48,347 bases of DNA from Bacteroidales bacterium (lineage in GTDB: Bacteria > Bacteroidota > Bacteroidia > Bacteroidales > Bacteroidaceae), in NCBI GenBank assembly GCA_022784065.1, contig JALFUO010000006.1, forward strand, positions 1 to 48,347. Direction: 5' to 3'. Shown piece by piece: positions 1 to 48,347 of the stretch. The notes beneath the pieces were generated by a model that was not told where the DNA came from, ran no database searches, and saw only the letters and a program-made list of their open reading frames with translations. The position numbers and the translations under genes are program-made. Position 1 is the first letter of the stretch; each line of letters starts with the position of its first letter.

Positions 1-160
1 CACGGGGCGTTGCCCCTCATAATGCAGGCTGCTCTTACAGAGCGCGACACTTTAATCAATGCAACATCGTTCCCCCAGGGCGCTGCCCTGGGCTGAGTGC
101 AGCAATTGGGCTTACAGCCCGCCACACTTGTGCAGCCAACGTAGTGAAATCATGCATTTA
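1..160. repeat. Intergenic repeat with several short palindromes (GGGGCGTTGCCCC, CCAGGGCGCTGCCCTGG, GGGCTTACAGCCC); cut by the left window edge
   Basis: Palindromic motifs read directly from the sequence; no convincing coding content. Confidence 0.5.
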
Positions 161-169
161 TATGAAAGC

Positions 170-350
170 AATTTTCGTGCAAGCGAGTGCAATAGAGCTT
201 GCTCATATTGCCGAGTGCAGCCGAAAATCTCAAAGCAAAAATCTCAAAGTAAACGAGTAGACGAGACAAGTTTCTCATGTAAAATATAAATTAGCAAGAC
301 ATCTCTGTCTTGTTTACTCGTTTACTTGTTTACTCGTTTACTTGTTTACT
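170..350. repeat. Composite intergenic repeat copy 1: TTTTCGTGCAAGCGAGTGCAATA...GCCGAAAATCTCAAAG module plus octamer arms (GTTTACTY)n flanking a TTAGCAAGACATCTCTGTCTTG core
   Basis: Shared with 1289-1397 (reverse orientation) and 20413-20587. Confidence 0.75.
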
Positions 351-396
351 AAAAAATCCTCATAAAGGTCGGTATCGGTGTGCCATCAGCCGCCTC

Positions 397-1272
397 CTAC
401 TGCGTCAATAATGCCATGGCGGTGAGGAGGGCGAAGGTGAGCATGTTGCGCGAGGTGAAGCCGAGGATACGGTTGAGGGCGCGGCCTTCGCGGATTTGCG
501 TCATCTTGCGCCACGTGAGGTAGTGGGGCAGGAGGTAGAGCATGGGCAGAATGGCCAGCCAAAGGTTGCCTTCCAACGACATGAACGCCACGAGCACGTA
601 GGCGGCCACGCCTTGCAGCAGGTAGAACAGGCTGCCGAAACGCTCGCCTAATGCCACGACCAGCGTGCGCTTGCCCGAAAGGCGGTCCTGCTCGCGGTCG
701 CGGTAGTTGTTGAGCACGAGGAGCGTGTCAATCAGCAGTCCGCAGGCAGCGGATAGCAGCCACACCTCGCGGCAGAAGCCGCCCGCCTCTACATAATAAG
801 TGCCCGCTACGGGCACGAAACCGAAGAACACCCACACCAGCACGTCGCCGAAGCCGCAATAGCTCAGTAGGGTGGTGTAGAGAAAGGCAAACACGAAGCA
901 CGCCGCGCCGATGCCCACGAGCATCCAGCCGCCGTAGGGCAGGAGACACAGTCCGCAGGCGCAGGCAACGGCCAGCGTGGCGGCTATGCCCCAGCGCATT
1001 GCGCGGGGCGTTATCCAGCCCTGCTGGCACGCCCTTTCAGGGCCGAGGCGGTCGTCGCGGTCGGTGTTTTTGAGAAAATCAAAGAGGTCGTTGATGAAAT
1101 TGGCAGCGATTTGCATGAATGTGGCGAAGAGCACGCACAGCACAGCCGGCGTGAGGCTGAACTTGCCCTGCGCGGCGGCCAGCGCAGAAGCCAAGACCAC
1201 GGGAATAAGTGCCGCCGAGAGCGTTTTGGGACGGGCTGCCAATATCCAGGCTTTGGGGGAGTTTTGCTTCAT
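397..1272 (-). CDS. menA: 1,4-dihydroxy-2-naphthoate octaprenyltransferase (UbiA family)
   Basis: ORF trimmed to MKQNSPKAWILAARPKTLSAALIPV; NDLFDFLKNTDRDDRLGPERA prenyltransferase motif; multiple TM segments. Confidence 0.85.
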   Translation of the reverse strand: MKQNSPKAWILAARPKTLSAALIPVVLASALAAAQGKFSLTPAVLCVLFATFMQIAANFINDLFDFLKNTDRDDRLGPERACQQGWITPRAMRWGIAATLAVACACGLCLLPYGGWMLVGIGAACFVFAFLYTTLLSYCGFGDVLVWVFFGFVPVAGTYYVEAGGFCREVWLLSAACGLLIDTLLVLNNYRDREQDRLSGKRTLVVALGERFGSLFYLLQGVAAYVLVAFMSLEGNLWLAILPMLYLLPHYLTWRKMTQIREGRALNRILGFTSRNMLTFALLTAMALLTQ

Positions 1273-1288
1273 GGTGGTTTTGTATTTT

Positions 1289-1397
1289 AGTAGACGAGTA
1301 AACAAGTAAACGAGTAAACGAGACAGAAATGTCGTGCTAATTAAATTTTATATAGTAACTTGTCTTGTTTACTCGTCTACTCGTCTACTTGTTTACT
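1289..1397. repeat. Composite intergenic repeat copy 2 (octamer arms plus core, reverse orientation relative to copy 1)
   Basis: AGTAGACGAGTAAACAAGTAAACGAGTAAACGAGACAGAAATGTCGTGCTAATTAAA...CTTGTTTACTCGTCTACTCGTCTACTTGTTTACT. Confidence 0.75.
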
Positions 1398-1400
1398 AAT

Positions 1401-3488
1401 TTATTGCTTAAACGGCTTGCGCCAGTCGCAGCCTTCTTTCCAGCGCGAGCAGCCATAGGCGGTTTTGCCTTTGATGACTTTGCCAATGCCGCACTGCGGA
1501 CAAATGCTGCCGGCGCGAATCACGCGCTTGCGCTGCTGCGGGGCTTCTTTTTTGTTGGCATCGGCAGGCGGCGGGGCAGGGGCGGGCGGCTCGATGGTGA
1601 CGCGGCGGTTGGAGTTGTCAGAAAGCACTTGCAGCACCACGTCCGAGACCATTTGCTTCAACTCGCCGATAAACTGCGCGGGGCTGTACTCCCGCTGCTC
1701 TATGAGGCGCAGGCGGTGCTCCCAAATGCCTGTCAGTTCGACGCTTTTGAGCAAATCCTCCTTAATCAGCCCAATCAACTCTACGCCCGTCGGCGTGGCG
1801 ATGAGCGACTTGCGCTGCTTGCGGATATACTGCCGCTTGAAGAGCGTCTCGATAATGGCGGCGCGGGTAGAGGGGCGGCCGATGCCGTTTTGCTTCAATG
1901 CCTCGCGCAGGCTCTCGTCGTCCACCATCTTGCCCGCCGTCTCCATAGCGCGGAGCAGTGTGGCCTCGGTGTAGGGCTTGGGCGGTTGCGTCGTCTTCTT
2001 CGTGAGCCCCGGCTTGTGCGGGCCGCTTTCCCCTTTCGCGAAAGCGGGGAGCGTGCGCTCCTCGGCGTTGTCGGCGGCGGAGTTTTTTGCGGCTGCCTCA
2101 TCGTCAGGCTCATTTGCCGGCACGCCCGCCGCGCCCGATGCAGGCACGTCGCGCCAGCCCGCCTCGAGAATTTGCTTGCCCGAAGCGCGGAAGTTCACGC
2201 CGCCGGCCTCGCCCGTGACGGTCGTTGTGGAGAACTTACAGTCGGGATAGAAGTTTTGGATAAAACGGCGGCAAATCAGGTCGTACACGTTGCGCTCCAC
2301 GTCGGTCAGCGCGTTAGCCGGCACGCCCGTGGGGATAATGGCGTGGTGGTCGGTCACCTTAGAATTGTCGAACACCTTTTTGCTCTTGCGCAGTGGTGCG
2401 CCGCGCAAGGGTGTGAGCAGGTTGCCGTAGACTGGTGCGATGCCGTTGAGAATACCTTTACATTTAGGATAGATGTCGTCCGTGAGATACGTTGTGTCCA
2501 CGCGCGGATAGGTGGTGAGCTTGCGCTCGTAGAGGCCTTGGATGATTTGCAGCGTCTGCTCAGCAGAATAGCCGAACTTCTTGTTGCATTCCACTTGCAG
2601 TCCCGTGAGGTCGAAGAGGCGCGGCGGTGCTTCCGTGCCGTTTTTCTTAGCCACGGAGGTCACTGTGAACGGCGTGCCCTCGATTTTAGCCAGTGCGGCG
2701 CGTCCCTCTTCCTCCGTCTTGAAGCCGCGCCGCAGCGCGCCCTTTTTGTCGCCCTGCGTGGCGGTCTCGTCGTCCTCGTCGTCGAGTACGGCGGTAAAGA
2801 GCGTGTCGCGGTAGGTCGTGGCGAGCACCCAATAATCCTCGGGCTTGAAATGCTCAATCTCCTGCTGGCGGTTCACGATGAGCGCAAGCGTAGGCGTTTG
2901 CACGCGGCCAATGGAGAGCGGCGGCTGCCCCTGACGGCGGTAGCCGCCATATTTCAGAGTATAAAGGCGCGTGGCGTTCATGCCCAAGAGCCAGTCGCCG
3001 ATGGCGCGGCAGAGGCCGGCCTCGTAGAGCGACTGCTTTTCCTCTTGCGGCAGCAAATGCTTAAATCCCTCGGCGATGGCTTCTTCCGTGAGCGACGACA
3101 CCCAAAGTCGCTGCACGGGACACTTCGCGCCCGCCTTTTGCATGATCCAGCGCTGTATGAGTTCGCCCTCCTGGCCGGCATCGCCGCAGTTGATGATGCT
3201 ATCGGCGCGGTCGATAAGTTTCTTGATAACGCCGAACTGCCGCTGCTTCGATGCGCTGTCAATAAGGCGTATGCCGAAGCGTTCGGGCACCATGGGCAGC
3301 TGGCCGAGCGACCAGTGCTTCCAGGCCGGCGAGTAGTCCTCGGGATATTTCAACTCGCAGAAATGTCCCATAGCCCAGGTCACCTGATAGCCGTTGCCTT
3401 CATAGTAACCCTGCTTCGGCTCGGTGGCCCCGAGCACCTGCGCAATGTTTTGCGCCTGACTTTGCTTTTCTGCGATGCAGACAATCAT
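1401..3488 (-). CDS. topB: DNA topoisomerase III (type IA)
   Basis: 695 aa; MIVCIAEKQSQAQNIAQVLG Toprim start, SIGRVQTPTLALIV, LTTYPRVDTTYL active-site region, C-terminal CPQCGIGKVIKGKTAYGCSRW zinc ribbon. Confidence 0.92.
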   Translation of the reverse strand: MIVCIAEKQSQAQNIAQVLGATEPKQGYYEGNGYQVTWAMGHFCELKYPEDYSPAWKHWSLGQLPMVPERFGIRLIDSASKQRQFGVIKKLIDRADSIINCGDAGQEGELIQRWIMQKAGAKCPVQRLWVSSLTEEAIAEGFKHLLPQEEKQSLYEAGLCRAIGDWLLGMNATRLYTLKYGGYRRQGQPPLSIGRVQTPTLALIVNRQQEIEHFKPEDYWVLATTYRDTLFTAVLDDEDDETATQGDKKGALRRGFKTEEEGRAALAKIEGTPFTVTSVAKKNGTEAPPRLFDLTGLQVECNKKFGYSAEQTLQIIQGLYERKLTTYPRVDTTYLTDDIYPKCKGILNGIAPVYGNLLTPLRGAPLRKSKKVFDNSKVTDHHAIIPTGVPANALTDVERNVYDLICRRFIQNFYPDCKFSTTTVTGEAGGVNFRASGKQILEAGWRDVPASGAAGVPANEPDDEAAAKNSAADNAEERTLPAFAKGESGPHKPGLTKKTTQPPKPYTEATLLRAMETAGKMVDDESLREALKQNGIGRPSTRAAIIETLFKRQYIRKQRKSLIATPTGVELIGLIKEDLLKSVELTGIWEHRLRLIEQREYSPAQFIGELKQMVSDVVLQVLSDNSNRRVTIEPPAPAPPPADANKKEAPQQRKRVIRAGSICPQCGIGKVIKGKTAYGCSRWKEGCDWRKPFKQ

Positions 3489-3548
3489 ATATATTAATAT
3501 GGAGTATGTTTAGATATGAGGCTTGCCGCCAAAATTTAAGGTCTTACG

Positions 3549-3578
3549 AGTAGGGGCGTTTTGCATAACGCCCCTACT
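3549..3578. terminator. Stem-loop AGTAGGGGCGTT/AACGCCCCTACT overlapping the stop of the ABC ATPase gene
   Basis: 12-bp inverted repeat with a 6-nt loop. Confidence 0.5.
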
Positions 3579-4368
3579 AATATACAAACCGCAACTGGTC
3601 GCTGTCGAACTTGATGCCGTCGGCGGCGAAATAGCGGGCAAGCGTGTCGTCGGCGGCCAGGGCGCGGGGCGTGCCGGAAAGGAGGCCGCCGGGCGTGAGC
3701 AGCCACAGGCGGTCGGCGAGGCGGAAGGCGGGCTCGAGGTCGTGCGTCGAGAGCAGAATAGTTTTGCCCCGGTCGTGCGCGAGGCTTTGCAGCAGGCGCA
3801 GCGTGCCGATTTTGCCAGGGAAGTCGAGGAAGGCCGTCGGTTCGTCCAGGAGAATGAGCGGTGTGTCCTGCGCCAGCGACTTGGCAATCATCACCCTTTG
3901 CCGCTCCCCGTCGGAGAGCGAGGCGAGGGCGCGGTTGCGCAGGTGCGCCGTGCCAGTGAGGCGCATGGCCTCGTCCACCAGCTTTTGGTCAGTCTCGGAG
4001 AGGCGGCCCGAGAGCGGCGTGTAGGGCATACGTCCCGCTGCCACCGTTTCCTCCACCGTGAGATGCCCCGTGTCGGGGCGTGCCGTAAGCACAATGGAGA
4101 GCAGCGTGGACATCTGCCTTACGGAGAGGCTCTCGATGCGTTTGCCCATAATCTCCACGCTGCCCGCGAGCGGCGGCAGCAGTCCCGAGAGCGTGCGCAG
4201 CAGCGTGCTCTTGCCCGCGCCGTTCACGCCGACGAGGCACGTGAGGCTTTTGGGCGGCAGGGCCGCGCAGAGGTCAGAGCCCACCGTGTGCCGATGCCGC
4301 CCCGTGCCGTAGCCCACGGCGAGGCCGTCGATGAGCAGGGCGGAAGAGTCGGGAGAGACCGAAAGCAT
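3577..4368 (-). CDS. FecE/FepC-type ABC transporter ATP-binding protein
   Basis: Walker A GVNGAGKSTLLRTLSG, signature LSDGERQRVMIAKSLAQ, Walker B LILLDEPTAFLDF. Confidence 0.88.
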   Translation of the reverse strand: MLSVSPDSSALLIDGLAVGYGTGRHRHTVGSDLCAALPPKSLTCLVGVNGAGKSTLLRTLSGLLPPLAGSVEIMGKRIESLSVRQMSTLLSIVLTARPDTGHLTVEETVAAGRMPYTPLSGRLSETDQKLVDEAMRLTGTAHLRNRALASLSDGERQRVMIAKSLAQDTPLILLDEPTAFLDFPGKIGTLRLLQSLAHDRGKTILLSTHDLEPAFRLADRLWLLTPGGLLSGTPRALAADDTLARYFAADGIKFDSDQLRFVY

Positions 4369-6066
4369 TTATGCCAATTTGCGTTTCAGAATGGCAGAGG
4401 CGCGTTCCAGTGCCACGTTGATATTGGGACAGATATGGTCCTTGCCGAGCAGGTGGTAGAAGCCCGCGTGTTCCAGCACCTCGTGCACCTTAGGCAGCAC
4501 GCCCGAGAGCACGATGTGCGTGCCTTCGCGGTGGCTCATCTCGCAGAGGTTTTGCAGGTTGTGGATACCCGTGGAGTCGATGAACGGTACTCGGCGCATG
4601 CGAATGATGCGCACCTTCGGGTGGCGGTTGAAGCTCGTCATCAGATCCTCAAACTTATTGGCGATGCCGAAGAAGTACGGGCCGTTGATTTCGTAAACCT
4701 CCACGCCCTCAGGGATAATAAGGTGTTCCTCGTGAACCTCCGCGTCGGTCTCCTCGTTCGGGTCGATTTCGTCGGCAATCACCTTAATCTGCGTGGTCTC
4801 GGCCATGCGCTTCATAAAGAGCAGGCAGGCGATGAGCAGACCCACCTCGATGGCAATCGTGAGGTCGAAGATAACGGTGAGCAGGAAGGTGATAATCAGC
4901 ACCGTGATGTCGCTCTTCGGGTTTTTCATCAGTTGGAGGAATGTGCGCCAGCCGCTCATGTTGTACGACACGACCACCAGCACGCCGGCGAGGCACGCCA
5001 TGGGAATGTAGGCGGCGAGGGGCATCAGCAGCAAGAAGATGAGCAGCAGCACCACGGCGTGGATAATGCCGGCCACGGGCGTGCGGCCGCCGTTGTTGAT
5101 GTTCGTCATCGTGCGGGCAATGGCACCAGTGCAGGGAATGCCGCCGAAGAGCGGCGTGCAGATATTGGCAACGCCCTGGCCGATGAGTTCCTGGTTGCTG
5201 TTGTGGTGGTCGCCGCACACACCGTCGGCCACCGTGGCGGAGAGCAGCGACTCGATGGCGCCCAGCACGGCAATCACCATGGCCGTGGGCAGCAGCGACT
5301 TAACGCCCTCCCAAGAGATGTCGGGCACCGTGAGCGGCGGGATAACGGCCTTGATTTCGCCGAAGCTGTCGCCGATGGTCGTGATGTGCATGCCGTCGGC
5401 ATTGGCGTTGATGAAATACACGCCCACCGTCATCAGGATAATCGCCAGGAGCGATCCGGGTATCTTTTTCGACACCTTCGGGGTGAGGGCGATGATGAGG
5501 ATGCTGAGCACGCCGATGCCGGCAGTGACCCAGTCAATCGTGCCGATATGCTCGAAATAGAGTGCCCATTTTGCGAGGAAGTCGCCCGGCATCTTGCCCG
5601 GTATCGCCAGTCCGAGGAGGTCTTTCACCTGCGTGGTGAAGATGGTGAGGGCGATACCGCTCGTGAAGCCCACCACGATGGGGTAGGGGATAAACTTAAT
5701 GATGGTGCCGAGGCGGAAGAGTCCCAGCAGGATAAGGAACACGCCGGCGAGCATCGTGGCAATCATCAAGCCCGACAGTCCCAGCTGCGGGTTGCTCACG
5801 ATGCCGTAGATAATAACAATGAATGCGCCCGTAGGGCCGCCGATCTGCACGCGGCTGCCGCCGAGGGCGGACACGAGGAAACCGCCGATGATGGCGGTGA
5901 GAATGCCCTGCGAGGGCGACACGCCCGAGGCGATACCGAAGGCAATGGCAAGCGGCAGAGCCACAATGCCCACAATCAGGCCCGACATGAGGTCGGCCAT
6001 GAATTTCTCTTTGTTGTAATGCCGCAGGTCTTTGAAGAGGCGCGGCGCAAACACCGAATTTTTCAT
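4369..6066 (-). CDS. SulP-family anion permease with C-terminal STAS domain
   Basis: 565 aa; DLMSGLIVGIVALPLAIAFGIASGVSPSQGILTAIIGGF; C-terminal VPFIDSTGIHNL STAS motif. Confidence 0.92.
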   Translation of the reverse strand: MKNSVFAPRLFKDLRHYNKEKFMADLMSGLIVGIVALPLAIAFGIASGVSPSQGILTAIIGGFLVSALGGSRVQIGGPTGAFIVIIYGIVSNPQLGLSGLMIATMLAGVFLILLGLFRLGTIIKFIPYPIVVGFTSGIALTIFTTQVKDLLGLAIPGKMPGDFLAKWALYFEHIGTIDWVTAGIGVLSILIIALTPKVSKKIPGSLLAIILMTVGVYFINANADGMHITTIGDSFGEIKAVIPPLTVPDISWEGVKSLLPTAMVIAVLGAIESLLSATVADGVCGDHHNSNQELIGQGVANICTPLFGGIPCTGAIARTMTNINNGGRTPVAGIIHAVVLLLIFLLLMPLAAYIPMACLAGVLVVVSYNMSGWRTFLQLMKNPKSDITVLIITFLLTVIFDLTIAIEVGLLIACLLFMKRMAETTQIKVIADEIDPNEETDAEVHEEHLIIPEGVEVYEINGPYFFGIANKFEDLMTSFNRHPKVRIIRMRRVPFIDSTGIHNLQNLCEMSHREGTHIVLSGVLPKVHEVLEHAGFYHLLGKDHICPNINVALERASAILKRKLA

Positions 6067-6193
6067 AACAGCTTGGTTCTACTTATCCTTATATTGGCTT
6101 CTTTCTTCTAAGAAAGTGCAAAGTTAAACATAAATTTGCGGTTTTAAGCAGTTGCCTTTGCGTCTATTGCGTCCCTGTGTTCTAAAAAATGCG

Positions 6194-6201
6194 TAACTTT
6201 G
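6194..6201 (+). promoter_or_regulatory. Bacteroidetes-type -7 element TAACTTTG
   Basis: Matches TAnnTTTG upstream of the DivIC-like gene; the -33 TTTG is not well placed. Confidence 0.4.
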
Positions 6202-6211
6202 CCAGCAGAAA

Positions 6212-6523
6212 ATGCCCTTTTGCTTTATGGGAAAGAAATTGAATTTGCTTACAAGTCACCTGCGCCGCCACAAATACCTTTGGACCACGCTCGTCTTCCT
6301 GCTTATCATCGGCGTGCTCGACGAGAATAGCCTCATATTTCGCTACCAACTGCACGCACGCAACGAGGCCACCCGTGCAGAAATCAGGAAATACGAGGAG
6401 CAATACCTGCGCGACCAGCGCGATTTGCAGGAAATGCAGAACAGCCCCGATGCCGTGGAGCGCGTGGCGCGTATGGACTTGTTGATGAAAACGCCTGATG
6501 AGGACGTTTATGTCATCGAGTAG
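6212..6523 (+). CDS. Septum formation initiator family protein (FtsB/DivIC-like)
   Basis: ~100 aa, single TM then coiled coil, EEQYLRDQRDLQEMQNSPDAVERVARMDLLMKTPDEDVYVIE; start may be 6227 (MGKKLNLL). Confidence 0.8.
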   Translation: MPFCFMGKKLNLLTSHLRRHKYLWTTLVFLLIIGVLDENSLIFRYQLHARNEATRAEIRKYEEQYLRDQRDLQEMQNSPDAVERVARMDLLMKTPDEDVYVIE

Positions 6524-6559
6524 ACCATACAATATTATATATAGTCTACATTCGCAGAA

Positions 6560-6907
6560 ATGAGCAATCTCCAAATCTTACTTTTCCGCATAGGCGGCGT
6601 GCTGATGATTATCGGCGCGGCGCTGCCGCTCTTCGTGCCCGCCGTCGCGCCGTATGTCTATACCCTCGGCGCGCTGCTCTTCTGTCCCATTCAGATGCTC
6701 GACCGCTACGAGGGCAGCAACCCCGTTACCCGCCGCCTGCGCCGCCAGCAGCTCTTTGGTAGCTTCGCCCTGCTCGTGGCGGGCGCGCTGATGTTTTTCA
6801 GCCTCTACCATATTCCGCCTTTCCGTGGGCGCGAGTGGCAAATAGCCCTCATCATCGGCGCAATCTTTGAAATCGTGCCGGCGTTCAGAATGAAAGAAGA
6901 TAAATAA
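6560..6907 (+). CDS. Small hypothetical membrane protein
   Basis: 115 aa, several TM segments, co-directional between the DivIC-like gene and pgi. Confidence 0.65.
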   Translation: MSNLQILLFRIGGVLMIIGAALPLFVPAVAPYVYTLGALLFCPIQMLDRYEGSNPVTRRLRRQQLFGSFALLVAGALMFFSLYHIPPFRGREWQIALIIGAIFEIVPAFRMKEDK

Positions 6908-6931
6908 AAAACATACACAATATTTATAAAT

Positions 6932-8275
6932 ATGAAAACCATTTCTTTGCAACTCAACAAGGCGGCGCAATTCCTTGCTGCCGACGCAATTGAAAAACTC
7001 GAACCGCAGGTAAAGGCCGCCCAAGACGCGCTTGAAAACGGCACCTGCGCAGGCAACGACTTCCTCGGCTGGCTTCACCTGCCCTCAACCACTACGCCCG
7101 AACTCGTGGCCGACATCAAGGCCGCCGCTCAAACGCTGCGCGAAAACTGCGACACCATAGTCGTGGCAGGCATCGGAGGCAGCTACCTCGGCGCACGCGC
7201 CGTCATCGAAACCCTTTCCAACAGTTTCGAATGGCTGGCCAACAAGGGCGAGAACCCCGTTATCCTCTTTGCCGGCAACAACATCGGCGAGGACTATCTC
7301 TACGAACTCACCGAATATCTCAAAGGCCGCCGTTTTGGCGTTATCAACATCTCTAAGAGCGGCACCACCACCGAGACAGCCCTCGCCTTCCGCCTCCTCA
7401 AGAAACAGTGCGAGGAACAGCGCGGCAAGGACGTGGCGCGTAAGGTCATCGTGGCCATCACCGATGCCAAGAAGGGCGCGGCCCGTGTCACCGCCGACAA
7501 GGAAGGCTACACCTCCTTCATCATTCCCGACAACGTGGGCGGTCGTTTCAGCGTGCTCACGCCCGTAGGCCTGCTGCCCATCGCCTGCGCCGGCTTCGAC
7601 ATCGAGGCCTTGCTGAAAGGCGCGGCAGACATGGAACGCCTTACGGGTGCCGATGTGCCCCTTGCCGAGAACCCCGCCGCGCAGTATGCAGCCATTCGCA
7701 ACGCCCTCTATCAGAGCGGCCGAAAGATTGAAATCCTTGCCAACTATCAGCCGAAGCTCCACTACGTGAACGAGTGGTGGAAGCAACTCTACGGCGAGAG
7801 CGAGGGTAAGGACGGCAAGGGCATTTTCCCCGCCGCCGTCGACCTCACCACCGACCTCCACTCCATGGGCCAGTGGATACAGGACGGCGAGCGCACCATC
7901 TTTGAAACGGTCATCTCTGTGGAACAGCCCACGCACAAGCTCCATTTCCCGCACGATGAGGAAAATCTCGACGGACTCAACTTCCTCGAAGGCCGCCGCG
8001 TGGACGAGGTGAACAAGATGGCAGAGCTCGGCACGCAGCTGGCGCACGTGGACGGCGGAGTGCCCAACATTCGCATTAGCATCGAGCGCCTCGACGAGTA
8101 CAACGTAGGCCAGTTGCTCTATTTCTTTGAAATCGGCTGCGGCATCAGCGGCCTGCTGCTCGGTGTCAATCCTTTCAACCAGCCCGGTGTTGAGGCTTAC
8201 AAAAAGAACATGTTTGCCCTGCTCGGCAAACCCGGTTACGAAGCCGAGAGCCAGGCCATCAAGGCAAGATTGTAA
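6932..8275 (+). CDS. pgi: Glucose-6-phosphate isomerase
   Basis: 447 aa; [44 protein letters not shown]. Confidence 0.95.
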
Positions 8276-8421
8276 AGAGCGTAGGGGCGCAAGAGCGGTG
8301 CGCCCTGGCAAGAATCGGGTCGGAAATACGCCTTTCCCTTTGAAAATCGGGCCGAATGCTGTCCGAAAAGCGCAGGAAAGGGCATCAACCCCGCCCGATA
8401 CCGATAAATAGACATATATAT

Positions 8422-9153
8422 ATGTATTACGAACACGCGATACAGCAATACTGCCGGCAGCACAACCTTGCGGCGTTTCGCCCCAAGGCTGTGCTGTTCG
8501 ACATGGACGGTGTGCTCTTCGACTCCATGCCCAATCACGCCCGCTCATGGGCAAGGGTGTGCACGGAGTTCGGGTTGGAGATGACACCCGAAGAGGCTTA
8601 CATGCACGAGGGACGCACCGGGGCTTCTACCATCAACCTCCTCGCGCAGCGTTACTGGCACCGCGATGCCACCGAAAAGGAAATCAGCGACATCTATGCC
8701 GAGAAATGCCGCCTCTTCAACGCCTGCCCCGAGGCGGGGCGTATGCCCGGAGCCATGGAGTTGCTCACGCAGGTCAAGGCGGCGGGGCTGACCATTGTGG
8801 TCGTCACGGGCAGCGGCCAGCAGTCGCTGCTCTCGCGCCTCGAAAGCAATTATCCCGGTTTCTTCCGCCCCGAACTCATCGTGTCGAGCAAGGACGTTAG
8901 CCGAGGCAAACCCGATCCCGAGCCTTATCTCATGGGTTTGCAGAAGGCAGGCGTGTGTGCCGAAGAGGCACTCGTGGTGGAGAATGCGCCGCTCGGCGTG
9001 CGTGCCGCCGTGGCCGCCGGCATTTTCACCGTGGCGGTAAACACCGGGCCTTTGCCCGAGCACGCGCTGATAGGGGAGGGAGCCAACCAACTTTTCCCCT
9101 CGATGCAGGCCTTTGCTGATGCTTGGCCGGCGTTTTATGCTTGCTTTGGTTAA
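8422..9153 (+). CDS. HAD-family hydrolase (beta-phosphoglucomutase-like phosphatase)
   Basis: Trimmed to MYYEHAIQQY; PKAVLFDMDGVLFDSMP motif I, VVVTGSGQQS motif II, GKPDPEPYLMGLQKAG motif III. Confidence 0.88.
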   Translation: MYYEHAIQQYCRQHNLAAFRPKAVLFDMDGVLFDSMPNHARSWARVCTEFGLEMTPEEAYMHEGRTGASTINLLAQRYWHRDATEKEISDIYAEKCRLFNACPEAGRMPGAMELLTQVKAAGLTIVVVTGSGQQSLLSRLESNYPGFFRPELIVSSKDVSRGKPDPEPYLMGLQKAGVCAEEALVVENAPLGVRAAVAAGIFTVAVNTGPLPEHALIGEGANQLFPSMQAFADAWPAFYACFG

Positions 9154-9159
9154 ATCGAG

Positions 9160-9201
9160 AGATTGGGGCGGACTGAAAGTACTTTCAGCCCGCCCCAATC
9201 T
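9160..9201. terminator. Bidirectional terminator between convergent HAD and queF genes
   Basis: AGATTGGGGCGGaCTGAAAGTACTTTCAGcCCGCCCCAATCT near-perfect palindrome. Confidence 0.75.
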
Positions 9202-9220
9202 ATTTGCCTCTCCTTTTCTT

Positions 9221-9721
9221 TTACAAATCATGCTGCCGCAGGCGATAGGCGGCGAGTTCGGCGTAGGGCGTGTCGGGGCGGCCGTAGTTGGCGTAAGGGT
9301 GGATGCTGATGCCGCCGCGCGGGGTGAACAAGCCCGTCACCTCGATGTACTTAGGGTCCATGAGGCGGATGAGGTCTTTCATGATGATGTTCACGCAGTC
9401 TTCGTGGAAGTCGCCGTGGTTGCGGAAACTAAACAGGTAGAGTTTCAGGCTTTTGCTTTCCACCATGCGGCGGTCGGGCAGGTAACTGATGCGGATTTCC
9501 GCAAAGTCGGGCTGCCCGGTGATGGGGCAGAGACTGGTGAACTCGGGGCAGTTGAAGCGCACCCAATAGTCGTTGTCGGGGTGCTTGTTTTCAAAGGTTT
9601 CCAAAACTTCCGGCGCATAATCGCTGCGATATTCCGTTTTCTTGCCGAGGGCGTTGAGGGTGAGGTCTTCGCGCATATTTATTTTGATTTGGGTAATAGT
9701 GGATAGGTTATTTTGATGCAT
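9221..9721 (-). CDS. queF: NADPH-dependent 7-cyano-7-deazaguanine reductase
   Basis: [40 protein letters not shown]...[24 protein letters not shown]. Confidence 0.93.
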
Positions 9722-9727
9722 AAGTCC

Positions 9728-10417
9728 CTACTCGTGAGACCTTGTTTTCCCAATCAAATACTTTTCCAAACCTGTGCGGCGCAGGCGGCAGGCGGGGCAT
9801 TCGCCGCAGCCGTCGCCGGGAATGCCGTTGTAGCAGGTGAGCGTTTCGCGGCGTACGAGGTCGAGCACGCCGAGTTCATCGGCAAGCGCCCACGTCTCGC
9901 ACTTGTCGAGCCACATGAGCGGCGTGTGGAGCACAAACTGGTCTTCGAGGGCGAGGTTGAGCGTCACGTTGAGGCTTTTGATAAAAGCGTCGCGGCAGTC
10001 GGGATAGCCCGAGAAGTCCGTTTGCGACACGCCCGTCACGATGTGGCGAATGCCGTGCTGCTGCGCAAACACAGCGGCAATGCTGAGGAAAAAGAGGTTG
10101 CGTCCAGGCACAAACGTGTTGGGCGGCGTGCCGGCAGGTTTTTCTTTATCCATAGCGACAGTCGGGTCGGTGAGCGAGTTGCGGCTCAGTTTGGCGATAA
10201 AGGGAATGTCCATGCGCTCGAAGCGCACGCCAGCCTTCATGGCAATCTTTTCAGCCAGTTCCACTTCGAGGGCGTGCTTCTGCCCGTATGCGAAACTCAG
10301 AGCCGTGACGCGGGCAAAGTGGCGCTTTGCCCAAAAGAGGCAAGTCGTAGAGTCCTGGCCGCCACTGAATACGACGAGGGCTTCCTCGTCGCGAATGTTT
10401 TTGATAGGGTCGATCAT
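9728..10417 (-). CDS. queC: 7-cyano-7-deazaguanine synthase
   Basis: Trimmed to [35 protein letters not shown]-terminal [30 protein letters not shown] zinc site. Confidence 0.93.
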
Positions 10418-10423
10418 ATTTTT

Positions 10424-10461
10424 AGTAAACGAGTAGATTAGTAAACAAGTAGACGAGTAAA
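10424..10461. repeat. Octamer repeat copy 4 (AGTAAACGAGTAGATTAGTAAACAAGTAGACGAGTAAA)
   Basis: Same octamer periodicity as the arms at 248-350, 1289-1397 and 20413-20587. Confidence 0.7.
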
Positions 10462-10475
10462 ATGGTTGATGGTTT

Positions 10476-11168
10476 TTACAAATCCTTGATGCGCCAAAAG
10501 CCGTAGCGCACATTGTCGTCGATGGCATCTTCGCCCTCGATGCGCTTGAGCAGCCGCACGATGCGCACCGTGAGGGGCAAAACAATGATTTCGTAGAGCG
10601 TCTTGAGCAGCACTTGCGTGAGCATCATCACGGGCAGCACCTGCCAAGGCACCACGCCGCCCAAGGCCAAGGGGAAGAAAATCAGCGAGTCCACGCTCTC
10701 GCCAGCCACCGTGGAGAGTATGGCGCGGAGCGAGAAGCCCTGGCCTTTCGGCGCGTTGCGCTTCATGCGGCTCATCACGTAGGCGTTCACGAACGAACCT
10801 GTGAGAAAGGCCGCGAAGGAGGCGGCGGTGATGCGCGGCGCAAGGCCGAAGATGGCATGGAAACCCGCCTCGCCCGTCCAATACGCCGCGCCGGGCAGGG
10901 CATCTGCCGCCGCGCCGAACGCCACGAAAAGGAAGTTCATCAGGAAGCCCAGCCAAATGACAAGGCGCGCCTTGCGGTAGCCCCACACCTCAACGAGGCA
11001 GTCGTTGATGATGTAAGACACGGGAAAGACGATTAGCCCCGCCGTAAGTTCCAGCGGGCCGAGCGTCACTTGCTTAGTTTCGAGGATATTCGCTGCTATC
11101 AAGCATACACAAAAGACTACCCCAAGCAGCATAAAGGGGAGGCTTACAAACGTTTTGTCTGTCTTCAT
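10476..11168 (-). CDS. Queuosine precursor transporter (YhhQ/VUT family)
   Basis: 230 aa multi-[51 protein letters not shown]; next to queC/queF. Confidence 0.88.
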
Positions 11169-11250
11169 TGTTCTTGTTTTTTACGAGGTTTGTCAAGCAC
11201 TCGGCGGGCGCAGATGCGACCCTATATATATAATTATGTGGCGGGCGGTG

Positions 11251-11802
11251 TTATTGTTCGCCCTCTTCGCCAGTGGTGTCTTGTCGCATATCGCGCACAA
11301 TGCTGCACGCGCCGCCGCCCGTGGGTATCTCCACGATGAACGCGGGTCCTTCCTCAATGCCGGGCTGCCCTATTTGCGCCCCGAAGCGGAGGGTAGCGGC
11401 AGAGGAATTCTCTTGGTCGAACGCCATGCCGAGGAGTACGCAGCCCTTGCTGTCGGCCGCAGAGACGAAGTCGGCGAAATCGCTTTTGGTGAACTGTTTT
11501 GAGAACAAATCCTCTCCGTCGCGCGTGGCAGTGATTTCTACGCGGTTGTCGTAGAACGTGCCGCCCAGTTCGTCGCTCACTGTAGGCAGTTCTGTGTCTG
11601 CCGTGCGCTTGATATTGATTTCAAATCGGTGTCCGCCGAGCGTGGCTACGTATTCGCGGTTGAGGTCGTTGTCGGCATGCGGACTGGCGGTCTGTTCCAC
11701 GGCTACGGTTTCGGTCGATTCGTTTTTCGCATCTTGCTTTCCGCCGCATGCGGTGAGCATCAGCGCGGCGGCTATCATGGCAGTCTTAAAAAATATCCTC
11801 AT
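11251..11802 (-). CDS. Hypothetical lipoprotein (possibly DUF4738-like)
   Basis: MRIFFKTAMIAAALMLTACGGKQD lipobox; 183 aa. Confidence 0.7.
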   Translation of the reverse strand: MRIFFKTAMIAAALMLTACGGKQDAKNESTETVAVEQTASPHADNDLNREYVATLGGHRFEINIKRTADTELPTVSDELGGTFYDNRVEITATRDGEDLFSKQFTKSDFADFVSAADSKGCVLLGMAFDQENSSAATLRFGAQIGQPGIEEGPAFIVEIPTGGGACSIVRDMRQDTTGEEGEQ

Positions 11803-11829
11803 TATATACTAATTGCGTTTTGTGAGTGC

Positions 11830-11971
11830 AAAGTTAGTGCAAGGCGAGAGAAAAGCAAAAGAAAAAGCAGGAAATGAAAGCCGCAGGCTTTTAATTTAAT
11901 GCTTTTTCTTTTGCTTTTCCGAGCCGCCGCCTAAGTTATATAAAGTTAGTGCAAGGCGAGAGAAAAGCAAA
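11830..11971. repeat. 30-bp direct repeat AAAGTTAGTGCAAGGCGAGAGAAAAGCAAA (11830-11859 and 11942-11971) with a partial inverted copy between
   Basis: Two identical 30-mers plus GCTTTTTCTTTTGCTTTTCCGAGCC in inverted orientation. Confidence 0.7.
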
Positions 11972-12044
11972 CGTTGAGATTCTTACCGCGCCTTGGGAAT
12001 GGCAGAAATAAGTTTCCTCTCGCGCGCGCATACGCACTTTTTCC

Positions 12045-12170
12045 CTTTCTCCAAGATGATTTTCCTTTTCTCCAAGATATTTTTCACTATCAGCAAGGAA
12101 AACTTTGTAATAAAAACTTTCTGCGGTTTAGGGAAAAAAATCTTGCCGAAAGGAAAAACTTTAACCCGTT
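12045..12170. repeat. 21-bp-period intergenic array
   Basis: Consecutive 21-mers CTTTCTCCAAGATGATTTTCC / TTTTCTCCAAGATATTTTTCA / CTATCAGCAAGGAAAACTTTG / TAATAAAAACTTTCTGCGGTT. Confidence 0.6.
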
Positions 12171-12326
12171 ACGCAAAAAAATAAGACGGCGAAAGTTGCG
12201 ATAAAAAACTTTGGGCAAAGTGAGAAACTTGTCAAAATGTCAACTAACAAAATCCTTTTGTGTTAAAAACGCGGGCGACGTTTAATAAATTTGCCTTGAA
12301 AAAGTGCATTGCCTATCAGTAAACCC

Positions 12327-12334
12327 TAACTTTG
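12327..12334 (+). promoter_or_regulatory. -7 element TAACTTTG immediately upstream of the histidine kinase ATG
   Basis: TAnnTTTG match six nt before ATG 12340. Confidence 0.45.
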
Positions 12335-12339
12335 CCCAC

Positions 12340-13839
12340 ATGAAGAAGTCCACTATTTGGTTAATCGCTTTCGTGATGGGCGCATCGTTTCTGGCGTTGC
12401 TCTACATGCAGACCCGCTATCTCGCGGAAGTGATAGAAATACGCAAAGAGCAGTTCGACGAGTCGGTGCGCCACAGCCTCTATCTCGTGGCACGCAACCT
12501 CGAGTTGCACGAAACGCGTGTCGGGCTTGAGGCAGAGTTGAAAAAAGACGGACAACTCGCCGAGGACTCGCTCGGAAAGGCCCAAGCGGCGTCCGCAGCC
12601 ATGCACCAGGGCGTTGAAGAAATAGAGATACCGGCGGTGTCGAACAATACCGTGCCGCAGAAGTTCTTCTTCGCCAAGCGCCGCCGCCTGCCCGTCGACG
12701 AGGCGTTTCGCGACAGCGTGCGCCAGCGGTACATCTACCAGCGCGGACTGCTGGACGAGGTGGTTTACGACATTCTCTACGAAACTAACGAGAAACCCCT
12801 CTACGAGCGCATAGACTTCTCCCGAATGGACCACGACCTCCGCACCTCCCTCAAAAGGAACGGCATCGACATAGACTACCACTTCTACGTCACCACCTCC
12901 GACGGGCGCGAAATCTACCGTTGCTCCGACTATACGGCCGAGGGCGAGGACTTCACCTACAAGCAGGTGCTCTACCCCAACGACCCGCAGGCGCAGATGG
13001 GCTTGCTCTACATACACTTCCCCGAAATGCAGAAGTACATCTTCTCGAGCGTGCGCTTCATCATTCCCGCCATCGTGTTCACCCTCGTGCTGCTCATCGC
13101 CTTCATCTTCACAATATATACCATATTCAGGCAAAAGCGGCTCACGGAGATCAAGAACGATTTTATCAACAACATGACGCACGAGTTCAAGACGCCCATC
13201 TCCACCATTTCGCTCGCGGCGCAAATGCTCGGCGACGGCTCCGTGACGAAGAGCGAATCGATGCTCAAGCACCTTTCGGGAATTATCGTAGACGAAACGA
13301 AAAGGCTGCGTTTCCAGGTGGAGAAAGTGCTGCAAATGTCGATGTTCGAGAAAAAAGCCGATACCTTCAAGCGCAAAGAACTCGACGCCAACCGCGTCAT
13401 TCAGGACATCGTCAACACTTTCCGCCTCAAGGTCGAAGCCTCCGGCGGCAGCGTCGATGCCCACGTGGACGCAGCGAACGACACGGTGTTTGTGGACGAG
13501 ATGCATTTCACCAACGTGGTGTTCAACCTCATGGACAACGCCATAAAATATAAGCATCCCGACCGCCCCTTGCAGCTCCGCGTCTCCACCGAGAGCACCG
13601 ACAGCCGCTACATTATCCGGGTGGCCGACAACGGCATCGGCATCAAAAAAGAGGACTTGAAAAAGATTTTCGAGAAATTCTATCGCGTCCACACCGGCAA
13701 CCGCCACGACGTGAAAGGCTTCGGCCTCGGGCTGGCCTACGTGAAGAATGTGGTCACCGCCCTCGGAGGCAATATCCACGCCGAAAGCGACTTTGGCCGC
13801 GGCACGACCTTCATCATCTCCCTGCCGCTGCTGAAATAA
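12340..13839 (+). CDS. Membrane sensor histidine kinase (RprX-like)
   Basis: Two TM segments; H-box FINNMTHEFKTPISTI; NLMDNAIKY, RVADNGIGIKKEDL, GFGLGLAYVK. Confidence 0.9.
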   Translation: MKKSTIWLIAFVMGASFLALLYMQTRYLAEVIEIRKEQFDESVRHSLYLVARNLELHETRVGLEAELKKDGQLAEDSLGKAQAASAAMHQGVEEIEIPAVSNNTVPQKFFFAKRRRLPVDEAFRDSVRQRYIYQRGLLDEVVYDILYETNEKPLYERIDFSRMDHDLRTSLKRNGIDIDYHFYVTTSDGREIYRCSDYTAEGEDFTYKQVLYPNDPQAQMGLLYIHFPEMQKYIFSSVRFIIPAIVFTLVLLIAFIFTIYTIFRQKRLTEIKNDFINNMTHEFKTPISTISLAAQMLGDGSVTKSESMLKHLSGIIVDETKRLRFQVEKVLQMSMFEKKADTFKRKELDANRVIQDIVNTFRLKVEASGGSVDAHVDAANDTVFVDEMHFTNVVFNLMDNAIKYKHPDRPLQLRVSTESTDSRYIIRVADNGIGIKKEDLKKIFEKFYRVHTGNRHDVKGFGLGLAYVKNVVTALGGNIHAESDFGRGTTFIISLPLLK

Positions 13840-13952
13840 AATCAGCAAACGATTAGGAAAAACGCCCCCAACTCGCGAGGCCTTAAAAAAACTTGTTGGC
13901 TAAATAATGATCCAAGACAATATCAATACTAACTCTTAAATTCAAAACGATT

Positions 13953-14666
13953 ATGGAAACGAACTTCAACGACGAAAAGATGAGCATCCTGCTCTGCGAA
14001 GACGACGAAAACCTCGGCATGCTGCTCCGCGAATATCTGCAAGCCAAGGGCTACAACACCGAACTCTATCCCGACGGCGAGGCAGGCTTCCGCGCTTTCA
14101 GCAAAGGAAAGTACGACCTCTGCGTGCTCGACGTGATGATGCCTAAGAAAGACGGCTTCACCCTCGCCAGAGACATCCGCCAAATCAACGACGAAGTGCC
14201 CTTCATCTTCCTCACTGCCAAGACGCTCAAGGAAGACATCTTCGAAGGCTTCCGCGTGGGTGCCGACGACTATCTCACAAAGCCCTTCTCCATGGAAGAA
14301 CTCACCTTCCGCATCGAAGCAATCCTGCGCCGCGTGCGCGGAAAGAAGTCGCGCGACCGCGTGGTCTACAAAGTGGGCAGCTTCACCTTCAACACGCAGA
14401 AGCAGACCCTCACGCGCGGCGAGGAAGTGACGAAGCTCACCACCAAGGAGAGCGAACTGCTCCGCCTGCTCTGCATCCATATGAACGAGGTGCTGCAGCG
14501 CGACTACGCGCTCAAAACCATCTGGATCGACGACAATTATTTCAACGCCCGTTCCATGGACGTCTACATCACGAAGCTGCGCAAGCACCTCAAAGACGAC
14601 GAGAACGTAGAGATTATCAATATCCACGGCAAGGGTTACAAGCTCATCAGCTCCGAGCCGGAATAA
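13953..14666 (+). CDS. OmpR-family response regulator (RprY-like)
   Basis: MSILLCEDDENLGMLLREYL; CVLDVMMPKKDGF; C-terminal winged helix SMDVYITKLRKHL...IINIHGKGYKL. Confidence 0.92.
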   Translation: METNFNDEKMSILLCEDDENLGMLLREYLQAKGYNTELYPDGEAGFRAFSKGKYDLCVLDVMMPKKDGFTLARDIRQINDEVPFIFLTAKTLKEDIFEGFRVGADDYLTKPFSMEELTFRIEAILRRVRGKKSRDRVVYKVGSFTFNTQKQTLTRGEEVTKLTTKESELLRLLCIHMNEVLQRDYALKTIWIDDNYFNARSMDVYITKLRKHLKDDENVEIINIHGKGYKLISSEPE

Positions 14667-14690
14667 GGATTGACAGTACTGAACATAAAT

Positions 14691-14729
14691 AAGCAGAGGC
14701 ACGCCCCAAAGCGGGGCGTGCCTCTGCTT
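14691..14729. terminator. Bidirectional terminator between the response regulator and the convergent helicase gene
   Basis: AAGCAGAGGCACGCCCC-aaagc-GGGGCGTGCCTCTGCTT, 17-bp perfect stem. Confidence 0.85.
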
Positions 14730-14749
14730 GCTTATGGCCTGCCGGGAGA

Positions 14750-16624
14750 TTAGGGACGCGTGCAATATTCATACAGCCGCTTGTAAAACTTGTGGCGGCA
14801 AAGGGTGTCGGCATCGCCGAGAATGATAAGTTTGAAGCGGGCGCGGGTGATGGCCACGTTCGTGCGGCGCAGGTCGGACAAGAAGCCGATTTCGCCGCCT
14901 GGGTTCGAGCGCACCAGCGAGAGGATAATCACGTCGCGCTCGCTGCCCTGAAAGGCATCCACCGTGTTGATGGTGATTTGCCGGCGCAACGGGCGCAGGT
15001 ATTCGTCGCTCTTGATGAGCGAGCGCAGATACTGCACCTGGGCGCGATAGGGCGAGATGATGCCGAAACTCACGCGCTCCTCCGCGAGCCGATGCCTGCC
15101 CACCTTCTCCGCATAGGCTTTGAGCGCGGCAACGGTGGCTGCAGCCTCTTTCTTATTGATGCGCCCGAAGGTGGCGCCCACAAACGCCTCGTTGCCCCGG
15201 CCGCCGTCGTCTTCATCATCGGCCGTGACGTTTATCCACGTCATCGGCTCGTCGAGTTCCTCCGCAAGCGACCGCCCGAGCACCTCCGGCGCGGCTTCGA
15301 GCCTTCCGCCGTAAAACCATTCCGAAGAAAAGCGCATCAGCCTTTCGTTCATGCGATACTGCATCGTGAGCAGCCGCACCGCTGCAGGGTGCATCTCCGC
15401 CAGTTGCTCAGGTATCGTGACTGCCAGCCCGCTGCGCATCGCCTCGGGGCATTTCACAGTGGGCGGCAACTGCTTGTGGTCGCCGGCGAAGACCACGCGG
15501 TCGGCTTTGAGCATGGCAATCCAGCAAGCGGCTTCGAGCGCCTGCGCCGCCTCATCGATAAAGAGCGTGTGGAAGCGGCGACCCGTCATCACGGGGTTTC
15601 CCGCGCCAGTGAGCGTGGAGGCGATGACCCGCGCATTGTCGAAGAGCGCGTGGCGGATACGCAGTTCCAACTCATCGGCGCGCTCGCGCAAGCGGTATAT
15701 CTTTTGATGGAAATCCGCCCCGCGCTGCCGCCTCGGCTGCGACATCAGGGTGCGCAGCGTGCGGCGTATCTGCCAGAGGGCGGGATAGTCGGGGTGCTCC
15801 TCGAAACGCCGCTCATAGGTGTTGGCAAGCATCTCCGGCGTGACGCGCGTGGGGTTGCCGATGCGCAGCACGGGAATGCCCCGCGCCGCGATTTGCGATG
15901 AAATCCAGTCGACCGCCGTGTTGCTCTGCGCACACACCAGCACCTGCGGCTCTCGGCGCAGCACTTCGCTCACCGCCTCGACCAGCGTGGTGGTCTTGCC
16001 CGTGCCCGGAGGGCCGTGCACCACGAGCACCTCACGCGTGTTGAGGATATCGCGCACCGCCTGCTCCTGTGCCGCGTTGAGCCACGGCAACCTCGTGGCA
16101 CACCCCACGGCGGCGGGCGGTGAAAGCGGCGTGCCGCCGTGGATAATGTCGCGCAGCAGGGCCGTGCGGTCGCCTTTGGCCTCTGCCACGCGGCGCAGCG
16201 CATCGAACATCAGGCGGTAAGTCGTCTCGTCGAAATAGAGCTGCACGCCCAGCTGCTCCCGGCTTTGGAGCGTGGCAAGCGCCGCCTCGCTGGGCAGCGT
16301 CACCGTGAGGCGGTCGTCCTCGGCGAAGCACACCGTGCCCGTGACGGGCAGGAACGTCTGGCGGCCGGTGGCATCGGCAGAGAAGAAACAGACGGCGCGG
16401 CCATACTCAAAGTTATGGTCGGCGTCGTCTGTTTCCGTTTTAATGATTTCCACCGTGAAGCGGTCGAGCGAGTTATAGCGTGCCCTGCCCGTCGTGACGG
16501 GAAACCAGCAGTCGCCGCGCCTTTTCTTGCGCTCGATGCCCATCGTCTGGCTGTCGCGCTTGAACGCCGCCTTCTCGTATTCGTATTCCCGCCGCAGGAG
16601 TTCGGCGTGTTTGGAAAGATTCAT
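14750..16624 (-). CDS. SF1 DNA/RNA helicase (UPF1/IGHMBP2-like, AAA domain)
   Basis: VVHGPPGTGKTTTLVEAV Walker A; LFIDEAAQALEAACWIA; GDHKQLPPTVKC; NTVDAFQGSERDVIILSLVRSN. Confidence 0.93.
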   Translation of the reverse strand: MNLSKHAELLRREYEYEKAAFKRDSQTMGIERKKRRGDCWFPVTTGRARYNSLDRFTVEIIKTETDDADHNFEYGRAVCFFSADATGRQTFLPVTGTVCFAEDDRLTVTLPSEAALATLQSREQLGVQLYFDETTYRLMFDALRRVAEAKGDRTALLRDIIHGGTPLSPPAAVGCATRLPWLNAAQEQAVRDILNTREVLVVHGPPGTGKTTTLVEAVSEVLRREPQVLVCAQSNTAVDWISSQIAARGIPVLRIGNPTRVTPEMLANTYERRFEEHPDYPALWQIRRTLRTLMSQPRRQRGADFHQKIYRLRERADELELRIRHALFDNARVIASTLTGAGNPVMTGRRFHTLFIDEAAQALEAACWIAMLKADRVVFAGDHKQLPPTVKCPEAMRSGLAVTIPEQLAEMHPAAVRLLTMQYRMNERLMRFSSEWFYGGRLEAAPEVLGRSLAEELDEPMTWINVTADDEDDGGRGNEAFVGATFGRINKKEAAATVAALKAYAEKVGRHRLAEERVSFGIISPYRAQVQYLRSLIKSDEYLRPLRRQITINTVDAFQGSERDVIILSLVRSNPGGEIGFLSDLRRTNVAITRARFKLIILGDADTLCRHKFYKRLYEYCTRP

Positions 16625-16677
16625 TCAGTGTCGCTTCGCTATTTAGTCTAAAATCTTTAGCGTCTTTTCTTTTTTTA

Positions 16678-16713
16678 CTTGCATCGTTTGAAGCGGCCCT
16701 CAAACGATGCAAG
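16678..16713. terminator. Hairpin with 14-bp perfect stem CTTGCATCGTTTGA/TCAAACGATGCAAG
   Basis: Inverted repeat with an 8-nt loop between the OM-protein stop and the helicase start. Confidence 0.55.
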
Positions 16714-16772
16714 CGGTTTTATGGTTTTTTGCCAATATCATGAACTAATTCAACTGACGGGCTTAGGAGGCA

Positions 16773-17468
16773 TCAAGGCCTATGCTGCGCAGGCGGCAGT
16801 GGACGGTCGTCGCCGCGCTCCACGCTGACGCTGATTTGCACGGCGGCCTTTTCGCTAATCTTGAAGTCGGCAGCCACGCCGAAGCGGTCGCGGCCGCGCC
16901 AAGGCAGCCCGGGCATTAGGCAGTCGCTGCGCAGGGAAGAAGCATCGCGCGGCAGGAGCGACTTGTTAAAATAGGCGTAGAGCGCGATGCGGTCGTTCAC
17001 GCGATAGCCCAGCTGCGCCGCCAGCCCCACGTCAGTAAAGCCGAACGGGCCCCAGGTGAAATGGTCGGCATAGACGCCGCCGGCAAAAGAAAATTTCTTG
17101 CCCAGGGGCATCATATAGGCAAAGGCCGCCGTCTGCCCCCAGCCCGCGCCGCGCGGCGAGTGCTTGCCCAGCCCCGCCGTGACGCTTGCCGAAAAGGCGG
17201 CGTTGAAACCTTCGTGCAACGGCCAAGCCAAACCGCCCGGACCGCCGCCCAGAAAAGAGAGTTCTGAAAAGAGCGGCGAGGAATAGCCAAACAGGGTCGT
17301 TGTGGGATAATAGCCTGCGCTTTGCGCTGCGATACTGTCAGCCGGCACTGAAACCTGTACCCCTGCCACGCTGTCGGGCACCGTGCGCACCTCCCGCACC
17401 TCCTGCGCTGCGGCAGGCAGGGCGAGCAAAAATATCGTGCCGAATAATATTTTTGCCAGCAATTTCAT
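16773..17468 (-). CDS. Hypothetical exported, probably outer-membrane, protein
   Basis: Signal peptide MKLLAKILFGTIFLLALPAAAQ; aromatic/glycine-rich alternating segments. Confidence 0.65.
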   Translation of the reverse strand: MKLLAKILFGTIFLLALPAAAQEVREVRTVPDSVAGVQVSVPADSIAAQSAGYYPTTTLFGYSSPLFSELSFLGGGPGGLAWPLHEGFNAAFSASVTAGLGKHSPRGAGWGQTAAFAYMMPLGKKFSFAGGVYADHFTWGPFGFTDVGLAAQLGYRVNDRIALYAYFNKSLLPRDASSLRSDCLMPGLPWRGRDRFGVAADFKISEKAAVQISVSVERGDDRPLPPAQHRP

Positions 17469-17634
17469 AAAGCCTAAGATTAATACAACTGCAAATATAT
17501 GCAGAAATAAGCATTTCAAGCCCCGCCTTTGCTAAGTTTCTTATAAGATAAGGCGCAATTATTTCCCAAAAACTTTTGTATTTTCAAATCTTTAATGCAA
17601 ATTTGCAAAGTTAATCTATCAAAACACTACGCTT

Positions 17635-18723
17635 ATGGAAAACTATACCGCCCCGAAGTGTGGGCTCAAAAGAGAGGATTTCCAAAAGGAAGTCAACGGC
17701 AAGGCCGTAGATTTGTTTTTCTTGACTAATGAAAACGGCATGGAAGTGGCCGTTACCAACTACGGCGGCTCGCTCGTGGCTATCATGGTGCCCGACCGCA
17801 ACGGCAACTATGCCAACGTTATCCAAGGACACGATAATATCGACGACTGCCTCAATTCGCCCGAACCTTTCCTCAGCACGCTCGTAGGCCGCTACGGCAA
17901 CCGCATCTGCAAGGGTCGCTTCACGCTCAACGGCAAGGAGTACCACCTCGCCGTGAACAACGGGCCGAACCACCTGCACGGCGGCCCCACGGGATTTCAC
18001 GCCCGCGTGTGGGACGCAGAGCAAATCAACGGCCATGCGCTCGTGCTGCGCTACGTGTCGCCTTATTATGAGGAGGGCTTCCCCGGCGAGTTGTCGATGA
18101 CCGTGATGTACACGCTGACCGACGACAACGAACTCGTTATCGACTATAAGGGAACGACCAACAAGAAGACGGTGGTGAACATGACGAGCCATGGCTTCTT
18201 CTCCCTCGCAGGTATCGCCAACCCCACGCCCTCTGCAATGAATGTGGTGTGCCAAATCAACGCCGATTTCTTCGTGCCCATCGACGAAAACTCTATCCCG
18301 ACGGGCGAAATCCGCAGCGTGAAGGGCACACCTTTTGATTTCACAGAGCCGCACGCCGTGGGCGAGCGCATCGACGACCCCGACTGCCAGCAAATCAAGA
18401 ACGGCGCCGGCTATGACCATTGCTATGTGCTCAACAAGCGCGAGCCGGGCGAGCTTTCTTTCGCCGCCAAAATCACGGAGCCTGAAAGCGGACGCACCAT
18501 GGAAGTCTATACCACCGAACCGGGCGTGCAATTCTACTCCGACAACTGGGCAGACGGCTACAAAGGCCAGCACGGAGCAACCTTCGGCCGCCGCAGCGCG
18601 CTCTGCTTCGAGGCACAGCACTTCCCCGACAGCCCCAACCGCGCACACTTCCCCAGCGTGGTGCTTAAACCCGGCGAAGTCTATACGCAAAAGACGATTT
18701 ACAAGTTCGGCGTCGAAGCATAA
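17635..18723 (+). CDS. galM: Aldose 1-epimerase
   Basis: NYGGSLVAIMVPDRNG, GRYGNRICKGRFTLNG, NNGPNHLHGGPTGFH, VVNMTSHGFFSLAG. Confidence 0.93.
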   Translation: MENYTAPKCGLKREDFQKEVNGKAVDLFFLTNENGMEVAVTNYGGSLVAIMVPDRNGNYANVIQGHDNIDDCLNSPEPFLSTLVGRYGNRICKGRFTLNGKEYHLAVNNGPNHLHGGPTGFHARVWDAEQINGHALVLRYVSPYYEEGFPGELSMTVMYTLTDDNELVIDYKGTTNKKTVVNMTSHGFFSLAGIANPTPSAMNVVCQINADFFVPIDENSIPTGEIRSVKGTPFDFTEPHAVGERIDDPDCQQIKNGAGYDHCYVLNKREPGELSFAAKITEPESGRTMEVYTTEPGVQFYSDNWADGYKGQHGATFGRRSALCFEAQHFPDSPNRAHFPSVVLKPGEVYTQKTIYKFGVEA

Positions 18724-18807
18724 TCAGGGCAAATAGTTTATAGAGACTATATATTTTATAGATGCTTCTCGTTGGTATAATTGTGATATACTATGACTAA
18801 GGCGTTA

Positions 18808-19031
18808 CCTGCCTGGAAGGCAGTACGGAGCGAAGCGACGATAACCGGGGACGCAGTCCTCGGTGGCTTCTATTGCAATAGTACTGCCTGGAAGGCAGTA
18901 CGCCTGTGGAAAAGTTTAAGGAGCAAGTCCTGTGGCGTAGTGCCTTCCAGGCACATCGTCCTTTCAACGCCTTTCCGAGCACTTCGTGCCCGGTTACTAT
19001 CGCTTCGCTCTGTAGTGCCTTCCAGGCACTT
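18808..19031. repeat. Nested inverted repeat (cruciform-forming) with four TGCCTGGAAGGCA/GTGCCTTCCAGGCAC motifs
   Basis: Left arm TACCTGCCTGGAAGGCAGTACGGAGCGAAGCGACGATAACCGGG matches the reverse complement of CCCGGTTACTATCGCTTCGCTCTGTAGTGCCTTCCAGGCACTTA, with a second inner arm pair. Confidence 0.8.
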
Positions 19032-19118
19032 AATACATAATAGCAATTCGACCAACGCGCAAACCCTATAATTTTCTAAGAACACAATATTAATTTCTAA
19101 AAAACAAAATCTAAAACA

Positions 19119-20408
19119 ATGAGTAATCAACAAAAACAATGGGGAGCCATCATCGTGATGATTGCGCTCTTCGCCATGATTGCCTTCGTGACGAACCTCT
19201 GCACGCCGATGGCAACCATCATCAAGAACCAGGGCGAGATTTCCAACGTACTCGCGCAAATCGGTAACTACGGCAACTTCTTCGCCTATCTCATTATGGG
19301 TATTCCCGCCGGTATGCTGATTGCCAAGTACGGCTACAAGAAAACGGCTCTCATCGGCTTGGCTGTCGGTATCGTCGGCATCCTCATCCAGTGGTACAGC
19401 GGTCAGCTCGACGCACAGGAGAACCTCGGCCTCGTGTTCACCGTTTACCTCATCGGCGCATTCATCGCAGGCTTCTGCATGTGTATCCTCAACTGCGTGG
19501 TAAACCCCATGCTCAACCTCCTCGGCGGTGGCGGCAACAAGGGCAACCAGCTTATCCAGCTCGGCGGTGTGTTCAACAGCTCCGCAGCCGTGGCTTGCTA
19601 CATCCTTATGGGTGCTCTGATTGCCGATGCCACTAAGGCTAAGATTTCCGACGCTACGCCCGCTTTGATGATTGCCCTCGCCATCTTCGTGATTGCTTTC
19701 ATCGTGATTATCTTCACCAAGATCGAAGAACCCGAGCAGGCTCCCGTGCAGCTCGACCTTATTAAAGGTGCCATGGGCCACAGCCACTTCGCCCTCGGCA
19801 CGCTCGCCATTTTCCTTTACATGGGTATCGAAGTAGGTGTGCCCAACTTCGTTAACCTCTACCTTACGGCCGGCGACCCCGCCACAGGTCTTGAACCTAT
19901 CCCCGCCGGCACTGTCGGCATGCTCGTTGCCGTATATTGGTTCATGATGCTGATTGGCCGTTTGGTAGGCGCCAGCATCGGCAGCAAGGTTTCCAGCCGC
20001 GCCATGATCACCACGGTTTCCATCGCCACCCTCGTGCTCGTGCTCTTCGGCATGTTCGCTCCCACGGACGTTACCGTAAACTTCCCGGGCGTTGACTGGG
20101 GCAAACTCGAAATGATTTGGCAGCCCGTACCCCTCGGCATCTTCTCCTTCCTGCTCGTCGGCCTTTGCACCAGCGTTATGTGGGGCGGCATCTTCAACAT
20201 GGCCGTTGAGGGCCTCGGCAAGTATACGGCTATCGCCAGCGGTATCTTTATGACGATGGTATTCGGCTGCGCCGTGATGATGTTTATCCAAGCAAAGGTT
20301 GCCGATATGTTTGGTTACATTCCCAGCTTCTGGGTTGTAGTCTTCTGCGCCGCTTACCTGCTCTTCTACGCCCTCGTAGGCAGCCGTGTTACCAAGCGTT
20401 CTGAATAA
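19119..20408 (+). CDS. MFS sugar transporter in the galactose cluster
   Basis: 429 aa, ~12 TM, GIPAGMLIAKYGYKKTALIGLAVG; between galM and galK. Confidence 0.88.
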   Translation: MSNQQKQWGAIIVMIALFAMIAFVTNLCTPMATIIKNQGEISNVLAQIGNYGNFFAYLIMGIPAGMLIAKYGYKKTALIGLAVGIVGILIQWYSGQLDAQENLGLVFTVYLIGAFIAGFCMCILNCVVNPMLNLLGGGGNKGNQLIQLGGVFNSSAAVACYILMGALIADATKAKISDATPALMIALAIFVIAFIVIIFTKIEEPEQAPVQLDLIKGAMGHSHFALGTLAIFLYMGIEVGVPNFVNLYLTAGDPATGLEPIPAGTVGMLVAVYWFMMLIGRLVGASIGSKVSSRAMITTVSIATLVLVLFGMFAPTDVTVNFPGVDWGKLEMIWQPVPLGIFSFLLVGLCTSVMWGGIFNMAVEGLGKYTAIASGIFMTMVFGCAVMMFIQAKVADMFGYIPSFWVVVFCAAYLLFYALVGSRVTKRSE

Positions 20409-20412
20409 TTTT

Positions 20413-20587
20413 AGTAAACAAATAAACGAGTAGACAAGGAAATTTTCGTGCAAGCGAGTGCAATAAGTTTACTTTAATTGCCGAGCGCAGCCGAAAATCT
20501 CAAAGAAACAAGACAAGTTACTTATGTAAATATTATTAGCAAGACTTCTCTGTCTCGTCTACTCGTTTACTCGTAAACTCGTCTACT
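20413..20587. repeat. Composite intergenic repeat copy 3
   Basis: Contains the TTTTCGTGCAAGCGAGTGCAATA...GCCGAAAATCTCAAAG module, the TTAGCAAGACTTCTCTGTC core and octamer arms. Confidence 0.8.
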
Positions 20588-20647
20588 AAAGAACTTATAA
20601 TCTTTCCCAGCAAAATAAATTTCTAACCCTATAAAAACTATACTCCC

Positions 20648-21808
20648 ATGAAACTGACAATAGACGACGTGCGTTCACGTTTCATCAAGCACTTTGACGG
20701 CGAAACGGGCAGCGTTTACGCTTCTCCCGGCCGCATCAACCTCATCGGCGAACATACCGACTACAACAACGGCTTCGTTTTCCCCGGCGCAGTAGAGCAG
20801 GGCATGATTGCCGAAATCAAGCCCAACGGCACGCGCAACGTACGCGCTTACTCCATCGACATGAAAGACTACACAGAGTTTTCGCTCGACGACGAGGCAG
20901 GTCCTAAGGCTACTTGGGCACGCTACATCTTCGGCGTTTGCCGCGAGATGATGGCCCTCGGCGTTCCCGTCCAAGGTTTCAACACGGCCTTTGCAGGCGA
21001 TGTGCCCCTCGGCGCAGGCATGTCCTCCTCCGCAGCCCTCGAAAGCACCTACGCTTACGCGCTCAATGACCTCTGGGGCGACAACAAGATCGAGAAGATG
21101 GAACTCGCCCGCGTGGGCCAGCGCACCGAGCACAAGTACGTAGGCTGCAACTGCGGCATCATGGACCAGTTCGCCTCCGTATTCGGCAAGAAGGGCAGCC
21201 TCATGCGCCTCGACTGCCGCAGCGGCGAATATCAGTACTTCCCCTGGCATCCGAAAGGCTACCAGCTCGTTCTCGTGAACAGCTGCGTGAAGCACATACT
21301 GGCCGGTTCTCCCTACAACGAACGCCGCTTGCAGTGCGAGCACGTTGCCGAAATCATCAAGCAGACCCACCCTGAAGTTGAGTCGCTCCGCGATGCCACG
21401 ATGGAGATGCTCGATGAGGTTAAGGGTCAAATCACAGGCGACGAATACAAGCGTGCCCGCTACGTCATTGGCGAAGTAGAGCGTGTGCTCGCCGTTTGCG
21501 ACGCCCTCAAACACGACGACTACGAGATGGTAGGTAAGATGATGTACGAAACGCACTACGGCCTGAGCAAGGAATATGAGGTGAGCTGCGAAGAGCTCGA
21601 TTTCCTCAACGACATTGCCAAGGAAGAAGGCGTTACCGGCTCGCGCATCATGGGCGGCGGCTTCGGCGGCTGCACCATCAACCTCGTTGCCGACGAACTC
21701 GTTGATAACTTTAAGAAAGTAGTAGTAGAGAAGTTTGCCGCCAAGTACGGCAAGAAGCCCATCATCATCGACGTTGTCATCGGCGACGGTGCCCGCAAGC
21801 TCCTTTAA
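20648..21808 (+). CDS. galK: Galactokinase
   Basis: PGRINLIGEHTDYNNGFVFPGAV; DVPLGAGMSSSAALE; GSRIMGGGFGGCTINLV. Confidence 0.95.
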   Translation: MKLTIDDVRSRFIKHFDGETGSVYASPGRINLIGEHTDYNNGFVFPGAVEQGMIAEIKPNGTRNVRAYSIDMKDYTEFSLDDEAGPKATWARYIFGVCREMMALGVPVQGFNTAFAGDVPLGAGMSSSAALESTYAYALNDLWGDNKIEKMELARVGQRTEHKYVGCNCGIMDQFASVFGKKGSLMRLDCRSGEYQYFPWHPKGYQLVLVNSCVKHILAGSPYNERRLQCEHVAEIIKQTHPEVESLRDATMEMLDEVKGQITGDEYKRARYVIGEVERVLAVCDALKHDDYEMVGKMMYETHYGLSKEYEVSCEELDFLNDIAKEEGVTGSRIMGGGFGGCTINLVADELVDNFKKVVVEKFAAKYGKKPIIIDVVIGDGARKLL

Positions 21809-21827
21809 TTTACTGAAAATATCTGCT

Positions 21828-21865
21828 GAAAAGGGCGCGCCAAGCGGCGTGCCCTTTTCTTTTTT
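21828..21865 (+). terminator. Rho-independent terminator of galK
   Basis: GAAAAGGGCGCGC...GCGTGCCCTTTTC followed by TTTTTT. Confidence 0.85.
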
Positions 21866-21891
21866 GCCTGTCCCAAAACAAAACGTCTCTT

Positions 21892-21923
21892 ATCTGCTTT
21901 GGATTTTTCGCTCCAAAGCAGAT
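21892..21923. other. Hairpin ATCTGCTTTGGA-tttttcgc-TCCAAAGCAGAT just before the 21-bp array
   Basis: 12-bp perfect stem, 8-nt loop. Confidence 0.7.
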
Positions 21924-21972
21924 ATTTTTTATTTGCTTGCTGATAATCTTTTCTGTCATATAGAAAGTTTTT

Positions 21973-22136
21973 GTTACAAACTTTGTAACACGTATTACAA
22001 AGTTTGTAATATGTATTAGCAAGTTTGTAATGGCCGTTACAAAGTTTGTAACAAACTTTTTCTTGGCAGAAAGTGAAAAATATCAAGGAGAAAGAAAAAA
22101 ATATCTCGGAGATAGTAAAAAATATCTCCGAGATAA
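21973..22136. repeat. 21-bp-period palindrome array
   Basis: 17-bp palindromic units GTTACAAACTTTGTAAC, ATTACAAAGTTTGTAAT, ATTAGCAAGTTTGTAAT, GTTACAAAGTTTGTAAC at 21973, 21994, 22015 and 22036 with 4-nt spacers, then related units in the same register ending ATATCTCGGAGATA (22101) and ATATCTCCGAGATA (22122). Confidence 0.85.
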
Positions 22137-22175
22137 TGCGCGTTTTGCCGAAGCTGGTAAATGAAGTGCGCCGTG

Positions 22176-22703
22176 TTACGATGCCGATCTGTATTGCCGT
22201 GGCGTTTGTCCCGTATGCCCCTTGATAAAGCGCACGAAATGCTGCGGATAGTCAAAGCCGAGCGATTGGCTCACCTGTCTGATGCTCAGCGAAAGGTTGT
22301 CGAGCAGTTGCTTGGCATGGGAGAGCAGGCGGCTGGCAATTAACTCTTTGGCCGTCTGGCTCGTCTCCACGCGCACCAGTTCGCCGAAATAGCCGCTCGA
22401 AAGGCAGCATCGCTCGGCAAAATATGCCACCGTGGCCAGCCCTTCGCGGCAGGCTTTCGTTTCGATGTAGTCTTTGAGCAATGCCTCAAACTTTGTGACC
22501 ACGGAGTGGTTGATTTCCTCGCGCGTTCACGAACTGGCAGTCGTAGAAATACAGGCAATAATTGAATGGCAACTCGATGTGCGAAACAATGGGGATGGTG
22601 CGTGTGCCTGTCGAAGCGCACCACGCTCACAAGGCGGGTGTACCGTTTCAAAGCCGTAACGCTCGTTGGATTGCTATACGGAGTTATAATAAATCTCTTT
22701 CAT
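22176..22703 (-). pseudogene. Decayed AraC-family transcriptional regulator
   Basis: C-terminal HTH intact (ASRLLSHAKQLLDNLSLSIRQVSQSLGFDYPQHFVRFIKGHTGQTPRQYR) but the N-terminus is spread over three frames with an in-frame TAG after MKEIYYNSV. Confidence 0.7.
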
Positions 22704-22868
22704 AATCGGCAATGTTAGCGGGTCTTATTGAATTTCAACAGGACGATGCAAATTTACGCTTGTAAAATCAATATGAAAATTACAAGAACTTTGGGAAAAG
22801 TTACCATTTTTGAGATTTTTTGCGGGTGTGGCATTGAATTATAACGCTTGAAAGACGTTTTTAATGCG

Positions 22869-22876
22869 TAACTTTG
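22869..22876 (+). promoter_or_regulatory. -7 element TAACTTTG with TTG 21 bp upstream (22848)
   Basis: Bacteroidetes sigma-ABfr-type promoter pattern upstream of the permease. Confidence 0.55.
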
Positions 22877-22907
22877 CATAGTAAATCCACCTTATCTTAT
22901 TTGAAAC

Positions 22908-24743
22908 ATGACCGTCACGATCATTATCCTTTGTCTCTCGGCCATTTTGTTTGTCAACGGCCGCATTCGCTCTGACCTCGTTGCCGTGTGTACGGCACTC
23001 TCGCTCGTGCTTTGCGGCATCTTGTCGCCCGAGGAGGCATTGGCGGGCTTCGCCAATCCCATTGTCATCATGATGGCAGGGCTGTTCGTCGTGGGCGAAG
23101 GCATTTTCAGCACCGGGCTTGCGGGGCGCGCGGGGCGTAAGATAATGGGGCTGGCAGGCGGGAGCGAAACTCGGCTATTTGTGCTCGTGATGCTCGCCAC
23201 GTCGTTCGTCGGGGCCTTCGTGAGCAACACGGGAACCGTAGCGCTGATGCTCCCGATTGTGGTGAGTCTGTGCCGCTCCGGAGGTTTCTCGCAGTCGCGC
23301 CTGCTGATGCCGCTCGCCTTTGCCGGCAGCATGGGCGGTATGCTCACGCTCATCGGCACGCCGCCCAACCTCATCGTGCGTGATGCCCTTGTGCAGGCCG
23401 GCTATGCGCCGCTGGGCTTCTTCTCGTTCGCTCCCATAGGCATATTGTGCATCGCCACAGGCACGCTCGTGCTCCTGCCGCTCACCCGCCGTTTCCTGAA
23501 AAACAAGGCGCATTCTTCGGCGATGCCTTCAGGCAAGTCGCCCGAGCAGTTGGCGGAAGAGTACAAGCTCACGCAGAGCCTGACGCAGCTCGTCATCCAA
23601 CCAGGCTCGCCATTTGCCGGGAAGACGCTGCGCGAACTCGACGTATACGGCCGTTACGGCATCACCGTGTTTGAGATACGCCGCACCTCGCAGACAGGCG
23701 GCGGAACCGTGAAGCGCGTGGAACAATTCACGCTGGCGGAAACGTCTCTCTGCGCAGGCGACCAACTCTTCTTGAGCGGCGCGCCCCAAAGCGTGGAACT
23801 CCTCGCGGCCGAGAACCGCCTCAAAATCTCTAAGCTGAAGAAAGGCGACAACTTGCACTTCTACGACATCGGCATGGCCGAAATCCTTATTCTCCCCTCC
23901 TCCTCGCTCGTGGGACAAAGCGTGGCGGGGGCTGCTTTCCGCGAACAGCACGGGCTGAACATCTATGGCGTGAAGCGCCACGAGCAGCACATCACCTCCA
24001 ACCTCAAAGACCTCAAACTCCACGCAGCCGACATTCTCCTCGTGCAAGGCCCGTGGAGCAACATCGCGCGGCTGAACAAGGACGAAGGGCGCGAGTGGGT
24101 CGTCATCGGGCAGCCCGAAAAGCAGGCGGCACGCATCACGCTCGACTACAAAGCACCCTTAGCGGGTTTCATCATGGCGGCGATGGTTGCCCTTATGGCA
24201 TTGCCTTTCATTCCCGTGGCGCCCGTCACGGCGGTGATGCTTGCGGCGGTAGCTATGGTGTTTACGGGTTGCGTGCGCAGCGTCGAGGCGGCCTACAAAA
24301 GCATCAACTGGGAAAGCATCGTGCTCTTCGGCGCCATGCTCCCCATGTCGACGGCTTTGGAAAAGACGGGCGCGTCGGCTGCCATATCCTCCGGCCTCGT
24401 TTCCGCCGTGGGCGATGCAGGGCCTTATATGCTGCTCGCCGCCATCTACTTGGCAACCTCCGTTATGACCTTCTTTATTTCAAACACCGTGACCGCCGTG
24501 CTCATGTCGCCCATCGCCCTCGCTGCGGCTACGGCGCAGGGCGTGAGCGCAGTGCCCATGCTGATGGCCGTGACGGTAGCGGCGAGTATGTGTTTCGCCT
24601 CTCCGTTTTCCACTCCTCCCAATGCCCTCGTAATGTCGGCGGGCGGCTACCGCGCCATCGACTATGTGCGCGTTGGTTTGCCCTTGCAAATCGTCACGGC
24701 CATCGTCATGATCATCGCCCTGCCCCTCCTTTTCCCATTCTAA
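22908..24743 (+). CDS. SLC13-family permease with two central TrkA-C (RCK_C) domains
   Basis: 611 aa; GTPPNLIVRDALVQAG, FSTPPNALVMSAGGY; central soluble LRELDVYGRYGITVFEIRR... and VAGAAFREQHGLNIYGVKRHEQ. Confidence 0.9.
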   Translation: MTVTIIILCLSAILFVNGRIRSDLVAVCTALSLVLCGILSPEEALAGFANPIVIMMAGLFVVGEGIFSTGLAGRAGRKIMGLAGGSETRLFVLVMLATSFVGAFVSNTGTVALMLPIVVSLCRSGGFSQSRLLMPLAFAGSMGGMLTLIGTPPNLIVRDALVQAGYAPLGFFSFAPIGILCIATGTLVLLPLTRRFLKNKAHSSAMPSGKSPEQLAEEYKLTQSLTQLVIQPGSPFAGKTLRELDVYGRYGITVFEIRRTSQTGGGTVKRVEQFTLAETSLCAGDQLFLSGAPQSVELLAAENRLKISKLKKGDNLHFYDIGMAEILILPSSSLVGQSVAGAAFREQHGLNIYGVKRHEQHITSNLKDLKLHAADILLVQGPWSNIARLNKDEGREWVVIGQPEKQAARITLDYKAPLAGFIMAAMVALMALPFIPVAPVTAVMLAAVAMVFTGCVRSVEAAYKSINWESIVLFGAMLPMSTALEKTGASAAISSGLVSAVGDAGPYMLLAAIYLATSVMTFFISNTVTAVLMSPIALAAATAQGVSAVPMLMAVTVAASMCFASPFSTPPNALVMSAGGYRAIDYVRVGLPLQIVTAIVMIIALPLLFPF

Positions 24744-24841
24744 ATATATATCCCAGTGCAATTTCCGCCCGATAACAGCAGAAAGTTGCAGGCAATTTGC
24801 AAAAAAATGCTTTTCCCCTTGTTCATATCGGCAACAATGCC

Positions 24842-24849
24842 TACCTTTG
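24842..24849 (+). promoter_or_regulatory. -7 element TACCTTTG upstream of tRNA-Lys (TTG at 24819)
   Basis: TAnnTTTG consensus with ~20-bp spacing. Confidence 0.55.
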
Positions 24850-24875
24850 CACTCGCTTTTGAGCAATAAAGGTTT

Positions 24876-24948
24876 GATTCGCTAGCTCAGCTGGTAGAGC
24901 ACAACACTTTTAATGTTGGGGTCTTGGGTTCGAGCCCCAAGCGAATCA
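24876..24948 (+). tRNA. tRNA-Lys, anticodon TTT
   Basis: Acceptor GATTCGC/GCGAATC, D arm GCTCAGCTGGTAGAGC, anticodon arm CAACA-CTTTTAA-TGTTG, T arm TTGGG-TTCGAGC-CCCAA. Confidence 0.96.
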
Positions 24949-24964
24949 CTTCTTTTGAGACTTC

Positions 24965-24998
24965 AAAAGGCTTGCGCGGTAATACGGGCAAGCCTTTT
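24965..24998 (+). terminator. Terminator hairpin after tRNA-Lys
   Basis: AAAAGGCTTGC...GCAAGCCTTTT. Confidence 0.7.
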
Positions 24999-25090
24999 GT
25001 CTTTGTTGACAAAAACGCTGTGTGCGCTTTGTCCAAAAGCTAACATCGCTTTCGATATGAGGGCACTCCAATGCGTGCAGTACAAAGAAA

Positions 25091-25126
25091 GAAGCCGCCG
25101 TCAGGGATTGGTCCTGCCGGCGGCTT
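25091..25126 (-). terminator. Terminator of the pflB-pflA transcript
   Basis: GAAGCCGCCGTCAGG/CCTGCCGGCGGCTTC stem, T-rich on the minus strand after the stem. Confidence 0.75.
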
Positions 25127-25204
25127 CGGTGTAATCATTAAGAAAAACTATAAAAGGCCTTCCCCTTTTGCTCTGCCGCTGTGCGGATTAATGCGCAGAA
25201 AGGG

Positions 25205-25933
25205 TCAAACAACAGGGCAGTTCACGTGCTCGCGGAAGATGCGCAGCGCATTCTGCTTGCGCTCGGCAGAGAGCGGCTCTACGTTTTCGAGGCGGTAGGG
25301 AATGCCGAGCTCCTTGTATTTGAATGCACCCATGACGTGATAGGGCAAAATTTCCACGCGCTCCACTACGGAGTACTGCGCCACGTGGGCGGCAAGGGCG
25401 TGCAGCCGCTCGTCGTCGTCGGTATAGCCTGGCACCACCACGTGCCTGATCCAGGTGGGCTTGCCAATAGATTGCAGGTAGTCGAGCAAGGCCTGGTTGT
25501 GGGTGCGCGGAGCGCCCACGTAGGTCTTGTGCAGCGAATCGTCGAGCGTCTTGATGTCGAGCAGCACGAGGTCGGTTTCTTCGAGCGCAGCCTTGACTTG
25601 CGCGTTGAAGACGGCGCCAGAGGTGTCGAGGGCGGTATGGAAACCGCTCTGGCGGCACAGGCGGAAGAACTCTGCGAGAAACTCTGCCTGCATCAGCGGC
25701 TCGCCGCCGGTGCACGTCACGCCGCCGCTGCGGATAAAGTTCTTGTATTTCTTTACCTCCGCAAGCAGTTCCTCGGGGGTCAGCTCATACTGGACGGGGC
25801 GATTGATGTCCCACGTATCGGGGTTGTGGCAAAAGGCACAACGCAAAGGACAGCCCTGGAAAAAGGCTACAAACCTGATTCCGGGGCCGTCCACTGTGCC
25901 AAAGGATTCGATGCTGTGCAGTCGTCCTTTCAT
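25205..25933 (-). CDS. pflA: Pyruvate formate-lyase activating enzyme (radical SAM)
   Basis: FFQGCPLRCAFCHNPDTWD (CxxxCxxC); SGGVTCTGGEPLMQAEF. Confidence 0.95.
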   Translation of the reverse strand: MKGRLHSIESFGTVDGPGIRFVAFFQGCPLRCAFCHNPDTWDINRPVQYELTPEELLAEVKKYKNFIRSGGVTCTGGEPLMQAEFLAEFFRLCRQSGFHTALDTSGAVFNAQVKAALEETDLVLLDIKTLDDSLHKTYVGAPRTHNQALLDYLQSIGKPTWIRHVVVPGYTDDDERLHALAAHVAQYSVVERVEILPYHVMGAFKYKELGIPYRLENVEPLSAERKQNALRIFREHVNCPVV

Positions 25934-25947
25934 AAAGAGATATTTTT

Positions 25948-25986
25948 AGCAAACGGGTTTACGAGTAGACAAGCAAACCCGTTTAC
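25948..25986. repeat. Octamer repeat copy 5 with internal inverted repeat AAACGGGTTT...AAACCCGTTT
   Basis: AGCAAACGGGTTTACGAGTAGACAAGCAAACCCGTTTAC between pflB and pflA. Confidence 0.65.
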
Positions 25987-25991
25987 ACCAT

Positions 25992-28232
25992 TTACAACGA
26001 GTGGTTAATCGTGCGCGAAATCACGTCGAGCTGCTGCTCGCGGGTGAGCTTCACGAAGTTTACGGCATAGCCGCTGACGCGGATGGTGAGCTGCGGATAT
26101 TTCTCGGGGTGATCCATAGCGTCGATAAGCAGTTCGCGGTCGAAGACGTTCACGTTGAGGTGGTGTCCGCCATCGGGTGTGAAGTAGCCGTCCATAAGAC
26201 CCACGAGGTTATCGATCTGCACCTGATTTTCCTTGCCGAGCGTAGCGGGCGAGATGGCAAACGTGTAAGAAATGCCGTCGTGGCTGTGCTGGAAGGGCAG
26301 CTTGGCAACAGAGGCGAGGGCGGCAACTGCACCCTTCACGTCGCGTCCGTTCATAGGGTTGGCACCCGGTGCAAAAGGCACGCCCTTGGTGCGGCCATCG
26401 GGCGTTGCGCCGGTGTGCTTGCCGTACACCACGTTTGAGGTAATCGTGAGAAGCGACTGCGTGGGAATGGCGTGGCGATAGGTTTCGTGCTGGCGCATGT
26501 ATTCCATAAACTTCTCCGTCACCATCACTGCGAGTTCGTCGGTGCGCTCGTCGTTGTTGCCGAAGGGCAGGCTGGGCGTGCCTTCCTGCTCGAAGCCGAT
26601 GGCGATGCCACGCTCGTCGCGGATGACGCGCACCTTGCCGTACTTCACGGCAGCCAGAGAATCGGCCACGATGGAGAGGCCTGCGATACCCGTGGCACGG
26701 GTGCGGATTACGTCGCCGTCGATAAGCGCCATCTGGTAAGCCTCGTAGTCGTACTTGTCGTGCATGTAGTGGATAATCTTGAGCGCATTGACGTAGGTCT
26801 TGGCGAGCCAGCGCATCATGTTCTCAAACTTATACATCAGCACGTCGTAGTCGAGATATTCGTCCTTGATGGGCGCGAAGTCGGGGCCTACCTGCTCGCC
26901 GCTCATTTCGTCGCGGCCGCCGTTGATGGCATAGAGCAAACACTTGGCGAGGTTGGCGCGTGCGCCGAAGAACTGCATCTGCTTGCCGATCTTCATCGGG
27001 CTTACGCAGCAGGCAATGCCGTAGTCGTCGCCGTAGTCGGGACGCATGAGGTCGTCGTTCTCATATTGGATGGCCGAGGTCTTGATAGACATCTTGGCGC
27101 AATATTTCTTCCAGCTTTCAGGCAGTTCCTGCGCCCAGAGCACAGTGAGGTTGGGCTCGGGAGCCGGACCGAGGTTGTCGAGCGAGTGGAGGAAGCGGAA
27201 AGAAGTCTTCGTCACCATCGTGCGGCCGTCAACGCCCATACCGCCGATGCTTTCCGTCACCCACACGGGGTCGCCGGAGAAGAGGTCGTTGTATTCCGGA
27301 GTGCGGAGGAAGCGCACGATGCGCAGCTTGATGATGAGCTGGTCGATGAGTTCCTGTGCCTCTTCTTCCGTGAGTTTGCCGTCTTTAATGTCTTTTTCAA
27401 TGAAGATATCGAGGAAAGTGCTTACGCGGCCGATCGACATGGCTGCGCCGTCTTGGTCCTTCACTGCGCCGAGGTAGCCGAAGTAAACGAACTGCACGGC
27501 TTCGCGGGCGTCGCGTGCCGGGCGGGTCACGTCGAAACCATAGTTGGCGCACATCTTAACGAAGCTCTTCAAAGCTGCAATCTGCTCAGAGGTTTCCTCG
27601 CGCTTCTGGATGCACTCTTCGGTCATCTCCTGAATGTCGAGGCGTTCGAGGAAACGCTTGCGCTCTTCGATGAGGTTGTCCACGCCGTAGAGGGCGATGC
27701 GGCGGTAGTCGCCGATGATGCGGCCGCGGCCGTAGGCATCGGGCAGACCCGTGATGATGTGGGCGTGGCGGGCGGCGCGAATGTCCTTGTTGTAGGCAGA
27801 GAACACGCCGTCGTTGTGCGTCTTGCGGTATTTCGTGTAGATTTCCTTGGTAGCGGGGTCAAGCTCGTAGCCGTAGGCTTTGAGTGCGCTTTCCACCATG
27901 CGGATACCGCCTTTGGGGAAGATGCCGCGCTTGAGCGGCGCATCGGTTTGCAGACCCACGATTACCTCGTTGTCCTTGTCGATGTAGCCAGCGCCGTAAG
28001 TGTCGATAGATTGCGGAAGTTTCTGTTCTGCGTCATATACGCCTTTCTCGCGTTCCACCTTGAACATTTCCGTGAGTTTGTTCCAAAGAGCCGTTGTCTT
28101 TGCCGTGGGACCTGCGAGGAATGATTCATCTCCGGTGTAAGGGGTATAATTGTGCTGGATAAAGTCGCGCACATTGATTTCGCGCTTCCAGATGTAACCG
28201 TCAAAACCTTCGATGTGATTTGATAATTTCAT
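25992..28232 (-). CDS. pflB: Formate C-acetyltransferase (pyruvate formate-lyase)
   Basis: 746 aa; [10 protein letters not shown] active-site Cys pair; glycyl radical motif [11 protein letters not shown]. Confidence 0.97.
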
Positions 28233-28551
28233 AAGATACTGTGGTGTATATGGTTAATAAAATAAAGATGCAACGCTTTGCATTTCCTCCACAAACACGC
28301 CCCGCACAGAAAAGACAAAAAAGCAAAAAAACATGGTTGCTTGCGCGGCGTCTTTGTTTCGGACTGCAAAGTTCGGAAAAAAATTCTAATTATCACAACA
28401 AATCGGCCATTATCGTATAAGAAACCTAACAGTTTTCCAAAAGTCAGCGAAGAGAGCGGGGTGGGGCGGGGCAGTTTCTTGTAGATGCGCCAAAATTTGT
28501 TTTGCTTATAAGAAAAGATTGATTTTGTCGTGTTAATATGTCAGAAGTTCG

Positions 28552-28559
28552 TATCTTTG
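28552..28559 (+). promoter_or_regulatory. -7 element TATCTTTG upstream of the secreted protein
   Basis: TAnnTTTG match; long (~110 nt) leader to ATG 28675. Confidence 0.5.
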
Positions 28560-28674
28560 CCGCGTTTCCTTACTTTTTGTAAGGCATATAATATTCTCGC
28601 GCACGCGTATATTATATATTGTATAGTGTGACATCAACCAAATACAATTACATAAAACACAAAAATCAAATCTT

Positions 28675-31194
28675 ATGAAGAAAATCGTACTTCTTTTCGG
28701 CCTGCTCGTAGCAGCCGTTGGAGGACTGCGCGCTCAGTACAGCGTAGAAACGGCTCTGCCCGTGCAGAAAGGCGTGAACACAGTGGCCAGCCAGGCATCC
28801 AACACCGATGCCAATGTCTATTATGCCTACACGGCATCTGCCACTCAAGACGAATTGCTTGAAATCCGCTCTGAGAAGTCTTATACAGTGACTTTCTCCG
28901 TCGACGGCACGTCGGGCACAAAGTTTCAGTCGGTGCGCAGCGAGGGCGGTCGCTCCAACTGCGTGGCCGTAAACAAGGGCCAGTCGGTCATCATTCAGCT
29001 CAACGCCTATAAGGTGAGCGAGTTCAGCTTCACCTTCGCAGCTTATGCAGCCGACAACACCGCCGGCTTCAGCTGCGCTGCGCCTATCGTCCTCTCGGAA
29101 GCAGCACCCGCATGGCTGCCTACCAATGGCGACCTCTACATGGAATACACCGCAACGAAAAGCGGCACGCTCACCTTCATTGCGGCACAGTCTATCTCCA
29201 ACCTCTCCGTAAAGGAAGGCTGCGAGGGTGCGGAAACAAAACTCTCCATCGGACAAGACGATTGGTATAACGCTAAGGTCAACTTCGCCGTTACGGCGGG
29301 TAAAACCTATATTCTGCATGGTTCGACCTACTCCAACGCTGTGGCCTATTGCTCCCTCGAGCAGAAAGAAGAAGGCGTGAGCTGCGAAGCCCCCTTCATG
29401 GGTAAGGAAACAGGCAACGTGCTGCCTGCCGCCGCTGGCGTTTATTGGTACAGCTACGCGCCCTTGAAGACGGGTTTCGTGAGCATTCCCAAACCCGAAA
29501 CTGTGGCAGGCGACACCGTGCGCGTGCTGAAGAACTGCACCACGTCGACCGCCTACGCCCAGGCCAACGACCGCCTCGGCATTCGCTTCCGCGTTGAGGC
29601 CAACGAACCGTATCTGATCAAGATTTCAAAGAAAAATGCTACCGCAGCCGACGAGACTTTTGACCTCGTGAATGCCGAGCCCCAAGCAGGTGACTCCCGC
29701 GACCTTCCCCTCGAAATCACGGCCAGCACCTACACCACGCCCGCCCTCGACGGCACGTACTACTACCTCCTTACTGCCCCCGCCACCCAGAGCAGCTTTG
29801 TGAAGGTGGCCTGCACGCAGGCACTCCCGGGCGGTTCGCAAATGCAACTGCTTAACTACGCCACCGGCGCAATCCTCAGCACCTCCTCCTCGCTCGCAAC
29901 CACACAGGCTGCTCCCGGCGAGCAGTTCATCCTGAAATGGACTTGCAGCGAGGGTGTGAACAATATTCTCTTCACCGTTTCCTTTGAAACCATCAAGGAG
30001 GGCGACCTTATCACCAACCCCATCGCCGCCACGCTCGGTGGCAATAAGGTGTACGCCGGTCTCGACACGCGCTATTATTCCTATACCGCTACGAAGTCGG
30101 GCTTCCTGAAAATCATGCCCTCCGATGCCAACGTCCTCATCGATTTCTACGGAACGCAGGACGAAACAACCAAATTGCCCACCTACCGCACGGAGGGTAC
30201 GAACGCCGTGTGCCTCGAAGTGTACCAAGGCCAGACGCGCTACATCAAGGTGTCGGGCGTTACAACCGACTGCACCTTTGAGCTCTCAGAGGAAGACTAT
30301 GGCGACGGCGAAAGCTGCGAAATGGCATTTGCCGTGGCAGAACCTATCGTTATCGTGCCTGCAACAGTTGGCCACCACTTCTATGCTTATACCGCAGAGA
30401 AGGAAGGCTTGCTCACGATCAGTTCCAACAACTTCCCCTACGTGTATAACAACGACCTCATTTGCTACAGCACCATCTATGTCAAGCAGGGCACTTGCAC
30501 CTCTGGCGAGATGAAAGATATCCATAGCACCACCGGCGAGCAGGCCATCTTTAAGGGCGTTTACAATGTGAAGGCAGGAGACACCTTTATCGTGGACGCT
30601 TTCTCCGTGGCCCAGCCGGAAGGAGCAAGCATCAGCTTCGAGTTGCGCGATTATCTTGAAGGCGAAGACGCCAGCACGGCTATTGAAATTAACGAAGGCA
30701 TGCTGACGCTCAAAAAGGCTTCGCCCACAATCCCGATGTGGTACGTGGCAAACCTGAAGTCTGGACTGTTCACCTTCACCACCGAAAATGCAAAGAATTA
30801 CTTTGTCGGAGCACTCTATACGGCTTCTGATTTGGCCACTCCGCTCAAAGCCAGCATATATTCTCCTTCTGCTGACGGCACAGACGGCAAGTACGTTATT
30901 CAGCATCAGATTGCAGCCGATGGTAGTTACTATATAAAGCTCACGCAGGCCAACGAAGGCGACCAGGTACGCGTGACGGGCACATTTGCAACCTCTGGCA
31001 TCAATGCTGTGAAGAATTCTGCCACCGGGCTCATGCTCAAAGGCCGCACGCTGTGCTCAGCCTCTGCTGCTGTAGTGTACGACCTCACGGGTAAGGCCGT
31101 TGGCCGCACTTCAGCCGCCGGTATGCTCACAATGGAGCCGGGCGTGTATGTGGTGAAGACCGCAGAAGGCACCAGCAAGATTGTTGTTAGATAA
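28675..31194 (+). CDS. Large secreted/surface protein with repeated beta-sandwich-like units and a T9SS-type C-terminal sorting domain
   Basis: 839 aa; signal peptide MKKIVLLFGLLVAAVGGLRAQ; recurring YxYTAxKxGxLxI blocks; C-terminus VVYDLTGKAVGRTSAAGMLTMEPGVYVVKTAEGTSKIVVR. Confidence 0.8.
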   Translation: MKKIVLLFGLLVAAVGGLRAQYSVETALPVQKGVNTVASQASNTDANVYYAYTASATQDELLEIRSEKSYTVTFSVDGTSGTKFQSVRSEGGRSNCVAVNKGQSVIIQLNAYKVSEFSFTFAAYAADNTAGFSCAAPIVLSEAAPAWLPTNGDLYMEYTATKSGTLTFIAAQSISNLSVKEGCEGAETKLSIGQDDWYNAKVNFAVTAGKTYILHGSTYSNAVAYCSLEQKEEGVSCEAPFMGKETGNVLPAAAGVYWYSYAPLKTGFVSIPKPETVAGDTVRVLKNCTTSTAYAQANDRLGIRFRVEANEPYLIKISKKNATAADETFDLVNAEPQAGDSRDLPLEITASTYTTPALDGTYYYLLTAPATQSSFVKVACTQALPGGSQMQLLNYATGAILSTSSSLATTQAAPGEQFILKWTCSEGVNNILFTVSFETIKEGDLITNPIAATLGGNKVYAGLDTRYYSYTATKSGFLKIMPSDANVLIDFYGTQDETTKLPTYRTEGTNAVCLEVYQGQTRYIKVSGVTTDCTFELSEEDYGDGESCEMAFAVAEPIVIVPATVGHHFYAYTAEKEGLLTISSNNFPYVYNNDLICYSTIYVKQGTCTSGEMKDIHSTTGEQAIFKGVYNVKAGDTFIVDAFSVAQPEGASISFELRDYLEGEDASTAIEINEGMLTLKKASPTIPMWYVANLKSGLFTFTTENAKNYFVGALYTASDLATPLKASIYSPSADGTDGKYVIQHQIAADGSYYIKLTQANEGDQVRVTGTFATSGINAVKNSATGLMLKGRTLCSASAAVVYDLTGKAVGRTSAAGMLTMEPGVYVVKTAEGTSKIVVR

Positions 31195-31213
31195 GTTATT
31201 AAAAGTAGCCTCG

Positions 31214-31251
31214 GGGCGGGCGGCAAAGAAATTTGCCGCCCGCCCTTTTTT
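31214..31251 (+). terminator. Rho-independent terminator with GAAA tetraloop
   Basis: GGGCGGGCGGCAAA-gaaa-TTTGCCGCCCGCCC then TTTTTT. Confidence 0.95.
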
Positions 31252-31481
31252 GTGTCTTTGTAATATGGCTTCGGTGTGGTATAGTAAAATCATGAAAAGG
31301 CATAGAGCGTTTGGGTACGTCCGCAGAGGGACTTCCCCTTACTGCCAATATGACAAATCAGAGAGGATAAAAAAGTTTGGCACGCGGTTTGCATAAGTAT
31401 AAGCGTGACGGCAGCAAACCGCAAATAGCCGCACATAATATTATTATTAATCGCAATTACTAACAAAAAAATATAATCATT

Positions 31482-33404
31482 ATGGGAAAAATTATTGGTA
31501 TCGACTTAGGAACTACAAACTCTTGTGTTTCCGTATTTGAAGGCAACGAACCCGTTGTCATCGCCAACAGCGAAGGCAAGCGCACCACGCCCTCCGTTGT
31601 GGCATTCGTGAACGAAGGCGAGCGTAAGGTGGGCGACCCCGCCAAGCGCCAGGCTATCACAAACCCTCAGCGCACCATCTATTCTATTAAGCGCTTCATG
31701 GGCGAAACTTACGACCAGGTGCAGAAGGAAATCGCACGTATGCCTTATAAAGTGGTACGCGGCGACAACAACACGCCGCGCGTAGAGGTGGACGGCCGCC
31801 AGTACACGCCGCAGGAAATCTCTGCCATGATTCTTCAGAAGATGAAGAAGACCGCCGAGGACTACCTCGGACAGGAGGTGACCGAAGCAGTCATCACCGT
31901 GCCGGCATATTTCAGCGACTCGCAGCGTCAGGCCACGAAGGAAGCCGGACAGATTGCCGGTCTCGACGTGAAGCGCATCGTGAACGAACCTACCGCAGCA
32001 GCCCTTGCCTACGGTATCGACAAGGCAAACAAGGACATGAAGATTGCCGTGTTCGACCTCGGCGGCGGTACGTTCGATATCTCCATCCTCGAATTCGGCG
32101 GTGGCGTGTTTGAAGTGCTCTCCACCAACGGCGACACGCACCTCGGCGGCGACGACTTCGACCACGTGATCATCGATTGGCTCATTCAGGAGTTCAAGAA
32201 CGACGAGGGCGCAGACCTCTCTACCGATCCCATGGCCATGCAGCGCCTGAAAGAGGCAGCCGAAAAGGCAAAGATCGAACTCTCGTCTTCCACCTCCACC
32301 GAAATCAACTTGCCCTACATCATGCCCGTTGGCGGCGTGCCCAAGCACTTGGCAAAGACCTTGACCCGTGCTAAGTTTGAAGCGCTTGCACATGGTCTTA
32401 TCCAAGCCTGCAAGACCCCGTGCGAGGCAGCCCTCCGCGACGCAGGTCTTTCCACCAGCGACATCGATGAGGTGATCCTCGTGGGCGGTAGCACGCGAAT
32501 CCCCGCCGTGCAGCAGCTTGTGCAGGACTTCTTCGGCAAGGCTCCCTCAAAGGGCGTGAACCCCGACGAAGTGGTTGCCGTTGGTGCCAGCATTCAGGGC
32601 GCAATCCTTAACAAGGAAAGCGGCGTGGGCGACATCGTGCTCCTCGACGTTACGCCCCTTTCGATGGGTATCGAGACCCTCGGCGGCGTGATGACCAAGC
32701 TCATCGATGCCAACACCACCATCCCTTGCAAGAAGAGCCAAGTGTTCTCTACGGCAGAGGACAATCAGCCCGAAGTTACTATCCACGTGCTGCAAGGCGA
32801 GCGCCAGTTTGCCCGCGATAACAAGAGTATCGGCCGCTTCAACCTCGCCGGTATCGCACCTGCACGTCGCGGTGTACCTCAGATTGAGGTGACCTTCGAC
32901 ATCGACGCAAACGGTATCTTGAAAGTATCTGCCAAAGACAAGGCCACGGGTAAGGAACAAACCATCCGCATCGAAGCCAGCAGCGGCCTTTCGCAGGAAG
33001 AAATCGACCGTATGAAGGCAGAGGCAGAAGCCAACGCAGAGGCAGACAAGAAGGAGCGCGAGCGTATCGACAAGATCAACGCTGCCGACTCCATGATTTT
33101 CCAGACGGAGAACCAGCTCAAGGAGCTCGGCGACAAGCTTCCCGCAGATAAGAAGCCTGCCATCGAAGCCGCTCTCTCGAAGCTGAAAGATGCCCACAAG
33201 GCTCAGGATCTCGCAGCTATCGATGCTGCCACCGCTGAACTCAACAACGCTTGGCAGGCAGCCAGCGCACAGATGTACCAGCAGACTGGCGGTGCACAGC
33301 CCGGTCCCGACGCCGGTTTCCAAGGCAGCCAGCAGGCTGGCGGCGCACAGGGCGCAGGCAGCAACGACGATGTCCAAGAAGCCGACTTCGAGGAGGTCAA
33401 ATGA
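31482..33404 (+). CDS. dnaK: Chaperone protein DnaK (Hsp70)
   Basis: [38 protein letters not shown]-terminal EADFEEVK. Confidence 0.98.
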
Positions 33405-33437
33405 GACCGATAGGTAAAGACATAACAAAACACTATC

Positions 33438-33472
33438 AAATAGCGTGTAGCTCAATGAGTTACACGCTATTT
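33438..33472. terminator. 35-bp near-perfect palindrome after dnaK
   Basis: AAATAGCGTGTA-GCTCAATGAGT-TACACGCTATTT. Confidence 0.7.
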
Positions 33473-33627
33473 GCATTTTATAGGCTCATGTTTTCTATGT
33501 GCTTATCATTCCTTTTTTTACGGCTTTTTTGTTACATGTGTGGTACAGGACCAAATGGTAGATAAGGTTGAACATATACATACTTAAACATACATATAAG
33601 ATTCTGTTGAACTTAAAAGTAGAAAAC

Positions 33628-34188
33628 ATGCCAAATTTAGGAATTGAAATCAAAAGAAAGTGCGAGATCTGCGGAAATATCTTTGTTATCAAGACATTAG
33701 ACAGCATTTATTGCTCGCCAAAGTGTAGTAAGATTGCTAGTAAGCGTAAGAAGGACAAAGAGAAAAAAGAAGCATTATTTGCTGCATATGCTCAAACAGT
33801 TCCTGACATTCGTGAGTACCTTACAGCAAAGCAAGTTGTTGCTATTTATGGAATTGAGCGGAGTACGCTCTACCGTTTAGTCAGATTAGGTAAAATTCCT
33901 AGTATTAATCTAGGTGTACGTTTGACTCGTTTCAAGCGTTCAGAAATGGACAAACTGTTCCACTATCGTAGAGACCTCAAATTTGCGAAAGAGGTGACCA
34001 AGAAGAAACTCTACAGCCTCGAGCCAGAAGACTGCTACACCATCGGTGAGGTCTGTGAGAAATATCATATCAATGACAGTTCCGTATGGACACATGTAAG
34101 GAAGTATTCTATTCCCTCTCGTCAAATCGGAAACTTTGTCTATGTACCAAAGGAAGAAATTGATAAACTATATAAATCAGAACAGTAA
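33628..34188 (+). CDS. Helix-turn-helix/excisionase-like protein: N-terminal Cys zinc finger plus two HTH_17-like domains
   Basis: CEICGNIFVIKTLDSIYCSPKC; EYLTAKQVVAIYGIERSTLYRLVRLGKIPSINLGVRLTRF; CYTIGEVCEKYHINDSSVWTHVRKYSIPSRQIGNFVYVPKEEI. Confidence 0.75.
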   Translation: MPNLGIEIKRKCEICGNIFVIKTLDSIYCSPKCSKIASKRKKDKEKKEALFAAYAQTVPDIREYLTAKQVVAIYGIERSTLYRLVRLGKIPSINLGVRLTRFKRSEMDKLFHYRRDLKFAKEVTKKKLYSLEPEDCYTIGEVCEKYHINDSSVWTHVRKYSIPSRQIGNFVYVPKEEIDKLYKSEQ

Positions 34189-35478
34189 ATGAGAAAACCG
34201 CTATTGCACACAAAGGTCACGGTCAAACTCCGAAAGTCTGAGTACCGTGAAGAGTGGTACCTCGTAGTTGAGTCGTACCCTATACGCAAGCCTGATGGCG
34301 GTAAGCCTGGGCGTATAATTGAATCTGTAAACAGAATCATAACCACACCAATCTGGGACACCACAGCCATTACTGGTATTGATGCGGATGGCAACTATAA
34401 GTACAAGCCAAAGCGTGATACTAATGGTATCATCCAGTGTACTTCTCGCCTTGATAGGGAAGCATGCATTTATGCGGATAAAGTGCGTGCACTGCGTCAG
34501 CAAGAGTATGATACAGCTGTGGTTTATTCAGATAGAGAGCAGGAAATGATTGCTCAGAATGAGCGTATGGAGCAAGACTTTATCGCTTACTTCAATAGCA
34601 TTATATACAAAGTGCATCCTAATAGCTCAAATTCTATCATCGTGAATTGGACTCGTGTTGGCAAATTGCTCAGCATATTTTCTGAGGGGAAGCCTATCCC
34701 CTTTAGAAAAATCAATGTAAAACTACTTGAAGACCTGAAACTGTTTATGCTCACAGCTCCACAAGGCGGAAACAAGAAAGGCACACTGTCACAAAACTCA
34801 GCCGCCACCTACTTCTCAATCGTAAAGGCTGGTCTGCATCGTGCCTTCATCGACGAATACCTGACGGTGGATATTGCCGCTAAGGTAAAGGGCATACCAG
34901 AACTCAAAGTCAAGCGCGAGACACTGAGCCTTGAGGAAGCTGAGCTACTTGCTCAAACACCTTGTGAGAACGAAGTGTTGAAGCGTGCCTTTTTCTTTGC
35001 AATACTTACAGGCATACGGCTCTGCGATATTCATGAACTCACATGGGGCGAGATACAGAAGACGTCAACAGGCTGGCGTGTGGACTTCACTCAACGGAAG
35101 ACGCACGTTGTTGACTACCTGCCAATAAATGAACAGGCATACTCGCTCTGTGGAGAGCCAGGAGAACACGACCAGCAGATATTTGCAGGATTGACAGGCT
35201 CTTCATGGATATCACGTCCGCTGAAGAAATGGATAGCAGCTTCAGGAATCAAGAAGCATATTACCTTTCACTGTTCGCGTCACACATTCGCCACCCTTCA
35301 GTTGGAGAATGGCACGGATATATTTGTTGTAAAAGGTATGCTGGGTCATACAAACGTAAAGACCACTCAAATCTATGCTCATATAGTTGATAAGAGCAAA
35401 CGAAATGCTGCCGAGGCACTCCAGATAGATGGACTCAACACCTCGAATGAATCTCTTGATGACGCAAAAGTCATCTAA
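34189..35478 (+). CDS. Tyrosine-type site-specific integrase
   Basis: 429 aa; FAILTGIRLCDI (Arg I), HCSRHTFATLQL (HxxR), GMLGHTNVKTTQIYAHI (H...Y). Confidence 0.93.
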   Translation: MRKPLLHTKVTVKLRKSEYREEWYLVVESYPIRKPDGGKPGRIIESVNRIITTPIWDTTAITGIDADGNYKYKPKRDTNGIIQCTSRLDREACIYADKVRALRQQEYDTAVVYSDREQEMIAQNERMEQDFIAYFNSIIYKVHPNSSNSIIVNWTRVGKLLSIFSEGKPIPFRKINVKLLEDLKLFMLTAPQGGNKKGTLSQNSAATYFSIVKAGLHRAFIDEYLTVDIAAKVKGIPELKVKRETLSLEEAELLAQTPCENEVLKRAFFFAILTGIRLCDIHELTWGEIQKTSTGWRVDFTQRKTHVVDYLPINEQAYSLCGEPGEHDQQIFAGLTGSSWISRPLKKWIAASGIKKHITFHCSRHTFATLQLENGTDIFVVKGMLGHTNVKTTQIYAHIVDKSKRNAAEALQIDGLNTSNESLDDAKVI

Positions 35479-35503
35479 TGTTCTATAACGACATCCTTAC
35501 TTA

Positions 35504-35529
35504 GCCTCCGAGTTTTCGGAGGCTTTTTT
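35504..35529 (+). terminator. Terminator after the integrase
   Basis: GCCTCCGA-gttt-TCGGAGGC-TTTTTT. Confidence 0.9.
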
Positions 35530-35607
35530 ATGTCTTTATTATCTCCTCCATGTATGTTTTTATTGTCTTTGTTCATGTCTTCATAAAGCGCTGTTGTTCA
35601 GCTTAAT

Positions 35608-35635
35608 AGTATGATTTTCGCCGAAAAATCATACT
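35608..35635. other. Hairpin AGTATGATTTTCG/CGAAAAATCATACT in the integrase-HTH intergenic region
   Basis: 13-bp stem with one bulged A. Confidence 0.55.
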
Positions 35636-35767
35636 CAAATTATAAACTATTTTAATATCGGGGCTGCAATTTGTTGTTTTTATGGATGTTCGCGAAATAG
35701 TGAGTTCCTTTGCATCGCCAAACAACAAGAAAAGGCGCAAAATCAAGAAGTAAATACAACATAAACT

Positions 35768-36121
35768 ATGAACGAAAATTACACAGTTAATTCGCTGGAG
35801 GAGATGCCAAAAGCGTTGTCCTACCTTATTGAGAAAGTTGATAGCCTTCAGAAGACTGTCAACACGCTGCGGAACAAGCAGCAGGTTAGTGAATCACCTC
35901 GATGGATGAACATTGATGAGCTATGTGCTTACCATCCCAGCCATCCCAAGAAGCAGACTGTCTATGAATGGGTGTCAAAGAAGACTATCCCATATCATAA
36001 GATGACCAAGGGGCTTATGTTCCTTCAGTCTGAAATCGATGAATGGTTGAAGAGTGGTGCTCGAAAGACAGAAGAAGACCTCATGCGTGAGGCACAGGCA
36101 TTCATTAACTCTAAAAAGTAA
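35768..36121 (+). CDS. Helix-turn-helix domain protein (excisionase/regulator-like)
   Basis: WMNIDELCAYHPSHPKKQTVYEWVSKKTIPYHKMTKGLMFLQSEIDEWLKSG. Confidence 0.8.
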   Translation: MNENYTVNSLEEMPKALSYLIEKVDSLQKTVNTLRNKQQVSESPRWMNIDELCAYHPSHPKKQTVYEWVSKKTIPYHKMTKGLMFLQSEIDEWLKSGARKTEEDLMREAQAFINSKK

Positions 36122-36123
36122 AT

Positions 36124-36759
36124 GTGTGTATGATGTATGATAATGCTTCAGACTTTTGGGACGGAATGGAGGACTTACATGAGTTCTCCTTCTTCCGGAA
36201 ACCTATCCAGAACACAGAACCATATCGTGCTATCACGGTGGTTGATGTCTATCGCTATGTTGTTGGTCACTATGCGAAGCAACAAACCGAGACTCTACGC
36301 GCAATGCCCTCATCATCCGAAGCTAAAAAGTTCAAGGCTACTCATTTTGACTACTGCACATTCTCAGGATTGTTCCGCAGACGAAATGAAAAAGAACTGT
36401 TGCAACACTCAAGTTTAATGTGCCTGGATTTTGACCATGTCGGGAATCCTGACAAACTCAAAGAACAACTTTTGAAACATGAATACTTCGATACAGAACT
36501 GATGTTTACCAGTCCTTCAGGTGATGGTGTGAAATGGATAATTCCTATTGAACTAAAGGGATGGGAACATGCCCGTCTCTTCAAGGCGGTGGCAAATTGC
36601 ATCAAGTCAACAGGCTTACCTCCTGTGGATAACTCTGGAAGCGACGTGGCTCGTTCATGTTTCCTTCCCTATGACCCACAGGCTTATATTAATCCAAAAT
36701 ATGAAGAATATGTCAAAGAAAACATTTTCCGCCCAAGAATGGGAGAATGTCCCTTCTAA
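36124..36759 (+). CDS. BT4734/VirE N-terminal-like (primase-like) protein
   Basis: LMCLDFDHVGNPDKLKEQL...MFTSPSGDGVKWIIPIEL...DNSGSDVARSCFLPYDP. Confidence 0.8.
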   Translation: MCMMYDNASDFWDGMEDLHEFSFFRKPIQNTEPYRAITVVDVYRYVVGHYAKQQTETLRAMPSSSEAKKFKATHFDYCTFSGLFRRRNEKELLQHSSLMCLDFDHVGNPDKLKEQLLKHEYFDTELMFTSPSGDGVKWIIPIELKGWEHARLFKAVANCIKSTGLPPVDNSGSDVARSCFLPYDPQAYINPKYEEYVKENIFRPRMGECPF

Positions 36760-38515
36760 GCAAGAACCAGCATATTCCACCGTTCAGCCCCTCAACGAGA
36801 CAACCACAGATCTTCATGTGGAGGTAGAGAGAGTCGTTTCAGATATCGAGGCGAGAGGAATTGACATTGCTCCCCAATATGATACCTGGGTCAATATCGG
36901 CTTCGCATTATCAGAAGGTTTGGGTGAAGGAGGACGTGATTTTTTCCATCGTTTGAGCCGATTACATCCCGACTATGATTATTCCACCACTGATAAGCAG
37001 TTTTCTAATTGTCTGAATGGAAAAGGGACAGGTGTGACTATCGCATCCTTCTTTCATCATGCCGCTCTATCAGGCGTCAGATTAAGCCATTCTCCTGTTA
37101 CCATTTTACCAAATCACCAAAATGGCAAAACGGCAAAATGGGTGAAGCCCGCTAATGAATTGCCCCGGTTCCCAGAGACCGTTTTTGACGGTTTACCTCT
37201 CTTTTTACTGAAAGTAGTTAGTAATGCCATCTCTTCAGAGGACCGAGACATAATACTCTTGGGAGCCATAGGATGCCTATCCGTGTGTTTCGGCAATGTA
37301 TGTGGTGTTTACGACGAACGTGTAGTGTATTCAAATCTCTACCTGTTTGTTGTAGCAGATGCTGGAATGGGCAAAGGGGCCTTGTCCTTATGCAGGGAGT
37401 TAGTGGATCCTCTTAATCAACGGCTTCACGAACAATCAATGCAGATGGCTCTTGACTACAAGAGAGACTTGTCAGAGTATCAAAAGAACAAAGGGAAGAA
37501 TCCTGATGCTGCCGAACCCAATCCTCCTCCGCTAAAGACGTTGGTTGTCCCAGCAAACAGCAGCGCAAGTTCCTTGATGAGCATTCTTGCCGACAATGAT
37601 GGCAGAGGGCTTATCTTTGAAACCGAAGGAGATACGCTTAGTCAAACCCTCAAGTCTGAACATGGAAACTATTCAGATATGTTACGTAAGGGTTTTCATC
37701 ATGAACGAATCAGCATGAGCCGTCGCAAGGATAGAGAATACCTTGAGATTGACAATCCTCGTATATCTGTTGTCCTGGCTGGCACTCCCGAACAGGTTCG
37801 TCATCTCATACCAGATGCAGAGAACGGATTGCTCAGCAGATTCATATTCTACTTTATCCCCTTTCGTAGAGGAATACGCGATGTCTTTGCTACGGATGAC
37901 ATTGGTCGTTCAAAGCACGCCATATTCAAAACTATAGGAAACAAATTTCTACACTTGCTCGATAAATTCTTGGATCAAGGTTTCTTTGCCATCGTATTGC
38001 CGACGCATCTGCAACATCGCTTCGTAGAGTGGCTGGCCAGGCTCAATGACGAGTGTTGTGATGAAGTTGACAATGGTATGCAGGGAATCGTCCGAAGGCT
38101 GGGACTGATTGCCTTTCGCATGATGATGCTATTTACGGCAATTCGTGCGTTTGACAATCCCCATCCGCAATCCAGAGCCCCTGACGGAAGGATAATCCTG
38201 GAATGTACTGAAGAGGACTTCAATACGGTGTTGTGCTTATGTGAGATCTTGCTCTATCACTCCGTACACATTTACTTGAAGTTGCAACCGAAGAACGCTT
38301 TCAACATTCTTCCCGACAGAGAGTCTGGAGTCAATGCCCGTCGCTATGCGTTGTACCACAAACTCCCAGATGAGTTCGACAAATCCATTTACGACCGAAT
38401 CGTTTCAGAGATGAACGAGAACGCCAATACGGCTTCCAAATGGATAGACAAATTCATTCAGGACAAGCGACTCAAACGCACAAGCAAAGGCAATTATGTA
38501 AAAATCAACAATTGA
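36710..38515 (+). CDS. PriCT-like plus DUF3987 (helicase/primase-associated) protein
   Basis: MSKKTFSAQEWENVPSK start; IDIAPQYDTWVNIGFALSEGLGEGGRDFFHRLSRLHPDYD; DUF3987-like VVADAGMGKGALSLCRELVDPL and FETEGDTLSQTLK. Confidence 0.8.
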   Translation: MSKKTFSAQEWENVPSKQEPAYSTVQPLNETTTDLHVEVERVVSDIEARGIDIAPQYDTWVNIGFALSEGLGEGGRDFFHRLSRLHPDYDYSTTDKQFSNCLNGKGTGVTIASFFHHAALSGVRLSHSPVTILPNHQNGKTAKWVKPANELPRFPETVFDGLPLFLLKVVSNAISSEDRDIILLGAIGCLSVCFGNVCGVYDERVVYSNLYLFVVADAGMGKGALSLCRELVDPLNQRLHEQSMQMALDYKRDLSEYQKNKGKNPDAAEPNPPPLKTLVVPANSSASSLMSILADNDGRGLIFETEGDTLSQTLKSEHGNYSDMLRKGFHHERISMSRRKDREYLEIDNPRISVVLAGTPEQVRHLIPDAENGLLSRFIFYFIPFRRGIRDVFATDDIGRSKHAIFKTIGNKFLHLLDKFLDQGFFAIVLPTHLQHRFVEWLARLNDECCDEVDNGMQGIVRRLGLIAFRMMMLFTAIRAFDNPHPQSRAPDGRIILECTEEDFNTVLCLCEILLYHSVHIYLKLQPKNAFNILPDRESGVNARRYALYHKLPDEFDKSIYDRIVSEMNENANTASKWIDKFIQDKRLKRTSKGNYVKINN

Positions 38516-38558
38516 AGTAAAACTGGGCGAAAGCCCGCAAAAAACAAAAATTTAACAT

Positions 38559-39101
38559 ATGAGAAATCTCGTTATTCCTATTGGTCATCTTGTGATGTTG
38601 GCAGAACTTGATGATAAGGAAGCTGGGCAGATGGCAAAAGCCATTGCCTCGTATGCCAACGAGGGAACTGTCCCAACTTTCAGCAATGGTGCGCTCAAGG
38701 CTATCTTCTCTCTGTTTCGCTCTACAATAGAAGCACAACGTGAGTCTTCTGCTAAACGAAGCGAAATCAATACGGCCAATGCCATGAGCAAGAAGTCGCC
38801 TGCAAAGAAGAAGGTAGTTAAGAAACTTCCTACTGCTGATAGCAAATCGCAACAAATCGTAAACGAAGATGCAAACACATCAGAAGTAACAGACGAGTCG
38901 CTACCTCTTGATGCCATCGAAGCCATTTATCCCAAACTCGGTACTTATCGCAACGAATCGCTCTCAATTTGGGAAACCTTCAGCGAAGAGAAGAAGCGTA
39001 AAGCCATCGGCTTCGTTCAAGCTTACATCCGTCAAACACCTAATGCCATTGACCAGATGTATCTGAACAGATACCTGAAGGCTGAACCTTGGGGAAACTA
39101 A
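38559..39101 (+). CDS. Small replication-associated protein (DUF6291-like)
   Basis: MRNLVIPIGHLVMLAELDDKEAGQMAKAIASYANEG; sits between DUF3987 and relaxase genes. Confidence 0.55.
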   Translation: MRNLVIPIGHLVMLAELDDKEAGQMAKAIASYANEGTVPTFSNGALKAIFSLFRSTIEAQRESSAKRSEINTANAMSKKSPAKKKVVKKLPTADSKSQQIVNEDANTSEVTDESLPLDAIEAIYPKLGTYRNESLSIWETFSEEKKRKAIGFVQAYIRQTPNAIDQMYLNRYLKAEPWGN

Positions 39102-39111
39102 GCCGTAACGA

Positions 39112-39190
39112 GTCTGCTTGCAGACATTATAACCCTTTGGTGTAGCCTAATACACCAAGCTCACTTGGCTGTTAGGCTCTCCGAGGGTTT
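39112..39190. other. Cluster of nested inverted repeats upstream of the relaxase (oriT candidate)
   Basis: GTCTGC-tt-GCAGAC; TTGGTGTA-gcctaa-TACACCAA; AGCCTAA...TTAGGCT; AACCCT...AGGGTT. Confidence 0.45.
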
Positions 39191-39264
39191 TTGTCTGTCT
39201 GATGAAAGAGCAAGCTCTGGCAGTAATCAACAATAACCGTATAATCATTAATCAGTAGAATAAT

Positions 39265-41085
39265 ATGGGTAAAGGTAAAAAAGCCATGCTGGAAATCACA
39301 AAGATGAAGATGACTCCAGCACTAAGCGCAGAACATCAGCGAAAATGGGATGAGTCCCGATGGGAGTGTAAAATGGATGACCCAGAACGTAACTATGACA
39401 AGAGTCGTGCGCATCTCAACTTTGAAGTACGTAAGGGTGCGGTGATAGCACCTGTAGATAAATCTGTCTGCATCAAAGAAAAAGTAGATGCACGTATCGC
39501 AGAATGGAAAGCCGAGAGGCTTGCAGAAACAGGTGTAGAGCCCAAGGTTCGAAGCACACAGCATCTCTCGGTTTGTCTTGTTATGGGTGGAAATAGTGAA
39601 CGTATGAATGAACTTGCATTCGGAAATCAAGTGCTTCAGGAAAGAGGGAGCAACGCTCACATCAAACGGATGCCTGAGATAGAGCAGTTCGCTCTCGACA
39701 ATTATATGGCTCTGTCGGAAAGAGTCGGTGAGAAGAATATAATCTCATTTATCGTTCATTGTGACGAGAAGAACTGTCATATCCATGCAACCATTACTCC
39801 AATCTTGAAAGATGGACGCTTGTCGGCAAAGGATATGTTCGGAGGCAGTTCTTTGGTTGCAGCTCGCGACAAGATGCGTGAATGGCACGATTGGTATGCT
39901 GCCGTCAATGAGAAGTGGGGACTTGAACGTGGCGATAATATTCATGTCACTGGAGCCAAGCATCGCAATCTTGATGAATATCATCGCGAACTTAAATGCG
40001 AGATTCGCGACATGGAACGGACGAAAGCAAAAGAGCAGACTCTACTTGAATCCATCAAGGCAGATGTGAAAACGGCAACAACCCGAAAAGAAGGCCTGAT
40101 TTCTATGATTACAAACCTTGAGAATAGGCAGAAAGATGCATCAGGGAAACTTTCTTCTCTTGAAGAACGATTGGCAGCAGGTCTGGGGAACAAGGAAAAA
40201 ATCTTGGCACAGATTGAACTTTGTAAGGCATCACTATCGAAGTATGAGGCTGATCTTTCGGATAAGAATGCGAAGTTGGAGGTAGCAAAGCAAACACTCT
40301 CTTCCCTTACATCAGAGCAAGAGAAAGTTCAACTTGAATTGTCGCGCATGAATCTTCAAATAGAAAGACTTGACTCAGAAATCACAGAACTTGAATCTAA
40401 AAAAGAGAGCGTAGATGAAGGTAAGGCAACTTTACTCGGCATCTTCAACAAGGGAGATCTGGCTAAAGCCCGAAAGAAAATCTCAGACCAGGAGGATGAG
40501 ATTTCACAACTCAGGAAACAAGTCCAGGAACTTCAAACGGAGAAAGCAAAAGTGCTCAAAGATGCTCAAGCGGAGATTGACGAAGTTAAGAAGTCTCATG
40601 CTGAGCAGATGGCAACTTTGCAGCGTAGAGCACAAAAGGCAGAGGCAGAACGTGACAGTCTAAAACAAACCATCGAGCGACTACAGTTGAAGATTGCGGA
40701 ACTTGACAAGATAGCTCATCCAGAGCGTTATCGTCTATCTTCAGGTGCAGAACTTCTCCACTATTTTATTCCTAACCGCATGGATCCAACACTTCATATC
40801 TGGACAAAAGTTGGCAATGAGGAATACGATGCAGTGTCTTATAATGTTGGCTACTATGATGTAAAACGCTTTGATGATGGCGAGCTTACCATCCATGAAC
40901 TTGTCAATAGCGTATTTGATCCCGCAGAACAAGTCAATGCAAAACAGGCAGAACTCCTAGGTGCAGTCCTCATCGCAGCTATGGGTGGCCCAGCTCAAGC
41001 TCATGTAGGTACAGGAGGCGGTGGAAGTAATAGTCATTCTCCTTGGAATGACAAGGATAAGAAAAGAGGTGTTAAGCGAGGATGA
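39265..41085 (+). CDS. MobV-family relaxase (plasmid recombination/mobilization protein) with long coiled coil
   Basis: Pre/Mob-like NYDKSRAHLNFEV; SFIVHCDEKNCHIHATITPILKDGRLSAKDMFGG; coiled-coil EKVQLELSRMNLQIERLDSEITELE. Confidence 0.9.
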   Translation: MGKGKKAMLEITKMKMTPALSAEHQRKWDESRWECKMDDPERNYDKSRAHLNFEVRKGAVIAPVDKSVCIKEKVDARIAEWKAERLAETGVEPKVRSTQHLSVCLVMGGNSERMNELAFGNQVLQERGSNAHIKRMPEIEQFALDNYMALSERVGEKNIISFIVHCDEKNCHIHATITPILKDGRLSAKDMFGGSSLVAARDKMREWHDWYAAVNEKWGLERGDNIHVTGAKHRNLDEYHRELKCEIRDMERTKAKEQTLLESIKADVKTATTRKEGLISMITNLENRQKDASGKLSSLEERLAAGLGNKEKILAQIELCKASLSKYEADLSDKNAKLEVAKQTLSSLTSEQEKVQLELSRMNLQIERLDSEITELESKKESVDEGKATLLGIFNKGDLAKARKKISDQEDEISQLRKQVQELQTEKAKVLKDAQAEIDEVKKSHAEQMATLQRRAQKAEAERDSLKQTIERLQLKIAELDKIAHPERYRLSSGAELLHYFIPNRMDPTLHIWTKVGNEEYDAVSYNVGYYDVKRFDDGELTIHELVNSVFDPAEQVNAKQAELLGAVLIAAMGGPAQAHVGTGGGGSNSHSPWNDKDKKRGVKRG

Positions 41086-41124
41086 TTACGAAAAGCCTAC
41101 ACACGCATGCTTATATATAATTAT

Positions 41125-41157
41125 GAGTGGTCATTCCCGAATTGGAAATGACCACTC
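41125..41157. terminator. Bidirectional terminator between relaxase and DUF3644 genes
   Basis: GAGTGGTCATT...AATGACCACTC then CGTTTAGCTTTTTT. Confidence 0.75.
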
Positions 41158-41202
41158 GTTTAGCTTTTTTATTTAGAAACTATGCTGACTAATGATTTGT
41201 CT

Positions 41203-42270
41203 TTAGATTCTATCATACAAAGAATTGTATTCTTCCTCGCTTTGCATTTTCAGAACAAGAAAATCTACCCATGCTTGAGTATAACCATAGTTTTTGTTCA
41301 TCGTATCGTATATGCAGTATTTCTGGTTTGTTTTTTCTGGGTGTTCGGATCTGTTAGCAGGCCGTATTCCATATTTCTTCCAACATCTGGTATGTGTATC
41401 TTGATTAAAGTAGTCGACCATCTTGCCTCCTTTTTCGACTTTACCTTTCCCTAATCTCTTTTGAACCTTTGTAATGACCTCACCAGGTTTCATCAGATTC
41501 AGATTTGTGACATTGTGGATTTCGGTCTTTGTTTTTATAAGTGTCGTTAATCGCTCCACATTATGTTTCTGTTCATCAGTCAGTTTGTCATATGCAATGA
41601 ATTGAATAGGCATAGCATCTTGTGAATCGTGATTTGCAACTTGTATTAAAAATGCCTTAAATGAGTATTCACCACTTTTCAAGATGTCGGTAGAGATAGA
41701 AGAGCGATATTTCTCTATCCATTCATATATCTTTTTTGCTCCAGGATTATCAGCAACAGCTGTAACAATAGTTTTGTTTGAAGGATAAAGTTGTAATGCA
41801 AACGATAACGATTCACGAATACAATAGGATTCGCCAAACTCCTTTTCTACAATTCTGTCAAAGTTCATGAGCAATGATTGGCACTCGGCAAAGATTGTAG
41901 GATCAAGAGAAGGCATAAATTTATGTTCTAACTTGTTCCTGAGTGGAATAAAGAATTCTAGGTTTTTTCTAATGGCACTGCTTGTGTCATTTCCGAAATA
42001 GTTCTTGACACAAGTCTTTAACTCCCAAAATTGGTAATCTCCATCAACTTTTTTATAATGACGTTCGTCTTTTTCTTTATAATAAGGTTTTATTCCTCGC
42101 CTTATAAATATAGCATGAAATAAAGAAGTCCAAGCTATATTCATCAAGACTATGTATCCTCCAGAACGAAATTTAATAGCCGGTTTATTATAAGTCTCGA
42201 TAGCTAATAATGCAGAATCCAGCGCCTTTGCAAGGCAGCTTTTTACTATTTTGGGCAGTCCTCTTGACAT
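41203..42270 (-). CDS. DUF3644-like protein with HEPN-type RxxxxH motif
   Basis: ALLAIETYNKPAIKFRSGGYIVLMNIAWTSLFHAIFIRRGIKPYY; FFIPLRNKLEHKF (R-x4-H). Confidence 0.7.
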   Translation of the reverse strand: MSRGLPKIVKSCLAKALDSALLAIETYNKPAIKFRSGGYIVLMNIAWTSLFHAIFIRRGIKPYYKEKDERHYKKVDGDYQFWELKTCVKNYFGNDTSSAIRKNLEFFIPLRNKLEHKFMPSLDPTIFAECQSLLMNFDRIVEKEFGESYCIRESLSFALQLYPSNKTIVTAVADNPGAKKIYEWIEKYRSSISTDILKSGEYSFKAFLIQVANHDSQDAMPIQFIAYDKLTDEQKHNVERLTTLIKTKTEIHNVTNLNLMKPGEVITKVQKRLGKGKVEKGGKMVDYFNQDTHTRCWKKYGIRPANRSEHPEKTNQKYCIYDTMNKNYGYTQAWVDFLVLKMQSEEEYNSLYDRI

Positions 42271-42490
42271 ATATTTATTTTTCTAATTCTTTTATATATT
42301 AATCTTATACGTTTTTGTGCGTTTCGTATACTTCATTCTTGTCTCTAATCTACACGTGTATATTCTTCAACTCATTACTTTCCCGAGCGACAAAAAAGGA
42401 AGAACCGTACTAGTAAGGATTTGTCAAGTTATATCCCCTTCTGTGGGTTATGATAATTTGCACGCACAAGAGTTTTTATTCGTTAAAATA

Positions 42491-45400
42491 TTAAGATTCA
42501 GACTTTTGTCGTTGCAGTTCTTGCCTGATTTTGTCTTTCAGAGAGTCAATGAACGATTCAAAAGTTTTGCCTTCATGCTGAATTACATCTTGCGAAACGA
42601 GAACTTGATAACCACCAGCTACATGCACCTTGTTATCATCATTCAGGGTAGCATCCTTCAAGCGTTCGTTAAGTTCCCCGATATTATCTAAAACTGCAAT
42701 TCTAGGCTTAACTTCTTCAAAACTCGGATATTCATGCATTCGCACACGATCCATATCATAGCCAACCATATCGGTTGCCAGCAAAGCATAATTATCACTA
42801 TTCTCGTATGACCGTCTATGCTGCATTGTACTCATCAGTACAGAACGATCGCTTGTCCATCTTGACTTGATTTCAAAGTAGTAGAAGTCATTTCCATTGA
42901 GACGTAATATCAAATCCTGACCGCCTTGCTCGTTAGTAATAGGTTTTGGGATTTCCACAATATTTTCGCCCAGTTCTTCGTTGAGTTCTTTCAGCAAAAT
43001 GTCCTCTACGTACTTGCCAAGTTCTTTCTTGAAATAGAAATCGTTAGCTTCTCTCGCTTCCTGATCAATAATTTCTTTGCTAATCCTTAGAATATGATCA
43101 AAATCTGGATTGTTCACAAGCTCAGCGATTGCCTTCAGTTTGGAGTCATCCTCAACTTTCATCAATGCGAAGATGCTGTCTTTCTTTGTCTGGCTTTGGA
43201 TGACAGAAAACATAATCTGACCTTTATTCCTGTCTATGTCACCAAATAATGCATGCCACAATTCACGTTCTATTCCGCCACTGGTAAGTTTTTCTATAAT
43301 CTCAACAATCAGTTTCTGATGCTCGTAAGATGTAATAGAATAGCCTTTCTTCTGTACTTCCTCCTCAATCTCTTTACATTGGCTGAATCCGTCAAGTACA
43401 TTCGTACCAACAAACCACTTGGAAAAATCCTCATCGACGATATCCTTCTTGATACTTGCAGATTTGTTTGTATCAGTCACCTTCTTGATAATGGTGTCGT
43501 AAATTTCCAAGGCACGTTCAGGTAGGGCTGGCGATTTTTTCTTCAACCACTCAGCATACTTGTAATTACCTTGCTGATCTGGATACACTTGATAGTACGA
43601 AAGGTAACTCTTAGTTTCAGAATAACTGTACACCAACTCAACCATCTGTTTTACCCATACGGCCTTTGTGGTCTTGTCACTCATCAATGTGAATTTGAAG
43701 AGCGAATCATATATCAACGTTGTATAGAATTGACGGACATCAAGGTCATACTTCTTATCCAATCGCACAACATTCTCTTGTAAGGTAATTCCATAGTAAT
43801 TAGCTATTATCGGCAGCAACTTGGCAGGAATCGCTTCGCTATCCTCTGGCAATAAAGACTTATAGAGTTTTAGTATGACAACAACCGCATCACCACTAAG
43901 TTTCTTAGCTTCATAACTGCCTGCGTTGAAGAGTCGTGTTAATTGAGGATTTTGTAAGTCATGTTGTTTGTTGGCCATAATCGACCCTCGTACTCCATTC
44001 TGCTCTATGTTATGATTGTTTATGTAATTTGTAATACTATCCTTGGCTCTTGCATAATCAAAAACAGTATCATTTACAATATCAAAGAAGTCTGCATGTA
44101 CAAAATTAGCTACATTATCTGCATCCATCAAAGCAAGAGCCTCCTTCACTACATTATCGAAAGCTACAGGTTTCACCAGAGGAGATTTCTTTTGGAGTTT
44201 TAGTACTTCGTTCGGTATCAAAGTGTAAGTGTCGAGTAGAGCATCCTGATTGTCAGAAATGTACTTATCAATCTTATGGAGCCAAGTGAGGTCAGTGGTC
44301 ACTATCGTTAGTGCTGGGATAGCAGCCGCCAGTGTTGTTATAGCGATCTGGTGTTCGTTCTTTTCTTCATCTCGATACCAACGATTGATTGTGTTGCTCC
44401 AATATACCATATCTTCCTTTTTTGGAACTATCCAAGTATTCACCTTCGCAAACAATCCATAAATAGCATCAAGGAGTTCTAAGTCCTCTTCACAAGCCTG
44501 GGCTAATGTCTCATCCAACACTTTTGTTTCACGGACATAATGTTTGGCAGAATCAGTACCATCTACAATGCACAGACTCTCGAACTTGTTTCGCCAAAAT
44601 GTTTGCAAAGTATTGTAGTATTCACCCAACTTGGCATCTGCTTGTTGTGTCTTGAATGACGCTCTGCACAAATACTTAGCATCACGCAAGGTCGTTACTT
44701 TCTTGTCAATGAACTGACAGATAAGTTTGTCCGCAAGGTCTATGATGTTTCGATTTGCTTCTGCTTGGTCATCGTTGTTCTGACCATTACCCACTAAACG
44801 CAAGCTATCACGGCTATCCTTATCGCATGTAAACAGAGACGAATGAAGCAAGTAGTTGAATCCCCATTCCTCTGTACCTAACAGAGGTAGATAAATGTAC
44901 ACTTGTGGCAAAGTCTTGTCGAAGCGTATAACACGCAACACGCCATCTTCGTCTTCTGTGATTGGCAAAGTTACAATCACCTTACTACGCTTGGGTTCAT
45001 CATCAGTTTCTTCATTACTGATTATACAATATATGTAATAGTCTTTATCGTCTTTACCTACGTTTGTGTTTTTTGTACGATGAACCTTTGTTTTATAAAT
45101 AATTCCATCGGTTAAATTTTCGACAAAGTCCATTTCAAGACTGTCTCGCACATATGTGACCATTTCATCATTCAACCTATCGTCGAAACAGATGCTCTCA
45201 ATATTAGGATTTATACTTAACACGAAAGGCACCATGTCTGGTGCATCCTTGAATGCACTCTCTGCATTCAGTCGTGCTTGTTTGCCTTCGTGCTGATAAC
45301 TGAACAGAGTATGTTCAAAAGGATTCTCTGTGGTTTGCGAGAAATCCTTTCCCCAGTCTTGGGTATCATTCCATTGATCTTTCAGTTTCCCTCGCATTAC

Positions 45401-45862
45401 TTCCTTGTCGGTTGCGGATCTGTCAATTTCAAAATCAGAAATCTTGTAATAACGAGGATATTCTTCAGACGTAAGAAGTGGTGCTGTCAGTTTGAATTTC
45501 AATCCGAACAGATGAGTTGTCAAGAATCCTGTTCCATACTGACCTACCTGCACATTGTTACTGCTGACCTTGGAACTTGTCTGCATGATAAGTGCCTCTA
45601 TGGTTTTATGGGTAAATGGTACGCCATCGTGCATGAAATCTAGAGAATTTTCATTGCGCGTAAAAACAATTTTAGCTCTTTTTCCATCACATACCACATC
45701 ACGTGCATTCTGCACTAACTCCCAAATGGCACGTACAGGACGGATGCCGCCATTGTTACCTATACCTGTTATAATATCACGTGCTGGTTTGCCCCACATC
45801 GTTTCGTCATGCGCTTCTTCTTGTGATTTTTGAACCGATGCGAGATACTCTTCTTGTGTCAT
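42491..45862 (-). CDS. Sacsin/HSP90-like GHKL ATPase with C-terminal DUF3883-like PD-(D/E)xK nuclease domain
   Basis: 1123 aa; ELVQNARDVV (N box), FMHDGVPF (G1), GQYGTGFLTTHLFG (G2); C-terminal GGQDLILRLNGNDFYYFEIKSRW. Confidence 0.8.
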   Translation of the reverse strand: MTQEEYLASVQKSQEEAHDETMWGKPARDIITGIGNNGGIRPVRAIWELVQNARDVVCDGKRAKIVFTRNENSLDFMHDGVPFTHKTIEALIMQTSSKVSSNNVQVGQYGTGFLTTHLFGLKFKLTAPLLTSEEYPRYYKISDFEIDRSATDKEVMRGKLKDQWNDTQDWGKDFSQTTENPFEHTLFSYQHEGKQARLNAESAFKDAPDMVPFVLSINPNIESICFDDRLNDEMVTYVRDSLEMDFVENLTDGIIYKTKVHRTKNTNVGKDDKDYYIYCIISNEETDDEPKRSKVIVTLPITEDEDGVLRVIRFDKTLPQVYIYLPLLGTEEWGFNYLLHSSLFTCDKDSRDSLRLVGNGQNNDDQAEANRNIIDLADKLICQFIDKKVTTLRDAKYLCRASFKTQQADAKLGEYYNTLQTFWRNKFESLCIVDGTDSAKHYVRETKVLDETLAQACEEDLELLDAIYGLFAKVNTWIVPKKEDMVYWSNTINRWYRDEEKNEHQIAITTLAAAIPALTIVTTDLTWLHKIDKYISDNQDALLDTYTLIPNEVLKLQKKSPLVKPVAFDNVVKEALALMDADNVANFVHADFFDIVNDTVFDYARAKDSITNYINNHNIEQNGVRGSIMANKQHDLQNPQLTRLFNAGSYEAKKLSGDAVVVILKLYKSLLPEDSEAIPAKLLPIIANYYGITLQENVVRLDKKYDLDVRQFYTTLIYDSLFKFTLMSDKTTKAVWVKQMVELVYSYSETKSYLSYYQVYPDQQGNYKYAEWLKKKSPALPERALEIYDTIIKKVTDTNKSASIKKDIVDEDFSKWFVGTNVLDGFSQCKEIEEEVQKKGYSITSYEHQKLIVEIIEKLTSGGIERELWHALFGDIDRNKGQIMFSVIQSQTKKDSIFALMKVEDDSKLKAIAELVNNPDFDHILRISKEIIDQEAREANDFYFKKELGKYVEDILLKELNEELGENIVEIPKPITNEQGGQDLILRLNGNDFYYFEIKSRWTSDRSVLMSTMQHRRSYENSDNYALLATDMVGYDMDRVRMHEYPSFEEVKPRIAVLDNIGELNERLKDATLNDDNKVHVAGGYQVLVSQDVIQHEGKTFESFIDSLKDKIRQELQRQKSES

Positions 45863-45954
45863 AATTATTTTGTTTTTGTTCCATCAAATGGAATATTGTT
45901 GAAGGTTCACTTGTTGAAAGATTATTACAAGAAACTACTGAAAGTTAGTAAAAT

Positions 45955-47334
45955 TTAATTCTTGTCTCCAAACAGCAGCTTCAACTGTTTGTCAAAGTCA
46001 CTCATAATCTCACGGTCTTGAATGACACGGAACTTGTCATATTCAGTGAGTGCCTTTTCTACCGCCTGTTCGTGAGTCACGCGCCCAGCATCTGGAAGCA
46101 AAGGACGGTTGTTCAAATCCATATAGCGCTGTAGTAGAGCCGCCCAGTCTGCCATTGTCATCAAGATATGATCTTCTGCTCGTTGTTCTGCAATGTCTAT
46201 AAAGGCATTGCTCAACCTGTTCAACGAATCAACTTCCTTTTCGCTGAGATAGTTCTTGGCCACAGTAACATCTGATTTCACAACTCTTCCATCTGGTGCA
46301 TTTTTCCATGTTGTCAATCCCATGTGAGGGCGTTCGGCATCCGCACGGTCATAGATAATCTCGGCAGCAGTCTGTTTTGTTACCGCATAATGCATCATGT
46401 TCTGCACGGTCTTGAAGAACAACTGTGTTTCCTCAGAATCCTTATCATAGTCGGAACTACACTCACTATATATGTCTGTAATCTTCTGATAATAACGTCG
46501 CTCACTGATTCGTATCTCGCGGATGCGGTCAAGCAAATCATCAAAATAGTCTGCTCCGAATACATTCTTTCCCTTCAGGCGCTCATCATCCAACACAAAG
46601 CCTTTGGTAAGGTATTCTTTCAAGACTTGTGTTGCCCAGATACGGAACTGAGTAGCCTCGTAGCTATTCACACGATAACCTACGGCAATGACCACATCGA
46701 GGTTATACATCATCACCTCGCCAAACCATTTGTCCGAAGGTATCCTAATTTTTCGGATAGTGTCGGACAAATGTATTTCTCCGCTTTCATCAATTTGTTT
46801 AAGATGATAATTAACTGTACGAACGTCGATACCAAATAACTCTGCCATTCTCTGTTGTGAAAGCCAGAAAGTATTGGTGTCGAAGATGACTTGAACCTGT
46901 ACTTTTCCATGTCCACTTCTATACATGAGTACTGAGGACTCCATGCTTCTCACGGCAACATCGGGAGTCATAGTCGCACTGAAGTACTGCTGTGCTACCT
47001 TCACCATCTCTTTCTTTTGGTCGGCATTCATAGCCACAGCCATACAAGCTGCACGTGAAAGGCGAATGCTCGTCACCTCTCTGACTGCAGCATTGCCCAA
47101 CTCAGCCATCTCTGTTATCTCCACAAAATGCTCTCCAAGATGGTAACCCTTCTGTGAAGTCCATGCCTGTGCTTTGGCTATGACACGTTCAAAGTTCCAG
47201 TACTTGCCATAGCCCATCACTCTCGCCAACTTGCGTGAGTTCCACCATTCTTTGCCATCAGCATCAATCTCTCTCAACTGCTCGAAAGGAGATTGAAGCT
47301 CTGGGATAATGTTTGTATCTTGTATATTACTCAT
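45955..47334 (-). CDS. RhuM-family protein with N-terminal DinD-like domain
   Basis: N-term SPFEQLREIDADGKEWWNSRKLARVMGYGKYWNFERVIAKA...VREVTSIRLSRAACMAVAMN; C-term RhuM core VIFDTNTFWLSQQRMAELFGIDVRTVNYHLKQI...VGYRVNSYEATQFRIWATQVLKEYLTKGF. Confidence 0.85.
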   Translation of the reverse strand: MSNIQDTNIIPELQSPFEQLREIDADGKEWWNSRKLARVMGYGKYWNFERVIAKAQAWTSQKGYHLGEHFVEITEMAELGNAAVREVTSIRLSRAACMAVAMNADQKKEMVKVAQQYFSATMTPDVAVRSMESSVLMYRSGHGKVQVQVIFDTNTFWLSQQRMAELFGIDVRTVNYHLKQIDESGEIHLSDTIRKIRIPSDKWFGEVMMYNLDVVIAVGYRVNSYEATQFRIWATQVLKEYLTKGFVLDDERLKGKNVFGADYFDDLLDRIREIRISERRYYQKITDIYSECSSDYDKDSEETQLFFKTVQNMMHYAVTKQTAAEIIYDRADAERPHMGLTTWKNAPDGRVVKSDVTVAKNYLSEKEVDSLNRLSNAFIDIAEQRAEDHILMTMADWAALLQRYMDLNNRPLLPDAGRVTHEQAVEKALTEYDKFRVIQDREIMSDFDKQLKLLFGDKN

Positions 47335-48347
47335 TTTTGTCTATATTACTTCCTTGTTGAATAGAATCTTCAATGATTTCCCAATAGCCATTTCTTTTAC
47401 CATTCACTCTACGTAGAATGTTCTTCTCTTGCAACGCTATGGTAATTGATTTGACTGTTCGCTCAGATTTTCCAATTTCAGCAGCAATCTCTTTTTGGGT
47501 AGCATATGGATTCTTTTGTACTATGCGAAGTAGAGCGACTTCTTCCAAAGTGCAATTTTTGCACTTTGGGGGTAATTCTTCACCACCTTTTGCACTTTGA
47601 ACTTCGTGATTTGCACTTTGGGATATGGTTTCGTTCTCAACTTTGTTCCAATCAACGTGCATTATCCTGTTCCTAAGGTCATGTTCTTCTCCAAGCAACA
47701 TACTGCGAAAGAATCTCTCCAAGTACTCTGTTGTTTCTGTGATGCCATTTGTCAAATCACTATAGTTGGCACGAACGAGCGCATTTCGGAAATACCATGA
47801 GTTTTCAGCAAAGACATCATTGACCACATTGAAGCCCAATGTACGTAGGTATTTAATCATAAATACGGCAGTCGTTCGTGTGTTGCCTTCGCAAAACGCA
47901 TGAACTTGCCATAGATTAGCACAAAAACGGGTAAGATGATGAATAGCATCGTCAATATTCATGTTAACATAACTAAACTCGCGTTCCTGCCCCATATCAT
48001 AATTCAATGTGTCGCTGATAGTATCTGCACTGGCATAATACACGGTCTTGCCACCAAGTACCCACTCGTTCTTCGTAATATTATAGTCACGAATGCGACC
48101 TGCTAACTTATAGATGCCATCAAACAACCGGCGATGTATAGAAATCAACTGAGCAGGAGTAAATGAGAACGTCTTTTCCTCTATCAACTCCGTGATACGT
48201 GCAGCCACCTTGTCTGCCTCTTCCGTTCGGTCATTCTCAACAACCTTTCGTCCAGATGCAGACTTGTAGTATGAGTCGATAAGTTGCTTTGCTTCATTGA
48301 TGCTGATATCACCCTCGATATGCCGTTTGGCAGTATCAAACAGATAT
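47327..48347 (-). CDS. Fic-family protein with C-terminal winged helix; 5' end outside the window
   Basis: QVHAFCEGNTRTTAVFMIKYLR Fic motif; C-term TQKEIAAEIGKSERTVKSITIALQEKNILRR; the reading frame stays open through the window edge (...AKRHIEGDISINEAKQLIDSYYKSASGRKVVENDRTEEADKVAARITELIEEK). Confidence 0.88.
   Translation of the reverse strand, partial: YLFDTAKRHIEGDISINEAKQLIDSYYKSASGRKVVENDRTEEADKVAARITELIEEKTFSFTPAQLISIHRRLFDGIYKLAGRIRDYNITKNEWVLGGKTVYYASADTISDTLNYDMGQEREFSYVNMNIDDAIHHLTRFCANLWQVHAFCEGNTRTTAVFMIKYLRTLGFNVVNDVFAENSWYFRNALVRANYSDLTNGITETTEYLERFFRSMLLGEEHDLRNRIMHVDWNKVENETISQSANHEVQSAKGGEELPPKCKNCTLEEVALLRIVQKNPYATQKEIAAEIGKSERTVKSITIALQEKNILRRVNGKRNGYWEIIEDSIQQGSNIDKNE

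Follow-up and report, generated by a model that had tools for sequence, protein, structure and literature searches.

The question raised by this locus is whether a large ATPase fused to a nuclease-like C-terminus, encoded in a 48,347-nucleotide stretch of Bacteroidales DNA (the window), is an unrecognised effector or a further member of a known defence family, and how such a protein may work. A preliminary description, made from the letters alone, had placed an open reading frame of 1123 aa at 42491-45862. The ORF calls reproduce its position and length and supply the strand, which had been left unstated: the gene lies on the minus strand and has an ATG start. All of the motifs quoted for it were found in the translation, namely ELVQNARDVV (residues 48-57), HDGVPF (78-83), GQYGTGFLTTHLFG (107-120) and GGQDLILRLNGNDFYYFEIKSRW (980-1002), and judged by sequence they are not chance occurrences. 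The nearest relative (locus L030, 93% identity) comes from a Bacteroidaceae MAG from water-deer rectum, and the dN/dS ratio of 0.11 between the two genes (dS 0.28, dN 0.032) indicates purifying selection on the protein. A promoter scan gave fewer sites than were obtained in shuffled sequences. An AlphaFold model of the full protein (74 rows, mean pLDDT 85.7) was used together with the other evidence named below to delimit the following parts.

42491..45862, minus strand: tmtA-like gene, 1123 aa, with GHKL ATPase, transducer, helical middle and PD-(D/E)xK nuclease-fold domain (ORF, PADLOC, NCBIfam, AlphaFold)
45323..45862, minus strand: GHKL (Hsp90-like) ATPase domain, approximately residues 1-180 (conservation, AlphaFold model, Foldseek)
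44774..45322, minus strand: S5-like transducer, approximately residues 181-363 (strand-rich in the model; Foldseek alignment; R351)
43058..44773, minus strand: helical middle, approximately residues 364-935 (conservation, AlphaFold model)
42494..43057, minus strand: PD-(D/E)xK domain (NOV_C-like), residues 936-1123, 188 aa (separate model, Foldseek, NOV_C)

For family membership, the PADLOC model PDLC03967 for TmtA matches the window protein with 705.7 bits and E=3.5e-212 (residues 10-1113 against positions 4-1061 of the 1063 in the model), and the relatives likewise match PADLOC TmtA. PADLOC represents TmtA by several divergent models, the others of which cover just the ATPase region of the window protein, and Tiamat membership is assigned here through the PADLOC profile. 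We take TmtA to be the gene of the single-gene Tiamat defence system. On this profile evidence the window protein is a member of the catalogued anti-phage family Tiamat/TmtA and not an unrecognised effector; it thus adds a further member to a known kind. The NCBIfam model for the sacsin N-terminal ATP-binding domain (NF047352) also matches, at residues 44-123 (E=3e-16), and Pfam alone is weak, with NOV_C reaching E=0.022 on the whole protein. The family is sparse yet broad: a sample drawn from the whole phylum had TmtA matches in 6 of 396 genomes and one from the order in 9 of 393, the window's own genome being counted in both. A collection scan for relatives, which used GHKL-motif patterns (parts of the N-box and G2), gave 80 loci, nearly all in Bacteroidota; the architecture is common to about 80 relatives. 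No TmtA relatives were found in the phage genomes and viral contigs searched. Two loci merit separate mention: in L020 (9743-12826) a tmtA relative is split into ORFs of 250 and 452 aa and is probably a pseudogene, and on the Priestia megaterium plasmid pFDU301B (L111, 5872-6378) a 507-base CDS annotated as an ATP-binding protein encodes a GHKL domain of this type standing alone.

For the N-terminal part, the proposed GHKL fold is borne out by the AlphaFold model and by Foldseek, in which the N-terminal half retrieved Hsp90 chains first, followed by MORC3, MORC4 and MutL, with GRP94 also among the matches. The matches to Hsp90, GRP94 and MORC3 have Foldseek probabilities of 0.99-1.00 (1.00 for Hsp90/MORC) and E-values down to 6e-6, consistent with the Bergerat/GHKL fold. 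The protein had been likened to MutL/MORC-type systems, and this likeness holds for the structure but not for the family, as the MORC and MutL family models gave no match to the window protein. The motifs comprise an N-box (E48/N52/D55), a variant G1 (H78-x-G80) and G2 (G107-x2-G110-T-G112). Among 81 aligned relatives, E48, N52, D55, H78, G80, G107, G110 and G112 show no substitution in any protein with a residue at that position (79/79 for E48, N52, G107, G110 and G112), although RAIWELVQ and VGQYGTGF owe part of their conservation to the search itself, since the scan patterns held parts of the N-box and G2, whereas D55, H78, R351 and the C-terminal residues were not selected for. The canonical GHKL G1 motif is DxGxG, the Asp of which contacts adenine in classical GHKL enzymes. 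This motif is absent here, with His78 replacing the Asp in 79/79 proteins as a family-wide oddity, and nucleotide use may therefore differ; the fold and the other motifs still place the protein in the GHKL superfamily despite the G1 His. The lid (approximately residues 95-105) is flexible and includes, as expected, a low-confidence loop at 99-101 in the AlphaFold model.

The region between the two terminal domains had been regarded as unassigned, which now applies to its larger part only. The Foldseek alignments pass beyond the ATPase into the Hsp90 middle domain, and approximately residues 181-363 are therefore read as an S5-like transducer. This segment carries R351, invariant in 81/81 proteins and a candidate gamma-phosphate-sensing finger. 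The helical middle (approximately residues 364-935), in which W495 is invariant, gave no match in family searches and PDB sequence searches, and a sequence search of the solved structures in PDB with the full protein and its profile gave no match either.

For the C-terminal part, a PD-(D/E)xK-like domain in a DUF3883/NO VEIN-like context had been suggested, and the PD-(D/E)xK assignment is supported. Residues 936-1123, modelled separately (pLDDT 87.0, pTM 0.85), form a helix - strand - strand - strand - helix - strand order, that is an alpha-beta-beta-beta-alpha-beta core (model elements H2-29, E49-53, E56-66, E73-76, H77-85 and E90-96). The residues of the core are E953 - D983 - E997-x-K999 - Q1014, of which E953 belongs to the first helix and Q1014 to the second, D983 comes right before strand 984-988, and the strand after that bears E997 and K999. 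D983 is conserved in 81/81 proteins and E997, K999 and Q1014 in 80/81, the sole exception being L023, which has another C-terminus; E953 is replaced by Gln in three proteins (L086, L106, L108). The top 50 Foldseek matches are mostly PD-(D/E)xK proteins, including Hjc resolvases, EcoRV, PvuII, DpnI, HincII and the SPARDA effector, and Hjc 2eo0 was matched with a Foldseek probability of 1.00 and a TM of 0.63 by target; the E-values are modest (best 6e-3) and the hit list is consistently PD-(D/E)xK. In Pfam counts taken from the C-terminal alignment of members, NOV_C matches 73 of 74 C-termini scanned singly (E<=0.01, best 8e-10) and HSDR_N, the type I restriction nuclease domain, 5 of 74. For the window protein itself the NOV_C (PF13020) scores of 15.2 and 18.1 bits are under the gathering cut-off of 22.1, and the L020 protein is over it (28.9 bits). 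A comparison of the C-terminal profile with solved structures by sequence returned one match only, which is meaningless, and DUF4263 (the Shedu nuclease) had no match in the window protein or in any member. These features suggest that the C-terminal domain is a putative nuclease with a near-absolutely constrained catalytic set.

The C-termini differ among some relatives. The TmtA ATPase and middle are joined to a 'VVRPSD...ELWIDN' tail in L023, L026, L112 and L115 and to a Cys/His-rich tail in L125, and the L123 protein, which is of the PDLC03968 type, ends in a NOV_C-like GYD...VEVK segment. A shared GHKL/middle region with differing C-termini would fit a sensor/motor with exchangeable effectors.

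With respect to genomic context, the window tmtA gene is carried as cargo by a mobilisable element that has inserted downstream of dnaK; the genes of this region are as follows.

31482-33404: dnaK, with the element inserted downstream
33568-34188: HTH gene (Pfam)
34189-35478, plus strand: tyrosine integrase (Pfam)
35768-36121, plus strand: HTH gene (Pfam)
36124-38515, plus strand: primase/DUF3987 (Pfam)
38559-39101, plus strand: DUF6291 (Pfam)
39265-41085, plus strand: Mob_Pre relaxase (Pfam)
34189..41085, plus strand: mobile backbone as a whole
41203..42270, minus strand: DUF3644 (HEPN) gene with an EC042_2821 REase-like C-terminus (PADLOC PDC-S19)
45955..47334, minus strand: Bro-N + RhuM gene (PADLOC PDC-S05)
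47327..48346, minus strand: Fic + winged-helix gene, with the 5' end past the contig (PADLOC PDC-S72)

The cargo beyond the backbone is thus ordered Fic, RhuM, tmtA and DUF3644 on the minus strand, and all three co-cargo genes match PADLOC candidate families. A RhuM homologue adjoins tmtA elsewhere only in L030 (7900-14900), where tmtA is directly downstream of dnaK, the RhuM gene is on its other side and DUF3644 is missing. The position of tmtA after dnaK in both genomes indicates that the site has been used more than once and that its cargo has been reshuffled. A dnaK-linked insertion hotspot is suggested by these two genomes with their differing gene order (window 31482-34188; L030 7900-14900). 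The right end of the element was not found: the contig stops at 48347, a search of the same genome for a flank taken from L030 was negative, and the sequence on the dnaK side gave no second copy.

It is rather probable that TmtA is a single-gene anti-phage protein on a mobilisable element and that it acts, most likely, as an ATP-gated nuclease. This reading rests on the domain architecture, the conserved catalytic sets, the profile membership and the evolutionary independence from neighbouring genes established in this analysis, and from these we infer that the protein dimerises under ATP, that its substrate is DNA, what kind of trigger it answers to and that the window copy defends against phage. 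On binding ATP, the GHKL domain would close a clamp formed by two subunits, in the manner of Hsp90, MutL and MORC, and R351 in the transducer would sense the gamma-phosphate. A cue associated with phage, which may be DNA passing through the clamp, would be recognised by the large middle, and the closed clamp would then release or position the PD-(D/E)xK domain, leading to DNA cleavage. As no conserved methylase or antitoxin is found beside tmtA, self-protection would more likely be conformational than modification-based. The RhuM, Fic and DUF3644 genes on the mobile element constitute a defence-type context and were counted in favour of the anti-phage role, as was the recurrent presence of tmtA in type I R-M operons, where the gap between hsdS and hsdR is known to house defence genes. 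Neither of the outcomes named beforehand as refuting the domain assignments, a missing GHKL fold or a missing PD-(D/E)xK fold, occurred; the preliminary description was correct for the two domains and, in essence, for the predicted function. A generalisation of this mechanism is tentative: Tiamat-family proteins could be ATP-clamped DNA nucleases in which a GHKL clamp loads onto DNA of the phage, or else onto a structure that is branched or replicating, and fires the PD-(D/E)xK domain without a modification-based self/non-self mark, with related clamps carrying other effectors. The nearest solved fold is that of the Hjc Holliday-junction resolvase.

Abortive infection is an alternative that appears unlikely, though by no means negligible. 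The Hsp90/sacsin-like ATPase would sense a phage protein in a chaperone-like manner and the nuclease would degrade nucleic acid of host and phage without distinction, so that the cell dies. The sacsin-type N-terminal domain and the Hsp90 chaperones as best fold matches point in this direction, as does the need for conformational self-protection where no methylase or antitoxin is conserved next to the gene. However, the sequence does not separate host killing from selective cleavage, and DNA-acting MORC and topoisomerase ATPases also match the fold.

A further possibility is that TmtA is an accessory subunit of type I restriction-modification (R-M) systems, working with HsdM, HsdS and HsdR. At least two hsd genes (Pfam-confirmed) were found near tmtA in 21 of 76 loci, and in 17 of 75 loci tmtA is placed between hsdS/hsdM and hsdR, the slot between hsdS and hsdR being its usual place in these operons; these are raw counts. 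Nine loci show an overlap of 7-16 bases between the stop of tmtA and the start of hsdR. However, most tmtA copies, including that of the window, are outside hsd operons, and the hsdS-hsdR gap is a known embedding hotspot for defence genes such as DarTG2 (PMC12255303). Co-evolution was assessed by correlating protein distances over the 13 loci with full genes, where HsdM-HsdR (rho 0.94, p=0.001) and HsdS-HsdR (rho 0.64) stand against TmtA-HsdR (rho 0.25, p=0.06) and TmtA-HsdM (rho 0.29). Near-identical hsd operons also hold different TmtAs; for instance the HsdR proteins of L048 and L108 are 87% identical while their TmtAs are dissimilar. When the hsd label was mapped on the tmtA tree (a quick tree with some long branches), it changed 12 times, 10 of the changes being forced by well-supported branches, and the association therefore appears to have been gained or lost repeatedly. 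A joint role with the Hsd proteins is thus very unlikely, and the subunit candidate was ruled out by the distance correlation. Since TmtA does not co-evolve with HsdR, tmtA is, on this sequence comparison, an exchangeable passenger of type I R-M operons that probably acts autonomously, as a single-gene system. None of the neighbour clusters occurs at every tmtA locus, the largest being the hsd genes in 20 loci. The earlier proposal of this one protein as a possible effector core agrees with neighbours that are not conserved and a family catalogued as a single-gene system.

Several other arrangements were noted around these operons. The loci with the stop/start overlap are L041, L043, L048, L061, L073, L074, L087, L092 and L108, and translational coupling without co-evolution is possible there. 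The same R-M operons also contain a gene for a GmrSD_N (DUF262) protein of some 605 aa, located between tmtA and hsdR in L086, L100 and L106 and directly 3' of hsdR in L032; it looks like a further embedded passenger. In L076 (622-3093), an 823-aa protein unites an N-6 DNA methylase with HATPase_c at its C-terminus, and a type I R-M locus that contains tmtA is nearby.

Within the window, the next gene on the same strand encodes the DUF3644 protein, which has an RNKLEH sequence (Rx4H motif, residues 111-116) and belongs to the HEPN superfamily (PMC3710099). The two genes might form one system, with DNA sensing or cutting by TmtA and growth arrest brought about by the HEPN RNase. The pair recurs in only one other locus of about 75 (L092, with one 195-aa gene in between), the two window genes are separated by 220 bp and the closest relative of the window gene has no DUF3644 neighbour. 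TmtA and DUF3644 as a conserved pair were ruled out on the basis of that single other locus, and a joint system is likewise very unlikely. Least probable is a non-catalytic DNA- or RNA-binding relative of PD-(D/E)xK enzymes at the C-terminus, with the protein acting via its ATPase alone, since, even though we know of no demonstrated nuclease activity for NO VEIN C-terminal domains, every member with the domain retains D983, E997, K999 and Q1014, a degree of conservation that would be surprising in an inactive enzyme.

Among known systems, Tiamat (TmtA; PDLC03967) resembles the window protein in its full-length profile match, its single gene and its GHKL-type ATPase. The mechanism of Tiamat is listed as unknown in a 2026 review (PMC12926258). 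The sequence evidence suggests how this poorly understood family may work and gives a concrete, testable mechanism; if the ATP-clamped DNA nuclease reading is true, it would supply a mechanism for an unresolved defence system. It also pinpoints putative catalytic residues in the N-terminal and the C-terminal domain, and it sets TmtA apart from the type I R-M systems whose operons often embed its gene. NO VEIN/sacsin-type proteins have in common with TmtA the sacsin N-terminal ATP-binding domain (NF047352) and a NOV_C-like C-terminus; TmtA, however, is bacterial and mobile, and the DnaJ, HEPN and ubiquitin-like parts of sacsin were not found in it. Metagenome contigs called Tiamat in plant samples were plant DNA (PMC12409356). 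The bacterial MutL/MORC-type R-M ATPases (PMC2292703) have GHKL and S5 domains as in TmtA, in line with the Foldseek matches to MORC3, MORC4 and MutL, but the fused nuclease domain and the helical middle, as well as the lack of a family model match, set TmtA apart from them. The GHKL-type Shedu protein VcSduA has the same N-terminal GHKL ATPase, clamp-like middle and C-terminal PD-(D/E)xK domain; it is active against phages, a clamp-like dimer has been modelled for it, and its two activities were probed with an E27A variant and with nuclease variants (PMC12137116). The nuclease of VcSduA is of the DUF4263 (Shedu) type, whereas the nuclease domain of TmtA matches NOV_C and not DUF4263. By analogy, VcSduA is the closest experimental precedent for the ATP-gated clamp model, and TmtA would be, next to it, the second large family that appears to couple a GHKL switch to a PD-(D/E)xK domain.
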